Positions 1-64,000 of a stretch of 64,000 nucleotides of DNA are shown one piece after another. The notes beneath the pieces are model-generated. The model had not been told where the DNA came from. It worked only from the letters and a program-made list of their open reading frames with translations, and made no database searches. Within the stretch, counting starts at the first letter, position 1; every line of letters starts with the position of its first letter. The stretch covers positions 2,542,001 through 2,606,000 of the forward strand of contig NZ_CP114039.1 of assembly GCF_026965535.1 (NCBI RefSeq), given 5' to 3'. The translations under genes were made by a program, and so were the position numbers. Source of the stretch: Corallococcus sp. NCRR. GTDB taxonomy: Bacteria > Myxococcota > Myxococcia > Myxococcales > Myxococcaceae.

Positions 1-232
1 CCTCCAGCGTGTGGATGGCCTGCACGCTTTCGAACGACCGGGGCAGCAGGTCCACCAGGTTCGCGTTGAGGGTCAGGTGTCGCGCGGACAGAAGCCCCAC
101 GACGGACAGCACGAGCGCGCAGACGAGCGCCGTGAAGGGCCGGCGGTGGTTGTGCGCGGCCAGCGCACCCATCGTGCGCTCCATCCGGAGCATCCACGTG
201 CGCTCCGCTGCTGACGACGGGTTCGAGGCCAT
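1..232 (-). CDS. MMPL/RND-family exporter, N-terminal part only
   Basis: Only the first 77 codons lie in the window; the gene runs off the left edge. Reading leftward from the ATG at 232, the protein contains MGALAAHNHRRPF, one hydrophobic helix, then LTLNANLVDLLPRSFESVQA. This aligns residue for residue with the start of the exporter that begins at 610 (MGSLAARSHQRPW, then LRLNADLANLLPKSFQSVQD), so the two are divergently transcribed paralogues. The start is supported by GGGAGG at 246-241, eight bases upstream. By family it would be an inner-membrane proton-driven exporter of lipids or other hydrophobic molecules. The substrate cannot be told from this fragment. Confidence 0.8.
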   Translation of the reverse strand, partial: MASNPSSAAERTWMLRMERTMGALAAHNHRRPFTALVCALVLSVVGLLSARHLTLNANLVDLLPRSFESVQAIHTLE

Positions 233-609
233 CGACCATGCCTCCCAGCGGCGCCTGCCTCCTGGCAGGGCCCATGTCGAAGCAGAAGCTGGCCATGCCG
301 CGATCCTCCGACACGGCGGCCCGAGGGGTCGCTCCGCCCGTCCGCCAAGGCCGGAAGGGTGGGGCAAAATGCCTCAATCCCCAGAGGAGAAGCGGATCCC
401 CTGGCGGGCTTCGCGCCCGGGCGGCATACATGGCGGCGTTTGTTGATGCGCCCCTTGTTCCCCATGCCGGGCATGCGGCCGGTGGAGGCCCCGGGCCGAT
501 GCCTGGACGCACGGTGGCCCGAGGCATATACGCGTGAGCGGCCCGGTTCGTTCGGGCTCAAGGTTGTCCCCGGCCGTCAGGCGCGGGCTTTCAGCAGGAA
601 ATCACATCC
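233..609. other. Intergenic region between divergent exporter genes
   Basis: This 377-base region separates two divergent MMPL genes and must hold both promoters and ribosome-binding sites. The minus-strand site GGGAGG (246-241) is clear, and AGGAAA just before 610 serves the plus-strand gene. I see no convincing -35/-10 pair on either strand. There is a short dyad (CATGCCGGGCATG, about 464-476). The open frames crossing the region lack a ribosome-binding site and family resemblance, and I regard them as chance frames in GC-rich DNA. Confidence 0.5.
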
Positions 610-3099
610 ATGAGTGAGACGCGGTGGTCCGGACGGTTCGAGGCGGCGATGGGCTCCCTGGCGGCCCGCAGCCACCAGAGGCCCTGGGTGGCGTTGTTCG
701 TGACGCTGGTCCTCACGGGCCTGGGCACCTTCTTCGCACGCGACCTGCGCCTCAACGCGGACCTGGCGAACCTGCTGCCCAAGTCGTTCCAGTCCGTCCA
801 GGACCTGGAGAAGCTGCGCACGCGCTTCGGCGGCCAGGGCAACGTGGTGGTGGCCGGCATCGGCGCGGAGCCGGAGCAGCTCCAGCAGTTCGTGGATGAC
901 ATGGCGCCGAAGCTGGCGACGCTGTCGGAGATCCGCTTCGTCAACGCGCAGCGGCCCAGCCAGTTCTTCGACGAGCGCGGCCTCTACTACGTGGACCTGC
1001 CGGACCTGAAGACCATCGAGCAGCGCATCGACGCACGCTTCGCGTGGGAGAAGGAGCAGGCCAACCCGCTCTTCGTGCGCCTGGAGGAAGAGGCGCCCCC
1101 GTCGCTGGACTTCAGCGACATCCAGAAGAAGTACACCGGCGGCGCGAACATGCGGCTCGCGGGGCAGGGGAGCACGTACTACCTGGATCCGCAGGAGCGC
1201 ATGGTGGTGATGCTCCTCAAGGCCAGGGGCTCCTCCGCGGACCTGGGCTACTCCAAGACGGTCATCTCCCAGGTGGAGGACTACCTGGCGAAGCAGGACC
1301 TGTCGAAGTACGGCCCCGGCTTCCACACGGCCGTCACCGGCACGTTCAAGAAGAAGATCGACCAGCAGGCGGTCATCACCGGCGACCTGGCGCGCGCGTC
1401 CACGCTGGCGCTGGTGCTGCTGCTGGCCTACCTCATCTTCCACTTCCGCAGCGGCCTGTCCGTGGGCCTCACCATGGTGCCGGTGGTCGCGGGCCTCGCG
1501 TGGACCTACGGCTTCGTGGGCATCGCGTACGGGCAGGTGAACCTCCTGACGGGCTTCCTCGCGGCGGTGCTGGGCGGCCTGGGCGTGGAGCACGGCATCC
1601 ACCTGTTGGGGCGGTGGGGCACGCTGCGCTCGGAGGGCATGACGTCCGAGGAGGCGGTGCGGGAGACGTTCCGGCACACGGGCTTCTCCGCGCTCATCTC
1701 CGCGCTGGTGGCGGCGCTCACGTTCCTCAGCCTGTCGTGGTCGGAGTTCAGGGCGTTCCACGAGTTCGGCGTCATCGCCGCGGTGGGCATGATGGTGAGC
1801 GTGGCGTCGTACCTGCTCATCCTGCCGGCGCTGCTGGGGCTGGTGTCGCGCTGGGGCTGGGTGCCGCGCGAGCACTCGTCGCAGTCCGGGCCCATGGCGA
1901 TGCTCGCGCGCTTCCTGCCGCGCCACTACCGCGCGGTGGCCATCGTCATCGGCGTGGTGCTGGTGGGGCTCATCAGCCAGGCGTACCGGGTGAGCTTCAA
2001 CTACGACTCCACGAAGCTGGATGACGTGTCGCTGCCGAGCGTGCGGCTGGACCGGCGCATCGACCACATCCTGGGCTATTCGGCGACGCCGGTGGTGGTG
2101 CTGACGGACTCGGAGTCGATGGAGCGCGAGGTGGTCAAGCAGCTCCAGGCGCGCAAGGAGAAGTTCGGCAAGGACTCCACCATCGACTTCGTGGGCGCGC
2201 TGGAGGACCTGGTGCCCCCGCAGCAGGCGGAGAAGCACGCGCTGCTCCAGTCCATCCACAAGAAGCTCCAGCGCATCGACCCGGAGCGCGTGGACAAGGC
2301 CCAGCGCGACGACCTGGTGCGCGCGGTGAAGATGACGGCCGCGCAGCCCTTCACGCGCGAGGACCTGCCGGTGGGCCTGCGACGCCAGTTCGAGCCCGCG
2401 GCCGGCCAGAAGGGCGGCGTGGTGCTCGTCTACGCGAACGTGAGCCTGTCGGACGGCGCGGGCACGCGGCGCTTCACCAAGGAGGTCCGCAACCTCCAGA
2501 TGCCAGACGGCAGCCAGGTGTCCGCGGCGGGCGAGGCGCTCATCCTGGCGGACATCCTGGACATGGTGGCCTCCGAGGGCCCGCGCATCCTGGTGGCCGC
2601 GGTGGTCAGCGTCTTCCTGGCCATGTGGCTGACGCTGGGCTCCCTGCGCAACGCGGTCATCTGCATGCTGCCCACGCTGCTCTCCATCGCGGCGCTGGTG
2701 GGCCTGATGTCCCTCATGGGCCTGCAGTTCAACTACCTGAACATCGTCGTCATCCCGGTGCTCATCGGAACGACGGTGGACGCGGGCGTGCACCTGATTG
2801 AGCGCCTGGGCGAGCCGGGCGCGGACTTCGTCACCGTCTACGCGGAGACGGGCCGGGCCATCACGGGCGGCCTGCTCACGAGCGCCATCGGCTTCCTGGC
2901 GCTCGTGTTCGCCAAGCACCCGGGCCTCAACTCCATTGGCGACCTGGCCAACCTGGGCTTCGCGGTGAACATGGTCATCGTGCTGGTGGGCTTCCCCGCG
3001 CTGCTCCTGCTGGTGGACCGCTGGCGCAACAAGCACAGCAGCGCCACGTCCACCCCGGCGCCCGGCGGCGACGAGAGCCAGCGCCCCGCGGAGAGCTGA
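610..3099 (+). CDS. MMPL/SSD-type RND family transporter
   Basis: An 829-residue inner-membrane protein with the duplicated RND layout: TM1 at about 24-44, a periplasmic domain, a five-helix block at about 260-415, a second periplasmic domain and a last helix block at about 658-805. It belongs to the MMPL/sterol-sensing exporters, which include the hopanoid transporter HpnN. The mid-membrane motif is GTTVDAGVHL in the second half but GLGVEHGIHL in the first, so one proton-relay acid is Glu rather than Asp. AGGAAA precedes the ATG by about ten bases. A strong terminator follows at 3129-3161, so it is probably transcribed alone, divergently from its paralogue at the left edge. The substrate is unknown; lipid export is a family-level guess. 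Confidence 0.85.
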   Translation: MSETRWSGRFEAAMGSLAARSHQRPWVALFVTLVLTGLGTFFARDLRLNADLANLLPKSFQSVQDLEKLRTRFGGQGNVVVAGIGAEPEQLQQFVDDMAPKLATLSEIRFVNAQRPSQFFDERGLYYVDLPDLKTIEQRIDARFAWEKEQANPLFVRLEEEAPPSLDFSDIQKKYTGGANMRLAGQGSTYYLDPQERMVVMLLKARGSSADLGYSKTVISQVEDYLAKQDLSKYGPGFHTAVTGTFKKKIDQQAVITGDLARASTLALVLLLAYLIFHFRSGLSVGLTMVPVVAGLAWTYGFVGIAYGQVNLLTGFLAAVLGGLGVEHGIHLLGRWGTLRSEGMTSEEAVRETFRHTGFSALISALVAALTFLSLSWSEFRAFHEFGVIAAVGMMVSVASYLLILPALLGLVSRWGWVPREHSSQSGPMAMLARFLPRHYRAVAIVIGVVLVGLISQAYRVSFNYDSTKLDDVSLPSVRLDRRIDHILGYSATPVVVLTDSESMEREVVKQLQARKEKFGKDSTIDFVGALEDLVPPQQAEKHALLQSIHKKLQRIDPERVDKAQRDDLVRAVKMTAAQPFTREDLPVGLRRQFEPAAGQKGGVVLVYANVSLSDGAGTRRFTKEVRNLQMPDGSQVSAAGEALILADILDMVASEGPRILVAAVVSVFLAMWLTLGSLRNAVICMLPTLLSIAALVGLMSLMGLQFNYLNIVVIPVLIGTTVDAGVHLIERLGEPGADFVTVYAETGRAITGGLLTSAIGFLALVFAKHPGLNSIGDLANLGFAVNMVIVLVGFPALLLLVDRWRNKHSSATSTPAPGGDESQRPAES

Positions 3100-3128
3100 T
3101 CCGCGCGAAGCAGGCCCGTGCAGGCAGG

Positions 3129-3161
3129 AAGGCCCCGGCATCGTACGCCGGGGCCTTTTTT
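3129..3161 (+). terminator. Rho-independent terminator
   Basis: A perfect 11-bp stem, AAGGCCCCGGC (3129-3139) pairing with GCCGGGGCCTT (3147-3157), with a seven-base loop and a run of six T (3156-3161). It ends the exporter transcript 30 bases after the stop codon. Confidence 0.9.
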
Positions 3162-3297
3162 CATGGCGTCCGGAGGGGCCGGGGCCGGTCCGCAAGCCGA
3201 CACCGCGGAGGGACGGACGGGCATGGGCACCCGGCTGTCTCCGGCCCAATCTTCACCCGGTATGGGGCGCCCATACTTCAGGCATCAATCCGGCCGG

Positions 3298-3933
3298 ATG
3301 TTCGAGAACGCCTTCATGGAGGCAGCCTCGAAGCTGCACCCGGCGGTTCCGGTCCTCCTCTACATCCCGCTCACGGTGGGCCTGCTCGCGTGGGGCCTCT
3401 GGGGGGGACGGACGACCGTGGGGATGAGCGTCCTGTTCATCCCGTTGGGCCTGCTGACGTGGATCGTCATGGAGTACGGCATCCACCGGTTCTTCTTCCA
3501 TTGGGAGGGCAAGGGCCCGCTCACCCAGCGGGTGCATGAGATTGCCCACGGCTACCACCACAAGTACCCGGACGACGCCCAGCGGCTGGTGATGCCGCTC
3601 ATCGTCACCGTCCCGCTGTCGTCCCTCATCGGGGTGTCGCTGTGGATGGTGGGGCGTCCGGCGCAGATGCTCCCGTACTTCGTGGGCATCGTCTGGGGCT
3701 ACGTGACCTACGACACGCTCCACTGGGCCACGCACCACCGCACGCCGCGCACGGCCTGGGGCAAGGCGCTGCGAGCGCACCACATGGCGCACCACTTCGC
3801 GACGCCGGACCGCAACTTCGGCATCAGCAACCGGTGGATGGACTCGCTGATGGGGAGCGGCGGACGGCGGCCCGCGAACGAAGCGTCGCGCGGCGAAGCG
3901 CCTCCCAAGGACGGCGCCGGCGTGAGGCCCTGA
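3298..3933 (+). CDS. Fatty acid hydroxylase family protein (FA2H/SCS7-like)
   Basis: A 211-residue membrane protein of the fatty acid hydroxylase/sterol desaturase superfamily. It has two hydrophobic blocks (about 17-58 and 97-140) and a full set of di-iron histidine motifs: H63-x4-H68, HEIAHGYHH (80-88), HWATHH (142-147) and HHMAHH (161-166). The order and short length resemble the catalytic domain of FA2H/Scs7, which 2-hydroxylates the N-acyl chain of ceramides in eukaryotes. The frame is open further upstream, but that would start inside the terminator at 3129-3161, so I place the start at 3298; 3262 is also possible. It converges with the inositol-lipid operon, ending ten bases from its last gene, which hints at a ceramide substrate. 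Carotenoid hydroxylase is a less likely alternative. Confidence 0.75.
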   Translation: MFENAFMEAASKLHPAVPVLLYIPLTVGLLAWGLWGGRTTVGMSVLFIPLGLLTWIVMEYGIHRFFFHWEGKGPLTQRVHEIAHGYHHKYPDDAQRLVMPLIVTVPLSSLIGVSLWMVGRPAQMLPYFVGIVWGYVTYDTLHWATHHRTPRTAWGKALRAHHMAHHFATPDRNFGISNRWMDSLMGSGGRRPANEASRGEAPPKDGAGVRP

Positions 3934-3943
3934 GGCGGGGAGC

Positions 3944-4525
3944 CTAGGCGGCCTTCTCCGGCACGCCCGTCCACGCGGCCACGAAGTCCGCGAGCCCCCG
4001 CAGCTGCCGGTCGTTGAGGGTCGCCTGCCAGCGCGCGTGGCGCACCGCCCGGTACGCCTCCGGCGCGTCCCAGCCGCGTGCCACCATCACCGCCAGCCCC
4101 ATCAGCGGCCCGCGTCCCACGCCGTGCTCGCAGTGCGCGTACAGCACGCCGCCCGCGTCCAGCCGGGGCAGCGCCCAGCGCACGCCTTGCGACAGCTGCT
4201 CCACGGACGGGGGATAGCGGTCCGTCACCGGCAGGTGGAGCAGCTCGATGCCCAGCGCCGCCAGCGCCTCGCGGTCGTCCCAGCGCTCCGCGCGCAGGTC
4301 GATGACGCAGGTGATGCCCCGGGCCTTCAACTCGCCGTAGCGCGCGCGGGACACGCTGCCGCCCACGTGCAGCCACGGGTTCACCTGGGACACGTTGAGG
4401 GCGCGCTTGCCGGGCAGCTTGGTGGTCCACTCCACCCCGCGCGCCACCACCCGCAGCACCTGCTTGCGCACGAACCCCCGGACCCCGGGGACGTGATGCA
4501 CCGACCGCAGCAACGACTCGCTCAC
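3944..4525 (-). CDS. Dual-specificity / PTP-like phosphatase
   Basis: A 193-residue phosphatase with the Cys-based loop HCEHGVGR: catalytic C132 and R138, the CX5R signature. A candidate general-acid Asp is D102 in PVTDRYPP. The overall form WLHVGGSVSRA...GITCVIDLRAE is typical of small dual-specificity phosphatases such as PTPMT1, which dephosphorylates the lipid phosphatidylglycerophosphate. It is the last gene of the five-gene operon, 19 bases after the Svf1-like gene, with a GTG start at 4525 preceded by AGGGG. From this context I infer that it removes the 3-phosphate from phosphatidylinositol phosphate, giving phosphatidylinositol. A protein-tyrosine phosphatase role cannot be excluded. 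There is no signal peptide, so it is cytoplasmic or on the inner membrane face. Confidence 0.8.
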   Translation of the reverse strand: MSESLLRSVHHVPGVRGFVRKQVLRVVARGVEWTTKLPGKRALNVSQVNPWLHVGGSVSRARYGELKARGITCVIDLRAERWDDREALAALGIELLHLPVTDRYPPSVEQLSQGVRWALPRLDAGGVLYAHCEHGVGRGPLMGLAVMVARGWDAPEAYRAVRHARWQATLNDRQLRGLADFVAAWTGVPEKAA

Positions 4526-4544
4526 GCTGAAAACCCCTGCTCCG

Positions 4545-5540
4545 CTACTCGCCTTCCAACGTCACTTCCATCAGGCCGTCCACCGGCGCCTTGCCCGGAC
4601 GCTCCATCACGCCCCGCAGCAGGTACGTCACCGGCGAGCCCACCACCGGCCGCACCAGCCCGCTCAGCACGCCCAGCGACTCCACCGGCGCGCTGCGCTG
4701 CAGAAGGGAGGTGCCGCGCAACGTCATCGCCGGCTTGCCGTCGCGGTCGGTGAGCTCCGCCCGCCACGTGCTCTTCTCCTTCGCTCCCGTCTGCGTGAGC
4801 GTGAAGGACTCCAGGAGCTTCGCGGCCCCCTTGTCCTCCCAGACGTACACGGGCGCGTAGTCGCCCTCCTGGCCCTCGCGCCCCAGCACCACCGCGTGCT
4901 GCGGCCCCTTGAGCGCACGGAAGCGCACCCAGCGCTTCGCGAGCTTCGCCGGCGCCACCGTGCTGCGCGAGTGGTCCGCGTACCCTCCGCCCGTCAGCAC
5001 CACCGCCGCCGTCTTGGGCGCCTGGAGCGTCACCTTCACGGGGCTGCCGCCCAGCAGCACCTCGTGGCGGTAGCGGTCCTTGCCGTTCTCCACCACGGAG
5101 CCCTCCGGCGACCACGGCTCGGGCTTCTTCGCGTACTCCAGCGTCACCCGGCCGTTGTCCAACGCCGCGTCCACCGTCAGGCCCGTGTCCGTCGCCCGGG
5201 CGGAGCACGTGCCCAGCTTCAGCGTGTCGCTGTCCGGGTCGTAGCTCCACTCCTTCGCGCCCAGGCGCGTCTGCGGCGCCCAGGCCGCCTTGCCCGGCCG
5301 CAGCACCGTGGCGCGGCAGATGCCCGTGCGCGACCCCGGCCCGATGTTCGTCACCGACAGGTTCACCGTCACGTAGGTGCCGTCGTCCGCGTCCGCGACG
5401 AAGGAGAAGCTCTCCCCGTACCGATCGCTGGAGTCCAACGACACCTTCAACACGCCACCCGCCGCCGCCACCCCTGGGAGCGAAAGCAGGGCCCCCACCA
5501 GCAGGGCCCTCAAGCCGCGGGCGAGCGCGTCACGCCGCAT
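4545..5540 (-). CDS. Secreted protein, possible Svf1/CrtC-type lipocalin
   Basis: A 331-residue protein with a Sec signal peptide (residues 1 to about 27, ending GVAAAGG). Two stretches resemble the Svf1/AttH/CrtC double-lipocalin family: an early ESFSFVADADDGTYVTVN segment (44-60) and a later GGGYADHSRSTVAPAKLAKR segment (184-203) continuing WVRFRALKG. In that family the second lipocalin carries a similar xGYxDH...RW pattern. Its ATG overlaps the end of the phosphatidyltransferase gene by 11 bases, so translation is coupled. Yeast Svf1 has been reported to bind and move ceramides, which would fit a lipid-carrier role here. The family call comes from pattern only and is moderate; otherwise this is a secreted protein of unknown function in a lipid operon. 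Confidence 0.55.
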   Translation of the reverse strand: MRRDALARGLRALLVGALLSLPGVAAAGGVLKVSLDSSDRYGESFSFVADADDGTYVTVNLSVTNIGPGSRTGICRATVLRPGKAAWAPQTRLGAKEWSYDPDSDTLKLGTCSARATDTGLTVDAALDNGRVTLEYAKKPEPWSPEGSVVENGKDRYRHEVLLGGSPVKVTLQAPKTAAVVLTGGGYADHSRSTVAPAKLAKRWVRFRALKGPQHAVVLGREGQEGDYAPVYVWEDKGAAKLLESFTLTQTGAKEKSTWRAELTDRDGKPAMTLRGTSLLQRSAPVESLGVLSGLVRPVVGSPVTYLLRGVMERPGKAPVDGLMEVTLEGE

Positions 5541-6771
5541 GGGGCCGCTGCTCCAGGAGCTCGTCCGAGGTGTCGTTGAAGACGTAGTCGCGCTGCAGGG
5601 GCAGGTTCCACGCGAAGTACACGACGCCGCGCACCACCCACCAGCCCAGCGCGTACGCCAGCTGCGGGTGCAGCGTGAGCAGCGCCACGCCGCCCGCGTT
5701 GAGCAGGGCGCTGGTCGCGCTCACCAGCGTGTAGCGCGCCAGCTGCGGCGCCACCGCCCCCTGGCTGCGGAAGGTGATGAGCCGGTTGAGGGTGTAGTTC
5801 ACCACGCCGCCCAGCACGCAGCCGGCCACCGTGGCCCACACCGGGGAGAGGCCTCCCCACTCCACCATGCCCAGCACCGCCACGAAGTCCACCGCCGTGG
5901 CGATGGCGCCCGCCGCCGCGTTGAAGCCGAACAGCGCCACGCCCGAGCGCTGCTTCACCGGCTTCTTGGGCGTCAGGGCCCGCACCAGCGTGCGGAAGCG
6001 CGACACCGCCGTGACGTTGCTCAGGATGGCCACGAAGACGAGGCCCGCCACCGCCAGCCAGTGCATGGGGTGCTTCTCCTGCGGCCAGAACAGCGCCTCC
6101 AGGATGGGGGACAGCGCCGTGCCCACGCCCAGGAACAGCACCCGCTCCAGCCGCTGCATCGCGCCGTCGCGCACGCTCACGCCCAGGCCTTCACCCTTGG
6201 CGCGCACGTACGGCACCAGCGAGGAGCCCATCAGCGCGCCCAGCGCGGGCAAGAGCACCCAGGTGTCCCGGTAGTACCAGGCCAGGCCCATCAGGATGGC
6301 GGAGTCCACGTAACGGTCCAGCACGGAGTCCAGCGCCGCGCCCGCGGGGTTCGCCTCCTTGCGGGTGCGCGCCACGCGGCCGTCCATCACGTCCAGCACG
6401 CCCGCGAAGAGGAACAGCCAGCCGCCCAGCGCGAAGCGGCCCGCCGCCACCGCCACGCCGGACGACACGCCCAGCAGGCCCGACAGCATGGACAGCGCGT
6501 TGGCCGGCAGGCCCGAGCGCAGGAGCACCGTCCACAGGGGCTGGATGACCCAGAAGAAGTAGTGGCGCAGGAAGAAGCCCACCAGCACCGATTTGCCGCG
6601 CGTCAGCGTCTCCGCGTCCCGGGGGATGCCCTTGATGGCACACCGGATACAGAAGAGCACCAGGCCCACGAGGAAGTACGCGACCGCGAACAGCGCGGGC
6701 GCGAGCGCGGTCCAGATGCGCGCCGAAGGGGACAGGTCTCCACTCAGCAAGGCCAGCATGTTGTCATGCAC
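5530..6771 (-). CDS. CDP-alcohol phosphatidyltransferase fused to GtrA domain
   Basis: A 413-residue polytopic membrane protein with two domains. The N-terminal half carries the complete CDP-alcohol phosphotransferase signature D127-x2-DG-x2-AR-x8-G-x3-D-x3-D152, with all four metal-binding aspartates. Residues about 278-398 form a GtrA-type four-helix domain (GxxNYxLNRxxTF-like core near 322-335). The first domain should join CDP-diacylglycerol to an alcohol; next to inositol-phosphate synthase the likely product is phosphatidylinositol phosphate. GtrA proteins are linked to moving lipid-linked sugars across membranes, so the fusion may make and flip an inositol lipid. The start is GTG at 6771, with GGAGGG seven bases upstream, overlapping the PAP2 gene by eight bases; ATG 6759 is an alternative. 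Confidence 0.85.
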   Translation of the reverse strand: MHDNMLALLSGDLSPSARIWTALAPALFAVAYFLVGLVLFCIRCAIKGIPRDAETLTRGKSVLVGFFLRHYFFWVIQPLWTVLLRSGLPANALSMLSGLLGVSSGVAVAAGRFALGGWLFLFAGVLDVMDGRVARTRKEANPAGAALDSVLDRYVDSAILMGLAWYYRDTWVLLPALGALMGSSLVPYVRAKGEGLGVSVRDGAMQRLERVLFLGVGTALSPILEALFWPQEKHPMHWLAVAGLVFVAILSNVTAVSRFRTLVRALTPKKPVKQRSGVALFGFNAAAGAIATAVDFVAVLGMVEWGGLSPVWATVAGCVLGGVVNYTLNRLITFRSQGAVAPQLARYTLVSATSALLNAGGVALLTLHPQLAYALGWWVVRGVVYFAWNLPLQRDYVFNDTSDELLEQRPHAA

Positions 6772-7699
6772 GGGTGTTCCCTCCAGACGGCAGGGTCACG
6801 GGCGCCACTCCAGGCGCTTCCATGGCCCGTCTTGCGAAGACAGCCCTCACGACGACGAAGGCCACGACCGCCGCGGTGGCTCCCGCGAGCACGTCGAGGA
6901 CGTAGTGGTGCGTGAGATACACGGCGGAAAAAGCGACGAGCAGCGCGAACAAACCTGTGCCCACGCGCCACGCGGGGCCCTTGTGCCAGAGGACGAGCAC
7001 CATCATCAGCGGGTAGGCCGCGTGCAGCGACGGCATGGCCCCGAAGACGTTGGGGTTGCGGCCGTAGAAGTTCGCGAAGTAGTGGATGCCGAAGAAGGCA
7101 TCGAAGCGCGCGGTGCCCGCCGGACTGGGTGGCGCCGCCAGGTTCGCGAGCCCCGGCCCGTACTTCAGGATGTACCAGGGGGGAGCCGCGGGGTAGATGA
7201 CGTAGGTGACCACGCCAATGGCGTTCACCAGGAAGAAGGCCCAGCACAACTGTTCGAACCGCGCGTCCTTCTTGAAGAAGAACCACAGCGCCACGAGGAA
7301 GACCTCGTAGATGTAGGCCGCGTAGGCCCAGCCGCACAAAAGGTCCAACGGGGTGTTGGGGTGACGCGACCACCACTCGGGCCAGTGCGTGCCGCCCGGG
7401 GCGGGGAACAGCAGCTTCTCCAGGTTCCACAGGTCGCCGGTGTGGATGGTGCCGCGCACCCCCAGCCACAGCGCCTGGCTGTCCAGGATCATGCCGGTGA
7501 GCCACAGCGGAAACGCGCCGCGGAGGAACCGCCGCGGGCCGGCGCCGGCCCAGGCCAGCACCACCAGCAGCAGGTCCGCCGCGACGTGCTCCCACCGGAC
7601 CCTTCCGGTGGAGACGACCAGCGCGAAGTGGCCCGCCGCCATGACGGTGACGAGCCACTTGAACGCGGAGTCCTTCTTAGCGGGAGAGCGGGAGGTCAT
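6764..7699 (-). CDS. PAP2-superfamily transferase, Aur1-like (putative inositol-phosphoceramide synthase)
   Basis: A 311-residue membrane protein with about six to eight helices and the PAP2-superfamily-C motifs AMPSLHAAYP (221-230, with H226) and THHYVLD (263-269, with H265 and D269), plus YPAAPPWYI (169-177). This arrangement is that of Aur1 and bacterial inositol-phosphoceramide synthases, whose active site faces the extracytoplasmic side and moves inositol phosphate from phosphatidylinositol to ceramide. It overlaps the upstream inositol-phosphate synthase gene by 23 bases and the next gene by eight. Context favours the ceramide-phosphoinositol reaction over a plain lipid phosphate phosphatase. 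The latter remains possible because the motifs are shared. Confidence 0.75.
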   Translation of the reverse strand: MTSRSPAKKDSAFKWLVTVMAAGHFALVVSTGRVRWEHVAADLLLVVLAWAGAGPRRFLRGAFPLWLTGMILDSQALWLGVRGTIHTGDLWNLEKLLFPAPGGTHWPEWWSRHPNTPLDLLCGWAYAAYIYEVFLVALWFFFKKDARFEQLCWAFFLVNAIGVVTYVIYPAAPPWYILKYGPGLANLAAPPSPAGTARFDAFFGIHYFANFYGRNPNVFGAMPSLHAAYPLMMVLVLWHKGPAWRVGTGLFALLVAFSAVYLTHHYVLDVLAGATAAVVAFVVVRAVFARRAMEAPGVAPVTLPSGGNTRA

Positions 7700-9011
7700 C
7701 CCCGTAGTAGTCCATCCCCAGGTGCGTGATGGGCTCTTCGCCCGCGACGACGCGCAGCGTGTTCTTCAGCTTGGTCAGCTGGATGAACAGGTCGTGCTCC
7801 ACCGGCAGGCCCGGGTGGGCCATGGGGCTCTTGAAGTAGAAGGACATCCACTCCTGGATGCCCCGCCACTCCATCCGCTTCGCCAGGTCCAGGAACAGCG
7901 CGATGTCCAGCACGAGCGGCGCCGCCAGGATGGAGTCGCGGCAGAGGAAGTTGACCTTGATCTGCATCGGGTAGCCCAGCCACCCGGTGATGTCGATGTT
8001 GTCCCAACCCTCCTTCGCGTCGCCGCGGGGCGGGTAGTAGTGGATCGACACCTTGTGCGAGTACTTGTTGTACAGCTCCGGGTACAGGTCCGGCTGCAGG
8101 ATGGTGTCGAGCACGCTCGACTTGGTCACTTCCTTGGCCTTGAAGGCCGCCGGATCATCCAGCACCTCGCCGTCACGGTTGCCCAGGATGTTGGTGGAGA
8201 ACCACCCCTCCAGGCCCAGCATGCGCGCCTTGAGCGCGGGCGCGATGACCGTCTTCATCATCGTCTGGCCGCTCTTGAGGTCACGGCCCGCGACGGGCGC
8301 GCCCTCCAGCCTGGCCATCTCCTGCAGCGCGGGCGTGTCCACGGAGGCGTTCGGCGTCCCGTTGGCGAAGGGCACGCCTTCCTTGATGGCCGCGTAGGTG
8401 TAGAGCGCTGTGGGGTTGATGTCCGGGCTGTTGGCGTCCAGCGCCTTCTCGAAGTTGGCCAGCGACTGGAAGGCCTCCGGCAGTGGGCGGAAGGTCTCCA
8501 CGCTGCTGCACACCACCATCACGGCGCGCTTGGCGTTGAGCTCCTTCTTGAAGTCCCGGATGTCCTGGCGGATGGCCTCGATGCTCTCGCGGTGCGTCTT
8601 GGTGGCCTTGATGTGGTTCGCGGCGATGCGGCGCACGAACTCCGGGTCGTGCACGCCCGGCTTGGGCTTGATGCCCTGGAGGAAGGGCTTCACCTGCTCC
8701 AGGTGCTTGTCCGTCAGCACGCCCGAGCGCACGGCCACCTGGTAGGCGTCCTCGCTGATGATGTCCCACGCGCCGAAGACGACGTCATCCAGGGTGGCCA
8801 GCGGCACCAGCTCGTTGAGCTTCACGGTGCGGCCGTCGGTGCGCTTGCCCAGACGGGCCGTGCCCATCTGCGTGAGCGAGCCGATGGGGGCGCCCTTGCC
8901 CTGCCGCGCCAGCTCCACACCCGCCATCAGCGTGGTGGAAACCGCGCCCAGGCCCGGGATGAGCACCGCCAGCTTGCCCTCGGGCTTCGCGACCTTCTTC
9001 TTGTTCTCCAT
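7677..9011 (-). CDS. ino1: Inositol-3-phosphate synthase
   Basis: A 444-residue cytoplasmic enzyme that converts glucose 6-phosphate to 1D-myo-inositol 3-phosphate using NAD. Visible family hallmarks are the N-terminal dinucleotide loop IPGLGAVSTTLMAGV (about 18-32), DLKSGQT with its catalytic-lysine region near 245-255, and STNILGNRDG with the following K-x-K-x2-VTKSSVLD segment near 270-300. The length is typical of the shorter prokaryotic synthases. It is the first gene of the operon, read from a candidate promoter at 9131-9159 with a roughly 120-base leader. AAGGAA and CAGGA lie upstream of the ATG. As the only inositol-forming step here it supplies the head group for the downstream lipid enzymes. 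Confidence 0.93.
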   Translation of the reverse strand: MENKKKVAKPEGKLAVLIPGLGAVSTTLMAGVELARQGKGAPIGSLTQMGTARLGKRTDGRTVKLNELVPLATLDDVVFGAWDIISEDAYQVAVRSGVLTDKHLEQVKPFLQGIKPKPGVHDPEFVRRIAANHIKATKTHRESIEAIRQDIRDFKKELNAKRAVMVVCSSVETFRPLPEAFQSLANFEKALDANSPDINPTALYTYAAIKEGVPFANGTPNASVDTPALQEMARLEGAPVAGRDLKSGQTMMKTVIAPALKARMLGLEGWFSTNILGNRDGEVLDDPAAFKAKEVTKSSVLDTILQPDLYPELYNKYSHKVSIHYYPPRGDAKEGWDNIDITGWLGYPMQIKVNFLCRDSILAAPLVLDIALFLDLAKRMEWRGIQEWMSFYFKSPMAHPGLPVEHDLFIQLTKLKNTLRVVAGEEPITHLGMDYYGDDLPLSR

Positions 9012-9130
9012 CGTCCTGATTCCTTCGAAAGGCGGGAAATTCGCTCCGCCCGTAATGAGCGTCTCCGAGTCCGTCCATCCGGTGCCGGCAGGCTGCCGGA
9101 CGGAAGGTGGAAAATCTCGAAAGCGGATGG

Positions 9131-9159
9131 TTGATACTCTAAACCGTCTGTCACTTCAA
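9131..9159 (-). promoter_or_regulatory. Candidate promoter of the inositol-lipid operon
   Basis: On the minus strand TTGAAG (9159-9154) is followed after exactly 17 bases by TATCAA (9136-9131). This is a fair match to a housekeeping -35/-10 pair in an AT-richer patch. It lies about 120 bases before the ino1 start codon. It was called by eye; no transcript data support it. Confidence 0.4.
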
Positions 9160-9372
9160 CGTGATGTGTGGACGGTGTCCGGCTCGTACCACGGCGGCGC
9201 CCGGCTGCATGACTCGGGCCGGGGCCTCGCTACAAGCCAGGACGAACGGCGCTGTCAGAGAAACAGCGACCATGTGACAAAAGTCTCGCCCACCACGGCG
9301 GGCCCCCTCGGGTGCGCCTGCCGGGTGGGCTGGGGTGGTACGGGTCTGAGGCTGTCCTGCTTTCACACACCC

Positions 9373-9390
9373 CCTGACACACGTGTCAGG
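9373..9390. repeat. Inverted repeat CCTGACAC/GTGTCAGG
   Basis: A perfect dyad with 8-bp arms CCTGACAC (9373-9380) and GTGTCAGG (9383-9390) and a two-base centre. The centre is too tight for a good hairpin, so it looks more like a protein-binding site than a terminator. It lies 54 bases beyond the stop of the PNPOx-family gene, on the upstream side of the inositol operon. Confidence 0.5.
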
Positions 9391-9406
9391 CTTTGAGAGC
9401 CTGGGA

Positions 9407-9426
9407 GCCGCCGGGTTTCCGGCGGC
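9407..9426 (-). terminator. Stem-loop after PNPOx-family gene
   Basis: A perfect 8-bp stem GCCGCCGG (9407-9414) / CCGGCGGC (9419-9426) with a four-base loop, 18 bases after the stop codon of the minus-strand gene ending at 9444. There is no T run, so intrinsic termination is uncertain. Confidence 0.4.
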
Positions 9427-9443
9427 CCCTGTCCGGCGTCCCG

Positions 9444-9965
9444 TCAGTTGTGGCGGGGGGCGCCCCGGTCGAGCTTCTGGTTGTCGCCCGGGTGGTACTT
9501 GTCGCCGGTGAGGACGGCTTTCACGAACCCGACCAACTGGACCATCTTGCTGTTGGGCGTGTCCCAGTACTCGGCCTTCTCGACGGAGACGCGCAGCAGG
9601 GCCAGGTTCGGATCATCCAGCCCCTGGGGGAACCAGGCCTTGAGGGCGGGGTTCCACAGCTCCTTGGCCTTGGCCTTGTCGTGGATCAGCGCGCAGCGGC
9701 CGCTGACGGACACGTACCGGTCCCGCGTGGGGTCCGAGTAGGCGAGGCTGACATGGTGGTCCTTCTGCACCTCGTCCACCTTGTGGGTGTGGTCGTTGGT
9801 GAAGAACCACAGCTCCCCGTCGAAGTCCTTGTCATAGGTCCACATCGGCCGGCTGCGCAGGCTGCCGTCGGTGTCCACGGTCGTCATCATCGCGACCTTG
9901 ATGCCGTGGATGAGCTTGCCCAGGTGCTCCACCACGTCCTGCGGACTCTTCGTCGTCGTCGTCAT
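9444..9965 (-). CDS. Pyridoxamine 5'-phosphate oxidase family (general-stress-protein-26-like)
   Basis: A 173-residue split-barrel flavin-type protein. The sequence VAMMTTVDTDGSLRSRPM (about 23-40), LWFFTNDHTHK, and later RYVSVSGRCALIHD and LLRVSVEKAEYWDTP are characteristic of the bacterial general stress protein 26 branch, which binds FMN or FAD; the physiological substrate is unknown. The start is the ATG at 9965, with GGGAGG nine bases upstream; the frame extends upstream but without family resemblance. The gene is divergent from the one at 10133 and single. Confidence 0.85.
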   Translation of the reverse strand: MTTTTKSPQDVVEHLGKLIHGIKVAMMTTVDTDGSLRSRPMWTYDKDFDGELWFFTNDHTHKVDEVQKDHHVSLAYSDPTRDRYVSVSGRCALIHDKAKAKELWNPALKAWFPQGLDDPNLALLRVSVEKAEYWDTPNSKMVQLVGFVKAVLTGDKYHPGDNQKLDRGAPRHN

Positions 9966-10132
9966 GTGCTCGCCTCCCTTGGCGGTTGAAGGTAGGCAGC
10001 GGTTGGAGAGCGAACATCGTCCGCACCGCCGGGTCGGCACCCCGGCAGCCGGGCGTGTGATAGGGGGCGTGCCGGGCCCGCTCGCTTGTTTCGTCCTTCG
10101 GAACGAGGCGTGACGGCCGGGAGCGACAAGGG

Positions 10133-10636
10133 ATGCTGAAGACCGCGTGGAACGAGTGGAGCCTGAAGGCGCTGCAACTGGAGACGGCCCTGCTGGCGCT
10201 GGAGGAGATTGAGCTGCCGGACGCGATGCACGCGCTCCAGGACGCGGCCCAGCAGAAGCTGCTGGAGCTGGCGCGGGCGTGGCAGAAGACGCAGCCGGCG
10301 AAGGAGCCGCGCCAGTGGACGCGCGAGGAGAAGGCGGGCGGCGCGCCTCGCGACGAGGAGCTGGCGGACCTGGTGAAGGGCTTCCGCGAGGACGGCAAGA
10401 CGTGGACGCTCTACCGGCTCACCAGCGACAAGAAGGAAGTGGTGGAGACGGTGGTCTCCGAAGGGCGCGCGTGCATGGCCGCGGGCGGCGAGTACTACCT
10501 GGGCCAGTGGGACGCGGAGGACAGCGTGCTGGAGGTGGGGCGCGACGACGAGGCCGGCGAGCCCGGCACCGGGCTGGTGCTGGAGCCGGGCGGGGAGCTG
10601 CGCTACTCGCCTTCACCGGAGCTGGCGGACCCGTAG
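10133..10636 (+). CDS. Hypothetical protein
   Basis: A 167-residue, highly charged soluble protein with no signal peptide or membrane segment. The first 60 residues are helical and rich in Leu, Ala and Gln (ALEEIELPDAMHALQDAAQQ). The rest alternates charged turns with short strands (TWTLYRLTSDKKEVVETVVS, then YYLGQWDAEDSVLEVG). I do not recognise a family. Third-position GC bias and an upstream purine run (CAAGGG) support coding. It converges directly with the aldo/keto reductase gene, whose stop codon begins at the next base. Confidence 0.65.
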   Translation: MLKTAWNEWSLKALQLETALLALEEIELPDAMHALQDAAQQKLLELARAWQKTQPAKEPRQWTREEKAGGAPRDEELADLVKGFREDGKTWTLYRLTSDKKEVVETVVSEGRACMAAGGEYYLGQWDAEDSVLEVGRDDEAGEPGTGLVLEPGGELRYSPSPELADP

Positions 10637-11563
10637 TCAGGACTCGAGGAGCTTCACCATCCGCGCGCGGAGCTTCTCGTCCGGCAGCCGTCCGAAGCCC
10701 GCCTTCACGTTGTCCTCCAGGTGGGCGGGGTCGGACGTGGCGGGGATGGGGCAGTTCACTGCGGGGTGGCCCAGGATGAACTTGAGGAAGAACTGGGCCC
10801 AGCTCGTGCAGTCGAACTCCGCGGCCCAGTCCGGCAGGGGCTTCCCCTTCATCTTGCGGAAGAGGTTGCCCTTGTCGAAGGGCTCCATGACGAGCACGGC
10901 CACGCCGTGCTCCTTCGCCGCGGGCAGCAGGCGCGCCTCGGCGTCGCGCATCGCGAGCGAGTAGGGCAGCTGCACGAAGTCCAGCTTGCTGCCTTGGATG
11001 TGCTTCTCCAGGTCGTCGAAGGCGCCGCGCTGGTAGTGGGTGACGCCCAGGTAGCGGATCTTCTTCGCGGCCTTCATCTCCCGCAGCACGGGCAGGTGCA
11101 CGTCCACGTCCAGCAGGTTGTGCACCTGCATCAGGTCCATGCGGCCGTGGCCCATCTTCTGGAGGGACGCCTGCATCTGCGCCGCCCCTTCCGCCTTGCC
11201 GCGCGTCCAGACCTTGGTGGCGAGGAACGGGGTCTGCTCCTGGCCGGACTGCTTCAGCAGGTCGCCCACGACGGCCTCGGAGCGGCCGTACATGGGGGAC
11301 GAGTCGATGAGGCGCGCGCCCGAGGCGAAGAACTTCTGGAGGACCTGGGCCAGGGGCGCGCGTTCGTTCGCGGCGCCGCCGACGTCGAAGGTCTGCCAGG
11401 TGCCCATGCCGATGACGGGCAGGGCTTCGCCGGAGCTGGGGATGGGGCGGGTGAGCATGCGGGGACTCCGGGCAAGGGCGGAGAGGGGCGGCGCGAGCGC
11501 GGCGCCGATGCCCGCCACCAGGACCTCGCGGCGGGACGGGTGGGGAGGACGGGACGGGCGCAT
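10637..11563 (-). CDS. Aldo/keto reductase with Tat signal
   Basis: A 308-residue aldo/keto reductase. The N-terminus (RREVLVAGIGAALAPPLSALA, twin arginine at 11-12) looks like a Tat signal, so the enzyme is probably exported already folded with NADPH. The catalytic tetrad can be placed at D87, Y92 (SSPMYG), K117 (ATKVW) and H148 (LMQVHN). The start is ATG 11563; the frame runs on upstream into the divergent promoter region without family resemblance. The substrate is unknown. It lies 125 bases from the divergent repeat-protein gene. Confidence 0.85.
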   Translation of the reverse strand: MRPSRPPHPSRREVLVAGIGAALAPPLSALARSPRMLTRPIPSSGEALPVIGMGTWQTFDVGGAANERAPLAQVLQKFFASGARLIDSSPMYGRSEAVVGDLLKQSGQEQTPFLATKVWTRGKAEGAAQMQASLQKMGHGRMDLMQVHNLLDVDVHLPVLREMKAAKKIRYLGVTHYQRGAFDDLEKHIQGSKLDFVQLPYSLAMRDAEARLLPAAKEHGVAVLVMEPFDKGNLFRKMKGKPLPDWAAEFDCTSWAQFFLKFILGHPAVNCPIPATSDPAHLEDNVKAGFGRLPDEKLRARMVKLLES

Positions 11564-11688
11564 GGGGAGAGCGTAGCGGCCGGGGGCGCCGGACACCGGG
11601 CTTCGTAAGGGGGAAGACGGGCAGGTGACAGTTCTGGAGGGCCGCGGTGTTCCCTTCGCCGAATCCCTTTTTGAGGAAGGTCCAGGCG

Positions 11689-13110
11689 ATGAAGCGCAAG
11701 GTCGCGGTGTGTGTCGGGGTGATGGTCGCGGTGGCGGCGGGAGCGGCCGGGGCCGAGGAGCGGAAGGAAGGAACCGCCACCCCTGAGTCGTACGCCGCTC
11801 CCGCGCAGGAGACACCGGCGCCCACGGTCGTCGCGGTCCCGGTGTCCGCGCTGTCTCCCGCGCCCCTCGTGGAGGCGGCGACGGGCGGTGAGCCCGCGCG
11901 GCCCGCGGCGGTGGCCCAGCAGCGCTCGGACACGGAGGAGATCCACGTCCCGGTGGTGCTGATGGCCCTTCCGCACGTGAGCACGGCGGGCACGGCCACG
12001 GAGCGGTTGGTGACCACGTTCGCGCTGGGGGCGCTCGCGACGCATGCGAAGCGGGTGGACGGCGCGGCCATGTCCCTGGGCGCGAACTGGGTGGGCGAGG
12101 ACCTGTCCGGCGTGCAGCTCACGCTTGGGGCCAACGTGGTGCGCGGCACCGCGTCCGGCGCGCAGTTCGCCGTGGGCGGCAACATCGTCACGGGCGAGCT
12201 GGACGGCCTCCAGGCCTCGGTGGGCCTCAACGTGGTGAAGGGCTCGGCGGTGGCCGGTCAGTTCGCCGTGGGCGGCAACGTGGCCGGCGGCGAGCTGGCT
12301 GGCGGCCAGTTCTCCGTGGGCGCGAACATCGCGGGCTCGGGCGGCGTGGGGGGCCAGTTCTCCGTGGGCGCGAACATCGCGACCGCGTCGTTCAAGGGCG
12401 CGCAGTTCTCGGCGGGCGCGAACATCGCTTCGACGATGTCGGGCCTCCAGGCCTCCTCGGGGCTCAACTACGCGGGCCGGATGGAGGGCGCGCAGCTGTC
12501 GCTCCTCAACGTGGGCGGGGACGTGTCCGGCGCGCAGGTGGGGTTGATCAACGTCGCGGGCAAGGTGGATGGCCTCCAGCTGGGGTTGATCAACGTCGCG
12601 CGGGAGTCCCAGGGCGAGGCGCTGGGCCTGCTCAGCTTCATCGGCAATGGCCAGGCGAACCTGCAGCTGTGGGCCAGCGACATCGCGTACACCAACGTCG
12701 CGGTGAAGTTCGGCGGCCGGCACTTCCACACGCTGCTGACGCTGGGCTTCAACCCGGGGACGGACACGCACCGCCGCCGTTACGTGGGAGGCATGGGCTT
12801 TGGCGCGCACATCCCCGCGGGGCCATTGTTCTTCGACCTGGATGTCATTGGCAGCGGCGTGCACACGGACAACCTCTTTCGCGATGGCGACGGCTTGAAC
12901 GTGCTGGGACAGTTGCGGCTGGTGGCGGGCTGGCAGGTGGCGAAGCGGTTCGCGCTCATCGGCGGCGTCACCGGCAACACGCTCGTGACCTGGGACAACG
13001 GGGACCGTTGGGAGGAGCTGGGCATCGGGCCCGAGTGGCGCAGCGTCTCCGACGGGGGACGCACCACCGTGCGTGTGTGGCCGGGCGTCCTGCTGGGCGT
13101 GCAGCTCTGA
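11689..13110 (+). CDS. Secreted/outer-membrane repeat protein (LA_2272-type surface repeat)
   Basis: A 473-residue protein with a signal peptide (MKRKVAVCVGVMVAVAAGAA, then GAEE). After a Pro/Ala-rich linker, residues from about 125 to 310 hold some twelve back-to-back repeats of 14-16 residues with consensus [AGVL]QxxxGxN[IV]xxGxxxG, for example AQFAVGGNIVTGELDG and GQFSVGANIATASFKG. The C-terminal third alternates strands as in a small beta-barrel and ends GVLLGVQL. The repeats resemble the LA_2272-type surface repeats first named in Leptospira, whose function is unknown. GAGGAAGG stands about nine bases before the ATG. The next gene follows after 33 bases, a likely operon. Confidence 0.7.
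   Translation: MKRKVAVCVGVMVAVAAGAAGAEERKEGTATPESYAAPAQETPAPTVVAVPVSALSPAPLVEAATGGEPARPAAVAQQRSDTEEIHVPVVLMALPHVSTAGTATERLVTTFALGALATHAKRVDGAAMSLGANWVGEDLSGVQLTLGANVVRGTASGAQFAVGGNIVTGELDGLQASVGLNVVKGSAVAGQFAVGGNVAGGELAGGQFSVGANIAGSGGVGGQFSVGANIATASFKGAQFSAGANIASTMSGLQASSGLNYAGRMEGAQLSLLNVGGDVSGAQVGLINVAGKVDGLQLGLINVARESQGEALGLLSFIGNGQANLQLWASDIAYTNVAVKFGGRHFHTLLTLGFNPGTDTHRRRYVGGMGFGAHIPAGPLFFDLDVIGSGVHTDNLFRDGDGLNVLGQLRLVAGWQVAKRFALIGGVTGNTLVTWDNGDRWEELGIGPEWRSVSDGGRTTVRVWPGVLLGVQL
12304..12381 (+). repeat. Direct repeat inside repeat-protein gene
   Basis: The 30 bases at 12304-12333 recur exactly at 12352-12381, 48 bases apart, which is exactly 16 codons. They encode GQFSVGANIA twice. Their identity at DNA level suggests recent in-frame duplication of one protein repeat. 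Confidence 0.85.
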
Positions 13111-13143
13111 CGCGGCATCTGATTCGAAGTACGGGAGGGGAAC

Positions 13144-13986
13144 ATGTGGAAGCGTTTGGGATGGGCCGCGCTCGCGGCGGGGCTGCTGTCCGGCTGCTAC
13201 TTCACGGATGAAATCCAGGGCGACGGCAACACCGTCACGGAGTCGCGCGCGGCGACGGACTTCTCCACCGTGGAGAACCGGGGCTCGCTGGAGGTGGTGA
13301 TTCGTGAAGGCGAGGTGCCGGACGTGAAGGTCACGCTGGATGAGAACCTCCAGCGCCACGTGCGCACCTTCGTGTCCTCCGGCAACACGCTGGTCATCGA
13401 GACGGACGGCTCGTTCGCGCCCCGGGGCCCGGCGCGCGTGGAGGTACTCGTGCCGCGCATGATTGGCGCGACGCAGGACGGCTCCGGCTCCCTGCGCGTG
13501 GAGGGCTTCGAGCACGTGAAGGAGGACGTGCGGCTGGTGGCGAAGGGCTCCGGCTCCCTGAGCTTCTGCGGCGGGGTGCGCACGCTGGATGCGAAGCTCA
13601 GCGGCTCCGGGAGCATGGAGCTGTGCGCGGCCGGTGAAGGCCTGGCCGAGTGGGTGGACCTGTCCCAGTCCGGCTCCGGCGACCTGAAGTTCGAGGGGTC
13701 CGCGAAGCAGGTGCGCTCCCGGGTGGACGGCTCCGGCTTCACGACGCTCAAGGGCGCCACCAACCGGCTCGACGCCTGGCTGGATGGCAGCGGTGGGCTC
13801 GGGGCCACGGGCCTCCGGGCCGTGGACGTGAACATCACGTCGCGGAGCTCGGGCGCCGTCACCGCGTACGTGGACGGGGGCGGGGTGACCGTCGTGCTCG
13901 ACTCGTCGGGGAACGTGGACCTGTACGGCCACGCGCTGTCGACCCAGGTGCGGGCCAGCGGCAGCGGCCGGATCACCTGGCACTGA
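13144..13986 (+). CDS. DUF2807 (head-GIN) lipoprotein
   Basis: A 280-residue lipoprotein: signal peptide with lipobox LLSGC (C19). The rest matches the DUF2807/head-GIN domain, a right-handed beta-solenoid-like fold with repeated SGSG turns (KGSGSLSF, SGSGSMEL, SGSGDLKF, DGSGGLGA, SGSGRITW). The start FSTVENRGSLEVVIREGEVP is typical of the family. Its role is unknown; relatives are described as putative autotransporter adhesins. GGAGGGGAAC precedes the ATG. The gene follows the repeat protein by 33 bases, so both may be co-transcribed surface proteins. Confidence 0.8.
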   Translation: MWKRLGWAALAAGLLSGCYFTDEIQGDGNTVTESRAATDFSTVENRGSLEVVIREGEVPDVKVTLDENLQRHVRTFVSSGNTLVIETDGSFAPRGPARVEVLVPRMIGATQDGSGSLRVEGFEHVKEDVRLVAKGSGSLSFCGGVRTLDAKLSGSGSMELCAAGEGLAEWVDLSQSGSGDLKFEGSAKQVRSRVDGSGFTTLKGATNRLDAWLDGSGGLGATGLRAVDVNITSRSSGAVTAYVDGGGVTVVLDSSGNVDLYGHALSTQVRASGSGRITWH

Positions 13987-14038
13987 CTAGCTTGTCTTCG
14001 ACACCCGTGACGTGCGCGGGTGGGGAGGCAGGCGGGCC

Positions 14039-15046
14039 ATGGCGGCGACCATGCGGGCGATGGTGCTCCACGCACCTGGACAGCGCCTGCGGCAGGAGGA
14101 GCGGCCCATTCCGGAGCCCGGGCCGGAGCAGGTGCTGTTGAAGGTGCAGGCCTGCGCGGTGTGCCGCACGGACCTGCACGTGGTGGACGGCGAGCTGACG
14201 CGCCCGAAGCTGCCGCTGGTGCCGGGCCACGAAATCGTGGCCACGGTGGTGGCGGCGGGCGCGCGGGTGGAGGGCTTCGCCCCCGGGCTGCGGGTGGGCG
14301 TGCCGTGGCTGGGGTGGAGCTGCGGGCAGTGCCGCTTCTGCCGCTCCGGCCGGGAGAACCTCTGCGACACGGCGCGCTTCACCGGCTACGACATCGACGG
14401 GGGCTTCGCGGAGTACACCGTCGCGGATGCGCGCTTCTGCTTCCCGCTACCGCCGTCGTACCGCGACGTGGAGGCCGCGCCGCTGATGTGCGCGGGGCTC
14501 ATCGGCTTTCGCAGCCTGCGCATGGCGGGAGAGGGCCCCAGGTTGGGGCTGTATGGCTTTGGCGCCGCCGCGCACATCCTCATCCAGGTGGCGCGGCACC
14601 AGGGGCGCCGCGTGCATGCCTTCACGCGCGAGGGCGACGCGAAGGGCCAGGCGTTCGCGCGGGAGCTGGGCGCGGTATGGGCGGGAAGCTCGGACACGCT
14701 GCCGCCGGAGCCGCTGGACGCGGCCATCCTCTTCGCTCCGGTGGGCGCGCTGGTGCCCGCCGCGCTGAAGGCCGTGGACAAGGGCGGCGTGGTGGTGTGC
14801 GGCGGCATCCACATGAGTGACATCCCGTCGTTCCCCTATTCGGTGTTGTGGGAGGAGCGTGGGGTGCGCTCGGTGGCGAACCTCACGCGACAGGACGCCA
14901 TGGACTTCCTGGCGTTGGCGCCGCGAGTGCCGGTGCGCACGGAGGTCCAGGTGTTTCCCCTGTCCGCCGCCAACGAGGCGCTCCAGGCCCTGCGCGAAGG
15001 CCGCGTGCGAGGGGCCGCGGTCCTGGACATGGCGCTTGCGGAGTAG
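14039..15046 (+). CDS. Zinc-dependent alcohol dehydrogenase (AdhP-like)
   Basis: A 335-residue MDR-family enzyme. Catalytic zinc ligands C42 (CAVCRTDLH), H64 and E65 (PGHEI) and C154-region (LMCAGLIG) are present. The structural zinc quartet is C95, C98, C101 and C109 (CGQCRFCRSGRENLC). The coenzyme loop appears as GLYGFGAAAH. It oxidises or reduces alcohols and aldehydes with NAD(P); the specificity is not visible. I chose ATG 14039, preceded by GGGGAGG; ATG 14051 is also possible. It lies 52 bases after the DUF2807 gene on the same strand. Confidence 0.88.
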   Translation: MAATMRAMVLHAPGQRLRQEERPIPEPGPEQVLLKVQACAVCRTDLHVVDGELTRPKLPLVPGHEIVATVVAAGARVEGFAPGLRVGVPWLGWSCGQCRFCRSGRENLCDTARFTGYDIDGGFAEYTVADARFCFPLPPSYRDVEAAPLMCAGLIGFRSLRMAGEGPRLGLYGFGAAAHILIQVARHQGRRVHAFTREGDAKGQAFARELGAVWAGSSDTLPPEPLDAAILFAPVGALVPAALKAVDKGGVVVCGGIHMSDIPSFPYSVLWEERGVRSVANLTRQDAMDFLALAPRVPVRTEVQVFPLSAANEALQALREGRVRGAAVLDMALAE

Positions 15047-15141
15047 GGCCGCGCTGGAGCGAGTGCCCGCGCGCCTGTCCGCCTGGATGCTTCGAACGCG
15101 AGGGAATGCACAGCTTTGGCGGCACGGAGGATGTGCACCCC

Positions 15142-15777
15142 ATGAAAGCGATTCAGGAGACGGGACCGTTCGAAGGGTATGACCTGGAGAAGACGCACCC
15201 GCTGGGCTCGTACGCCATCTTGCTGGGGACCTTCAGCACGACGGTGCTGGGCTTCCTGGGCTGGATGGGGGCGTCGGGGCGGAGCCTCCCCGAGCGGTTC
15301 AGCGGCTCCGACCTCGCGCTGCTTGGCATCGCCACGCACGTCGTCACCCGGGTGGTGGCGGCGGACAAGGTCACGGCGGTGGTGCGCGCCCCGTTCACGC
15401 GGTTCAAGGGCAACGCCAGCGCGGGAGAGGTGAGTGAGCAGGCCCGTGGCACGGGGTTCCGTCGCGTGATGGGCGAGCTGCTGGACTGCCCCTTCTGCCT
15501 GAGCCCGTGGGTGGCCGCGTCCTTCCTCATGTCCGCCACGCTGCGTCCCCGTCAGACGCGGTTCGTGGCCTCCATCTTCGCGCTGAGCGGCGCGTCGTTC
15601 TACCTCCACCGGGCCTATGAATGGCTGGGCGAGAGCCTGCACCGCACCCGTTCGCAGGCGCAGATGCTGGCGAAGCGGCAGCAGCGCGAGGCCGAGGCCG
15701 ACGCCGACGTGCAGCTCCCCGGGCGGGGACCGCAGGTGGTGGAGCCGGGCCGCGCGCCCATCCCGTCCCCGAGCTGA
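15142..15777 (+). CDS. DUF1360 membrane protein
   Basis: A 211-residue protein of the DUF1360 family. It has a hydrophobic segment at about 22-45 and further helices around 62-78, 123-140 and 145-165. The hallmark LLDCPFCLSPWVAA (about 113-126) carries two Cys. The C-terminal 45 residues are charged and presumably cytoplasmic. The function is unknown; some relatives are spore or membrane proteins. The start at 15142 has GGAGGA ten bases upstream; an in-frame ATG at 15106 is less well placed. Confidence 0.75.
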   Translation: MKAIQETGPFEGYDLEKTHPLGSYAILLGTFSTTVLGFLGWMGASGRSLPERFSGSDLALLGIATHVVTRVVAADKVTAVVRAPFTRFKGNASAGEVSEQARGTGFRRVMGELLDCPFCLSPWVAASFLMSATLRPRQTRFVASIFALSGASFYLHRAYEWLGESLHRTRSQAQMLAKRQQREAEADADVQLPGRGPQVVEPGRAPIPSPS

Positions 15778-15831
15778 CCTCCGGAAGGTGGACCGCGAGG
15801 ATGTTTGGAGTTTGGATGCCGCGCGTCCGTG

Positions 15832-17250
15832 ATGACTGTTTCGGTCCGACAGCGATTGTGGGAGCAGCTCCTGCTGCCGGGGCTGGTGCTGTCGTGGCTG
15901 GGCGTGGTGGTGATGCCGGTATGGCTTCAGGCCGCGCGCCTCTGCTTCGCGAGCTATGACCTGGGCATCTACACCCAGGCCCTGGCGCGTCTGTCCTTCC
16001 AGGAGCCGAATCCCTGGCTCAGCGTCCGGCAGGTCCACGTGTTCGCGGACCACTTCGACCCGGTGCTGTGGCTGGCCCGGCCGCTCGTCACGGTGCTGCC
16101 CGCGAAGTGGGCGGGGCTCGTGGCGGAAGCGGCCTTCGTCCTGCTGTCGCTCGCGCCGCTCGTGTGGCTCCAGGCGCGAGGGCTGCTGGACCGGACCTCC
16201 ACCGCGCTCCTGGGCGCGCTGCTGCTGTTCAACCCGGGGACGACGGCCGCGCTCACCTTTCCCATCCATCCCACCACGTGGGCCATGCTGCCGTGGACGT
16301 GGCTCGCGGTGGCGTATGGCCTCAAGCGCACGGGGTGGATGCTGGGCGCGCTGGTGCTGCTGTTCGCGTGCAAGGAGGAGTTCCCCTTCGTGGGACTGGT
16401 GCTCGCCGGAGGCCTCTGGCTTCGCGGCGAACGGCGGGCCGCGCTGGCGGTGTTCGCGCTGTCCGCGGCGTGGCTCGCGTTCGTGTTCGTGGGGCGCTCG
16501 GGGTGGCTGGGGCAGACGGTGGACTACCGCTCGCGGCTGCTGCCGGAGCAGGGACAGGCGTGGGGCGCGTACCTGCGGGAGCGGCTGGCCGGAAAGCAGC
16601 TCTCGCGCATGGGCACGCTGCTGGTGGCCTTCGTCCCCTTGAGCCTCTGGGCATGGCGCCGCCAGTGGAGGCCGGATCCGCTGTGGCTGGTGCTGCTCCT
16701 GCCCATGCTGGCCATCCGCTTCATGGGCATGGCGTGGCGGTTCCAGTACGGCGCGCCCCTGATGGCCGCCGCGGTGATGCTGTTCCTGCCGCTCCTGCGC
16801 CAGCACCGTCCACCGGCCTGGGTGCTGCTGACGACGGGACTGCTGCTCTACACGACCAACGACAACACCGTGCGCTCCGCGTGGCGCACCACCTTCACGC
16901 CGGAGGTCTTCCCCGCGCACTGTCCGGCCACGGGCCCGCGCCTCGCGAGCGTCCAGCAGGCGCTGGACGTCCTGGCCGCGAATCCGGGAGGCCGGGTACT
17001 GCTGGAGGGCCAGTTCATCGCGGAGGTGGGTGCACGGGACGACGTCTTCGCGGTGGGCGGACCGCAGCTCGATGATCTCGTCTACGACCTGGTGCTGGTG
17101 GAGAAGCCCCCTGCTGGCAGCATCTGGCCGCTGCCCGCCGGACGCATGGAGGAGCTCATCGACGTGTGGCGCTCGGGGCCGGGCACCCAGGTGCTCATCG
17201 ACGACGCGCACGTCTTCCTCGCGCGAGGACACTTCACCGCGAGTCGCTGA
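15832..17250 (+). CDS. DUF2079 polytopic membrane protein
   Basis: A 472-residue membrane protein with about ten hydrophobic segments. The sequence YDLGIYTQAL (about 38-47) followed by HFDPVLW (71-77) and FPIHPTTW (141-148) is the DUF2079 signature, a family related to GT-C glycosyltransferases that use polyprenyl-linked sugars. The family's enzymatic role has not been proven. The last 110 residues are soluble and probably periplasmic. No good ribosome-binding site precedes ATG 15832; a TTG at 15805, with GAGGA just upstream, is an alternative start. Confidence 0.72.
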   Translation: MTVSVRQRLWEQLLLPGLVLSWLGVVVMPVWLQAARLCFASYDLGIYTQALARLSFQEPNPWLSVRQVHVFADHFDPVLWLARPLVTVLPAKWAGLVAEAAFVLLSLAPLVWLQARGLLDRTSTALLGALLLFNPGTTAALTFPIHPTTWAMLPWTWLAVAYGLKRTGWMLGALVLLFACKEEFPFVGLVLAGGLWLRGERRAALAVFALSAAWLAFVFVGRSGWLGQTVDYRSRLLPEQGQAWGAYLRERLAGKQLSRMGTLLVAFVPLSLWAWRRQWRPDPLWLVLLLPMLAIRFMGMAWRFQYGAPLMAAAVMLFLPLLRQHRPPAWVLLTTGLLLYTTNDNTVRSAWRTTFTPEVFPAHCPATGPRLASVQQALDVLAANPGGRVLLEGQFIAEVGARDDVFAVGGPQLDDLVYDLVLVEKPPAGSIWPLPAGRMEELIDVWRSGPGTQVLIDDAHVFLARGHFTASR

Positions 17251-17297
17251 GGCCCGTTCGCAGGCAATGACCTCGTGGACCGTGCCGTAATGGGGAC

Positions 17298-18707
17298 ATG
17301 TCTCTTCCCCTGCTAGTGGGTGCCTTGCTGACGGCCGCGGCCCCCTCCCCGTACCTGGACTCGCGGACCACCGGCGCCGCGTATTGCTATGACCCGGAGA
17401 GCCCCTTGCTGCACGAGGCCTTCCGCCGGCCGAAGCCCACGCCCGACACGCGCGTGGACAGCGCCGCGCTGGCGGAGGACGTGCGCTTCCTGCACCAGCT
17501 CCTGCGCACCACGTACTCCGGCTGGCCGGAGCTGCTCGCGCACCGCGGCTTTGATCCGGATGCCTTCCTCCAGGACTGGAGCGCGAAGGTGGCCGCGTCC
17601 GGGCCCACCGTGTCCTTCCAGGACGGCGTCCTCACGCCCACCATCGCCATCCGCGAGGCGCTGACGGACAACCACTTCGGTCCGTCCGGCCTCCTGAGCC
17701 TGCTGCGCGAGGAGCCACGGCTCGCCTTCCGCGAGTACCAGGCCGACGCACCTCCGGGGCTCCCGCTCACGTCCTGCGACGCGAACACCGTGGCGGGCGC
17801 GCAGGTGGACACGCTGCGGGTGGCGCCGGTGCTGAAGCCGGAGGGCACCCGGGGACAGCGGCTCACGGTGTCCGCGCGAGGCGGGGGCGATGCACGGACG
17901 CTCCAGTGCGGTGACACGTCCGTGGCGCTCACGGTGCGCCCCGTGACTCCGTCTCTGACCTTCGAGCCGAAGGACACCTATACGTACGAACCGAAGGGCG
18001 ACGTGGGCATCATCACGATCCGCCGCTTCTCAGGGCCGCCCGAGGCCGAAGCCGGGCTGCGCCGGTTCGTCGCGGACGCGCCAAGGCACCGCAAGCACAA
18101 GCTGCTGGTGTTCGACCTGCGCGGCAACAGCGGCGGCAACGACGGCTATGTGTACGAGTGGCTGGACGCGATGGTGCGCGGGCCGTGGTTCTCCTCGGGG
18201 GAGGTGTGGATGCACGGCGCCTTCTATCCCTGCTTCGAATGGAACTCGCGCGTGCAGCGGCAGGCCATGGATGGCCGGTTGGACACGCCGGAAGCGAAGG
18301 CCGAACGTGAAGCCCTCCGTGCGAAGTGGCCGGTGAAGCCAGAGCCCTCGCGGCCCGTGTTCGACAGCGGCCGCGTGGAGGGCCACGCGAAGACGCCCTT
18401 CACGGGGCGCATCGTGGTGCTGGTGGACCGGAACTCCGCGTCCTCGGGAGAGAGCGGAGCCTACGCCCTGCACCGCGCCACGGGCGCACCGATGGTGGGC
18501 GAGCGGACCGGAGGCTTCCTCACCTACGGCAACGCGCCAAGCTTCGTGCTGCCGCGCACGGGTTTCGCGTGGGTGGTGCCTACCAAGCGCAATTATTTCG
18601 CCGACCCCGTGGAGGGCGTGGGACACGCCGTGCAGGTGTACCTGGACGCGGAGGACCTGGGCCGGCCCGTGGCGGAGCTGCTGCCCCGCTTGCGCAAGCT
18701 GCCGTGA
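17298..18707 (+). CDS. S41-family peptidase, secreted
   Basis: A 469-residue protein with a short N-terminal hydrophobic segment (MSLPLLVGALLTAAAPS) suggesting export. The tail-specific-protease (S41) core is visible: VGIITIRRFSG near 235, LLVFDLRGNSGGNDG near 268-282, and the nucleophile region RNSASSGESGAYAL near 378-391. GGFLTYGN and a late FADPVEGVGHAV follow the usual S41 order. A PDZ domain is not evident. The natural substrate is unknown. GGGGA precedes ATG 17298. Confidence 0.82.
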   Translation: MSLPLLVGALLTAAAPSPYLDSRTTGAAYCYDPESPLLHEAFRRPKPTPDTRVDSAALAEDVRFLHQLLRTTYSGWPELLAHRGFDPDAFLQDWSAKVAASGPTVSFQDGVLTPTIAIREALTDNHFGPSGLLSLLREEPRLAFREYQADAPPGLPLTSCDANTVAGAQVDTLRVAPVLKPEGTRGQRLTVSARGGGDARTLQCGDTSVALTVRPVTPSLTFEPKDTYTYEPKGDVGIITIRRFSGPPEAEAGLRRFVADAPRHRKHKLLVFDLRGNSGGNDGYVYEWLDAMVRGPWFSSGEVWMHGAFYPCFEWNSRVQRQAMDGRLDTPEAKAEREALRAKWPVKPEPSRPVFDSGRVEGHAKTPFTGRIVVLVDRNSASSGESGAYALHRATGAPMVGERTGGFLTYGNAPSFVLPRTGFAWVVPTKRNYFADPVEGVGHAVQVYLDAEDLGRPVAELLPRLRKLP

Positions 18708-18864
18708 GTCAACGTGCCCCACGCACCGGGGCGCGTGTCCCGTCATGCCCCGGTGGATGGGGGCCGTTATAGGTATTTCCGTGGGCCCGGGACGTTGGCC
18801 GGGCTCATGCAATGCCTTGAATCCACACCGGCTCCAGAGCACGGAGCCCTACCCGAGGCGGACG

Positions 18865-19200
18865 ATGAAGCGCGCACTGCGAATCACCTACCGGGGCATG
18901 GAGACGAGCGACACCCTCAACGAGCACATCCGCGACCAGGCGGAGAAGCTGGAGCAGTTCCACGACGGCATCACCGGCTGCAACGTGGTGGTGGAGGAAC
19001 CCCACCGCCACCACGCCCAGGGGCACCGCTTCCACGTGCGCGTGGAGCTGCACGTGCCGGGCAGGGACATCATCGCGGACCGGGAGCCAGCGGAACTCGC
19101 GGCCCACGCGGATGCCTACCAGGCCGTCACCGACGCGTTCGAGGCCGCGCGACGCCAGTTGCAACACCACGCGGACCGCCAGCACGCGCACCACCGCTAG
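18865..19200 (+). CDS. HPF/RaiA family ribosome-associated protein
   Basis: A 111-residue protein with the short HPF/RaiA fold: beta-alpha-beta-beta-beta-alpha with ALRITYRGMETSDTLNEHIR at the start and DAYQAVTDAFEAARRQL in the last helix. Family members bind the 30S decoding centre and dampen translation or promote ribosome hibernation. The tail is very His-rich (HHADRQHAHHR). GAGGCGG lies six bases before ATG 18865. It stands alone between unrelated genes. Confidence 0.82.
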   Translation: MKRALRITYRGMETSDTLNEHIRDQAEKLEQFHDGITGCNVVVEEPHRHHAQGHRFHVRVELHVPGRDIIADREPAELAAHADAYQAVTDAFEAARRQLQHHADRQHAHHR

Positions 19201-19396
19201 TCATCGCAGGCTGACCGTGGGGCCTCCGGGCTCCACGGCCGGCGCGCTCCTGCCGAGGGACAGCGCTCCTCGGAAGACGATGACCCACCGCGAAACACGG
19301 GCACCGGACACTGACCCGGCCCTGGAGGGCGCGATGGCGCCGGGGCGCTTGCCGGTAGCGTCACGGGGGACGGACACCTCCCAGGAGTCGCTCGGA

Positions 19397-19996
19397 ATGA
19401 AGAGGCCTTCCAGCCGGGGCTGGCTGATGCTCGCGGGAGCGCTGTGGGTGGGCGGAATCGGCACGGGCGTCGTGGCGCTGGCCCGGTACTCGATGACGCC
19501 GGGCGCCGCGCCCGCGACGGCGGAGACGTGGCCCGAGGGAACGCGGCTGACGCGGCGGGCGGGACGTCCGGTGCTGGTGATGCTCGCGCATCCGAAGTGC
19601 ACCTGCACGCGGGCGAGCCTGTCGGAGCTGGCGGAGGTGCTGACGCACGGGGAGGGACGCGCGGACGCCTTCGTCCTGTTCCTGCGTCCGGAGGGACTGG
19701 AGGATGGCTGGGAACAGGGCGACCTGTGGCGCACGGCCGCGAGCATCCCGGGCGTCACGGTGCTGAGCGACCCGGACGGCGTGGAGGCGAAGCGTTTCGG
19801 CGCGACGACCTCCGGGCACGTGGTGCTCTACGGCGCGGACGGGCGCCTGCGCTTCAGCGGAGGCATCACGGTGGCGCGAGGGCACGTGGGTGACAGCCCC
19901 GGACGCGAGGCGCTGGAGCGCGTGCTGCGAGAGGACGGCGAAGGTGGCGGCACGCCGGTGTATGGCTGCGCGCTGGAGGAGCGCCGGGAGCGCTGA
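19397..19996 (+). CDS. RedB-like thioredoxin-fold membrane-anchored protein
   Basis: A 199-residue protein: a membrane helix at about 8-29, then a periplasmic thioredoxin-like domain. The redox motif is CTC (C68, C70) in HPKCTCTRASL rather than the usual CxxC. The layout VLVMLAHPKCTC, then TVLSDPDGVEAKRFGATTSG, then VLYGADGRLRFSGGIT follows the AhpC/TlpA-type fold and resembles myxobacterial RedB. A redox or sensory role is plausible but unproven. The start is uncertain: ATG 19397 has GGAG nine bases upstream, while ATG 19280 is in frame and also open. Confidence 0.65.
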   Translation: MKRPSSRGWLMLAGALWVGGIGTGVVALARYSMTPGAAPATAETWPEGTRLTRRAGRPVLVMLAHPKCTCTRASLSELAEVLTHGEGRADAFVLFLRPEGLEDGWEQGDLWRTAASIPGVTVLSDPDGVEAKRFGATTSGHVVLYGADGRLRFSGGITVARGHVGDSPGREALERVLREDGEGGGTPVYGCALEERRER

Positions 19997-20134
19997 AGCG
20001 CGCGGATGTCCTGCGTTGAGCGGTTGGACGCGGGAGCATGTCTGGCGTTGGACGTCCGGGGCAGGAGCGGTTGGCGTGGTGGAGGCGTCTGGGATTGGCT
20101 CCGCGCGCTTTCCCATCCCCGAGGAAGACCGCCC

Positions 20135-21220
20135 ATGTCGCTCGACCACTACGTCACCCTGGGCCGCTCCGGCCTGCGCGTCAGTCCCTTCTGCCTGGGC
20201 GCCATGACGTTCGGCGAGGACCTGGGCTGGGGCAGCAGCGTGGAGACCTCCAACGCCATCCTGGACCGCTTCATCGAGCGGGGCGGGAACTTCATCGACA
20301 CGGCGAACGTGTACACGTTCGGGCACGCGGAGAAGATCATCGGGGACCACATCGGGAAGCATCCGGCGAAGCGCGACCGGGTGGTCATCGCCACGAAGTT
20401 CTTCGGCAACCTCTTCGAGAGGGATCCGAACGGCGGCGGCGCGGGCCGCAAGTCGGTGATGGCGGCGTGCGATGAGTCGCTGCGCCGGCTTCAGACGGAC
20501 TACATCGACCTGTACTGGATGCACGCCTGGGACGCGAACACGCCCATCGAGGAGACGATGCGGGCGCTGGACGACCTGGTGCGCTCCGGAAAGGTCCGCT
20601 ACGTGGGCTTCTCCGACACGCCCGCGTGGAAGGTGGCGCAGGCGCAGGTGACGGCCTTCTTCCGGGGCTGGGCGCCGCTGGTGGCGTTGCAGATCGAGTA
20701 CTCGCTGCTGGAGCGCACGGTGGAGGGCGAGCTCATCCCGATGGCACGGGAGCTGGGGCTGGGCGTGACGCCGTGGTCGCCGCTGCGCAGCGGCGTGCTG
20801 AGCGGCAAGTACACGCGGGAGAACGCGGGCAAGCAGAAGGCGGACCGGGGTGCGTGGGCGGAGGCGTCGCTCAACGAGAAGACCTACAGGCTCATCGACG
20901 TGCTCCAGCGCGTGGCGAAGGAGCAGAACACCTCGGTGGCGCGAGTGTCGCTGGCCTGGGTGCAGGGCCGGCCGGGCGTGGCGTCCACCATCCTGGGGGC
21001 GCGCACGCTGGAGCAGCTGGACAACAACCTGGGCGCGCTGGACGTGAAGCTGACGCCGGAGCAGGTGAAGGCGCTGGATGACGAATCCCAGCCCACGCTC
21101 AACTTCCCGGCGGCCTTCCTCCAGGGCGCGCCGTCCTTCATGCACGCGGGCCTGCGCGTGAACGGGGTCCAGGCCCCGCCCAGCAACCTGACGCCCAAGG
21201 CAGGCGCCCCCCGGTACTGA
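20135..21220 (+). CDS. Aldo/keto reductase
   Basis: A 361-residue NADPH-dependent aldo/keto reductase. Tetrad residues are D55 and Y60 (FIDTANVYTFGHAE), K88 (VIATKFFG) and H130 (LYWMH). The C-terminal coenzyme segment TILGARTLEQLDNNLGALDV is typical. It has no signal peptide, in contrast to the exported relative at 10637. The start at 20135 is supported by GAGGAAGA upstream and homology beginning with YVTLGRSGLRVS. The substrate cannot be told. Confidence 0.9.
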   Translation: MSLDHYVTLGRSGLRVSPFCLGAMTFGEDLGWGSSVETSNAILDRFIERGGNFIDTANVYTFGHAEKIIGDHIGKHPAKRDRVVIATKFFGNLFERDPNGGGAGRKSVMAACDESLRRLQTDYIDLYWMHAWDANTPIEETMRALDDLVRSGKVRYVGFSDTPAWKVAQAQVTAFFRGWAPLVALQIEYSLLERTVEGELIPMARELGLGVTPWSPLRSGVLSGKYTRENAGKQKADRGAWAEASLNEKTYRLIDVLQRVAKEQNTSVARVSLAWVQGRPGVASTILGARTLEQLDNNLGALDVKLTPEQVKALDDESQPTLNFPAAFLQGAPSFMHAGLRVNGVQAPPSNLTPKAGAPRY

Positions 21221-21437
21221 TCATCTGGGGAAAGCCAGACCCTGTCGGCACACCGGCGCACAGTGTGGAGTGCGGGGCCTTACGTTTCGGGCCTCGCGCG
21301 GGGGCAAATGGCCGCTGAAGCGTTCACGGGCGGACGCTCGCGGTAGCGCGGACGGGGGTCGTTCCTAACATCGGCCCCCTGGCAGTGAGTCGGTGGTTGG
21401 GGCGGTCTGGCGCGGTACGGGCGGCGGGGAGGGTGGC

Positions 21438-22943
21438 GTGAGCGAGCTACTGACAGGTGATGTGTCTTCGCGGGCGCAGGTAGGCGGTTCGGATTTCTCC
21501 CGCGACCCCGAGACCTTCGAAGCCGAGCTGGATGCGTGCCTGGATCGCGCGCTCTCCTCCGAGACCTCCGAAGAAGAAGAGATCATCGTGCCGGAGTCCT
21601 TCGCGACCGGCCCGCTGCGCGCGCTGCTCGACCTGGCCTCCACCGAGGAGACCTGGCTCCAGTCGCTGCCGCCTCCCTCCAACGACGACGTCGAGCCCCA
21701 GCTCACGCTGTCCGCCGAGGCCGCGAACGTCGTCATCCCGGAGTGGCTGCGCGCGGACGAGTCCACGTCTGACGCCTCCTGCGGCGCCGTGACGTCGTGG
21801 GATGCCACGCCGCCGTCGCCCGCCTGGGCCACGCCCGGCTCTCCGGCCGAAGCCTACGCGCCGCAGCCGTGGATGCCGTACGCCCCCGTGGCGCCCGAGC
21901 CTCCTCCGCCCGCCATCGCCGATGCGTCCACGCGCATCCTCGGCATGAGCCCCATGTCCTTCGTCAGCGCCGTGGCGATGGGCGCGCTCGCCGCGGGTCT
22001 CCTCGTCGTCGCGGGCCTGCGGCTCACGTCGAAGGATGAGACGCAGCTCATGCCGCAAGCGCAGGTCCTGACTGGCACCGTGGCCGCGCCGGGCACGCAG
22101 GGCTCCGCTACGGGTCAGCAGGGCGCCATGTCCACGCAGGGCTTCTACGGTGTCCCCGGCATCCAGGCGGGTACGCAGGACCTCTCGCAGTCCATCGCGG
22201 GCGCCGTGAACACGCCCGCGCTGACGGACGCGCAGCGCGCTGCGCAGGCCCTCACTCCGAACACGCCTGTCCTGTCGGGCCCCGCGAGCGCGGGCCTGAC
22301 CACCGGCCTGCACACGCTGGCCCCGGACCCCACGCCGTCCACGAAGCCCGCCGCGGTGACGCCGAAGAAGGCCCCCGTGGCCCAGCGAGCGGCCACGCTC
22401 GAAGCGCCCGAGGACACCGGCGAGGTCCGCGAGATGTCCTTCGGCAGCGAAATCTCCGAGGAGGAGATGGCCCTGGCCCGTCAGGCCGCCGCCGAAGCCG
22501 CGGCCGAAGAGGCCGCGCCGCCCGAATCCGAAATCGACGAGGACTTCGCCCGCGAGCTCGGCTTCACCGACGAAGCGGAGTCCCCGGAGGCCTCCGCCCC
22601 GAAGCAGGCCCAGGAGAAGACCGTCTACATCCCGCCGGCCCCGACCTCCGAGCGCGAGCAGCTCGCGCCCTCGGACATCACCAACGTGGTCGTCACGAAC
22701 CAGCCCGCCATCGCCGCCTGCGTCCAGAACTTCAAGACCGGCACCGCCCTGGAGAACGGCGGCCGCTTCCAGCTGCGCTGGTCCGTGGACCCCGCCGGCA
22801 CCGTCTCCGGCGTGTCCATGGAGACCGAGGCCCTGAAGGGCTCCCCGCTCGCCGGCTGCATCGAGGACCAGGTGCGCGGCTGGAAGTTCCCCGTGCACCG
22901 CGTCGCCATGAACGCCCCCGTGCACTACCCCTTCGTCTTCTAG
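21438..22943 (+). CDS. AgmX/PglI C-terminal domain protein, membrane anchored
   Basis: A 501-residue protein. Residues 1-160 are acidic and Pro-rich; one hydrophobic helix is at about 174-194 (FVSAVAMGALAAGLLVVAGL); then comes a long periplasmic Ala/Pro/Glu linker. A C-terminal domain (about 411-501) runs from VVTNQPAIAACVQNF to WKFPVHRVAM and matches the AgmX/PglI family, also seen in gliding-motility proteins of Myxococcus and related to TonB C-terminal domains. It lacks the N-terminal zinc-ribbon/GYF modules of GltJ. GGGGAGGG precedes a GTG start at 21438. It probably spans the envelope; a motility role is an inference. Confidence 0.75.
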   Translation: MSELLTGDVSSRAQVGGSDFSRDPETFEAELDACLDRALSSETSEEEEIIVPESFATGPLRALLDLASTEETWLQSLPPPSNDDVEPQLTLSAEAANVVIPEWLRADESTSDASCGAVTSWDATPPSPAWATPGSPAEAYAPQPWMPYAPVAPEPPPPAIADASTRILGMSPMSFVSAVAMGALAAGLLVVAGLRLTSKDETQLMPQAQVLTGTVAAPGTQGSATGQQGAMSTQGFYGVPGIQAGTQDLSQSIAGAVNTPALTDAQRAAQALTPNTPVLSGPASAGLTTGLHTLAPDPTPSTKPAAVTPKKAPVAQRAATLEAPEDTGEVREMSFGSEISEEEMALARQAAAEAAAEEAAPPESEIDEDFARELGFTDEAESPEASAPKQAQEKTVYIPPAPTSEREQLAPSDITNVVVTNQPAIAACVQNFKTGTALENGGRFQLRWSVDPAGTVSGVSMETEALKGSPLAGCIEDQVRGWKFPVHRVAMNAPVHYPFVF

Positions 22944-22960
22944 CCCCCTGGACAATCAAA

Positions 22961-22996
22961 ACATTCACGAATATGTATATACACGTCCATGAATGT
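22961..22996. promoter_or_regulatory. 36-bp dyad, probable ArsR-family operator
   Basis: Nested inverted repeats share one centre (between 22978 and 22979): outer arms ACATTCA (22961-22967) and TGAATGT (22990-22996), and a perfect inner palindrome TGTATATACA (22974-22983). The right arm overlaps the ATG at 22989. The patch is AT-rich in a GC-rich genome and contains a -10-like TATATA. A bound dimer would block both promoter and start codon, which fits autorepression by the gene product. Confidence 0.65.
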
Positions 22997-23339
22997 TGAC
23001 GTCTTCCAGACCCTGGCCGACCCCACGCGCCGCCGCATCGTCGAGGCGCTGAAGGGCGGCGAGCTGTCGGTGAACGACCTGGTGGCCCGGGTGGACATCC
23101 AGCAGTCGGGTGTCTCCCGTCACCTGGGGATCCTCCAGGAAGCGGGCTTCGTCCATGTCCGCCCCGAGGGCACGAAGCGGCTGTACTCGCTTCGCCCGGA
23201 GCCCTTTCAGGAGCTCGATGCCTGGGTCACCGGGTATCGCGGCCTCTGGGAGGCCCGCCTCGACCGGTTCGGTCAGGCGCTCGAGCGAAGACGCAAGGCA
23301 CGCACGGACGCCCCCAAATCCGAGGAGGAACCCCCATGA
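22989..23339 (+). CDS. ArsR-family transcriptional regulator
   Basis: A 116-residue winged-helix repressor: DVFQTLADPTRRRIVEALKG at the start, recognition helix region QQSGVSRHLGILQEAGFV (about 38-55) and wing VRPEGTKRLYSL. No Cys pairs typical of metal sensors are present, so it belongs to the ArsR branch usually paired with an AHSA1/SRPBCC gene. Its stop overlaps the ATG of that partner by four bases (ATGA). A strong dyad spans its own start codon, pointing to autoregulation. The leader is very short, with no ribosome-binding site. Confidence 0.9.
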   Translation: MNVDVFQTLADPTRRRIVEALKGGELSVNDLVARVDIQQSGVSRHLGILQEAGFVHVRPEGTKRLYSLRPEPFQELDAWVTGYRGLWEARLDRFGQALERRRKARTDAPKSEEEPP

Positions 23340-23830
23340 CGACCCAGGCCGAGACCACGAAGCGCAGCACCGTCACCTTCGAGCGCAGCTACACGGCGAC
23401 GCTCGACGAGGTCTGGGAGCTGTGGACCACGAAGGACGGCTTCGAATCCTGGTGGGGCCCCGAGGGCTTCACCGTGAAGGTGCACGAACTGGACGCGCGT
23501 CCGGAAGGCCTGCTGCGCTACGACATGATCGCCACCGCGCCGGAGCAGGTCGCCTTCATGAAGCAGGCGGGCATGCCCCTCTCCAGCCCCAGCAGCCTCA
23601 CGTACACGGAGCTGACGCCGAAGACACGGCTCGCGTACCGGCACGCGGTGGACTTCATCCCGGGCGTCACGCCGTACACCGTCTCCACGGTGGTGGACTT
23701 CGAGGCGAAGGGCGGCACCGTACGGATGACCGTCACGTCCGACGCCATGCACAGCGAGGAGTGGACGAAGCGGGCGTCCATGGGCATGCAGAGCCAGCTC
23801 AACAAGCTCGACAAGCGGTTCCAGCGTTAG
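23336..23830 (+). CDS. SRPBCC (AHSA1-like) domain protein
   Basis: A 164-residue START/AHSA1-like protein: VTFERSYTATLDEVWELWTT at the start, then ESWWGPEGFTVKVHELD and LTPKTRLAYRH in the order expected of the helix-grip fold with a hydrophobic cavity. The ligand is unknown. It is translationally coupled to the ArsR regulator (ATGA overlap), a pairing common in soil bacteria where the pair responds to small hydrophobic molecules or stress. Confidence 0.85.
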   Translation: MTTQAETTKRSTVTFERSYTATLDEVWELWTTKDGFESWWGPEGFTVKVHELDARPEGLLRYDMIATAPEQVAFMKQAGMPLSSPSSLTYTELTPKTRLAYRHAVDFIPGVTPYTVSTVVDFEAKGGTVRMTVTSDAMHSEEWTKRASMGMQSQLNKLDKRFQR

Positions 23831-23838
23831 ATTGGCGC

Positions 23839-24168
23839 ATGGCCGCGCGGGAGGACCCAGACCCCATCGAGTTGCACCTGTGTCACCGTTGCCTGATGCG
23901 GCTGCCGGTGGACGCGGGCGGGGTGGACCTTCCGCGCCGGGTGCGTGAAGCGCTCAAGGCCCACGGCCTGGCGGACAAGACGCAGCTCATCCCCGCGTCC
24001 TGTCTGGGTCACTGCCCCACGGGGAAGGTCACCGTGCTCGTGGTCCCCGACTCCACGGCGCGGGGCACGCACGCGAAGCTCATCGACCCGAAGGAGGACG
24101 GCGAGGATCTCGCGAAGCACCTGGAGTCACGGCTCGTCCGGGGCCCGTCGAAAGCCGGGCCGCCTTGA
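23839..24168 (+). CDS. Thioredoxin-like [2Fe-2S] ferredoxin domain protein
   Basis: A 109-residue protein with four cysteines placed as in thioredoxin-fold [2Fe-2S] ferredoxins: C15 and C18 (HLCHRC) and C55 and C59 (SCLGHCPTG). It should carry one 2Fe-2S cluster; the electron partner is unknown. It begins eight bases after the SRPBCC gene and may share its transcript. Its last 89 bases lie inside the 3' end of the oppositely oriented pdxA gene. No strong ribosome-binding site is seen. Confidence 0.75.
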   Translation: MAAREDPDPIELHLCHRCLMRLPVDAGGVDLPRRVREALKAHGLADKTQLIPASCLGHCPTGKVTVLVVPDSTARGTHAKLIDPKEDGEDLAKHLESRLVRGPSKAGPP

Positions 24169-25141
24169 GCAGGGCCTCCATCATGGGCACGCAGCTCGCG
24201 GTCCCCGTGCCGGCAATCGCATAGGCGGTGCCGTGGTCCGGGGACGTGCGAGGCACCGGCAGGCCCAGCGTCACGTTCACCGTCCGCTCGAAGTCCAGCG
24301 CCTTGGCCGGGATGAGCCCCTGGTCGTGGTACATGGCCAGCACCACGTCGTACTTCGCGCCGACCTCATCAGGCCGCGCGAACAGTCCGTCCGCGGGGAT
24401 GGGCCCCTGCGCATCCACCCGCTTCGCCCGCGCGAGGCGGACGGCGGGGCCAATCACCTCCACCTCCTCGCGCCCCAGCATCCCGCCCTCGCCCGCATGA
24501 GGGTTGAGCCCCAGCACGGCGATGCGCGGCTTGCGGCCCACCACCGGCTCCAGGCTGCGCGAGAGCAACTGAAGCTGCGCCACCAGCTTCTCCACCGTCA
24601 GCAGCTTCGGCAGCGCGGAGATGGGGACGTGGTTCGTCGCCAGCGCGATGCGCACGCGAGGCCCGTCCATCATCATCAACACGTCCACGCCGAACGCGTC
24701 CGCCAGGACCTCCGTGTGGCCCATGAACGGGATGCCCGCGCGCGAAATCTCCTCCTTCGACACGGGCGCGGTGCACAGCGCGTCCACCGTCCCGGCGCGC
24801 ATCGCGTCGATGGCGGCCCGCACGTACGCGTACTGCGCCTTGCCACCTTCGCGCGAGGGCTTGCCCGGCACGCGGTGCTTCGGCGGAAGGTGCGTGACCT
24901 CCACCACCGCGGGCCCTGTCGTGCGGCCCAGGTCCTCCAGGGCCACGCGAGGCCAGCGGCGGAAGAGGGGAAAGCCCTCCAGCGTGGGCCCGTCCCCGAA
25001 CACCACCGGCACCAGCGCGCGGCGCACCGCGGGCTTCGCCAGGGCCAGGGCCGTCACCTCCGGCCCGATGCCCGACACGTCCCCCAGCGAGATGCCCACG
25101 CGGGGGCGCGCGTCCGCCGTGGTCACCGGGCGCGGGCTCAC
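24080..25141 (-). CDS. pdxA: 4-hydroxythreonine-4-phosphate dehydrogenase
   Basis: A 353-residue enzyme of pyridoxal-phosphate synthesis that oxidises and decarboxylates 4-phosphohydroxy-threonine with NAD. The N-terminal GDVSGIGPEV is present, as are the three metal-binding histidines H142 (GHTEVLA), H215 (NPHAGE) and H272 (YHDQGL). The last 23 residues are Pro/Arg/Gly-rich and lie beyond the usual end of the enzyme, in the segment that overlaps the convergent ferredoxin gene. The start is GTG 25141, overlapping the SurA stop by four bases, so translation is coupled. The surA-pdxA order is the same as in enterobacteria. Confidence 0.95.
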   Translation of the reverse strand: MSPRPVTTADARPRVGISLGDVSGIGPEVTALALAKPAVRRALVPVVFGDGPTLEGFPLFRRWPRVALEDLGRTTGPAVVEVTHLPPKHRVPGKPSREGGKAQYAYVRAAIDAMRAGTVDALCTAPVSKEEISRAGIPFMGHTEVLADAFGVDVLMMMDGPRVRIALATNHVPISALPKLLTVEKLVAQLQLLSRSLEPVVGRKPRIAVLGLNPHAGEGGMLGREEVEVIGPAVRLARAKRVDAQGPIPADGLFARPDEVGAKYDVVLAMYHDQGLIPAKALDFERTVNVTLGLPVPRTSPDHGTAYAIAGTGTASCVPMMEALLKAARLSTGPGRAVTPGASRDPRRPPSGR

Positions 25142-26109
25142 ATCTTCACTTCGACGTTGGCCTTCGAGCGCAGCTCCTGGACGTACTGGTCCAGGAACTT
25201 CTCCGTCTTTTCGTTGAGGAGCTTGGACTCCAGCTTGGGCTTCATCTCCTCGAAGGAGGCCACGGCGATGTTGCGGCGCTCCTCCACCTTGAGGATGTGC
25301 CAGCCGAAGTTGGTGCGGATGGGCTCGCTGACCTCACCCTCCTTGAGGTTGAAGGCGGCCTTCTCGAAGGCGGGCACCATCACGCCGCGCTTGAAGTAGC
25401 CCAGGTCACCGCCGTCCGACGCGCTGGGGCCCTCGCTGCGGGCGCGCGCCAGGGCCGCGAAGTCCATGCCCGGCCGGCGGGCCTCCTGCGCGATGCCCTC
25501 CGCCTTCTGCTTCGCGGCGGCCACCTGCTCCGGCGTGGCCTTGGCGTCCACCTGCACCAGGATGTGGCGGGCGTGCACCTCCACGTCCTCGCTCTCCATG
25601 CGCGTGTACTGCGTGTACGCGGCCTTCAGGTCCTCCTCGGTGACCTTCACCTTGGGGCCCACCTTCATGCGCAGGAGCTTGTCGCGCACCACGCGCTTGC
25701 GGAGCATGTCCTTGTAGCCGGCGAGCGTGAAGCCCTCGTTCTTGAGCAGCTGCTCGAACTGGCTCATGTCGCTGACGTTGTTCTGCTTGAGCACGTCCTG
25801 CACCAGCTCATCCACCTCCGCCTCGGTGGTGGTGATGCCCAGCTGCTGGGTCTCCGACTCCATCAGCTTCTCGCCGATGAGCGTGTCCAGCGCGGTCTTC
25901 ATCAGCTGCGCGCGGGCCTCGGCGCGCTTGTGCGGGTCGATTTCGGAGTTCACGCGCTGGAGCTCCGGCGCGGCGCGCTGCTGCACCTCCGACAGCGGGA
26001 TGATGTCGCGGTTCACCACCGCCGCCACCTTGTCCACCAGCTCCGCGCGGGCGGACGTCGCCCCCGTGAAGAGCATCACCGCCGCCAGGAACGCCACCAG
26101 GTTCTTCAT
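25138..26109 (-). CDS. surA: SurA-like periplasmic peptidyl-prolyl isomerase
   Basis: A 323-residue periplasmic chaperone. A signal peptide (1-22, ending TSARA) is followed by a SurA-type N-terminal helical domain (VDKVAAVVNRDIIPLSEVQQ). One parvulin domain at about 173-275 contains ARHILVQ, SDGGDLGYFKRG and FGWHILKVEERR. E. coli SurA has two parvulin domains, so this is the shorter form. It should help outer-membrane proteins fold. It is the middle gene of an operon: a second PpiC-type lipoprotein precedes it and pdxA is coupled downstream. Confidence 0.88.
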   Translation of the reverse strand: MKNLVAFLAAVMLFTGATSARAELVDKVAAVVNRDIIPLSEVQQRAAPELQRVNSEIDPHKRAEARAQLMKTALDTLIGEKLMESETQQLGITTTEAEVDELVQDVLKQNNVSDMSQFEQLLKNEGFTLAGYKDMLRKRVVRDKLLRMKVGPKVKVTEEDLKAAYTQYTRMESEDVEVHARHILVQVDAKATPEQVAAAKQKAEGIAQEARRPGMDFAALARARSEGPSASDGGDLGYFKRGVMVPAFEKAAFNLKEGEVSEPIRTNFGWHILKVEERRNIAVASFEEMKPKLESKLLNEKTEKFLDQYVQELRSKANVEVKM

Positions 26110-26170
26110 CGCAACGACCCTCTTGAGACAAACGCCGGGAGCCCAACAGGCCCGCTCCCGGAAAAGTCCT

Positions 26171-27178
26171 TCACTTCGCCGCCTGCGGCGCCGGCCGCCC
26201 GCGGATGGTCTGCAGCGTGGCCTCGTTCACCACCACCTGGGCCTTGTCGCGCAGCTCCTTCTCGAAGGCCTCCTGCGCCGCCGCCCGCTTGGCCTCCAAG
26301 AGGCGCCCCTCCACCTTCGCGCGCACCTCCACCAGCTCCCGCTTCCTCGCCGACCTGCGCTCCAGCACCTTGAACAGGTGGTAGCCGTACTCCGTGGACA
26401 CCACGTCCGAAACCTGCCCCACCCCCAGCTTGAATACCACCTCGTCGAAGGCCGGCGGCATCTGTCCCCGGGGGAAGAAGCCCAGGTCGCCCCCCACCTT
26501 GGCGTCCGCGCTGAGCGAGTAGCGCCGCGCGAGGTCGGAGAACTTCTTGCCCGCCTTGAGCTGGGCCTGGAGCCTGCGCGCCTCGTCCAGCCCCTTCACC
26601 ACCATCTGCGCGGCGTGGACCTCCTCCGGCTCCTGGAAGTCCGCCTCGTGCGCCGCGTAGTACGCGCGCAGCTCCTCCTCCGTCACCGCCACGCGCGAGT
26701 AGACGTGGTGGGTGAAGAGCTTCTCGATGGTGAGCCGGCTCGCTTCCCGCGCGCGCAGCTCCGCCATGGACAGCTGCCCCTGGGCGAGCACCTCATTGAA
26801 GTTGCCCGCCGGGTAGTCGCCGGACAGCCGCAGCACGCCGCGGTCCACCTCTTCGGGGGTCACGGCGATGTTGTTCTGCTTCGCCGCCTGGAGCAGCAGC
26901 ATGCGCTTCACGAGCGTGTCCACGAGCGCCCGCTTGAAGGGCTCCACCTCCTCGGGCGTGGGCTCCGGCCCCTCCGTGGTGGCCAGCTCCCGCGCCAGCT
27001 CCTGTTCGAAGTCCGTCCGGCTGAGCGACTCGCCGTTCACGGTGGCCACCACCGTGGGGTCCGGCCCCTCCTGGGCCTGCGGCCGGCAGCCCGTCAGCCC
27101 CAGGACTCCCAGGGCGAGCCCCAGGCTCAGGACGACGGACCGCGAAAGCAGGGAGGCGCGGAAGGAAGCGGGACGCAT
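26171..27178 (-). CDS. PpiC/SurA-type peptidyl-prolyl isomerase lipoprotein
   Basis: A 335-residue lipoprotein: signal sequence ending in the lipobox GLTGC, then a SurA-type N domain (TVVATVNGESLSRTDFEQEL) and a parvulin domain at about 190-280 (SADAKVGGDLGFFPRGQMPP, YGYHLFKVLERR). It is a paralogue of the next gene. Tethering to a membrane suggests a division of labour in outer-membrane protein folding, as for PrsA-like lipoproteins. I chose ATG 27178, with GAGG upstream; the frame stays open to 27655 without coding resemblance. It is 61 bases upstream of the SurA-like gene. Confidence 0.85.
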   Translation of the reverse strand: MRPASFRASLLSRSVVLSLGLALGVLGLTGCRPQAQEGPDPTVVATVNGESLSRTDFEQELARELATTEGPEPTPEEVEPFKRALVDTLVKRMLLLQAAKQNNIAVTPEEVDRGVLRLSGDYPAGNFNEVLAQGQLSMAELRAREASRLTIEKLFTHHVYSRVAVTEEELRAYYAAHEADFQEPEEVHAAQMVVKGLDEARRLQAQLKAGKKFSDLARRYSLSADAKVGGDLGFFPRGQMPPAFDEVVFKLGVGQVSDVVSTEYGYHLFKVLERRSARKRELVEVRAKVEGRLLEAKRAAAQEAFEKELRDKAQVVVNEATLQTIRGRPAPQAAK

Positions 27179-27354
27179 GCGCTGGGGCCTCGGGGGAGGG
27201 GACAGGGGACCTTCCACGGTGGAGCGGTGCCGCCGGGCTTTCAAGCGGGACATCACGGCCGGGATGGGAAGCGAACGGATGGGCCCATGGGACGGCCTCC
27301 CGGGTAGCACGCCGGGAGGGTCCGGACAACCCGCGCTCCGGGAGGGCGCTTCCC

Positions 27355-28413
27355 CTACAGCGGGGTGGCGTTGGAGGACAGGAAGGCCTCCACCTGGGGA
27401 AAGATTTCGTCCGGCGCCTTGCGGCCCAGAATCAGGTCCGCGTGGCCGTAGTCCGCCGCGAAGCCGTGGCCGCGCCCGGCGACCAGCATCTTCACGGGGC
27501 CGCCCAGGTGCTCCTTCGCCCGGGCCACCGCCAGGGGCGGCGCGAGCAGGTCCCGGCTGCCGGCGATGAGCAGGAAGGGAATCTTCACCCCGGCGAGCGG
27601 CTCGCGGTAGTCGAAGCTCCCGTCGAACGTCGTGAACTGGCTGGTGGTGATCCACCGGGCGAACTGCCGCCCCACGCCCCCGGCCACGTCCGCCGGCACG
27701 TTGGCCAGCGCCCAGCGCACCACCTGCGGATCCATGTTGTCCGCCAGCATCATGTACCGGGTGAGCGGCCCCGGCGGCGCCCCGAAGAACGCGATGCTGG
27801 TGACGCGCCGGGTGGGGATGACCTTGAGCTTGAGCACGGGCTCCACCCGCTGGACGAACGCCCGCAGGCCCGGCTGCACCGCGAAGGTAAAAGGTGCACC
27901 CAGGGACACCGCCGCCTTCACCGGCGCCTGGGGGTTCCGGGCCAGGTGGGCATAGAGCATCAGGCCGCCCTTGGAGTGGCCCACCCAGAGCACTTGCTGG
28001 GCACCGGTGGACATCACGGTGCGCAAAGCGGTTCTCACATCGTGTTCAGCCTGATCATCAAAATTCCAGTCCGCGCACGCCCCGGCCAGGCCCCGGCCGC
28101 GCAGCTCGATGACCCAGGTCTCGAACCCCGCCCGCGCCAGGTAGCGCGCCAGGCTGTACTGCTCGTTGAAGTCCATGTGGAAGCGGTTGGCTCCCAGCCC
28201 GTGGCACAGGAGGACCGGCTCCGCGAACCGGCGCTCCCCTCGAGGGTGGTAGCGCCCCAGCGCGATGGCCGCTCCGTCGTCCGTGGGCACCCGGTACAGC
28301 TCGTCCGGCTTGAACGTGAGGGTCAGCAACCCCTCCTTGCTCCTCTCCACCGCCTTGGTGAAGAGGTCCGCCATCCGGCTCAACCGGGGTGCTGATGCCT
28401 GTCGTGATGTCAC
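27355..28413 (-). CDS. Alpha/beta hydrolase
   Basis: A 352-residue alpha/beta hydrolase. The oxyanion region is LLCHGLGANRFHMDF (about 68-82), the nucleophile elbow is GHSKGG (S147), the acid lies in IAGSRDLLAP near 294 and the final His in AGRGHGFAADYGH near 322-329. The closest look is to large esterase/lipase-like hydrolases with a long N-terminal strand region. The substrate is unknown. The start is uncertain: GTG 28413 or ATG 28374, neither with a strong ribosome-binding site. Confidence 0.8.
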   Translation of the reverse strand: MTSRQASAPRLSRMADLFTKAVERSKEGLLTLTFKPDELYRVPTDDGAAIALGRYHPRGERRFAEPVLLCHGLGANRFHMDFNEQYSLARYLARAGFETWVIELRGRGLAGACADWNFDDQAEHDVRTALRTVMSTGAQQVLWVGHSKGGLMLYAHLARNPQAPVKAAVSLGAPFTFAVQPGLRAFVQRVEPVLKLKVIPTRRVTSIAFFGAPPGPLTRYMMLADNMDPQVVRWALANVPADVAGGVGRQFARWITTSQFTTFDGSFDYREPLAGVKIPFLLIAGSRDLLAPPLAVARAKEHLGGPVKMLVAGRGHGFAADYGHADLILGRKAPDEIFPQVEAFLSSNATPL

Positions 28414-28525
28414 ATCTTCAGTCTACGCCCTACGCCCGGACGATGCCGGAGTGTCGCGGGCGGACTTTCGCGGGACGGCAGGACAGTTGCAGGGGATGTA
28501 AGTCCATCGCGGGGAGGTCGTGGAA

Positions 28526-28837
28526 ATGGGGCAGGGCCGGGGTTTCAGGGAAGCGTTGTCGTCCTTCATCGCCACAGTTTTTCCCACAGACACACTGCTG
28601 GGTGCCTTGAAGGTGATGGAGCGGCACCACGTGCAGGTGGTGGGGGTGGTGGGGGCGGGGGGCAGTCTGGTGGGCGTGGTGCACGAAACGCAGGTCCTGG
28701 CGGGCTGGCGCACGGATCCGCTGGCGCAGGTGTCGGACGTGATGGCGCGCGTTCGCAAGACGCATGCGGTCCGCAGCCAGAAGCGGCGGCTGGCGCGGCT
28801 GCACGGCAGGCGTGGGGACAGGCAGAAGCTCTTCTGA
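28526..28837 (+). CDS. Small CBS-domain-like protein
   Basis: A 103-residue protein. Residues about 18-65 look like one CBS motif (TVFPTDTLLGALKVMERHHV followed by VVGVVGAGGSLVGVVHETQV). The remainder is a basic tail (VRSQKRRLARLHGRRGDRQK) that might touch nucleic acid. A single CBS motif would need to dimerise to form a nucleotide pocket. GGGGAGG lies eight bases before the ATG. The family match is by eye and modest. Confidence 0.55.
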   Translation: MGQGRGFREALSSFIATVFPTDTLLGALKVMERHHVQVVGVVGAGGSLVGVVHETQVLAGWRTDPLAQVSDVMARVRKTHAVRSQKRRLARLHGRRGDRQKLF

Positions 28838-28871
28838 GGGGCGGGGGCCAGGCGGTAGAGTGGGGCCCGAC

Positions 28872-29147
28872 GTGTCGGAAGCCCCGCCCACCGCCTGGAC
28901 CGTGTACATGCTGCGCTGCCGGGACGGCACGCTCTACACGGGTGCCACCAACAACCTGGAGCGCCGCCTGGCCACGCATGGCCGGGGCAAGGGCGCCGCG
29001 TACACGCGGGCCCGGCTGCCGGTGACGCTGGTGTGGAGCGAGCCCGCCCAGGACCGCGGTGCCGCCCTGCGCCGCGAGGCCGCCATCAAGCGGCTGACGC
29101 GCGCGGACAAGTTGCGGCTGTTCGCGCGGCGCCCGGGACGGCGGTGA
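28872..29147 (+). CDS. GIY-YIG nuclease family protein (UPF0213-like)
   Basis: A 91-residue protein that is a bare GIY-YIG domain: VYMLRCRDGTLYTGATNNLE (11-30) carries the VYM...YTG form of the motif, the catalytic Arg is R31 or R32, and LRREAAIKRLTRADKLRLF ends the domain. UPF0213 members have weak or structure-specific DNA cleavage; the cellular role is unclear. A GTG start at 28872 is needed to include the motif; GTG 28860 is another option. It follows the CBS-like gene by 34 bases. Confidence 0.85.
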   Translation: MSEAPPTAWTVYMLRCRDGTLYTGATNNLERRLATHGRGKGAAYTRARLPVTLVWSEPAQDRGAALRREAAIKRLTRADKLRLFARRPGRR

Positions 29148-29265
29148 CGCACATGCCCCGGGCTTGTTTGCGCGAAGGGGTTGGCTTCACGACGCGGGAT
29201 GCGCGCCGCGCGACAGTTGGCGCGGCGCTCGCGGGTGTTTCATCGCCTGCTGATGAGTCGGCCGG

Positions 29266-29299
29266 GGCCCCCGGGTGGGTGTACGGAACGCCGGGGGCC
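29266..29299. repeat. GC-rich inverted repeat upstream of lipoprotein gene
   Basis: Arms GGCCCCCGG (29266-29274) and CCGGGGGCC (29291-29299) can form a 9-bp stem with a 16-base loop, 38 bases before the next start codon. It is followed by AATTAG, not a T run, so it may be a leader structure or a terminator for the GIY-YIG gene. Confidence 0.4.
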
Positions 29300-29336
29300 G
29301 AATTAGGGTGTGGCCGTTCCTAGCAGGGGGAAGTTC

Positions 29337-29741
29337 ATGTCGCGTTCTCGCTCGTTCATGTTCGCTTTGCTTGCCTTGGGTCTGGGGAGCGTGGGGTGCG
29401 GCGCGCCCAACCACCAGCCCGTCATCACCGCCGGACCGCGCCCGCTGGGCTCACCGTCCACGCCGGGCGGCCTCAAGTTCGAGGAGGGCACTGTCATCCA
29501 GCTCCAGCTGGAGGTGACGGACGCGGACAACGACGAGATCTTCTACCGCTGGACGCAGAACCCCTCGAACGCGGGCGGCGTGTTCAGCGACCCCAACATC
29601 GCCACGCCCACCTGGACGGCGCCGGCGCCGCCGGAGAACCCCAACCAGCCCATCTACCTCTACGTGGAGGTGGAGGACCACAACGGGGGCGTGCTGCTGG
29701 GCCAGTCGCCCCCGCTCTACATCCTGCCGAAGCAGCAGTAG
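29337..29741 (+). CDS. Small lipoprotein with Ig/PKD-like domain
   Basis: A 134-residue lipoprotein. The lipobox GSVGC ends the signal peptide. The mature part (VIQLQLEVTDADNDEIFYRW, then IATPTWTAPAP and IYLYVEVEDHNGGVL) looks like one PKD/Ig-like domain of the type that recurs in myxobacterial surface proteins. The function is unknown; cell-surface binding is possible. AGGGGGAAG precedes ATG 29337. It converges on the small membrane protein gene after 12 bases. Confidence 0.75.
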   Translation: MSRSRSFMFALLALGLGSVGCGAPNHQPVITAGPRPLGSPSTPGGLKFEEGTVIQLQLEVTDADNDEIFYRWTQNPSNAGGVFSDPNIATPTWTAPAPPENPNQPIYLYVEVEDHNGGVLLGQSPPLYILPKQQ

Positions 29742-29753
29742 CGCGCCCCGGCT

Positions 29754-30059
29754 TCAGGCGGCGGTGGCCGCGGGCGGCGGAGAGCCCGGACGCTGCTTCG
29801 CGCGGCTCCGGGCGCGCACGGCGAAGAGGATGGCGGCCACCAGGCCCACGCCCGCGCCAATGGCCGCGCCCATCAGCTGCGAGTGCATCAGCGACGCCGT
29901 CACGCTGCGCACCACCTCCGGCAGGTTGCACATGGTCTGCGTGGCGAGCGGCGTGCTGTTGTTCCACTCGATGTAGGAGGGGGCCGCCAGCGACGCGACG
30001 AAGGTGCCCAGCAGGGTGCCGGCCAGGATGAAGATGAGGAACGTCTTGAGCATCGGCAT
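29754..30059 (-). CDS. Small membrane protein, unknown function
   Basis: A 101-residue protein with two hydrophobic helices (about 3-25, LKTFLIFILAGTLLGTFVAS, and about 62-80, LMGAAIGAGVGLVAAILFAV) and a basic Pro-rich C-terminal tail. The loop between them, with C44, would face the periplasm. No family is recognised. The start is ATG 30059, with GAGGAGG nine bases upstream; the longer frame to 30110 has no better site. Confidence 0.65.
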   Translation of the reverse strand: MPMLKTFLIFILAGTLLGTFVASLAAPSYIEWNNSTPLATQTMCNLPEVVRSVTASLMHSQLMGAAIGAGVGLVAAILFAVRARSRAKQRPGSPPPAATAA

Positions 30060-30151
30060 GGTGGGGACCTCCTCGGAAGGTGGGCGGCGGGCCGTCCTTA
30101 GTATGTGCACGCCCGCCGCGAAAGGGGCGAAGGCGTGCTAAGGGGGCGGGT

Positions 30152-30433
30152 GTGCCGCTCCTGCCACTCGCCATCCTGTTCGGGGTCGTCTCGCTCGTGT
30201 GCGCGGCCCTCCTGCTGACGCACGCCTTCCGCCGCAGCGTGGGCACGGGCGTCATGGTGCTGCTCATCCCCTGCTACATGCTCGTCTACGCGTTCAGCCA
30301 GTTCGAGCACCCGCGCAAGAACCTCATCGTCGCGGGCTTCGTGGCCAGCACCGTGCTGACGGCGGTGTTCCTGGGCATGGGCGCGCACGGCATCGCGGCG
30401 GTGATGGCCCGCACGCCGCCCCCCGGCTTCTAG
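30152..30433 (+). CDS. Small membrane protein, unknown function
   Basis: A 93-residue, almost entirely hydrophobic protein with three helices (about 2-22, 29-47 and 57-85) joined by short basic loops (FRRS, FEHPRKN). GTG start at 30152 with GGGGGCGGG upstream. It is divergent from the gene at 30059 and 11 bases before the B-box-type protein, probably one transcript. No family is recognised. Confidence 0.6.
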   Translation: MPLLPLAILFGVVSLVCAALLLTHAFRRSVGTGVMVLLIPCYMLVYAFSQFEHPRKNLIVAGFVASTVLTAVFLGMGAHGIAAVMARTPPPGF

Positions 30434-30444
30434 GTGACGCGCGG

Positions 30445-30927
30445 ATGAGCGCGAGCCCCACGGGTGCCCGCTGTGGCCAGCACCCGGACGCGGCCGCGGT
30501 GGCCCTCTGCGCGCGCTGCGGCGGCTACCTGTGCGGCGCGTGCACGGAGGTGGTGGAGGCGACGGCGTACTGCGCGCCGTGCGCGGAGCGGCACCTGCGC
30601 CACACGCGTCCGTCGCGCGCGGTGCGGTGGGCGCTCCTGTCCAACGTGCTGGGGCTCCTGGCTCTTGGCGCGCCCCTGGTGCACGCAGGGTCGGCCTACC
30701 GGCGGTGGGCCGGAGGCTGGGGGATGATACTCGCGCTGGTGGCCACGCTGGCGGCGGCGGTGGCGGGCACCGTCATCGCCACGCGCAAGCTGCGGCGCCG
30801 CGAAGAGGTGGGCGACCGCGGGCTCGCCACCGTGTTGCGCGTCCTGGCCGCGCTGAACCTGCTGGGGCTGCTGCTGTATGGCGCGCTCACCGTCTTCGTG
30901 CTGGCCCTGGTGCGGCGGGAGCACTGA
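30445..30927 (+). CDS. B-box-type zinc finger membrane protein
   Basis: A 160-residue protein. The N-terminal 50 residues form a B-box-like zinc finger with C10, H13, C22, C25, C30, C33, C43, C46 and H50, enough for two zinc ions. Three hydrophobic segments follow (about 63-80, 91-112 and 131-156). Such zinc-finger-plus-helices proteins are common in myxobacteria; the finger is cytoplasmic and may bind a protein partner. The function is unknown. It lies 11 bases downstream of another small membrane protein. Confidence 0.72.
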   Translation: MSASPTGARCGQHPDAAAVALCARCGGYLCGACTEVVEATAYCAPCAERHLRHTRPSRAVRWALLSNVLGLLALGAPLVHAGSAYRRWAGGWGMILALVATLAAAVAGTVIATRKLRRREEVGDRGLATVLRVLAALNLLGLLLYGALTVFVLALVRREH

Positions 30928-30942
30928 AGGCCGGGGGCCGCG

Positions 30943-31635
30943 TCACACGCCGCGCTCGTTGGGGTCCCAGAGGTACTTGTGCATCTGGAGCTGGAAGCGC
31001 ACCGGCAGCCGGTCCTCGATGATCCACTCCGCCAACTGGCGCGGGTGGAGCTTGTCGAAGATGGTGGAGAACAGGACGCTGTAGGGCTTCCGTCCCAGCT
31101 GGTGCTCCTGCACGAGCGCGCGCGCCCACTCGTAGTCCACGCGTGAGCCGATGACGATCTTCAGCTCGTCGTTGGCGTTCATGGACGTGAGGTTGCGGTA
31201 GTCGTTGCGGTCGCACTCGCCGGACGACGGCGTCTTCATGTCCACGATTTTGTGGACGGCCGGGGGCACGAGCCGCACGTCGATGGCGCCGCTCGTCTCC
31301 AGCAGCACCTTGAGGCCCGCGTCCAGGAGCGCCTCCATCAGCGGGTACACGCCAGGCTGGAGCAGGGGCTCGCCGCCCGTCACCTCCACGGTGGGCGTGT
31401 TCCAGGCCAGCGCCTTCTCGACGATGTCGGGAATCTTCATGCGGCTGCCGCCGTGGAAGGCGAACTCGCTGTCGCAGTACGTGCAGCGCAGGTGGCAGCC
31501 GGTGAGGCGGATGAAGCCGCACAGCATGCCGGCGTGGGACGACTCGCCCTGGAGGGAGAGATAGAGTTCCTTCACCACGACGGAGTCAGCGGTGGGGACG
31601 CGGCGGGGCTCGATGTGCGGGCGTGCGGCAGGCAT
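30943..31635 (-). CDS. queE: 7-carboxy-7-deazaguanine synthase
   Basis: A 230-residue radical-SAM enzyme that contracts the ring of 6-carboxytetrahydropterin in queuosine/7-deazaguanine synthesis. The signature ELYLSLQGES (about 23-32), GCHLRCTYCD with cluster cysteines C47, C51 and C54, VTGGEPL and LETSG are all in the expected order. The cysteine spacing is the standard CX3CX2C. No queC or queD lies in the window, so the pathway is dispersed. The gene runs minus-strand, converging with the zinc-finger gene, and is 44 bases downstream of nudC. Confidence 0.92.
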   Translation of the reverse strand: MPAARPHIEPRRVPTADSVVVKELYLSLQGESSHAGMLCGFIRLTGCHLRCTYCDSEFAFHGGSRMKIPDIVEKALAWNTPTVEVTGGEPLLQPGVYPLMEALLDAGLKVLLETSGAIDVRLVPPAVHKIVDMKTPSSGECDRNDYRNLTSMNANDELKIVIGSRVDYEWARALVQEHQLGRKPYSVLFSTIFDKLHPRQLAEWIIEDRLPVRFQLQMHKYLWDPNERGV

Positions 31636-31679
31636 GGCGTGCGAAGGGGCGCATCAAGCGCACCCTTGGGGGGAGGGGG

Positions 31680-32510
31680 TCAAGTCCGGCGGGCCTTCAC
31701 CCGGTCAATGAAGGTGTCGATGAGGTGGCGCGCGATGCTCAGGCGGGGCGGGATGCGCGGCAGGTCGTCCACGCCGAACCAGCGCGCCTCGGCGATCTCC
31801 TTGCCGTCCACGACGACGTCGCCGCCCGCGTACTCGGCCATGAAGCCCACCATCAGCGAGCGGCCGAAGGGCCACGGCTGGCTGCCGAAGTAGGTGACGT
31901 TCCTCAGGTCCACGCCCACCTCCTCCTTCACCTCGCGCAGCACGGTCTCCTCCAGCGACTCGCCAGGGTCCACGAAGCCCGCCACGGTGCTGAAGAAGGG
32001 CTCCGGGAAGGACGCGTTGCGCGCGAGCAGCATCTCGTCACCCCGGGTGATGAGGACGATGACCGCCGGAGCGATGCGCGGATAGAACGGCGTGTGGTCC
32101 ACCGGGCAGCGGCGCGCGCGCTCGCCGGGCACCAGCTGCGTGGCCGTGCCGCACTTGCCGCAGAAGCGGTGGTTCAGGTCCCACTCGCAGATGGAGAGCG
32201 CGCGGCCCGCCACGGCGAAGGTTGCCTCGTCCACCTGCTTGTAGAGCGAGCGGGCGGGCACGAACTTCAGCCCCTCCGGCGGCGCGAAGTCCCCGGGCAG
32301 GGGCGCCGCGTAGCAGTCCGTGTCGTCGAGCATGCCCAGGAAGTGGGCGCTGGCCGAGACCTCCGGCAGGGCGGAAGCCCGGGGCAGGTCGAGGCGGCCG
32401 TCGCGCTCGGACACGAGCAGGTCCATGCCGCGCGCGGCGAACAGGAGCGCGGTGTCGCGCGGGCGAGCGGGCGGTTCTTGGCCGGGCTGGAAGCGTTTGA
32501 GGGGGCTCAC
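31680..32510 (-). CDS. nudC: NAD(H) diphosphatase
   Basis: A 276-residue Nudix enzyme that hydrolyses NADH to NMNH and AMP and, in relatives, removes NAD caps from RNA. The Nudix box spans 178-200 (GFVDPGESLEETVLREVKEE...), followed by the NudC-specific SQPWPF (210-215). A zinc-ribbon precedes it, but the ligands read C117, C120, C135 and H139 instead of four Cys, since the second knuckle is CPVDH. The start is GTG 32510. It is divergent from a small gene at 32602 and just upstream of queE. Confidence 0.92.
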   Translation of the reverse strand: MSPLKRFQPGQEPPARPRDTALLFAARGMDLLVSERDGRLDLPRASALPEVSASAHFLGMLDDTDCYAAPLPGDFAPPEGLKFVPARSLYKQVDEATFAVAGRALSICEWDLNHRFCGKCGTATQLVPGERARRCPVDHTPFYPRIAPAVIVLITRGDEMLLARNASFPEPFFSTVAGFVDPGESLEETVLREVKEEVGVDLRNVTYFGSQPWPFGRSLMVGFMAEYAGGDVVVDGKEIAEARWFGVDDLPRIPPRLSIARHLIDTFIDRVKARRT

Positions 32511-32601
32511 GGGGCCACCTTAACGGACGGCGCGGCGGGGCGCCGCGCGCTATGCTCCAGCCGCCCGTCACCGGGCAATGCCCGCCTGGGAGCTTTCGAC
32601 C

Positions 32602-32826
32602 GTGAACGCCCTCATCCTTCGCAGCGTCTGCGGACTGCTCTTCGCCGGAATGGTGCTGGGCGTGGTGTCCCATCCTCCGCAGGACCTCACGCAGGGGCTG
32701 GGCATGATGCTGCCCGCGACGATGCTGCTGGGCGTGGCGCTGAAGGGGCCGAAGGGGCGCTCCACGATTCCGAAGAAGCGCTCGCCTCCGGCGCCGCCGC
32801 TGTCCGGGGGCACGCCCGGCGTCTGA
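32602..32826 (+). CDS. Small membrane protein, unknown
   Basis: A 74-residue protein with two hydrophobic helices (about 4-22 and 33-49) and a basic Pro-rich tail. A GTG start at 32602 with GGGAGC eight bases upstream fits best; ATG 32578 is the outer limit. No family is recognised. It is convergent with the FKBP lipoprotein gene, with 33 bases between the stops. Confidence 0.5.
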   Translation: MNALILRSVCGLLFAGMVLGVVSHPPQDLTQGLGMMLPATMLLGVALKGPKGRSTIPKKRSPPAPPLSGGTPGV

Positions 32827-32859
32827 AGTCCACGCCGGGGCCCTCCGCGGGAGACGGCG

Positions 32860-33324
32860 TCAGAAGACGTTCATCAGCTCCACGTCGAAGACGAGCACGG
32901 CGTTGCTGGGGATGACGGGCGCGGAGCCGCGCGAGCCGTAGCCCAGGTCGGAAGGGATGACGAGCTTGCGCTTGCCACCCACGCGCATGCCGACGAGCCC
33001 CTCCTCCCAGCCCTTGATGACGTTGCCATTGCCCAGAACGAAGTCGATGGGCTCACCGCGCGCGCGGCTGTTGTCGAACATGGAGCCGTCCGGCAGCCAG
33101 CCCGCGTAGTGGACGTACACGTAGCTCTTGTTCACGGCCTCCTTGCCGGTGCCCACGACCAGGTCCTGCGTGTAGAGCCCGGACTCGCTCTTGTTCATCG
33201 CGGACAGGTCCACGCCCAGGGACTCGGCGTAGGTCACCTTCGCGGGGTCACCCGAGGACGATGAGTCGTCATCACCACAGCCGGCCAGGGCCAGCACCGC
33301 GCACAGCAGAAGGGAACGAAGCAT
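32860..33324 (-). CDS. FKBP-type peptidyl-prolyl isomerase lipoprotein
   Basis: A 154-residue lipoprotein with lipobox LAGC (C16), a Ser/Asp-rich spacer and one FKBP domain. The segments [37 protein letters not shown] and [13 protein letters not shown] hold the usual active-site aromatics. It should catalyse proline isomerisation in the envelope, probably in the periplasm. ATG 33324 is preceded by GGCTGCGGGCC, a weak site. It is divergent from the MFS transporter. Confidence 0.9.
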
Positions 33325-33456
33325 GGCCCGCAGCCTGCCGCGCGCGAGCCCCGTGGGGAAGGGGGGCACGCATGGCCTGCCCGCCCGGACGGTGATGGGC
33401 GCGCACGTCCTGCTTGAAGCGCGTCCAGGCGGGGCATATCCGTTGCGCCGCCCGCC

Positions 33457-34668
33457 ATGCAGACGCCCTCTGAACCCGCGCCTTCCGCTTCGCTTCGTCC
33501 CTCGCTCGTCTGGCTGATGGCGGTGGCCGGCGCCGTCACCGTCGCGAACCTCTATTACAACCAGCCCCTCCTGGGAGACATCGGCCGGACGTTGGGTGCG
33601 GACGGCAGCGCGCTGGGGCTGGTGCCCACGCTGACGCAGGTGGGCTACGCGGTGGGCATGCTGTTCCTGGTGCCGCTGGGGGACAGCCTGGAGCGCCGCA
33701 AGGTCATCCTCCTGTTGTGTGGCTGCGTGGGCGTGGCGCTGGTGGCCGCGGGGCTTGCTCCCAGCCTGCACGTGCTGGTGGCGGCGAGCTTCGCCATCGG
33801 CGTCACCACGGTGGTGCCGCAGATGCTCATCCCGTTCGCGGCGCAGCTCGCGGCGCCCTCGGAGCGCGGACGCGTGGTGGGCATGGTGATGAGCGGGCTG
33901 CTCATCGGCATCCTCCTGTCGCGCACGGCGGCGGGCTTCGTGGGCACGCACCTGGGCTGGCGCACCATGTTCTTCATGGCCGCGGGGCTGATGGGGGTGA
34001 CGGGCGTGGTGCTGCGCTTCACGCTGCCCTCGGCGCCGCCGGTGGCCGCCATGCCCTATCCGCAGTTGATGCGGTCGCTCATCCACCTGGCCCGCACGGA
34101 GCCCGTGCTGCGGCTGCACGCGCTCCTGGGCGGACTGACCTTCGGCGCGTTCAGCGCCTTCTGGGCCACGCTGGCGCTCTATCTGCGCTCGCTGCCCGGG
34201 CACTACGACGCGCAGGTCGCGGGCCTCTTCGGCGTGGTGGGCGTGGCGGGCGCGGTCATCGCGCCGCTGGTGGGGCGCTTCGCGGACCGGGGCGCTGGCC
34301 GCCGCATCAACGCGCTGGCCATCGCCGTGCTGCTGGCGTCCTTTGGCGTGCTGTGGCTGTGGGGGCACTCGCTGTGGGGCATCGCGCTGGGCGTGGTGCT
34401 GCTGGACCTGGGCGCTCAGGCGAATCAGATCGCCAACCAGGCGCGGGTGTACTCGCTGCGGCCTGACGCCCGGAGCCGGCTCAACACCCTCTACATGGTG
34501 ACGTACTTCGTGGGCGGCGCCGCGGGCGCGTGGGCGGGCATGTCGGCGTGGACGCGCGCGGGCTGGCCGGGCGTGTGCGCCGTGGGCGCGGCGATGTCGC
34601 TCACCGCGCTGGTGGCCGTGCTCTGGGGCGCGCGACGCCTGCCGGCGACCCACGCCCCCGCGACCTGA
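33457..34668 (+). CDS. MFS transporter
   Basis: A 403-residue transporter with twelve helices. The start [16 protein letters not shown] and the loop [13 protein letters not shown] after TM2 mark the sugar/drug efflux branch of the major facilitator superfamily; a second signature is [13 protein letters not shown] mid-protein. The substrate is unknown; such proteins often export drugs or small metabolites. No ribosome-binding site is visible before ATG 33457, suggesting a short leader. It is convergent with the GNAT gene, with only four bases between the stops. Confidence 0.85.
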
Positions 34669-34672
34669 AGCC

Positions 34673-35110
34673 TCAGAGGTCGCGCTGCATGTGACGGTGG
34701 GGGATGCCCACCTCGACGAAGGGCTCGCCATACACGGCGTAGCCCAGCCGCTCGTAGAAGGGGACGACGGGGCCCCGCGCGTGCAGGTGCACGTGGCCGA
34801 ACCCGCGCTTGCGCAGCTCGTCCTCCAGCGCGCGCACCAGCTTCGCGCCCAGGCCCTTGCCCTGCAGGGACGGCAGCACCGCCATCTGGAAGAGCCGGCC
34901 GCCGCGCGCGTCCTCCGGGTTGAAGAGCACGCAGCCCTGCACGACGCCGCCCGCGTGGGCCACCAGGTGGAGGCTCTCGTCCTCGAAGGGGAACTTCACG
35001 TCCTCGCGGGCATGGCCCAGCGGCTCGCGCAGCACGCGGAAGCGCAGCTCCAGCTCCCCCTCGTAGAGCGGGTGGCGGGGGTCGATGAAGTCGAAGCGGA
35101 GGTCATTCAT
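34673..35110 (-). CDS. GNAT-family N-acetyltransferase
   Basis: A 145-residue acetyltransferase. The acetyl-CoA loop is [15 protein letters not shown] (about 82-96), preceded by [10 protein letters not shown], and the domain ends [20 protein letters not shown]. This resembles the ElaA/YjgM-like branch acting on small molecules or proteins. It is the last gene of a minus-strand set, 14 bases after the TonB-receptor fusion. Confidence 0.85.
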
Positions 35111-35124
35111 GGCGCGGGAGTCTG

Positions 35125-37992
35125 TCAGAAGCTGCCGGTGAGCTGGAGGTTGAACGTGCGGCCGTACTGGGGCACGGGTCCCGCGGACACGTCATCGCTC
35201 ACGACGAAGGCGTAGCGCGAGTCGAGCAGGTTGTTCACGCCCGCGAAGTAGCGCAGCCGGCCGTAGTCGCCGGACACGCCGAAGCCCACGAGCAGCGCCT
35301 CCCCGCTGGCCGCGCCGGCGACGCTCGGCACCCGGGCGCTCTGGTAGGTGGCCTGCGTGGCGATGCGCATGTCGCCGTTGCCCACGGGCAGCAGGAAGCG
35401 CCCGGAGGCCAGGTGCGCGGGCGCGGCCTCCACCACGTCCTGCGAGGCGTTGCGCAGCGTCACGTACGAATAGCTCAGGTCCACCAGCAGCCAGCGGCCC
35501 GGCTGCCAGTGCAGCCCGGCTTCCGCGCCCCACGCGAGCGTCTCGCCGGAGTTGTTCGCGTAGACGAGGCACTGGGTGGGCGCGCTCGCGGTGCCGCAAG
35601 CGGGCGTGGCCGCGGACTCGGTGGTGAGCGTGACGAGCTGGGAGATGCGGTTGTGGTAGCCCGCCACCGTCAGGCGCAGCTCGTGCGTCAGGTCGTGCGA
35701 GTGCTCCACCTCGAAGGTGGTGATGGTCTCCGGGTTCAGCTGCTTCGCGGGGCGCTGGGTGAGGAGGTTGTCCTCATAGAACAGCTCGTAGACGTTGGGG
35801 GCGCGGAACGCGCGGCCGATGACGAGCTTGGTGAGGCCCTGCTCATACGGCCGGCCAATGACCGCGAGCCGGGGCGTGAGCGGCAGCGAGTCCAGGTCGG
35901 AGTACTTGTCCACGCGGAAGCCCAGGGACAGGCTCAGGCGCGGGTGCAGGCGCCACTCGTCCAGCGCGTACACGGACACGAGCGAGCGCGTCCGCGAGCC
36001 CAGCGACGCGGCCACCGCGGGGCCCACGCTCTTCTGGTCCACGCGCAGCTGCGCCTGGCCCTCCACGCCCACGGTGAGGCGGTTGGCTTCGGACAGGACC
36101 GCCAGCAGGCGCGCCTCGCCGGTGAGCCAGTCCGCCGCGCCGGAGTCGGTGTTCGTCACCGCGTTGTCGCCGCCGTCGTAGTTCCAGTGGCCCTTGTAGC
36201 GGCTGAGGTCCAGCGCGCCGCGCAGGGACAGCACGAAGCGCTCGGACAGGGGGCGCTCGTACTTGGCCTCGGCGAAGCCGCGCACGTCCTGCACGCGCGT
36301 GCCCTGCGCGCCCACCACGGTGCCATAGGGCGCGGTGGGCACGTCCTTGCTGCGCCCGTGCAGCCGGGCCACCAGGGACAGGTTGCCCAGGCGCGCGCGC
36401 AGCGAACCGGTGCCGGCGCGCTCGCCGTCCAGGCCGGTGACGATGGGGCCCGAGTCGCCCAGGCGCGTGGTGTCCGCGCCGTGGGCCTTCATGCCCGCGA
36501 GGCTGAAGAGGACGGAGCGCTGCGGGTCCTCCCACGACGTGGTGGCGTGCACGCGCGTGGCGCCCAGCGCGCCCACGGCGCCGGTGACTTCCAGCCGCCG
36601 GTCCAGGCCCAGCGACTCGCGCGGCACCACGTTGATGACGCCGAAGAACGCGCCCGTGCCGTACAGCGCGCTGCCGGGGCCGCGCACCACTTCGATGCGC
36701 TCCACCTCTTCCAGGTCCACGCTGAGGTCGTGCGCCGCGTAGCCCTGGCCGGCCCACACGTCGTTCATCGCGTGGCCGTCCCAGAGGATGAGGATGCGCG
36801 TGTTGAGGTCGCCCGGCGGCGAGAAGCCGCGCACGCCCAGGTACGTGTACGTCCGGTCGTCGGTGAGGAAGAAGCCGCGCACGCCCGCCAGCGCCTCCGC
36901 CAGGGTGCGCCAGCCGAACGCGCGCAGCTCCTCCGGCGTGAGCACGGTGGTGGAGGCGGGGGCCTCGTCCACGGACAGGAGGCGCTTGGACGCCGCACGC
37001 ACCGGGGGCGGCTCGTAGCGCAGGGTGGCGTGGACCTTCACCTCCTGGTCGGGGATGACGGTGACCTTCTGGCGCACGGGGCGCACGTCGCGGCTCTCCA
37101 CCTCCAGCACGTGCTCGCCCTGCGGCAGGGTGACGACGGTGGGGGTGAAGCCCGCGGGCCGGCCGTCCACGCGCACGGTGGCGCCGTCGTGGTTGGCGGT
37201 GACGACGACGCGGCCGCTGGGCGCCGTCTGCGCGGTCAGCGTGACGGCGAGCGGCAGGGTGCCTTCCGCGGGCACGTCGATGACGTACTGGCCGGGCGCG
37301 TGGCCGGGCGCGCGCACGTGCAGCACGCGCTGACCCGGAGACAGCCGCAGCTTCGCGGGGATGCGGCCCAGCACCGGGCCGGTGGGGCTGTCACGCAGCT
37401 CCGCGCCCTCGGGGGAGCCGGTGATGTCCACCAGGCCGGTGATGAGGGCCAGGTCCAGGTCCACCGGCACCTCCCGGCCCCGGACGAGGGTGACGCTGGC
37501 CTCGGTGGGGCGGTAGCCGGACTTCTGGACCAGGACCTTGTGGCGGCCCGGCGACAGCGCGAGCGTCTGCGGCGAGCGGCCCCGGCTGCCCAGGTCCGCG
37601 CGGTCCACGAAGACCTCCGCGCCGCGGGGATTGGTGGTGACGCGCACCAGGGCGACCTTGGGACGCAGGCGCTCCAGGGAGCGGCTGACCTCCGACGCGT
37701 CCTCGGCCGGCAGGTCCTCGCCGAGCAGGTCGTTGTAGTAGCGGTACGCCTCGTTGAACTTGCCCAGCGCCTCGAAGCAGCGCGCGATGTTGAAGAGCAC
37801 GTTGCGGTTGGGTACCAGCCGGTAGCTGGTGAAGTACGAGCGCAGCGCCTCCGTGTAGTTGCCGTGGGAGTACGCGTCGTTGCCCAGCTCGAAGGCGATG
37901 TCCGCCTCGTCCGCGTTGTTGTCCGCGAGCGCGGGACCGGCGGTGAGGAGCCAGAGGGACAGCAGCCAGGGGCCGAGGGCGGACGCACGCAT
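35125..37992 (-). CDS. TonB-dependent receptor with N-terminal TPR and PEGA domains
   Basis: A 955-residue protein with an unusual order: signal peptide (1-23), TPR-like helices (about 27-95), three PEGA domains (about 115-185, 190-255, 262-328), a TonB plug (about 345-460, with RILILWDGHAMNDVWAGQGY and VERIEVVRGPGSALYGTGAF) and a full outer-membrane beta-barrel ending QLTGSF with terminal Phe. The barrel should import a large substrate using TonB energy. The TPR and PEGA modules would sit in the periplasm and may dock proteins or peptidoglycan. I could not see a clear TonB box. The start is ATG 37992. It lies between HIT and GNAT genes on the same strand. Confidence 0.85.
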   Translation of the reverse strand: MRASALGPWLLSLWLLTAGPALADNNADEADIAFELGNDAYSHGNYTEALRSYFTSYRLVPNRNVLFNIARCFEALGKFNEAYRYYNDLLGEDLPAEDASEVSRSLERLRPKVALVRVTTNPRGAEVFVDRADLGSRGRSPQTLALSPGRHKVLVQKSGYRPTEASVTLVRGREVPVDLDLALITGLVDITGSPEGAELRDSPTGPVLGRIPAKLRLSPGQRVLHVRAPGHAPGQYVIDVPAEGTLPLAVTLTAQTAPSGRVVVTANHDGATVRVDGRPAGFTPTVVTLPQGEHVLEVESRDVRPVRQKVTVIPDQEVKVHATLRYEPPPVRAASKRLLSVDEAPASTTVLTPEELRAFGWRTLAEALAGVRGFFLTDDRTYTYLGVRGFSPPGDLNTRILILWDGHAMNDVWAGQGYAAHDLSVDLEEVERIEVVRGPGSALYGTGAFFGVINVVPRESLGLDRRLEVTGAVGALGATRVHATTSWEDPQRSVLFSLAGMKAHGADTTRLGDSGPIVTGLDGERAGTGSLRARLGNLSLVARLHGRSKDVPTAPYGTVVGAQGTRVQDVRGFAEAKYERPLSERFVLSLRGALDLSRYKGHWNYDGGDNAVTNTDSGAADWLTGEARLLAVLSEANRLTVGVEGQAQLRVDQKSVGPAVAASLGSRTRSLVSVYALDEWRLHPRLSLSLGFRVDKYSDLDSLPLTPRLAVIGRPYEQGLTKLVIGRAFRAPNVYELFYEDNLLTQRPAKQLNPETITTFEVEHSHDLTHELRLTVAGYHNRISQLVTLTTESAATPACGTASAPTQCLVYANNSGETLAWGAEAGLHWQPGRWLLVDLSYSYVTLRNASQDVVEAAPAHLASGRFLLPVGNGDMRIATQATYQSARVPSVAGAASGEALLVGFGVSGDYGRLRYFAGVNNLLDSRYAFVVSDDVSAGPVPQYGRTFNLQLTGSF

Positions 37993-38077
37993 GAGGACGC
38001 GTGCATTCTCGCCCCGATGCGGTGTCAGGTCCACGACACTGACCTCGCACGGACGGGCACCGCACGCCCGGCGTGAG

Positions 38078-38521
38078 TCAGCGGGCGAGCGCCGCCGCCA
38101 GCCGCCGGGCCGCGGCCTCCAGCGTTTCCGGCGGCAGGTGCTCCGCCGGGGCCGCGTCGAAGGCGCCCCGACCCCGGAGGTGGGCCGGGGTGTCCGCGAA
38201 GCGGGGGACGAGGTGCAGGTGGAAGTGGCGGAGCACGTCGCCAATGGCGAACGCGTAGACGTGCTCGGCGCCGAGCACCTCGCGCTGGGCGCGCATCACC
38301 CGGGCGGCGAACGGGCCCAATTCCCGCGCCGCCGCTTCGTCCAGGTCATACCAGCCGCGCACGTGCTGATCGCTGGTGAGCACCACCCAGCCCGGGACGG
38401 GGCTGGGGGACGCCACCCCGTGGAGGACCAGCCCGGGCGCCCGCGCGAGCACGCCACCCGGTGGGTGGACCGCTCCGCGAACGATGGCGCAGCCCAGGCA
38501 GGGGTCGTTGACGTCTGACAT
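38078..38521 (-). CDS. HIT-family protein
   Basis: A 147-residue histidine-triad hydrolase: HFHLHLVPR with H99, H101 and H103, the last acting as nucleophile. An N-terminal CxxC (C8, C11) recalls the zinc site of some HIT proteins. It is likely to act on nucleotide phosphoramidates or dinucleoside polyphosphates. The gene lies 85 bases upstream of the TonB-receptor fusion and may be co-transcribed. It is divergent from the lipoprotein gene at 38673. Confidence 0.87.
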   Translation of the reverse strand: MSDVNDPCLGCAIVRGAVHPPGGVLARAPGLVLHGVASPSPVPGWVVLTSDQHVRGWYDLDEAAARELGPFAARVMRAQREVLGAEHVYAFAIGDVLRHFHLHLVPRFADTPAHLRGRGAFDAAPAEHLPPETLEAAARRLAAALAR

Positions 38522-38672
38522 GGCGAGTCATCCTCTTTCAGGGCGCTTGGAAGCCCTTGGGTAGAATTCACCCCACCTTGACGGCGTGGGCCCGGGTCAG
38601 GGAGTGTCCGATTTCCGCCCTTTGGATGCAGCTGGGGCGTGAAAATTCCGTCATAAATTCAAGGTGGGGACG

Positions 38673-40325
38673 ATGAAGAAGCATGTGCTGATGGCCGTGT
38701 TGCCGCTGCTGGCCTGGGGGTGCGGTGACGCGACTGACGCGGACAACGATGGTGTCGCGGACGGCATCCGTGATCCGAACAACGTGTCGGTGGTGGTGCC
38801 TTCCACGCCGAAGGGCACGGTGTCGGGCCAGGTGCTGAGCACGACGCTACAGCCGATGGCGGACGTGACGGTCGCGATGACGATCGGCAGCCAGCCGACG
38901 GGCAAGTCGGCGACGACGGACGCCAGCGGCAACTTCGTGATGACGGACGTGCCGGCGGCCGCGCAGGTGCTGCTGACGTTCAGCAAGACCGGCTACGCGA
39001 CGCTGCGCGCGACCTCCACGGTGCCGGCGGCCGCGGGTACGGTCCCCATCAACAACGGCAACGCGAGCTTCGGTCCGGTGACGCTGGCGCAGCTGAACGG
39101 CTCGCTGGCCGTCACGGTGGTGACGCCGCAGGGCCGTCCGGCGGTGGGCGCGAAGGGCGTGCTCGAGGTGGACAAGGCCGGCTCGGTCATCCTGAGCAAC
39201 TACGACTCCGTCGCCTCCGTCATCAGCAAGGTCTACGTGGAGGCCACGGCGGACTCCAATGGCGTGATGACCTTCAGCGGCATCCCCTCCGGCGTGGAGC
39301 TGGCGCGCCTGGGCGGCACGTACAACCTGTGGATCGCGCCGCTGGACACCAACGGTGACGGCCTGGCGGACACGGGCGGTTACACGAAGAGCTACTCGGG
39401 TGGCTCCATCGTGGGCACGCAGGCCACGACGCTCGCGCAGCTGAACTTCTCGAAGCCGTCGGGCGCGGGTGCGCTGACCATCGAGGGTGGCAACGTGTCC
39501 AGCCTGAAGGGCGCCGCGGAGGTGGATCCGCTCCGCAACATGGTGCGTCCTGGCGAGCCCATCTACGTGTACTTCAACCAGCCGGTGCAGCCGGGCTCGG
39601 TGTTCGTGCGCCTGACGGATGAGTACGCCAAGGAGTCGCTGCCGGTGACGGCCCAGGTGAACGTCGGCGGTTACTCGGCGACCATCAACCCGGGCAACGG
39701 CATCGTGCAGGAGGGCAAGGAGTACAACATCTTCGTGCGCGCCGTGGCCGCCGAGGGTGGCAGCAACTACAGCCGCACGGGCTTCTTCTTCGGCGGCGAC
39801 CAGTCCGCGCCGAGGGCGATCACCATCGCGGAGCTGCGGTACCAGGAGACCGAGCGGCCGCCGGCGATTGGCGCGTTCCAGCTCAATTCCACTGAACTCG
39901 TGTACGTGAGCTTCAGCGCGCCCATCGCGAAGCAGGTCGGCCAGTCCGTCCAGGTCCTCCTCGGTGTCGACATCGACGGCGTCGGCGGCGTGGGTGGCAA
40001 CTCCTTCGGTGAGATTGGCAATAGCAGTGGCCAGGGCTTCCCCCTGGAGATGGCCGAGCCGACGAAGCCCATCCAGACGCGCACGCCGGCCGAGCTGCCG
40101 GTATTTGGCATCCAGCCGTCCGGGTACAGCACCCGCTATTACTTCACCTACAGCGGCAATGCCCTCGTCGGTCTGAACACGATTCCTATCCGGGTGGTGT
40201 TCAGCAACCTGGCGCCCGTCCTGGGCACCAACGACGTCTACGAGTCCATCTGGGGCCAGCCGATCAACGCGGACCTGGAAATGACGGGCATCATCCAGCA
40301 GCCCCCGCCGGCCCTGCCTAATTGA
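38673..40325 (+). CDS. Lipoprotein with carboxypeptidase-regulatory-like domain
   Basis: A 550-residue lipoprotein: lipobox LAWGC, then DATDADNDGVADGIRDPNN, a calcium-type Asp-rich linker (thrombospondin-3-like), then a carboxypeptidase-regulatory/SpaA-like domain (GTVSGQVLSTTLQPMADVTV, about 49-110). Several beta-rich Ig-like domains and an ending NADLEMTGIIQQPPPALPN follow. It is probably a surface-exposed structural or adhesive protein; no enzyme motif is seen. AAGGTGGGGACG precedes ATG 38673. A strong terminator follows at 40368-40410. Confidence 0.75.
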   Translation: MKKHVLMAVLPLLAWGCGDATDADNDGVADGIRDPNNVSVVVPSTPKGTVSGQVLSTTLQPMADVTVAMTIGSQPTGKSATTDASGNFVMTDVPAAAQVLLTFSKTGYATLRATSTVPAAAGTVPINNGNASFGPVTLAQLNGSLAVTVVTPQGRPAVGAKGVLEVDKAGSVILSNYDSVASVISKVYVEATADSNGVMTFSGIPSGVELARLGGTYNLWIAPLDTNGDGLADTGGYTKSYSGGSIVGTQATTLAQLNFSKPSGAGALTIEGGNVSSLKGAAEVDPLRNMVRPGEPIYVYFNQPVQPGSVFVRLTDEYAKESLPVTAQVNVGGYSATINPGNGIVQEGKEYNIFVRAVAAEGGSNYSRTGFFFGGDQSAPRAITIAELRYQETERPPAIGAFQLNSTELVYVSFSAPIAKQVGQSVQVLLGVDIDGVGGVGGNSFGEIGNSSGQGFPLEMAEPTKPIQTRTPAELPVFGIQPSGYSTRYYFTYSGNALVGLNTIPIRVVFSNLAPVLGTNDVYESIWGQPINADLEMTGIIQQPPPALPN

Positions 40326-40367
40326 GCCTGGCTGCGTCATCCTGACGTAGGAGGTTGACTCCTCCTG

Positions 40368-40410
40368 GATGCCCCCGTGAAGCCCATGCTTCGCGGGGGC
40401 ATCTTCGTTT
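40368..40410 (+). terminator. Rho-independent terminator
   Basis: A 15-bp stem, GATGCCCCCGTGAAG (40368-40382) with CTTCGCGGGGGCATC (40389-40403), including one T-G pair, a six-base loop and TTCGTTT after it. It lies 42 bases beyond the stop codon at 40325. Confidence 0.88.
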
Positions 40411-40546
40411 CAAGCTGTCCCCGGGGAGGGATCCTCCCGTCTTGAATGGAGACGTGTCCCCGCGTCACTGGACGCGCAACGTCCCGAGGATGCATACGGA
40501 TCGGGTCCACTTCCGGATGGACTCCTTCTTGCTAAGCCGCGTCACC

Positions 40547-42364
40547 ATGAAAAATCTCAGCTTCATCTGGATGACGATGCTGCTCATGCCCGCGGCATGC
40601 ATCCAGATTCCCGAACTCGCTGCTCCCCCCGCGACGCCTCCAGGCAGTGATGCAGGAACGGGCCCGCAGGAGCAGGAGCCGATTGGTATCCAATGGATGT
40701 CGCCTGTTGAAGGGGCAAGGGTCGGAAGCACCGCGAGACTTCAGGTTCAACTGACGGGATCCGCACCGGACCGTGTAGAGTTGCTCGTGGATGGCGCCAC
40801 GGTCGCTAACTTGGAAGCGCCGTTCGTCCTGGACTGGGAAACGCAATCCATTTCAGAGGGTCCGCATGCGTTTGTCATCCGCGCGCTCCGGGAGGAACAG
40901 GAGTTCTTGAGCGCCCCACGCCAGTTGGTGGTGGACCGGACGAAGCCCCGCATGGTCACCCGAGTGCCCGTCAATGGTGCCCCAGAGGTTTCAGTCCTGG
41001 CACCCATTGAGGCCACCTTCTCGGAACCCTTGGACCCGACCACCGCGAATGGACAGTCGATACAACTCATGACGGAGACCGGGCGCTTGGAGGCGACGGT
41101 CATTCTTTCGGAGGATGGAACGACCTTGACCTTGCGCCCGGCTTCGCCGCTACCGGTCAATCAGCAGGTCCGAGTGGTGATGGCGGGTACGGTCGTCGAT
41201 CTCGCCGGAAACCAGTTGGATGCGCTGTCTCAGGATTGGGCATGGTCCGTGCCTGCCTATCTCCAGTGGGGTGAGCCTCAGTTCGCAGGAAAGCTTGAAG
41301 AGAGTTACGTTGGAGAGACGTCACTTCGGGTGGGAATGGATGCCCTTCCCATTGTGGCCTGGACGCAGAACAGTTCGGTTCATGTGAAACGCTGGCGTGG
41401 CGAGGGTTGGGAGTATCTGGGCGGTCCCCTGAACGGAGGCGCGAACAACTCCGCCTGGGGCAATGCACTGCAGATCAATTCTGACGGCAGCCCGATGGTG
41501 GCTTGGTTGGAGTACGCCACAGGCCTCGGCCAGAGTCAGGTTCATGTCCGCAGATGGAATGGAACTGCATGGGCCTCCATGGGCACATACATGACGACCA
41601 GCCTTACGCAGAGTGCCATCCCTTGGATGGGGTTTACTTCCAGAGCCCAGCAGCTTCCGGTCGTGGCATGGCACGAAGAGAATGCTTCACAGGCACAGGT
41701 TGTCTTCCGCCAGTGGGATGGAAGCAATTGGGTGGCAAAGGCCGCGCCACTGCCAATCAAGAAAGGCGCGAACATCAATTACCTGGGGTTCGACCTGGAT
41801 GCCTCGGAGAGGCCCATCGTCTCTTTCACGCAATACGAAGCAGCCACTGGCGAAGTGGGGCGAGTGATGCGGTGGGATGGGACTTCCTGGACGGAAATCT
41901 CCACAGGGCTTGGCTTGCTGCCAGTCACCCGTTGTTTTGGAAGCGATGGGCACTTGTTTGTGGGAGGAACCGCCTGGGTCAATGGCGCCTGGGCAGGGCT
42001 TGTCAGGAAATGGAGTGGGAGCGCCTGGGCGACGGTCGGCGAACCGTTGGCGGACATCGCCGGTGGAACGGCTCGGCGTGTGGATGCCATGGCGATGGGC
42101 TCCCAAGGGGCGTTGATCGTGCTCGCGAGCGAAGCTCCCTCCGCGACTGAAACGGCCAGCCGCATCGGGCAGGCGCGGCGCTGGACGGGAACCCAATGGG
42201 AGTCCTTGGGTGGCATCTTGAAACCCAACCTGGGCAGCTTGCTGTGGGGTCTCCCCGACTTCGCCCTCGCCGGGGATGACGAGCCCATCGTGTCCTGGAC
42301 GGAGAAGGTCGAGTCGGCCGACACGTTCAACTGGGCCGTCGGCGTCTACCGACTCAACCATTGA
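40547..42364 (+). CDS. Low-GC lipoprotein with Ig-like domains and beta-propeller-like repeats
   Basis: A 605-residue lipoprotein (signal peptide ending LMPAAC). An Ig-like domain (about 45-130, GIQWMSPVEGARVGSTARLQ) is followed by a Big/SbsA-type Ig domain (TKPRMVTRVPVNGAPEVSVL, about 131-230). Then come at least six copies of an RW-x-G-x2-W-x2-hG motif (KRWRGEGWEYLG, RRWNGTAWASMG, RQWDGSNWVAKA, MRWDGTSWTEIS, RKWSGSAWATVG, RRWTGTQWESLG), as in beta-propellers. Base composition is clearly lower in GC than its neighbours: 31 of 60 at 41281-41340. It is probably a surface protein that evolves fast or was acquired. No ribosome-binding site is obvious. Confidence 0.75.
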   Translation: MKNLSFIWMTMLLMPAACIQIPELAAPPATPPGSDAGTGPQEQEPIGIQWMSPVEGARVGSTARLQVQLTGSAPDRVELLVDGATVANLEAPFVLDWETQSISEGPHAFVIRALREEQEFLSAPRQLVVDRTKPRMVTRVPVNGAPEVSVLAPIEATFSEPLDPTTANGQSIQLMTETGRLEATVILSEDGTTLTLRPASPLPVNQQVRVVMAGTVVDLAGNQLDALSQDWAWSVPAYLQWGEPQFAGKLEESYVGETSLRVGMDALPIVAWTQNSSVHVKRWRGEGWEYLGGPLNGGANNSAWGNALQINSDGSPMVAWLEYATGLGQSQVHVRRWNGTAWASMGTYMTTSLTQSAIPWMGFTSRAQQLPVVAWHEENASQAQVVFRQWDGSNWVAKAAPLPIKKGANINYLGFDLDASERPIVSFTQYEAATGEVGRVMRWDGTSWTEISTGLGLLPVTRCFGSDGHLFVGGTAWVNGAWAGLVRKWSGSAWATVGEPLADIAGGTARRVDAMAMGSQGALIVLASEAPSATETASRIGQARRWTGTQWESLGGILKPNLGSLLWGLPDFALAGDDEPIVSWTEKVESADTFNWAVGVYRLNH

Positions 42365-42539
42365 GCCCCACTCCCAGTCCCTCCGCCCACCTACACTGTC
42401 GTCCGCTGTGTCCCTGTCGCCCGGCCGACATCGGACCTACCCTGGGATACGTCCAGGGAAATCTTGCGAGAACGGGCGCTTTTCGGTGGACGTGTTTAGA
42501 TTCGCTCCGCCCCTCCCCTGCATGCGAGGCCTCTGCTCC

Positions 42540-43010
42540 ATGAAGAACGCGGTCCTGACATCTCCAGAGGGTGAGCCAACCGCGAGCGGTGGGCCCGCTC
42601 CCGTGAACTCCGCCAAGCAGCGCGTCCTCGTCGTCGACGACTTCGACGACGCCCGCGAGATGTACGCCGAATACCTGGAGTTCTGCGGGTTTGAGGTGGA
42701 CACCGCGAAGAACGGCCTGGAGGCCGTGGAGAAGGCCCAGGAGGGGGAGCCGGACATCATCCTCATGGACCTGTCCCTCCCCGTCATGGATGGCTGGGAG
42801 GCGACGCGGCGCATCAAGCAGGACACCCGCACCCGCGACATCCCCGTGATGGCCCTCACCGGCCACGTGCTCGCCGGCAACGCCGAGCACGCCCTGTCCG
42901 TGGGCGCGGACGAGTTCGTCGCCAAGCCCTGCCTTCCCCAGGACCTGGAGAACAAGATCCGCAACATGCTCAAACCCAGCAAGGCGAAGCCTCGCTCGGG
43001 TCAGGAGTAA
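42540..43010 (+). CDS. Single-domain response regulator
   Basis: A 156-residue protein: a 25-residue flexible start, then one receiver domain. Phospho-acceptor D77 (LMDLSLPVMDGWEATRRIK), acidic pair D33/D34, T107 (ALTGH) and K129 (AKPC) are all present, so it should be functional. There is no output domain, as in CheY or DivK; it must act by binding partners. No histidine kinase is adjacent. The Ser/Thr kinase gene begins 119 bases downstream. Confidence 0.9.
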   Translation: MKNAVLTSPEGEPTASGGPAPVNSAKQRVLVVDDFDDAREMYAEYLEFCGFEVDTAKNGLEAVEKAQEGEPDIILMDLSLPVMDGWEATRRIKQDTRTRDIPVMALTGHVLAGNAEHALSVGADEFVAKPCLPQDLENKIRNMLKPSKAKPRSGQE

Positions 43011-43129
43011 CCCGGGCTGCCGCCTCGCAGTGTCCATGGGTGGACACTCGGATGCGGCACCCTGCGCCGGGACGGGCTCCCGCGGGCCCCCCGGTTGACC
43101 CCTGGACGCGGGAAACGTAGGCAACCCTG

Positions 43130-46100
43130 GTGGGCTCTCCCGCCTCGTCCTCTCCACCCGACGCGTGGACTCCTCCCGAGGAGTTCGACGAATACCGCAT
43201 CGTGCGGCCGCTCGGACGGGGACGCACGGGCCGGGTGTACCTGGCGCACGACACACTCCTGGAGCGCCCCGTCGCGGTGAAGTTCATCCCGTCGCTGGGC
43301 TCCAACGCGCTGGCGCGCTTCCTGGTGGAGGCCCGCGCCGCCGCCCGCATCCAGCACCCCAACGTCGTCACCCTGTACAGGGTGGGACAGCTGGAGGATC
43401 AGCCGTACCTCATCTCGGAGTTCATCCGGGGCGTCAGCCTGGACCGGCTGGCCCGGCCCGTGCCCTGGGAGCGCGCGCTGGGCATCGGGCGGGACCTGGC
43501 CCGGGGGCTGGGCGCCGCGCACCGCCGGGGCGTGCTCCACCGCGACATCAAGCCCGGCAACGCCGTCCTCACGGAGAGCGGCGAGGTGAAGCTGCTCGAC
43601 TTCGGCCTGGCCAAGCTGCTCGACCGCGCGGAGGCCGGTGAATCCACCCCGCCGCGCGCGCCCCTGCCGCCGCCGGAGCTGCCCGCGGACTGGGACCCCG
43701 AGTCCAGCCCCGCGCTGGGGGCCCGCTCGCTGGACGGCGTCTTCCTGCCGTCCCTGCCGCGCGGCGCGCTGGTGGGCACGCCCTACTACATGTCCCCGGA
43801 GGCCTGGGCCGGCGAGGAGCTCACCGCTCGCAGCGACGTGTACTCGCTGGGCGTCGTGCTCTACGAGCTGTGCGCGGGCCGGGGCCCCTTCCGTGACGTG
43901 CCCTGGCGCGAGCTGTCCGAGGCCGTGCGCACCCGCGACGTGCGCCCCCTCCTGGAGGTGGCCCCGTCGGTGGACCCGGGCTTCGCCGCCGCCATCGACA
44001 AGTGCCTCCAGCGCGACCCGGCCCAGCGCCACGCGTCCGCCGCGCAATTGCTCGACGCGCTGGAGGCGCTCACGCGCGAGGAGCTTCCGGCCGTCATCCC
44101 GGAGGGCAATCCCTACCGCGGCCTCCGCGCCTTCGAGGCCGAGCACCGGGGCCTCTTCTTCGGCCGCCGCCGCGAGCAGCGCGCCGTGCTGGAGCGGCTC
44201 AAGGCGGAGGCCTTCCTGCTGATGACGGGCGACTCCGGCGTGGGCAAGTCGTCCCTGTGCCTCGCGGGCATCCTCCCCGCCGTGGCGGACGGCGCGCTGG
44301 AGGACGGCCGGCGCTGGCGCACCGCGCGGCTCGTGCCCGGGCGCAGGCCCGTGTCCGCGCTGGCCGTGGCGCTCGCGCCGGTGCTGGAGGTGGAAGAGGA
44401 GCCGCTCGCGGAGACGCTGCGCCAGGACCCTACGTCGCTCGGCCGCAGGCTGCGCGCGAAGCTGGGCACGCAGGGCGGGCTGCTCGTCTACATGGACCAG
44501 CTGGAGGAGCTGGTGACGCTGTCCCCGCCGGAGGAGGCCGCGCTCGCGGGCGCCGCGCTGGGGTCGCTCACGGAGGCGGCCGGGGGACTGCGGCTGCTCG
44601 CCACCGGCCGCAGCGACTTCCTCACCCGCCTCACCGCCGTGCCCGGCCTGGGCCCGGAGGTGCCGCACGCGCTGTACCTCCTGCGCGCGCTCACGCCGGA
44701 GGAGACGCGCGAGGCCATCGTCGGCCCCGCGCGCGTGAAGGGCGTGCGCTTCGAATCCGAGGCCGTGGTGGACGCGCTCGTCGCCTCCACGGCGGCCTCC
44801 GACGGCGGCCTGCCGCTGCTCCAGTTCGCGCTCGCGGAGTTGTGGGACGCGCGCGACGAGTCCCGCGGCGAGATGACCCAGGCGGCGCTGGACTCGCTGG
44901 GCGGTGTGTCCGGCGCGCTCGCCCGGCACGCGGACGCCGCGGTGGCCCGCCTGCTGCCCGACCAGCGCTCGGCGGCGCGCGGGGTGATGCTGCGGCTGGT
45001 GACGGCGGATGGCACCCGCGCGCGCAAGACGGACCGCGAGCTCGTGGGCGACGACCCCCGCTACCGCGCCGCGCTGGAGGCCCTGGTGCGCGCGCGCCTG
45101 CTCGTGGCGCGCGAAGGCGAGGGTGGCACCGCTTACGAGCTGGCCCATGAAGCGCTCCTCACCGGGTGGGCCACGCTGGCGCGCTGGCTGGTGGAGGCGG
45201 GCGAGCGCCGCGAGGTGCAGGCCCGCCTGGAGGCCGCCGCCGCGCAGTGGGAGCGCCTGGGCCACGCGCGCGAGTCGCTCTGGGGCCCGCGCCAGCTGGC
45301 GGAGACGGAGCTCCTGGAGCCGTCCGAACTCACCCAGCGCGAACAGTCCTTCCTCAGCACCTCGCGCCGCACGGGCGTGCGCAGCCGCCGCCTCAAGGTG
45401 GGCCTGGCGCTGGGCTTCTTCGTGTCGCTGGGGCTCGTGTACGCGGGCCTCCAGTGGCGTGAGCGCCGCATCCTCGATACGCGCGTGCGCGGTGAGCTGG
45501 CCTCGGCCGGGTCGGAGATGGAGGCCGTGCGCCGCGAACGCGACGCGCTCCAGGCCGAGCGCGCGGAGGCCTTCCAGCTCTACGACACCGGCCACAAGGC
45601 GGACGGCGACCGGAGCTGGGCGAAGGTGGCGGGGCATGGCGCCCAGCTGTCGCACCACTTCGACGCCGTGGCGGACCGGCTGGAGCGCGCGCTGGCGCTG
45701 GCCCCCACGCGCACCGATGTTCGCGACGCGCTGGCGGACTTCCTCTACGAGCGCGCCCTGTGGGCCGAAAGCGAGCGCGAGCCCGTGCTGCCCGCGCTGC
45801 TCCAGCGCCTGCGCCTCTACGACCCCGACGGCGTGCGCTGGAGCCGCTGGAACACGCCCGCGCACCTGTCCCTCCAGGTGGACGCGCCCGGTGCCTCCGC
45901 GGAGCTGCGCCCCGTGTCTCGCGAGGCCACGGGGCCGGAGGTCGTGGGCGAGCCCCTGCCTTCCCCGGGCGCGCTCCCCTGGACCGGCCTCACCGTGCCT
46001 CCGGGGACCTACCAGCTCACCGTGCGCGCCCCGGACCACGAGGCGTCGGTGCAGCCGCTGCTGCTGACGCGCGGAGAGTCCCGGAACGTCGTCCTGCCGC

Positions 46101-46945
46101 TCGTCCGCGCGGGTTCGCTCCCGCCGGGGTTCGTGTACGTGCCCCCGGGCGACGTGCGCTTCGGCAGCGCCGCCGAGTCCAGCGTGCGCGACTTCTTCAA
46201 CGCCACCCCGCTGCACACCGTGCCCGTGCAGGGCTTCCTCATCGCCCGCCACGAGACGACGTACGCGGACTGGCTCCAGTACCTGGCGGCCCTGCCCGCG
46301 GGCGAGCGCGCCGCGCGCCAGCCCCGCGTGGGCACGGGCGGCTACGCCGGAGGCCTGGCGCTGGAGCCGGACGGCAATGGCTGGCGGCTGCGCTTCCAAC
46401 CCGGCGGCGTGCGGTACACGGCGCGGACGGGCGAGCCCGTGCGGTACGCCCGGCGCTCGCAGCGCACGGAGCAGGACTGGCGCCAGTTCCCCGTGAGCGG
46501 CATCAACTTCGCGGACGCGGAGGCCTACGTGACCTGGCTGTCCACGTCCGGCCGGGTGCCGGGGGCGCGGCTGTGCTCGGAGCTGGAGTGGGAGCGCGCC
46601 GCGCGCGGCGTGGACGGCCGCGAGTACCCCCACGGCAACCGCCTGGGCCCGGACGAGGCCAACGTGGACGTCACCTACGGTAAGGACCCGGGTGGCTTCG
46701 GCCCGGACGTCGTGGGCAGCCACCCCGCGTCCCGCAGCCCCTTCGGCGCGGACGACATGGCCGGCAACGTCTGGGAATGGACCCGCTCGTGGCTGGAGCC
46801 CGGCCGCCCGGTGGCCCGCGGGGGCAGCTTCACCTTCAACGTGACGAGCGCGCGGTCCTCCAACCGGGAGCTGCCGGAGGCCTCACTGCGCGACGTCACC
46901 GTGGGCCTGCGCGTCTGCGCGGACGCGCCCGTGTCCGGCGGCTGA
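43130..46945 (+). CDS. Ser/Thr protein kinase fused to STAND NTPase and FGE-like domain
   Basis: A 1271-residue three-part protein. Kinase (about 20-320): LGRGRTGRVYLA, K51, E68, HRDIKPGN with D139, DFG 157-159, so it should be active. STAND P-loop NTPase (about 325-650): GDSGVGKSS near 367-375 and Walker B LLVYMDQLEEL near 450. A membrane helix lies near 753-775, which places the last part outside the cytoplasm. An FGE/SUMF1-like domain (about 996-1268) contains GNVWEWTRSW and VARGGSF but lacks the catalytic cysteines, so it is probably a binding module. The start is GTG 43130 with a weak ribosome-binding site. It is presumably a signalling hub; the ligand is unknown. Confidence 0.9.
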   Translation: MGSPASSSPPDAWTPPEEFDEYRIVRPLGRGRTGRVYLAHDTLLERPVAVKFIPSLGSNALARFLVEARAAARIQHPNVVTLYRVGQLEDQPYLISEFIRGVSLDRLARPVPWERALGIGRDLARGLGAAHRRGVLHRDIKPGNAVLTESGEVKLLDFGLAKLLDRAEAGESTPPRAPLPPPELPADWDPESSPALGARSLDGVFLPSLPRGALVGTPYYMSPEAWAGEELTARSDVYSLGVVLYELCAGRGPFRDVPWRELSEAVRTRDVRPLLEVAPSVDPGFAAAIDKCLQRDPAQRHASAAQLLDALEALTREELPAVIPEGNPYRGLRAFEAEHRGLFFGRRREQRAVLERLKAEAFLLMTGDSGVGKSSLCLAGILPAVADGALEDGRRWRTARLVPGRRPVSALAVALAPVLEVEEEPLAETLRQDPTSLGRRLRAKLGTQGGLLVYMDQLEELVTLSPPEEAALAGAALGSLTEAAGGLRLLATGRSDFLTRLTAVPGLGPEVPHALYLLRALTPEETREAIVGPARVKGVRFESEAVVDALVASTAASDGGLPLLQFALAELWDARDESRGEMTQAALDSLGGVSGALARHADAAVARLLPDQRSAARGVMLRLVTADGTRARKTDRELVGDDPRYRAALEALVRARLLVAREGEGGTAYELAHEALLTGWATLARWLVEAGERREVQARLEAAAAQWERLGHARESLWGPRQLAETELLEPSELTQREQSFLSTSRRTGVRSRRLKVGLALGFFVSLGLVYAGLQWRERRILDTRVRGELASAGSEMEAVRRERDALQAERAEAFQLYDTGHKADGDRSWAKVAGHGAQLSHHFDAVADRLERALALAPTRTDVRDALADFLYERALWAESEREPVLPALLQRLRLYDPDGVRWSRWNTPAHLSLQVDAPGASAELRPVSREATGPEVVGEPLPSPGALPWTGLTVPPGTYQLTVRAPDHEASVQPLLLTRGESRNVVLPLVRAGSLPPGFVYVPPGDVRFGSAAESSVRDFFNATPLHTVPVQGFLIARHETTYADWLQYLAALPAGERAARQPRVGTGGYAGGLALEPDGNGWRLRFQPGGVRYTARTGEPVRYARRSQRTEQDWRQFPVSGINFADAEAYVTWLSTSGRVPGARLCSELEWERAARGVDGREYPHGNRLGPDEANVDVTYGKDPGGFGPDVVGSHPASRSPFGADDMAGNVWEWTRSWLEPGRPVARGGSFTFNVTSARSSNRELPEASLRDVTVGLRVCADAPVSGG

Positions 46946-47131
46946 GCACCACCGGACACTGAAACCCCCGGGAACCGCTGGACTCACCCTGGGGTCTCCA
47001 CCAACTGGAAGCCACTGGACGCTGCAAGTGCCCGGACGGGCCGCGCGCGGTTGCCGCTCCCACCCACCGGACTGACCTTGTGCCCTGTAACGCGGTGCGG
47101 GTCGGGGTCGGGGCAGGGAAGGGGCATCCAG

Positions 47132-48097
47132 ATGAGGACGTTGCAGCGAGTGGTCGCGGCGTGTTTCGCCGTCGTGGCGGTGGGCTGTGGCACGGAATCG
47201 TCGGAGCCCGAGGCTCCCTCCCTGCGCACGCAGGTGGCGGAGATGGTCTCCCCCAACGGGCGCAACCTCAATGGACGCAACCTCAACGGCCGCAACCTGA
47301 ACAACGGCGAGCTGGGCGGCATGCTGGTGTCCGTGGCGTACGCGGGCGCCACCTCCGCCTCCGGCAAGACGCTCACCAACGTGCGGCTGCAGGGCTCCGT
47401 CTTCGTCGGCCTGGACGGCCTCAACCCCGTGACGGGCACGGGCTTCACCGGCGCCGTCTTCGTCGGCAAGCTGGGTGACGGCTCCACCCTGCCCGTGCGC
47501 GTGGACAGCATCACCCAGGGCAGCGGCGGCGACAGCGACCTGTGGTCCTACCAGGTCTCCTACCAGGGCTCGGACGGCAGCTGGCGCGCCGTGTGCCAGG
47601 ACGCGAACGGCGGGGCGCTCCCCGCCATCGCCGTGGCCAACCGCTGGAACTACCTCCAGGGCGTGGCGGGCGGCGGCGAGAAGATTGAGGACTCCACCGC
47701 CTTCACCTTCGCCTGCGAGGGCGCCGCCATCGCGAAGTGCATGCACTTTGGTTACAAGCCCTGGGCCACCGTCAACGGCCAGAGCCTCGCGGGCCACCAC
47801 CAGGCCTGCACCCGCATGGTGCGCGCGGACTTCTGCGGCGACGGCGCGTCGCACACCACCGACGGTCAGTGGGTCAACCTCTACGACAGCGTGGGCATCC
47901 AGGCCGACACCGAGTCCTGGAGCGTGGAGGCCGAGTGGAGCGAGGCCGGCGCGCGCTGCTTCACCTCGGAGACCCGCGCCCACGCGCCGGTGACGTGCGC
48001 GGGCTTCAACCCGATTCCCGACTGCGGCAGCACCAGCCACTTCCAGTCCGGCACCCGCCTCATCAGCGAGTCGCCCTACGGGGTCAGCGGCCTGTAA
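47132..48097 (+). CDS. ADYC-type secreted lipoprotein
   Basis: A 321-residue lipoprotein (lipobox VAVGC). After a short tandem NGRNL repeat (about 42-56) the protein is Gly- and Cys-rich. The segments SYQGSDGSWRAVCQDANGGA, TFACEGAAIAKCMHFGYKPW and ACTRMVRADFCGDGASHT match the ADYC-domain family found in myxobacteria, in which the third block usually reads AxxRADYC (here VRADFC). About eleven cysteines suggest several disulfides and an extracytoplasmic place. The function is unknown. The start is ATG 47132, with AGGGG upstream. Confidence 0.72.
   Translation: MRTLQRVVAACFAVVAVGCGTESSEPEAPSLRTQVAEMVSPNGRNLNGRNLNGRNLNNGELGGMLVSVAYAGATSASGKTLTNVRLQGSVFVGLDGLNPVTGTGFTGAVFVGKLGDGSTLPVRVDSITQGSGGDSDLWSYQVSYQGSDGSWRAVCQDANGGALPAIAVANRWNYLQGVAGGGEKIEDSTAFTFACEGAAIAKCMHFGYKPWATVNGQSLAGHHQACTRMVRADFCGDGASHTTDGQWVNLYDSVGIQADTESWSVEAEWSEAGARCFTSETRAHAPVTCAGFNPIPDCGSTSHFQSGTRLISESPYGVSGL
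47255..47299 (+). repeat. Three 15-bp tandem repeats (NGRNL)
   Basis: Three consecutive 15-base units (47255-47269, 47270-47284, 47285-47299) each encode NGRNL but use different codons (AAC GGG / AAT GGA / AAC GGC). The protein repeat is therefore conserved more strongly than the DNA. The pattern is compatible with a short pentapeptide-repeat turn. Confidence 0.85.
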
Positions 48098-48143
48098 CCT
48101 GTCAGGCTACAGCAATCCCAGACTTGTAACGGCTTAGGTTACA
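48093..48143. promoter_or_regulatory. Two TGTAAC dyads, operator-like
   Basis: Two dyads share the layout 6-7-6: TGTAAC (48093-48098) with GCTACA (48106-48111), and TGTAAC (48125-48130) with GTTACA (48138-48143). Their centres are 32 bp apart, close to three helical turns. The second is embedded in a larger imperfect stem (48118-48151, arms CCAGA/TCTGG). The region is AT-rich. It follows the ADYC gene stop and precedes the lipoprotein gene at 48355; it may be an operator pair, or tandem hairpins ending the upstream transcript. Confidence 0.5.
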
Positions 48144-48354
48144 AAATCTGGAAGTCGATAAAAGTCAGAGTTTCATGTTATGAGAACGCTCCATTCGCCT
48201 CCGCGTCGCAAGGACCGGAGGCACGTGGGGCGTTTTCCGCATTCACGGAGGGGGACGGGGCCGGTGTGTCCGGGGCTCCGCGCACGGTGAGGGGGAGGGT
48301 GCCCCATCGCGAGCCTGTCGTCGCGGTATCCCCGTCGTGAGTGGAGCACACCCC

Positions 48355-50229
48355 ATGAAGCCTGAGCTGTCCCTGCTGTGGAAGCATTCCCGGAAGCGCC
48401 TGCCGTTCGCGCTGCTGGCCTCGTCGCTGGCGGTGGGCTGTGGCCAGCCCGCCCCGGAGCCGTCCGAAACCCCCGCGCCCTCCGCGCCCCAGGCGGACTC
48501 CTCCGCCCAGGCCGTGGACCCGTCCGGCAACCTGGAGGTGGCGCTCGGGACGACCCTGCAGGCCCTGGAGGGGGACGCGGCGCGCCCGGTGGTGGAGTCC
48601 CTCTTCGCCATTCCGCAGGGCACGGCCAGCAAGTCCACCGCCACGGTGTTCCAGCTGACGCTGAAGGCGAACCGGGTGGAGAACGAGGCGTTCCGCGGCG
48701 GAACGCTGTCGATGGCGGACGGCGCGCAGCAGTTGACGTTCCGCGACGACGGCCAGGGGGGCGACGCGGTGGCGGGGGACCTGCTCTTCACGGCCTCCGG
48801 CACGTTCGACTTCGTGGCGCTCCAGGCCCAGCAGCAGCGCATTGCCCAGGCGCAGTCCCAGTCGCCCACGCAGCTGACCACGGCGGTGTTCGAGAACCGC
48901 CAGCTGGTGCGCACCGTGCCGGTGACGGCGCTGGGCACGCAGTTCCCGGTGGGCCAGCCCGTGCCCATCCAGCCCATTGGCCTGGCGTCGCTGGTGGACC
49001 CCGCGCGCTCGCTCATCATCCGCGCGCCCGCGGTCGTGAACGACGTGACGCGCACTTATGACCCGTGCACCGGCGCGGGCAACCCGACCGGCAAGTGGAC
49101 GTTCAACTACCTGATGACGGAGATGGCCAACCAGCCCTTCACGGGCGTGGCCCCCTCCACCTTCGTGCGCGAGTGGCTGCGGCAGTGGGAGCAGCCGCGC
49201 ACCATCAACGGCTTCGTGAACCCGCCGCGCTCGTCCATCGCGGGGAACCTCATCGGCCCCTGGCCGAAGCTGTCCACGGGCGAGCTGAACCTGGCGAAGT
49301 CGCCGTTCAAGCTCATCGCCATCGTGAACCGGCTGGACCTGGCCGGCAGCAACCCGGCCTACGGCGCTGGCAGCGCGGGCGAGGGGCGCTTCATCTTCGC
49401 GGCCACCACGGGCTCGGGGTCCAGCTGCTACACGGTGCCCTTCCTGGTCATCCTGGAGTACGGGGTGGACAAGAGCGGCTGCGCGGCCATCAAGACCTAC
49501 GCGCAGCAGTGGCAGGCCCTGTCCGGGCTGGCGCTGGGCAGCGCGTCGTACAACGCGGCGCTGGAGGCGCTGACGGAGCAGTTCGCCAAGCGCGACCTGT
49601 CCCCGCGCAAGCCCAACCGCAGCTCCATCAACCAGGTGCGCACCAACGACGACTGGCTGGCCAGCCCCTGGGAGCTGCGTGAGTTCCGCCTGTGGAACGG
49701 CTCCATCAACCCGAACTCGTACTCCACCACGCCGCCGCCGGTGCTGGGGCTGCTCAACAGCCACACCGTGGCGCAGACGCCGGACCGCACGCGGCAGACC
49801 ACGCTGTTCCCGGCCTACGTGAACGCCAACACGGGGCCCATCATCGCGGGCACGTACTCCGTCCCGCTGCCGTGGGCCGGCGGCAACTTCCGCTCGGGCC
49901 GCGCCGTCGTGACGAACCCCGTGGCCACCCCGCCGTTCTGGAGCCTGCCGGCGTCCTCCATCCCCAACCGTCAGGCGCGGCACGTCTTCTCGCTCAACAC
50001 CTGCGACGGCTGCCACGGTGACGAGCTGGGCACGAACTTCACCCACGTGAGCTGGACCGGCGCGCTGTCGCCCTTCCTCAGCGGCGCGCTCACCGTGCCG
50101 GACCGCGCGGACGGCACGCCCGTGCGCACCTTCAACGAGGTGCTGGCGCGCCAGACGTTCCTGGACCAGATGGCCAACCAGAGCTGCCTCACCACGGCGT
50201 TCGTGACCGCCGCGCCGAGCGTCCACTGA
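48355..50229 (+). CDS. Large lipoprotein with a single CxxCH motif
   Basis: A 624-residue lipoprotein (lipobox LAVGC), with a Pro/Ser/Ala-rich spacer, then a mostly beta-rich body. Near the C-terminus lies NTCDGCHGDE (about 552-561), a CxxCH motif as used for covalent haem c. A sixth-ligand Met or His is not obvious, and no cytochrome maturation gene is nearby. Other segments such as FKLIAIVNRLDLAGSNP, NDDWLASPWELREFRLWNG and GEGRFIFAATTGS recur in myxobacterial lipoproteins of unknown role. GGAG precedes ATG 48355. A 12-bp stem follows at 50257-50287. Confidence 0.75.
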   Translation: MKPELSLLWKHSRKRLPFALLASSLAVGCGQPAPEPSETPAPSAPQADSSAQAVDPSGNLEVALGTTLQALEGDAARPVVESLFAIPQGTASKSTATVFQLTLKANRVENEAFRGGTLSMADGAQQLTFRDDGQGGDAVAGDLLFTASGTFDFVALQAQQQRIAQAQSQSPTQLTTAVFENRQLVRTVPVTALGTQFPVGQPVPIQPIGLASLVDPARSLIIRAPAVVNDVTRTYDPCTGAGNPTGKWTFNYLMTEMANQPFTGVAPSTFVREWLRQWEQPRTINGFVNPPRSSIAGNLIGPWPKLSTGELNLAKSPFKLIAIVNRLDLAGSNPAYGAGSAGEGRFIFAATTGSGSSCYTVPFLVILEYGVDKSGCAAIKTYAQQWQALSGLALGSASYNAALEALTEQFAKRDLSPRKPNRSSINQVRTNDDWLASPWELREFRLWNGSINPNSYSTTPPPVLGLLNSHTVAQTPDRTRQTTLFPAYVNANTGPIIAGTYSVPLPWAGGNFRSGRAVVTNPVATPPFWSLPASSIPNRQARHVFSLNTCDGCHGDELGTNFTHVSWTGALSPFLSGALTVPDRADGTPVRTFNEVLARQTFLDQMANQSCLTTAFVTAAPSVH

Positions 50230-50256
50230 GCGTCGCTCGAAGCTGAAGTGAAGCGC

Positions 50257-50287
50257 GGCCTCCGTCCCCTCGCGTGGGACGGAGGCC
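50257..50287 (+). terminator. Terminator-like stem-loop
   Basis: A perfect 12-bp stem GGCCTCCGTCCC (50257-50268) / GGGACGGAGGCC (50276-50287) with a seven-base loop, 28 bases after the stop codon at 50229. The tail GTCGTCCTTCC has few T, so termination strength is uncertain. Confidence 0.6.
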
Positions 50288-50480
50288 GTCGTCCTTCCAG
50301 CCGCCGTTCGCATGCCTCCCCGCCTGTCAGGGCGACAGGCCGGGCGTGTTCTCCAGGTTCACGCACGGTGGTGGCACGACTTCCCCGGCCGGGGGGGCGG
50401 CACCACGTTTACCCGGCCCCGGGGACCGCCCCGGGTGGAACTCCAGGGCCAATGGCCCCTGGGGGCCGGGGAGGCAGGCC

Positions 50481-51758
50481 GTGGGACGCACCGAAGAGAC
50501 AACGGGCCTTCGAGCCCGGCGCACGTTTTCACGGTGGGGGGCCGTGCTGGCCGTTGCCTGGCTGGCGGGTGCCTGCGGCCAGCGCTCCGAGGCGCCCGCG
50601 CCCACCGCGCCGACGGTGGTGTCGCTGGGGCCGGAGAACGTGGTGCGCGTGGAGCCCATGAAGCTGGAGGACGGGCCCGTCATCTCCGGGACACTCCAGG
50701 CCCGGCGGCTGGCCAGCGTCCGCGCGGAGGTGGGGGGCAGCATCCTGGACGTGACGGCGGACCATGGCGAGACGGTGAAGGAGGGGCAGTTGCTGGCGCG
50801 CGTGGAGGAGCACACGCTGCGTGAGCAGGTGCTGGCGGCCAGTTCCAATCTGCGCGTGGCGCGCAATGCCTTGCAGGTGGCGAAGGCGGATGAACAGCGC
50901 AATCAGACCCTCGTCAAACAGGGCGTCATCACCCGCCGCGACTTCGAGCGCACGCAGCTGTCGCGGACGCAGGCGGAGGGGCAGCTGGCGCAGGCGCAAG
51001 CGCAGCTGAAGCTGGCGCAGGACCAGCTGTCGCGCACGAAGGTGGTCGCGCCCTTCACGGGCGTGGTGAGCGAGCGGCAGGTGAACGCGGGCGACATCGT
51101 CCAGCCGGGCGCGCCCCTCTTCACGGTGGTGGATCCGGAGACGTTGCGGCTGGAGGCCTCCGTGCCCTCGGCGCAGCTGGGCCAGGTGAAGGTCGGCACG
51201 CACGTGGACTTCCGGGTGAATGGCTACGAGGGCCGAGCCTTCAAGGGCGAGGTGGAGCGCATCAACCCCGCGGTGGACCCGGCCACGGGGCAGGTGCGCA
51301 TCTACGTCAGCATCCCCAACAGCGAACAGACGCTGCTGTCCGGCCTGTTCGCGCTGGGGCGCGTGTCGTCCCAGTCCAAGGAGGCGCTGGCCGTGCCGGT
51401 GGACGCGCTGGACACGCGCCAGGAGCCGCCCACCGTGCAGCGCATCTCCAACGGCAAGGTGGAGGAGGTGGCGGTGACGCTGGGCCTGCGGGACGACGTG
51501 GAGCAGGCCGTGGAGGTGCGCTCGGGGTTGAAGGCCGGGGACGTGGTGCTGCTCGGCTCCGCGCGCGACCTGACCAACGGCACGCCGGTGAAGCTCACCG
51601 CCGCGCCGGAAGGGCCGAAGAAGCAGCGGCCCGCCTCTCCACCGGAAGCCCAGCAGGGCGTGGGCGGCGCGGGCAACGCGTCCGGCGGCGGTGGCCCTGG
51701 ACCGGCTCCGGCCGCGGCCGGGACTTCCACGCCCCCGGCCCAGGCACCCGCGAAGTAG
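50481..51758 (+). CDS. RND efflux periplasmic adaptor (membrane fusion protein)
   Basis: A 425-residue lipoprotein adaptor: lipobox LAGAC, lipoyl-like half (SVRAEVGGSILDVTADHGET), a coiled-coil hairpin (about 115-185, rich in QAQAQLKLAQDQL-type heptads), the second lipoyl half (VVAPFTGVVSERQVNAGDIV), a beta-barrel and a Pro/Gly/Ala-rich tail. It links the inner-membrane pump to an outer-membrane channel. GTG start at 50481 with GGGGAGGC upstream. The permease gene follows after 45 bases on the same transcript. Confidence 0.93.
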   Translation: MGRTEETTGLRARRTFSRWGAVLAVAWLAGACGQRSEAPAPTAPTVVSLGPENVVRVEPMKLEDGPVISGTLQARRLASVRAEVGGSILDVTADHGETVKEGQLLARVEEHTLREQVLAASSNLRVARNALQVAKADEQRNQTLVKQGVITRRDFERTQLSRTQAEGQLAQAQAQLKLAQDQLSRTKVVAPFTGVVSERQVNAGDIVQPGAPLFTVVDPETLRLEASVPSAQLGQVKVGTHVDFRVNGYEGRAFKGEVERINPAVDPATGQVRIYVSIPNSEQTLLSGLFALGRVSSQSKEALAVPVDALDTRQEPPTVQRISNGKVEEVAVTLGLRDDVEQAVEVRSGLKAGDVVLLGSARDLTNGTPVKLTAAPEGPKKQRPASPPEAQQGVGGAGNASGGGGPGPAPAAAGTSTPPAQAPAK

Positions 51759-51803
51759 CACCGGGCGTCTCCACTTCTTGAAGAAGCACCGCAGGAGTCG
51801 TCC

Positions 51804-54800
51804 GTGTTCATCTCCGACTTCGCCATCAAGCGCCCCATCATCACCATCACGGCGATGGTGGCGCTCGTCGTGTTCGGCATCGTCGCGCTCATCAACCTGG
51901 AGACGGACGAGTTCCCGGACGTTCAGCAGCCGGTCATCAACGTCACCATCGCGTACCCGGGCGCATCACCAGACACGGTGGAGCGCGAGATTGTCGAGCC
52001 CATCGAGGACGCCATCTTCGCCATCTCCGGCGTGGACGGGAAGAAGACCACGTCCAGCGCCACGGACAGCCTGGCGAACTTCACGGTCTTCTTCGACTTC
52101 GAGAAGGACGTGCAGGAGGCGTCCCAGGACATCCGCGACGCCATCTCCAGCAAGCGCGCGGACCTGCCGCAGGAGATGGAGGAGCCCATCCTCACGCGCT
52201 TCGACCCGTCGGACCAACCCATCGTGTCGCTGGTGCTGACGTCGAACGCGCTGGACGTGCCCGCGCTGTCGCTCATCGCGGACCCGATGGTGGTGGGGGA
52301 TTTGCGCTCGGTGCCGGGCGTGGCGCAGGCCACGGTGGTGGGCGGCGTGGACCGGGAGATGACGGTGCAGGTGCGGCCCGCGGCGCTCCAGGCGGCGGGC
52401 CTGTCGGTGGCGCAGGTGGTGGCGGCGCTCCAGGCGCAGAACCTGGCGGCGCCGGTGGGCCGGCTCAATACCGAGCTTCAAGAGAAGACCATCCGGCTCA
52501 AGGGCCGCCTGGAGACGCCGGAGGACTTCGCGCAGGTGCCCATCGCGGAGCGCAACGGACGCACGCTGCGGCTGGGGGAAGTGGCGGACGTGTTCGCGGG
52601 CACCGAGGAGCCGCGCACCCTGTCGCTCTACAACGGCGCGCAGGCGGTGGGCATCGAGGTCATCAAGGCCAAGGGCTACAGCACCACGGAGGTCGCGGAC
52701 GGCGTGCGCGAGCGGGTGAAGACGCTCCAGCAGCGGCTGCCCGCCAACGCGAAGCTCGAAATCGTCCGCGACGCGGGCACGCGCGTGGAGAACTCCGTCA
52801 TCAACGTGCAGCAGGCGCTGATTGAAGGCGCGCTGCTCACGGTGCTGGTGGTGTTCCTGTTCCTCAACTCGTGGCGCTCCACGGTGATTACGGGCCTGGC
52901 GCTGCCCGTGTCCGTGCTGGCGTCGTTCGTGAGCGTGTGGGCCTTCGGCTTCACGCTCAACACGATGTCGCTGTTGGGCCTGACGCTGGCCATCGGAATC
53001 CTCATCGACGACGCCATCGTGGTGCGCGAGAACATCGTGCGGCACGTGGAGATGGGGAAGGACCACTACACGGCGGCGCGCGAGGGCACCAACGAGATTG
53101 GCCTCGCGGTGGCGGCGACGACGTTCTCCATCGTCGCGGTGTTCGTCCCGGTGGCGTTCATGTACGGCGTGGCCGGGCAGTGGTTCAAGCCGTTCGCGCT
53201 CACCATCGCGTGCTCGGTGCTGGTGTCGCTGTTCGTGAGCTTCTCGCTGGACCCCATGCTCAGCGCGTACTGGCCCGACCCGCAGGTGGAGAAGGGCGAG
53301 CGGCGCAACTTCATCTCGCGGGGGCTTGCGCGCTTCAACCACTGGTTCGACCGGCAGGCGGACCGCTACAAGGGCGTCATCGCGTGGGCGCTGGACCACC
53401 GGCTCGCGATGGTGCTGCTGGCGGTGGGCTCGCTGGTGGGCGCGGTGGCGCTGCAGGGCGTCTTCGGCGGCGCGGGCTTCGTGCCGGTGAGCGACCGCGC
53501 GGAGATTGAAATGCTGGTGGAGACGCCCGCGGGCTCCAGCCTGGACTACACGCGGCGCAAGGTGGAGGAGGTGTCCCGCCTCACGCGCCAGCACCCGGAG
53601 GTCGCGTATACGTACACGACCATCGGCGTGCCGCTGCCGCTGCGCTCGCCGGGCGTGGACCAGGCGCTGGTGTACGTGCGGCTCAAGCCGAAGACGGAGC
53701 GCAAGGCGAGCCAGGAGGTGCTGGGCAAGACGCTGCGTCAGGAGTTGCTCGCGGTGGGCGGCGCCAACGTGTCGGTGTTCACCAGCGGCTTTGGCGGGGC
53801 CATCAAGTCCATCCAGCTGGAGCTGCGCGGGCCGGAGTCCAAGGGGCTCAACCAACTGGCGCAGCAGGTGATGAAGGAGGTGAAGCAGGTGCCGGGCGCG
53901 GTGGACGTGGGGCTGTCCACGCGCGGTGAGAAGCCGGAGCTGGAGGTGGAGCTGAACCGCGGCGTCGCGGGCCAGCTCAACGTGACGGTGGGGCAGGTGG
54001 CGCAGTCCCTGCGGCCGGCCTTCGCGGGCCTCGACTCCGGCGACTGGGTGGACCCCATTGGCGAGACGCGTGACGTGATGGTGCGGCTGGCGCCCCAGTT
54101 CCGGGAGACGCCGTCCCAGCTGTCGCAGCTACCGCTGGTGGTGGGCACCAGCCCCACGGGCACGCCGGTGGTGGTGCCGCTGGGACAGGTGGCGACGGTG
54201 AAGCAGACGGTGGGCCCGGCGCAGATCGACCACCTGAACCGTGAGAAGGTCATCAACGTCCAGGCGAACGTGGCGGGGCGGTCGCTGTCGGAGGTGATGA
54301 ACGACGTCCAGACGCGGCTCAAGGCGGTGCAGGTGCCTCCGGGCTACGAGGTGTCCACGGGCGGCGAGTCCGCGGATCAGCAGGAGGTGTTCGGCCGGGT
54401 GTTCCTGGCGCTGGGCGTGGCGGTGATGTTGATGTACCTCATCCTCGTCATCCAGTTCGGCTCGTTCATCGACCCGCTGGCCATCCTGGTGTCGCTGCCA
54501 CTGTCGTTGATTGGCGTGGTGCTGGCGCTGGTGGTGACAGGGGACACGCTGAACATCATGAGCCTCATCGGCGTCATCCTGCTGATGGGCATCGTGGCGA
54601 AGAACGCCATCCTGCTCATCGACTTCGCCAAGTGGCAGCACGAGAAGGGCATGCCCTTGCGCGAGGCGTTGATTGAAGCGGGGCGCATCCGCTTGCGGCC
54701 CATCATCATGACGACCTTCGCGCTCATCGCGGGCATGGTGCCGGTGGCGCTGGGACACGGTGAGGGTGGCGACTTCCGGGCGCCGCTGGGCCGCGCGGTG

Positions 54801-54989
54801 ATTGGCGGCGTCATCACGTCCACGCTGCTCACGCTGCTGGTGATTCCGACGGTGTACGAAATCCTGACGGACGGCCGCACGTGGATGACGGGGAAGCTGC
54901 GCCGGGTGTTCAAGGCGCGCGGCCAGGCCCACGGGTCAGCGCACGGCGGCGGCGAGCCCCGGCCCCAGCCTCAGGCCCGGCAGGACTGA
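51804..54989 (+). CDS. RND efflux permease (AcrB/MdtB type)
   Basis: A 1061-residue inner-membrane pump with the full twelve-helix, two-porter-domain layout. The start is [22 protein letters not shown]4 carries the proton-relay pair in [14 protein letters not shown]; the second half repeats the helices ([18 protein letters not shown]). The length is standard for HAE-1 family pumps that export hydrophobic drugs. GTG start at 51804 with GGAG upstream. No TolC-like outer-membrane factor follows, so a channel encoded elsewhere must be shared. Confidence 0.95.
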
Positions 54990-55061
54990 CGCGGAGAAGA
55001 TGATCGCGTCACCCTCAAGGAACGGTTGGCGCATCGCGCGGGGGGCCATAGGGTCGGGAGT

Positions 55062-57023
55062 GTGGAGCTCTTGTCCCCGCTGCCCGATTCGCACCGCTCG
55101 CTCGTCACCGAAGCCCTGGAGGCACTGGGTGTCACCCGCTGGGTCCTGAGCATCCATGACCCCAGCTTCCCCGGCCTCCCCGGAGAGGACCTGGGGCGCG
55201 GCTCGCCCTACTCCGAGGGCGCCACGCGCTTCCTCGCCTTCGCTCGGGACCTGGGCTTCACCGGCATCCAGCTGGGGCCGCAGGGGCAGACCACCGCGTA
55301 CAACCCGTCGCCGTATGACGGCACGTTGTTCTCACGCAACACGCTGAACGTGGCGCTCGCGCCGCTCACGGATCCGCACGGCCCCTGGGGCGCGCTGCTG
55401 TCCGAGGACACCCTGGCGCGGCTCGTCTCCGAAGTGCCCGGGGATGGGGGGCCGGAGGTCCGGTACGCGTCGGCGTGCCGGGGGCAGGCGCTGGCGCTCC
55501 AGGAGGCGTGGGACACCTTCCGGCGCGAGCGGGACCGCGTGGACGCTCCCGCGTCCATCCTCGCGCTCATCCGCCGCTTCGCGGACTTCCGCCTGGAGCA
55601 GCGCGAATGGCTGGAGCGGGATGCGCTCTTCGACGTGCTCGCCGCCCGGCATCACACGCCGGATGACTGGCGCGGTTGGGCGGACTCGCTGGAGGGGCGC
55701 CTGTTCGCGCCGCGTGCCGGTGAGGTGGTGCAGGCGGAGGCGCGCATCCGGGAGTTGCTCATCTCCGAAGCCGACGCCGTGGAGCAGTACGCCTTCCGCC
55801 AGTTCCTCGTGCACGAGCAGCACGGGCTGCTGCGGGAGCGCGCGGGGGCGTGGGGGCTCAAGCTGTACGGGGACCTCCAGATTGGGTTCTCGCCCCGGGA
55901 CACGTGGGCGCGGCAGGGGCTGTTCCTCGGCGCGTACCTCATGGGGGCTCCGCCCAGCCGCACCAACCCGGAGGGCCAGCCGTGGAACTACCCGGTGCTG
56001 GATCCGGAGCAGTACGTTGCTCCGGATGGCTCGGGTCCCGGGCCGGTGCTGCGCTACCTGGACGCGCGGCTGGGCAAGATGCTCTCCGAGTATGACGGGC
56101 TGCGCATCGACCATCCGCACGGGCTCGTGTGCCCGTGGGTGTACCGCGCGGGCTCAGCGGATCCGCTGCGCGCGGTGCAGGGTGGGGCGCGCCTGTTCTC
56201 CTCGCCGGACCTGCCGGACCACCCGGAATTGGCGCGCTACTCCATCGTGGGACCGGAGCAGCTGAACCGCTCGGTGCCTCGCTACGCGGATGGATGGGTG
56301 ACGGGGCTCACGGAGGAGCAGGTGGCTCGGTACGCCATCCTCTTCGACTCCGTGGTGCGCACGGCGCGGGCGCACGGCCGGGCCCGCGAGGACGTGCTGT
56401 GCGAGGTGCTGAGCACGCTCCCGTACGAGCTGTCACGGGTGATGGCCCGAGACGGCCTGGGCCGCTTCCGCGTCACGCAGAAGGCGGACCTGAACAACCC
56501 GGCGGACGTGTACCGCAGCGAGAACGTGGCCCCCGAGGACTGGGTGATGGTGGGCAACCACGACACGAAGTCACTCTGGCGGCTGGTCTCCGAATGGCAG
56601 TGGAGGCACGCGCTGCGCACCCAGGCGGATTATCTCGCGGAGCGGCTGCATCCCGAAGCGGAGGGGCGTGAGGCCTTCGCGCGTGAGCTGGCACAGGACC
56701 CGGGGCTGCTCGCGCAGGCGAAGTTCGCGGACCTGTTTGCCAGCCGTGCGCGCAGCGTGATGGTGTTCTTCGCGGACCTGCTGGGCATGCCGGACACGTA
56801 CAACGCGCCGGGCTCCGTGGACGCGCGCAACTGGTCGCTGCGCATCCCAACGGACTGGGCCGAGCACTACCAGCAGCGGCTGCGCGTGGGGGCCGCGCTC
56901 AACCTGCCACAGGTGCTCGCCATGGCGCTGCGCGCGGGTGGAGCCGAAGCCCAGGCCCGTCACGCGGACCTGCTGACCCGGCTGGACGCCGCCGCTGCCG
57001 GGCTGCGAAGCGGCGCGCGGTAA
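55062..57023 (+). CDS. malQ: 4-alpha-glucanotransferase (GH77)
   Basis: A 653-residue amylomaltase that transfers alpha-1,4-glucan chains. GH77 features in order: GSPYSEGATRFLAF..., GLKLYGDLQIGFSPRDTW (about 264-282), nucleophile D349 in LRIDHPHGLV, acid/base Glu in VLCEVLSTLP, and the third carboxylate in VMVGNHDTKSLW (about 494-505). Several motif residues differ from classical MalQ (HPHG for HFRG), so it is a divergent member. GTG start at 55062 with GGGAG upstream. No other maltose gene is near. Palindromic repeats follow the stop codon. Confidence 0.85.
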   Translation: MELLSPLPDSHRSLVTEALEALGVTRWVLSIHDPSFPGLPGEDLGRGSPYSEGATRFLAFARDLGFTGIQLGPQGQTTAYNPSPYDGTLFSRNTLNVALAPLTDPHGPWGALLSEDTLARLVSEVPGDGGPEVRYASACRGQALALQEAWDTFRRERDRVDAPASILALIRRFADFRLEQREWLERDALFDVLAARHHTPDDWRGWADSLEGRLFAPRAGEVVQAEARIRELLISEADAVEQYAFRQFLVHEQHGLLRERAGAWGLKLYGDLQIGFSPRDTWARQGLFLGAYLMGAPPSRTNPEGQPWNYPVLDPEQYVAPDGSGPGPVLRYLDARLGKMLSEYDGLRIDHPHGLVCPWVYRAGSADPLRAVQGGARLFSSPDLPDHPELARYSIVGPEQLNRSVPRYADGWVTGLTEEQVARYAILFDSVVRTARAHGRAREDVLCEVLSTLPYELSRVMARDGLGRFRVTQKADLNNPADVYRSENVAPEDWVMVGNHDTKSLWRLVSEWQWRHALRTQADYLAERLHPEAEGREAFARELAQDPGLLAQAKFADLFASRARSVMVFFADLLGMPDTYNAPGSVDARNWSLRIPTDWAEHYQQRLRVGAALNLPQVLAMALRAGGAEAQARHADLLTRLDAAAAGLRSGAR

Positions 57024-57359
57024 GCTGCACCTTCCGCGCCAGGACATGCGGCGCTGCACGGCGGCGCGTGGGACGCTCCGGCGGAGGCGCAGCGCGAAAA
57101 CCTGTCCGACAGTCGGACCGGTCTTGAGCGCCCGGGGTTGGGAGGCTCCCGCTTCACCCGAGCCGTGGAAACCTGTCCGACAGTCGGACAGGTTTTGGAT
57201 GACCGTGGCCGGGGGCGCTCTCTCCATCGGGAGCACGCGACACACACTTGTCCGACAGCCGGACGCGCTTGGGAGAACTGGGGCTCGGCTACCCTCGGAT
57301 CCACGTGGCATGGACCTGTCCGACAGTCGGACAGGTTTTGGATGACCGTGGCCGGGGGC
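57024..57359. repeat. Array of four spaced palindromes, with an exact 46-bp duplication
   Basis: The 336 bases between two convergent genes carry four copies of a 21-bp palindrome with arms CCTGTCCGAC and GTCGGACAGG around one central A. Centres are at about 57111, 57182, 57257 and 57325, so the spacing is 71, 75 and 68 bp. Copies 2 and 4 are perfect and start an exact 46-bp repeat (57171-57216 and 57314-57359); copies 1 and 3 carry mismatches. Copies are flanked by A on the left and T on the right, so each could act as a bidirectional terminator hairpin. I see no gene here. Confidence 0.85.
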
Positions 57360-58475
57360 TCAGGTGATGCGCCGCATGTCGAAGCGTGATTGGAGCGTCC
57401 ACTGCCCAGCGGCGTCCTGTACCTCGCCGCGCCAGGTGAAGCGGTCCGCGCCGATGTCGGAGAAGCTCCAGCGGATGGGCTTCCCGTGGTGCTCACCCAG
57501 GAGCACGAGCCGGTCGCCATCACGTCCCCCGGACAGCCGGTTGATGGCGTCGCCTGTGGGGCTGATCCAGGTGATCTGCCACTTCCCTCCAGCCCGGTCG
57601 AAAGTTCGCACCGTGGTGCCGTAGCGCCTGTTCGCCCCGGGACCTGACTGCGCGGGGGCGCGCCTGGACGGCACGATGAACACGTCCTGCAGGGCCCGCC
57701 CCTCCAGCACCCAGTGGAACCACCACTCACCGTGGCTCTCGCGAACGCTCCCATCGGAGTCATGGTCCTGGATGGTCCCGGCCCAGCCTCCCACCAGCCA
57801 CCCGAAGGTGGCCGCCGCGTCGCCCAGCTCGCTCGAAGGACCCGGGCTCATCAGTGCCTCCACGAACGCCTGCGCCACGGACATGGGCGCGGCGGGCCCT
57901 TCCGCGAGCCTGCGCCAGATGCCGGCGTATTCGATGGGCAGCCCGTCCGTGTCCACGTCCAGTATCGCGTGGAAGCCGCTCTCCAGGCTCTCGTAGCGGT
58001 AGCGCGCCGGGCCCACGCATGTGTAGCCCTGTCGCGCGGGCACGACCTCCAGCGAAGGGAACCGCACCCAGGCCGCGCGGATCTCCGCGCTGGCGCCTTC
58101 TTCCAGCCGCAACCGGTTGATGGGCAGCGCGTTGGTGGAGGGGCTCAAGCCCAGGTCCACATCCGTGCAGCCCTCCAACTCCTCCGCGTCCCGGCCGTTC
58201 TTCCGCCAGTGTCCCTCCCCGTCATGCTCCAACGTGAGCGCGCGACGCTCGCCCCGCCACGACTGCGTCACGCTCACCCGGCGCGTGCGCCATGCATCGT
58301 CACAGACGATCGAATACTCCGCCCTCAGCGGTGCTCCCTGTTCCGCGACCAGGATCAGCCCGGACAGCTCCGTGCCATCCGGGCCACGCCGCACGTGTGC
58401 ATGCTCGAACCCCCGTTCATCCATCACGCGCCGCCAGATGATCTCGCGCGTGACTGCTGTTGCCTCCGTCGCCAT
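57360..58475 (-). CDS. Putative glycolipid-binding domain fused to DUF1579-like domain
   Basis: A 371-residue soluble protein in two parts. Residues about 10-195 match the putative glycolipid-binding family (COG3554): GPDGTELSGLILVAEQGAPL, YSIVCDDAWRTRRVSV, GCTDVDLGLSPSTNALPINR and VDTDGLPIEYAGIW. Residues about 225-371 resemble DUF1579-type barrels (FGWLVGGWAGTI, GEWWFHWVLEGRALQDVFIV). The two domains usually occur apart. No signal peptide is seen. It is divergent, by only 35 bases, from an AraC regulator that probably controls it. Confidence 0.7.
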   Translation of the reverse strand: MATEATAVTREIIWRRVMDERGFEHAHVRRGPDGTELSGLILVAEQGAPLRAEYSIVCDDAWRTRRVSVTQSWRGERRALTLEHDGEGHWRKNGRDAEELEGCTDVDLGLSPSTNALPINRLRLEEGASAEIRAAWVRFPSLEVVPARQGYTCVGPARYRYESLESGFHAILDVDTDGLPIEYAGIWRRLAEGPAAPMSVAQAFVEALMSPGPSSELGDAAATFGWLVGGWAGTIQDHDSDGSVRESHGEWWFHWVLEGRALQDVFIVPSRRAPAQSGPGANRRYGTTVRTFDRAGGKWQITWISPTGDAINRLSGGRDGDRLVLLGEHHGKPIRWSFSDIGADRFTWRGEVQDAAGQWTLQSRFDMRRIT

Positions 58476-58510
58476 GATTCGGTCACCCCGTTTGGATGTG
58501 CGGGGAGAGG

Positions 58511-59389
58511 ATGGAAGGACGGACCTTGGCCGACTTGGGGAAAGTGGACCTGACCACGGCTCGACGGCTTGCGTCCGGAGACGGCTGGCGCGTGAGCGAG
58601 ATCCTCTGCCGCTCCGGCCCCAGGGACCCCGTCTTCGAGGAACAGCACACCTGGGTGTCCGTCTCCGCCGTCCTGTCGGGGAGCTTCACCTACCGCTCCC
58701 GGAACGGCCGCGTGCTGCTCACGCCCGGCTCGCTGCTGCTCGGGGAACAGCACTCGTCCTTCTGCTGCGGCCACGAGCACGGCGTGGGCGACCGCTGCAT
58801 CGCCTTCCATTTCAAACCCGAGCTCATGGAAGAGGTGGCCCGGGACCTGTCCGGGGTGACGCGCACGGACTTCCCCTGGCACCGGCTGCCACCCCTCCAG
58901 CGGCTCGCACCGCTCATCGCGGACGTGCAGGCGCTGGCCGAGCATCCCGGCTCGCGCGGCGCGGAGGAGCTGGCGCTGCGGATGGCGGGCGCGGCGCTGA
59001 GCGGCATCCACGAGGGCTCCACCCGGCCCGTCACCGCCACCGAGGAGCGCCGCTTGGCGGACGCGCTCCGGTTGATGGAGACCCGGCTGGTGGAGCCCCT
59101 CTCCCTGGACGTGTTCGCGCAAGCGCTGGGCATGGGCCGTCACCACTTCCTGCGCACCTTCCGCAAGGTGGTGGGAGAGAGCCCCTACAGCTACATCCTG
59201 GGCCGCCGCCTGACACTCGCCGCCGAACGCCTGCGGACGGACGGTGAGCGCATCGCGGACATCGCCTATGCGTGTGGGTTTGGCGACCTGTCTGAGTTCG
59301 TCCGCCGCTTCCGTGCCCGCTTCGGCATCACGCCGTCCGCGTACCGGGCCCGCGCTCGACCCGGGTCGACCGGGACAGAGCGGGTCTAA
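58511..59389 (+). CDS. AraC-family transcriptional regulator
   Basis: A 292-residue regulator: cupin-like N-terminal sensing domain (about 20-140, SVSAVLSGSFTYRSRNGRVL) and a two-HTH C-terminal domain (about 180-280) with FAQALGMGRHHFLRTFRKVV and IADIAYACGFGDLSEFVRRF then GITPSAYRA. The pattern is complete. The 35-base gap to the divergent glycolipid-binding gene suggests it regulates that gene and itself. The start is unsure: ATG 58511 has GGGGAGAGG directly adjacent, and ATG 58496 is also in frame. Confidence 0.88.
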   Translation: MEGRTLADLGKVDLTTARRLASGDGWRVSEILCRSGPRDPVFEEQHTWVSVSAVLSGSFTYRSRNGRVLLTPGSLLLGEQHSSFCCGHEHGVGDRCIAFHFKPELMEEVARDLSGVTRTDFPWHRLPPLQRLAPLIADVQALAEHPGSRGAEELALRMAGAALSGIHEGSTRPVTATEERRLADALRLMETRLVEPLSLDVFAQALGMGRHHFLRTFRKVVGESPYSYILGRRLTLAAERLRTDGERIADIAYACGFGDLSEFVRRFRARFGITPSAYRARARPGSTGTERV

Positions 59390-59465
59390 CCAGTCTCCTT
59401 GGAAATCCCTGTTCTCGATGCTATCGGGTCTGCGCAATTCTTGATCTGGGTGAGGCAGGGACCGC

Positions 59466-59873
59466 GTGGCGAATCATCGTGAGTGGGAGTTCGGAGCGCA
59501 TCGCGCGTACTTCGAAGAGCCGGACCTGTTGGTGATGAAGTTCAACGGGCCTTCGAAGCTGGAGGACTCGAAGAAGGTGCTGGAGATCTGCCAGGAGGTG
59601 TCGAAGAAGGGACCGGTGTTCGTCATCTCCGACGTGTCGAACTCCAGCATCGACAAGGACTCGCGAGAGCTGCTGGTGGCGCAGGCGAAGGCCGAGTGGT
59701 TCCGCGGCCACGTCTACCTGGGCACGGGCCCGCTCCAGCGCGCGGGCGCCAAGGCGCTGATGCTCGCGCTCTACTTCACCGGCAAGTGGACGGTGGACGT
59801 GGACTTCGCGGACTCGGAGAAGGACGCGCGCGACCTCATCGCGAAGAAGCGCCTCCAGCCTCCCAAGAAGTAG
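59466..59873 (+). CDS. STAS/SpoIIAA-like protein
   Basis: A 135-residue protein with the SpoIIAA-like fold: FEEPDLLVMKFNGPSKLEDS, then FVISDVSNSSIDKDSREL, then AGAKALMLALYF. Such proteins bind lipids or act as anti-anti-sigma-like switches; here S56 or S57 in VSNSS might be the phospho-site. Membership is by pattern only. GTG start at 59466 with AGGGA upstream. It converges on the AMIN-like gene, with 16 bases between the stops. Confidence 0.55.
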   Translation: MANHREWEFGAHRAYFEEPDLLVMKFNGPSKLEDSKKVLEICQEVSKKGPVFVISDVSNSSIDKDSRELLVAQAKAEWFRGHVYLGTGPLQRAGAKALMLALYFTGKWTVDVDFADSEKDARDLIAKKRLQPPKK

Positions 59874-59889
59874 CCGTCTCCCGCGCGCC

Positions 59890-60555
59890 TCAGTGCTGCA
59901 CGTCCAGCACGAGGCGCGTGGGGTTCGTCAGCTCCAGCACGCGGAACGGGACGCGGCGCGTGGTGCCCAGCACCCACGTCACCTCGCCCTCGAAGTCGCA
60001 CACGCGCTCCAGTCCCAGCAGGGACGGCAGCGCGGGCTTGAGCGAGCGCTGCGCCACCGTGGCCTGCCCCTGGTCGTCGTGCGCGCGCGCCAGCGTGAAG
60101 CGCACCTCCAGCATGGCCTCTCCCGGCGTCTTCACGTCGTCGCCGGAGCCGCACTGCTGCGCTGACTTCACGTACCCCACCTGGTAGCCCGGCAGGCGCG
60201 GCCCGTCGAACTCGAACACCGTGCGGTCGTAGTCCGCGTGCGTCCCCGTGCGCACCGAGCGCAGCGTGATGGCGGGCGGCTCGCCGCGAGGCTTCTGGAG
60301 CGTCGCCGTGGTCCACGCCGCGCCCTCGGCGTCCGACGCCGCCGTGGGCGCTGGCCTGCCCGCGTCCTCCTTCACATCCAGCACCTGGTGCACCACCGGG
60401 GCGGTGGCGGCCGGGCCCTCGCGCGGCACGGTCCGGGCGGGCGGGGGCACGGCCGGCACGTCCATGGGGACGGTCTGGGGCTCCTGCTTCTGGCAGCCCT
60501 GGCCCAGCAGTCCCAACACCACTCCCACCGCGTACAGCCCCTGTCGCAGGCGCAT
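59890..60555 (-). CDS. AMIN-like domain lipoprotein
   Basis: A 221-residue lipoprotein: lipobox LGQGC, then a Pro/Ala-rich spacer. A beta-sandwich like the AMIN domain follows (ITLRSVRTGTHADYDRTVFE, LPGYQVGYV, MLEVRFTLARA, ending LELTNPTRLVLDVQH). AMIN domains bind peptidoglycan or outer-membrane secretins. The start at 60555 has GGGAGGA upstream; the frame open to 60627 lacks one. It is divergent from the aminotransferase gene. Confidence 0.78.
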   Translation of the reverse strand: MRLRQGLYAVGVVLGLLGQGCQKQEPQTVPMDVPAVPPPARTVPREGPAATAPVVHQVLDVKEDAGRPAPTAASDAEGAAWTTATLQKPRGEPPAITLRSVRTGTHADYDRTVFEFDGPRLPGYQVGYVKSAQQCGSGDDVKTPGEAMLEVRFTLARAHDDQGQATVAQRSLKPALPSLLGLERVCDFEGEVTWVLGTTRRVPFRVLELTNPTRLVLDVQH

Positions 60556-60716
60556 CCGGTTCCTCCCATCAAACCCCGTCAGCCGGGGACTTCCCGAGTC
60601 CTCGCACACCACGTGCCCCAGGACCATGGAAGATGCGCCTTCCCGGCGCCGTTGCGTATAGCGTCCGCCGGGCCGCGTCCCCCCGGCCCCCTTCGTGCAC
60701 TGGAGAGATCCGCATC

Positions 60717-62012
60717 ATGGCCATTGACCTGACCTCCCTCCCGCGTCCCTCTCCCGATGACACCACCGTGAGCACCATGGTGCGTGGACTCGTGGGCAGC
60801 GAAATCCTCCGCATCGCGGCGGAGATTCGCGAGCTCGTGGCCAAGGGCAACAAGGTGTGCAACCTCACCGTGGGGGACTTCAACCCGAAGGAGTTCCCCA
60901 TCCCGGACGGCCTGCGCGACCAGATTGGGGCCGCGCTCCAGGGCGGTGAGACGAACTACCCGCCGTCCGACGGCGTGCTGGACCTGCGCCAGGCCGTGCA
61001 GCGCTTCTACGAGCGCTCCCTGGGGCTGAAGTACCCGCTGGAGGGCATCACCATCGCGGGCGGGGCGCGCCCCGTCATCTACGCCATCTTCCGCGCGGTG
61101 CTCGACCCGGGGGACGTCGTCGTCTACCCGGTGCCGTCATGGAACAACAACCACTACGCCCACATGCTGGGCGCGAAGAGCGTGGTGGTGACCACGGAGG
61201 CGTCCGCGGGCTTCATGCCCACGCTGGCGCAGCTGGAGCCGCACCTGTCCTCCGCGCGCCTGCTGTGCCTGTGCAGCCCGCTCAACCCCACCGGCACGAT
61301 GATCGACCCGGAGGCGCTGCGCGCCATCTGCCAGCGCATCGTCGAGGAGAACCGCGCGCGCGAGGGCCGCGGCCAGAAGCCGCTCATCCTGATGTACGAC
61401 CACATCTACTGGGTGCTGAACTTCGGCAAGAAGCACGTCACGCCCGTGGAGCTGGTGCCGGAGATGGCGCCGTACACCGTGTTCGTGGACGGCATCAGCA
61501 AGGCCTTCGCCGCCACCGGCGTGCGCGTGGGCTGGGGCGTGGGCGCGCCCACCCTCATCGCCCGCATGCGGGACGTGCTGGGCCACGTGGGCGCCTGGGC
61601 CCCCAAGGCCGAACAGCTCGCCACCGCGCGCTACCTGGACGACGTCCCCGCCACCGAGGCCTTCCTGACGGCGATGCGCCAGCGCGTCGACCAGCGCCTG
61701 GAGGCCCTCTACAAGGGCTTCCAGCGCATGAAGGACGCGGGCCTGCCGGTGGAGGCCATCGCGCCGCAGGGCGCCATCTACCTCACCGTGCGCTTCAACG
61801 TGGTGGGCAGGGATGGCCTCACCACCAACGACGCCATCCGCAAGCGCCTGCTGGAGAAGGCCCGCTTCGCCGTGGTGCCCTTCCAGGCGTTCGGCCTGGC
61901 CGAGGACACCGGCTGGTTCCGCCTCTCCGTGGGCGCCACCTCCGTCGCCGAAATCGAGGAGGCGCTGCCCCGCGTGGAGGCCACCGTGCGTGAAATCCTC
62001 GCGGCCCGGTAG
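60717..62012 (+). CDS. PLP-dependent aminotransferase (class I/II)
   Basis: A 431-residue fold-type-I aminotransferase. Phosphate/cofactor-binding residues are visible: AGGARPVIYAIFRA, VPSWNNNHYAHM, CSPLNPTGTMI and YDHIYW. The PLP lysine is K262 in VDGISKAFAATG, followed by RVGW. The substrate is probably an aspartate-like or aromatic amino acid but is not fixed by the motifs. GGAGAG lies about nine bases before ATG 60717. A stem-loop follows at 62028-62057. Confidence 0.92.
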   Translation: MAIDLTSLPRPSPDDTTVSTMVRGLVGSEILRIAAEIRELVAKGNKVCNLTVGDFNPKEFPIPDGLRDQIGAALQGGETNYPPSDGVLDLRQAVQRFYERSLGLKYPLEGITIAGGARPVIYAIFRAVLDPGDVVVYPVPSWNNNHYAHMLGAKSVVVTTEASAGFMPTLAQLEPHLSSARLLCLCSPLNPTGTMIDPEALRAICQRIVEENRAREGRGQKPLILMYDHIYWVLNFGKKHVTPVELVPEMAPYTVFVDGISKAFAATGVRVGWGVGAPTLIARMRDVLGHVGAWAPKAEQLATARYLDDVPATEAFLTAMRQRVDQRLEALYKGFQRMKDAGLPVEAIAPQGAIYLTVRFNVVGRDGLTTNDAIRKRLLEKARFAVVPFQAFGLAEDTGWFRLSVGATSVAEIEEALPRVEATVREILAAR

Positions 62013-62027
62013 CCACTTTCCTCCACA

Positions 62028-62057
62028 GGCTGGCAGGCAGGGAATAGCCTGCCAGCC
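62028..62057 (+). terminator. Stem-loop between aminotransferase and transporter genes
   Basis: A perfect 11-bp stem GGCTGGCAGGC (62028-62038) / GCCTGCCAGCC (62047-62057), loop of eight bases. There is no T run after it, so it may be a weak terminator or an attenuator in the 68-base gap before the next start codon. Confidence 0.6.
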
Positions 62058-62080
62058 GTGGCGTTGAGGGCGCCGCCAAC

Positions 62081-63367
62081 ATGCTCAAGCGCTTCGTGGA
62101 CGTCCGTGACGAGGAGGTAGGGGCGGTCCTCGGGGCGTTCGTCTACTTCTTCACGCTGATGTGCGGCTACGCCATCCTGCGGCCCATCCGCAATGAGATG
62201 GGCACCGCCGGGGACGTGAAGCACCTGCCCTGGCTCTTCACCGTCACCTTCGTCGTGATGTTGCTGGCGGTGCCGGCCTTCTCCGCGCTGGTGGCGCGCT
62301 ACCCCCGGCGGGTGGTGGTGCCGCGGGTCTACCGCTTCTTCCTCCTCAACCTGCTGGCCTTCTTCGTGCTGCTCAAGTGGGGCGTGGCGAAGGAGGGCGT
62401 GGCGCGCGCCTTCTATGTCTGGCTGAGCGTCTACAACCTGTTCGTCGTCTCCATCTTCTGGAGCTTCATGGCGGACGTGTTCGCCAGCGACCAGGGCAAG
62501 CGGCTCTTCGGTTTCATCGCCGCGGGCGGCACCACGGGGATGATTGTCGGCCCGTTCCTGGTGGGCAGGCTGGCGGAGCCGGTGGGGCCGGTGAACCTCA
62601 TCCTCGTGTCCGCGGTGATGCTGGAGGTGAGCGCGCAGTGCGTGCGCCGCCTGGGCCACTGGGCGAGGGACGTGCAGCACCAGCCCGCCACGCGCGAGGG
62701 TCCGGTGGGCGGCGGGATGCTCGCGGGCTTGAGGCTCCTGGTGACGTCGCCGTTCCTGCTCGCGCTGGGGATGCAGGTGCTGCTGTACGCGGCGACCTCC
62801 ACGTTCCTGTACTACCAGGAGGTGCAACTCGTCGCGTCCCTGGCGAAGGACGCGGCGTCGCGCACGGCGGCGTTCGCGGACATCGACTTCTGGGTGCAGG
62901 TGCTGACGCTGGGAATCCAGACGCTCGTCACCGGGCGGGTCATCTCGCGTCTGGGATTGGGCGTGGCGATGGCGGTGGCGCCGGTGCTGACCCTGGTGGG
63001 CTTTGGCGTGCTCGCGTTCGCGCCGGTGCTGGCGGTGCTCATCGCCGTCAAGTCGCTCCGGGGCGCGAGCCATTACGCGCTGGAGCGCCCGTCGCGCGAA
63101 ATCCTGTTCACCACGGTGGACCGCGAGGCCCGCTACAAGTCCAAGAGCTTCATCGACACGGTGGTGTACCGCGGCAGCGACACGCTGAGTGCGTGGCTGC
63201 AGGGCGGCCTCACCGCGCTGGGCCTGGGCATGACGGGCCTGTCGCTGGCGGCCGTGCCCGTGGCCGCGCTGTGGCTCGCGGTGGCCCTGTACCTGGCGCG
63301 CCAGCAGCGCACGCGCGCCGCTGAATCCATCCCGCAGACGACCCTTCCTGGAGGAACCACGGCATGA
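62081..63367 (+). CDS. NTP/NDP-exchange-transporter-like or MFS-type membrane protein
   Basis: A 428-residue protein with about twelve helices. The opening RDEEVGAVLGAFVYFFTLMCGYAIL, then RPIRNEMG, resembles bacterial relatives of the Tlc ATP/ADP transporters found outside obligate parasites; the loop FASDQGKRLFGFIAAGGTTG is characteristic. In free-living bacteria the substrate is not established, so nucleotide transport is unproven. Its stop overlaps the next start codon by four bases (ATGA), implying joint function with the NAD-binding protein. Confidence 0.75.
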   Translation: MLKRFVDVRDEEVGAVLGAFVYFFTLMCGYAILRPIRNEMGTAGDVKHLPWLFTVTFVVMLLAVPAFSALVARYPRRVVVPRVYRFFLLNLLAFFVLLKWGVAKEGVARAFYVWLSVYNLFVVSIFWSFMADVFASDQGKRLFGFIAAGGTTGMIVGPFLVGRLAEPVGPVNLILVSAVMLEVSAQCVRRLGHWARDVQHQPATREGPVGGGMLAGLRLLVTSPFLLALGMQVLLYAATSTFLYYQEVQLVASLAKDAASRTAAFADIDFWVQVLTLGIQTLVTGRVISRLGLGVAMAVAPVLTLVGFGVLAFAPVLAVLIAVKSLRGASHYALERPSREILFTTVDREARYKSKSFIDTVVYRGSDTLSAWLQGGLTALGLGMTGLSLAAVPVAALWLAVALYLARQQRTRAAESIPQTTLPGGTTA

Positions 63368-64000
63368 AGCTGTCCCGAAGAGGCGTGATTCAAGCAGCGG
63401 CCGCGCTGGGCGCGGTCCAGGTGTTGGGCTGTGCGTCGTCCCCCAAGGCGGGACCGGCCCCAGGCTCGGCGTCCGACGACAAGGGCGGGGAGGCTCCGGG
63501 CAAGCCCCTGAACATCCTCATCCTGGGCGGCACCCGCTTCCTGGGCCCGGCGCTGGTGCAGGTGGCGCAGGCGCGCGGCCACACGCTCACGCTCTTCAAC
63601 CGCGGCAAGTCCAACCCGGGCCTGTTCCCGGACGTGGAGAAGCTCCAGGGCGACCGCGACCCCACCAAGGGCGAGGGCCTGAAGGCGCTGCAGGGCCGCA
63701 AGTGGGACGCGGTCATCGACACGTCCGGCTACGTGCCGCGCATCGTGAAGGCGTCCGCGGAGCTGCTCGCGCCCAACGTGGGCCAGTACGTCTTCATCTC
63801 CAGCGTGTCCGTCTACAAGGAGATGACGAAGAAGGACCTCAACGAGTCCGACGCAGTGGGCACCCTCCCCGACGAGACCACGGAGGAGATTGGCGAGACG
63901 AGCTACGGCCCGCTCAAGGCGCTCTGCGAGAAGGCCGCGGAGACGGCGCTGCCCGGCCGCACGCTCAACATCCGCCCCGGCCTCATCGTGGGCCCGGATG
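63364..64000 (+). CDS. Tat-exported NAD-dependent epimerase/dehydratase, C-terminus cut by window
   Basis: The first 212 codons are visible. The N-terminus MKLSRRGVIQAAAALGAVQV is a Tat signal with the twin Arg, and LGC after it is a lipobox, so it is likely a Tat-exported lipoprotein. An extended-SDR domain follows: ILILGGTRFLGPALVQVAQA, SGYVPR, the ISSVSVY strand and the catalytic SYGPLK (YxxxK). It resembles SDR epimerases such as isoflavone-reductase or UDP-glucose-epimerase-like proteins. The ATG overlaps the upstream transporter stop codon. Confidence 0.85.
   Translation, partial: MKLSRRGVIQAAAALGAVQVLGCASSPKAGPAPGSASDDKGGEAPGKPLNILILGGTRFLGPALVQVAQARGHTLTLFNRGKSNPGLFPDVEKLQGDRDPTKGEGLKALQGRKWDAVIDTSGYVPRIVKASAELLAPNVGQYVFISSVSVYKEMTKKDLNESDAVGTLPDETTEEIGETSYGPLKALCEKAAETALPGRTLNIRPGLIVGPD

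Follow-up and report, generated by a model that had tools for sequence, protein, structure and literature searches.

The palindromes that form a tandem array between two convergent genes of Corallococcus sp. NCRR belong to a real and apparently undescribed family of repeats, which probably represent the dispersed operator-type sites of a multi-copy FadR-type regulator from the GntR family, i.e. a repeat with REP-like behaviour that would not itself be a REP. The same palindrome stands before every regulator copy that we examined, which gives the repeats the look of binding sites that have become dispersed. Unexpectedly, away from the regulator genes the single central base of this otherwise symmetric sequence tends to be oriented with respect to replication in the origin-proximal half of the chromosome, and this apparent polarity is the surprising part of the family. 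A literature search, with most subscription papers outside its coverage, did not find the family described, and the 17-mer core occurred in none of the papers.

The array in the analysed window

The window, i.e. the whole stretch of 64,000 bp that was analysed (C1:2542001-2606000), lies in a genome assembled as a single contig of 9,787,125 bp (9.79 Mb). It contains four 17-bp cores on the forward strand: copy 1 at 57103..57119 (TGTCCGACAGTCGGACC, one mismatch), copy 2 at 57174..57190 (perfect), copy 3 at 57249..57265 (TGTCCGACAGCCGGACG, two mismatches) and copy 4 at 57317..57333 (perfect), with core-to-core spacings of 71, 75 and 68 bp. Both perfect copies carry the A-centre on the forward strand, which is the leading strand here. 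The longest exact repeat in the interval is a forward-strand unit of 46 bp (57171..57216 and 57314..57359), whose second copy extends as far as the stop codon of the reverse-strand gene. The array is flanked by the gene for a GH77 4-alpha-glucanotransferase (55062..57023, forward strand; the start is that of our home-made caller, the longest ORF beginning at 55026) and by the gene for a putative glycolipid-binding protein (PF06475; 57360..58475, reverse strand). The first-pass annotation of this DNA had described the four palindromes, their spacings, the two perfect copies, the identical 46-bp unit and the convergent setting, and the sequence analysis confirms this description; its remark that the window holds no other copy is valid for cores with up to three mismatches, none of which were found elsewhere in the window. 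Rfam covariance models gave no match at E values up to 1 in the region 56000-59000.

Extent and anatomy of the family

Exact copies of the core TGTCCGACNGTCGGACA number 60 in the genome, compared to zero occurrences of the reversed control, and the family therefore exceeds chance; in 59 of the 60 exact cores the central base is A or T. In a survey of 59 relatives (own genome included), the core was found in all 16 genomes of the genus Corallococcus, with 3 to 135 exact copies per genome, and in none of the 43 others. In a named genome collection, the core was also found in Hyalangium versicolor and in a Myxococcaceae MAG, among the matches listed. On two contigs of Hyalangium versicolor (L095 and L181) the palindrome lies in what seems to be the same repeated segment, on opposite strands, and no regulator gene was found within the 8 kb examined there. 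The variant GGTCCGANNGTCGGACC is abundant in five genomes of the genus and in one genome outside it (G022). The count in the genome and its relatives, which the first-pass annotation had proposed as a check, supports a genome-wide family whose arrays differ in length between species and which prefers the 3' ends of genes. The palindrome is neither unique to this spot nor randomly placed.

When up to two mismatches to either of the two core forms are allowed, 38 site-bearing regions of 20 kb together with the window contain 143 copies in 43 clusters. According to the flank profile of these copies, the conserved part is approximately AAAACC-core-GGTTTT, and a G+C-rich spacer with little conservation makes up the remainder of the unit. 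The left half of the A-centred core reads TGTCCGACA, which is a complete TGTC-N-GACA, and it is at N that the common C-to-G change (44/143 copies) falls. As RNA, the palindrome would form a hairpin of 10-13 bp on either strand. Neighbouring copies less than 160 bp apart (97 spacings) lie 36 to 147 bp from each other, with 52 of the spacings at 67-76 bp and a smaller, secondary maximum at 60 bp (8 of 97). Helical phasing is rejected by this spread, and the observation of the first-pass annotation that the spacing is near seven helical turns does not amount to a rule. One array with at least ten cores (L066, C1:8631360-8632011) has a period of 60 bp rather than 70 bp.

A multi-copy FadR-type regulator as the partner gene

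In an all-against-all comparison, many of the palindromes proved to adjoin a dispersed repeat some 870 bp long, which corresponds to a GntR-family gene, a partner that the first-pass annotation had missed, as it had the link between the central base and replication. A protein search with an E-value limit of 1e-8 finds exactly eight copies in the genome, the weakest of which has an E value of 6.8e-114, and all eight carry the palindrome 95-123 bp upstream of the start. One regulator of this genome, for instance, is a 325-aa protein encoded at C1:2416728-2417702. In the genus as a whole it precedes 30 of 30 regulator copies (the eight own ones included) with at most one mismatch and within 260 bp, when the set is made up of protein-search loci with at least 180 bp of upstream sequence (two loci that were too short were dropped) and the ends of the core are left unscored. 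The distance to the start ranges from 94 to 225 bp and is mostly 94-129 bp. In two of the 30 (L208 and L224) the promoter-proximal copy has two mismatches and a perfect copy lies farther upstream; in L224 the promoter copy is changed symmetrically on both arms. In the genomes with one to six regulator copies, with the G005 locus left out, the palindrome shows no mismatch at the scored positions in seven of seven loci (one each in G002, G008 and G015, two each in G006 and G012). The regulator is single-copy in G002, G005, G008 and G015.

Copy numbers of the gene and the palindrome vary together across the 16 genomes of the genus, in which the regulator reaches up to 15 copies per genome: the Spearman coefficient is 0.82 for the TGTCC form (p 1e-4) and 0.92 when the GGTCC variant is added. 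Outside the genus, the GGTCC variant matches at 18 forward positions in G022, a family member with a single regulator gene, and one of these matches lies 200 bp upstream of that gene. On the other hand, one genome (G014) contains five palindromes and no regulator match, and two genomes outside the genus (G018 and G029) contain three to four regulator copies and neither variant of the palindrome, which indicates that the regulator does not need the palindrome everywhere.

A palindrome is also found at the 3' end of the gene (behind codon 235, with at most two mismatches) in 15 of the 30 protein-search loci, and the tail of 26 of 49 proteins includes an LSDCRT-like stretch, which is the encoded product of the palindrome in that frame. 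Among 2000 random 700-bp stretches of element-rich regions, 120 hold such a palindrome. A second box was present in all of the 50 distinct upstream regions, in nearly all of them as TGTCAGAC or TGTCAGAG 51-59 bp before the start, many of these loci having been chosen for holding the palindrome. In regulator promoters such as L192 in this genome and L214 in G029, the box has the form TGTCAGAC(C/A) and a distance of about 52 bp to the start. The two homologues from outside the genus, L214 and L215, thus have the box as well, and no palindrome was found at either (in L215 within just 68 bp of upstream sequence).

The regulator has a GntR helix-turn-helix according to Pfam (PF00392, E 1.1e-12), which reported no family for the C-terminal domain. 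In the structure model, built from 43 sequences (pLDDT 78.8), a winged helix is followed by an all-helical domain up to about residue 231 and by a low-confidence, variable tail, and the best structural match is E. coli FadR (E 2e-6). The predicted combination of a GntR winged helix with an all-helical C-terminal domain of the FadR type places the protein in the FadR group of GntR regulators. Residues R43, T45 and R47, invariant in all 43 sequences, correspond to R45, T47 and R49 of FadR in an equal-length profile alignment to 1hw1; these FadR residues are listed among the DNA-contact sites in PMC4259882. The tails of some regulators hold tandem peptide repeats (L224, L161), and tail length differs strongly between copies.

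Four regulator loci have counterparts at corresponding positions in G009, and two of the four also in G013. A regulator insert of 1.49 kb that this genome lacks begins in G009 directly after the upstream stop codon. In G013, about 8 kb of other DNA (L229, 10287-18257) lies at the position of the regulator unit found at L045 in this genome and at L239 in G009. Regulator copies are often closest to copies from the same genome, and this likeness suggests that they may undergo gene conversion.

Genomic placement and variation of the arrays

Solo copies and arrays with a period of about 70 bp sit at the 3' ends of genes. Regulator-distant clusters occupy 11 convergent, 20 codirectional and one divergent gap, against a background (gaps of at least 80 bp) of 29 convergent, 155 codirectional and 110 divergent ones; divergent gaps are depleted of clusters (p 1.9e-5) and convergent gaps are enriched (p 4.8e-4), which bears out the preference for 3' gene ends that the first-pass annotation had proposed to test. 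Just two of the 43 clusters lie within predicted genes, one of them a regulator gene; genes were predicted with a home-made codon-usage caller, by which most of the regulator genes were missed. All four cores of the array L058 (C1:4604092-4604327), whose polarity opposes its replichore, lie inside a predicted ORF of 6.8 kb.

Array length is often unequal at orthologous sites: among 27 comparable pairs, in which the loci from other species had been chosen for holding a palindrome, there are differences of 7 vs 1, 11 vs 1 and 10 vs 3 copies. Some collinear sites (L068/L170, L056/L108) do not share the same centre base, a difference for which contraction of mixed arrays could account without mutation. 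In two pairs of occupied and empty sites compared by eye (L238/L235 and L240/L231), the sequences part from the upstream gene's stop codon onwards, with no clear target-site duplication of the kind that a MITE or transposon insertion would leave.

Polarity of the central base

The dnaA gene lies at 2,029,960 in this genome and at the contig start in G013 and G009, and the GC skew switches sign between the chromosome arms (+0.021 vs -0.026). In the origin-proximal half of these three complete genomes, there are 69 decidable regulator-distant clusters and seven ties, and 66 of the 69 have the A-centre on the leading strand: 18/19 (one tie) here, 25/26 (two ties) in G013 and 23/24 (four ties) in G009, counts that are not independent, as the genomes share orthologous loci. 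In the terminus half the figure is 24/39, with four ties (8/10 here, 7/12 with three ties in G013 and 9/17 with one tie in G009). The halves were taken as a quarter of the genome length on either side of dnaA, with the terminus at the midpoint, and clusters were defined with 600 bp and regulator distance with a 700-bp margin; all of these values were chosen after the lists had been inspected. Counted as single copies, 48/59 here, 71/89 in G013 and 73 of the first 100 of 135 sites in G009 follow the polarity. Clearly discordant arrays in this genome are L058, L060, L067 and L054. Near the regulator, five of five decidable clusters in the origin half of this genome follow replication; genus-wide, the centre in regulator promoters tends to follow the sense of the gene (A 36, T 14 of 50).

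Polarity of the whole element is rejected, because the flanks do not follow the direction of replication: they predict it in 10/21 cases, in 17/29 when regulator-linked clusters are included and in 8/14 in the terminus half, so that polarity is confined to the centre and to the C/G variation at core position 4. The direction of the genes is rejected as the cause, as clusters in convergent gaps and in lagging-strand codirectional gaps mostly track the replichore. General strand composition is rejected since the leading strand is T-rich, contrary to the A-centre, and a generic effect of hairpins since other palindromes lack a centre bias: in sampled sequence, odd-centred palindromes with arms of at least 5 have 237 A and 235 T in genic and 42 A and 30 T in intergenic positions.

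It is conceivable, though in our estimate less likely than not, that mutation or insertion coupled to replication has left the polarity behind, either by template switching at hairpins or by single-strand insertion at the lagging-strand template, which would be compatible with any reading of the family. That the polarity tracks the replichore rather than gene direction, that the flanks are free of it, and that in L066 the centres vary from unit to unit, with spacers that are direct repeats of 92% identity, would all fit, as would the strand bias of template-switch mutation at quasipalindromes reported in PMC7202029. Against it, the other odd-centred palindromes show no bias, the terminus half has no clear polarity, and the leading strand is T-rich, contrary to the A-centre. 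It is improbable, in our estimate, that the operator of the regulator has become a dispersed polar chromosome-marking system, in which intergenic arrays would be read directionally, the A-centre marking the direction from origin to terminus in the origin-proximal half, and might act on replication, on transcription or on translocating chromosome-structuring complexes, either as polar roadblocks or by organising them.

Discussion

We infer binding of the palindrome by the regulator from association and sequence resemblance, and the effect of the arrays and the mode of copy spread are to be understood in the same conditional way. The ancestral unit was probably palindrome - ~0.1 kb - regulator gene - palindrome, the second palindrome being inside or beside the variable 3' coding end. 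Additional gene-less palindromes at 3' gene ends throughout the chromosome would grow and shrink as tandem arrays of ~70-bp units, and the array in the window would be one of them; there, bound regulator could titrate the protein, mark or block the DNA between the convergent genes, or do nothing useful. The putative sites resemble operators of FadR/GntR regulators in the GT-NNN-AC core with dyad symmetry and in the invariance of the recognition residues; moreover, the GGTCC variant (e.g. L238) contains CTGGTCCGAC, which is also part of the fadL FadR probe in PMC4259882. They differ from such operators in that two overlapping half-sites form a longer palindrome of 17-27 bp and in that the palindromes mostly occur in arrays away from promoters. 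The protein-binding option of the first-pass annotation is thereby supported in the form of a putative regulator operator. Several observations do not fit this picture easily: the regulators without either palindrome variant in G018 and G029, the five palindromes without a regulator match in G014, the 3' palindrome in just half of the 30 loci, the location of most arrays at 3' gene ends, where they would be useless for a classical repressor, and the position of the promoter palindrome, mostly 94-129 bp upstream, which is far for simple repression.

The family shares with REP, BIME and REPIN elements the short, extragenic, clustered palindrome in many copies (60 exact cores, with 2/43 clusters intragenic) and the restriction to a genus, as well as a partner gene that is bordered by palindromes at some loci, as RAYT genes are flanked by REPs according to PMC2817692. 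A classical REP/BIME or REPIN family that is mobilised by a RAYT transposase of the Y1 tyrosine type is nonetheless very improbable. The Y1 transposase domain (PF01797) was absent from all 16 genomes of the genus (0/1 own, 0/15 others), with 5 of 14 control genomes positive, so that the RAYT-type enzyme which the first-pass annotation had proposed to look for was not found; the flank profile of the 143 copies contains neither the GTAG nor the CGTC tetranucleotide that defines the REP superfamilies in PMC3733652; and arrays are mostly head-to-tail instead of alternating as in BIMEs. Most arrays of at least four copies have one centre polarity (including L036, L037, L040, L042, L044, L055 and L057), and in the mixed ones (L033, L041, L062 and L066) the spacers are directly repeated where they are clearly alike. 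The partner, too, is predicted to be a DNA-binding regulator with a fold matching FadR, in up to 15 copies, and not a single-copy Y1 transposase. Since the family fails the tag and transposase tests, we do not file it as a REP, and of the initial REP/BIME-like label only the behaviour is retained. A role as bidirectional terminators or stabilisers of mRNA 3' ends, spread through usefulness between genes, seems unlikely to us. It would profit from the convergent enrichment and divergent depletion of regulator-distant clusters (p 5e-4 and 2e-5) and from a perfect hairpin of 12-13 bp in both strands (10 bp on one strand of copy 4), with short A/T runs and z-scores of -3.4 to -4.8 for 41-nt stretches; however, the U-run is short, the scan for intrinsic terminators by the 5-T rule gave no match despite the strong hairpin, most regulator genes have a copy in their promoter region 94-129 bp upstream, and the co-variation with regulator copy number would be left unexplained. 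The terminator option raised at first reading is accordingly disfavoured.

Rather doubtful, though a better candidate than a terminator, is a neutral selfish repeat that spreads by recombination or template switching at hairpins and has no function outside the regulator promoters. The wide variation in the length of orthologous arrays (7 vs 1, 11 vs 1), the range of 3 to 135 exact cores between species and the within-species likeness of regulator copies, with the gene conversion it suggests, would be expected of such an element, but not the exactness of the arm sequence in many copies, the symmetric alteration of both arms in the L224 promoter copy or the strong bias of the centre base near the origin. 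As to a role in the chromosome, SlmA, Noc, parS and matS represent dispersed chromosome-organising sites, which the family resembles in its many short palindromes chromosome-wide, presumably bound here by one protein family; however, a copy number of 3 to 135 between species distinguishes it from them and argues against a fixed housekeeping system. Chi, KOPS and AIMS are replication-polarised motifs, and the orientation relative to the replication fork is common to them and to our family, in which, by contrast, a single central base carries the polarity, the palindrome being symmetric in all other respects, and does so only in the origin half.

If the reading of the palindrome as an operator is true, the family would represent REP-like amplification with a transcription factor as the partner, the repeat being apparently its operator, and repeat families may then need no dedicated transposase in order to spread. 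In an otherwise symmetric palindrome, a polarity of one base that follows replication would be a natural record of either a strand-specific process at hairpins or polar binding of a protein.
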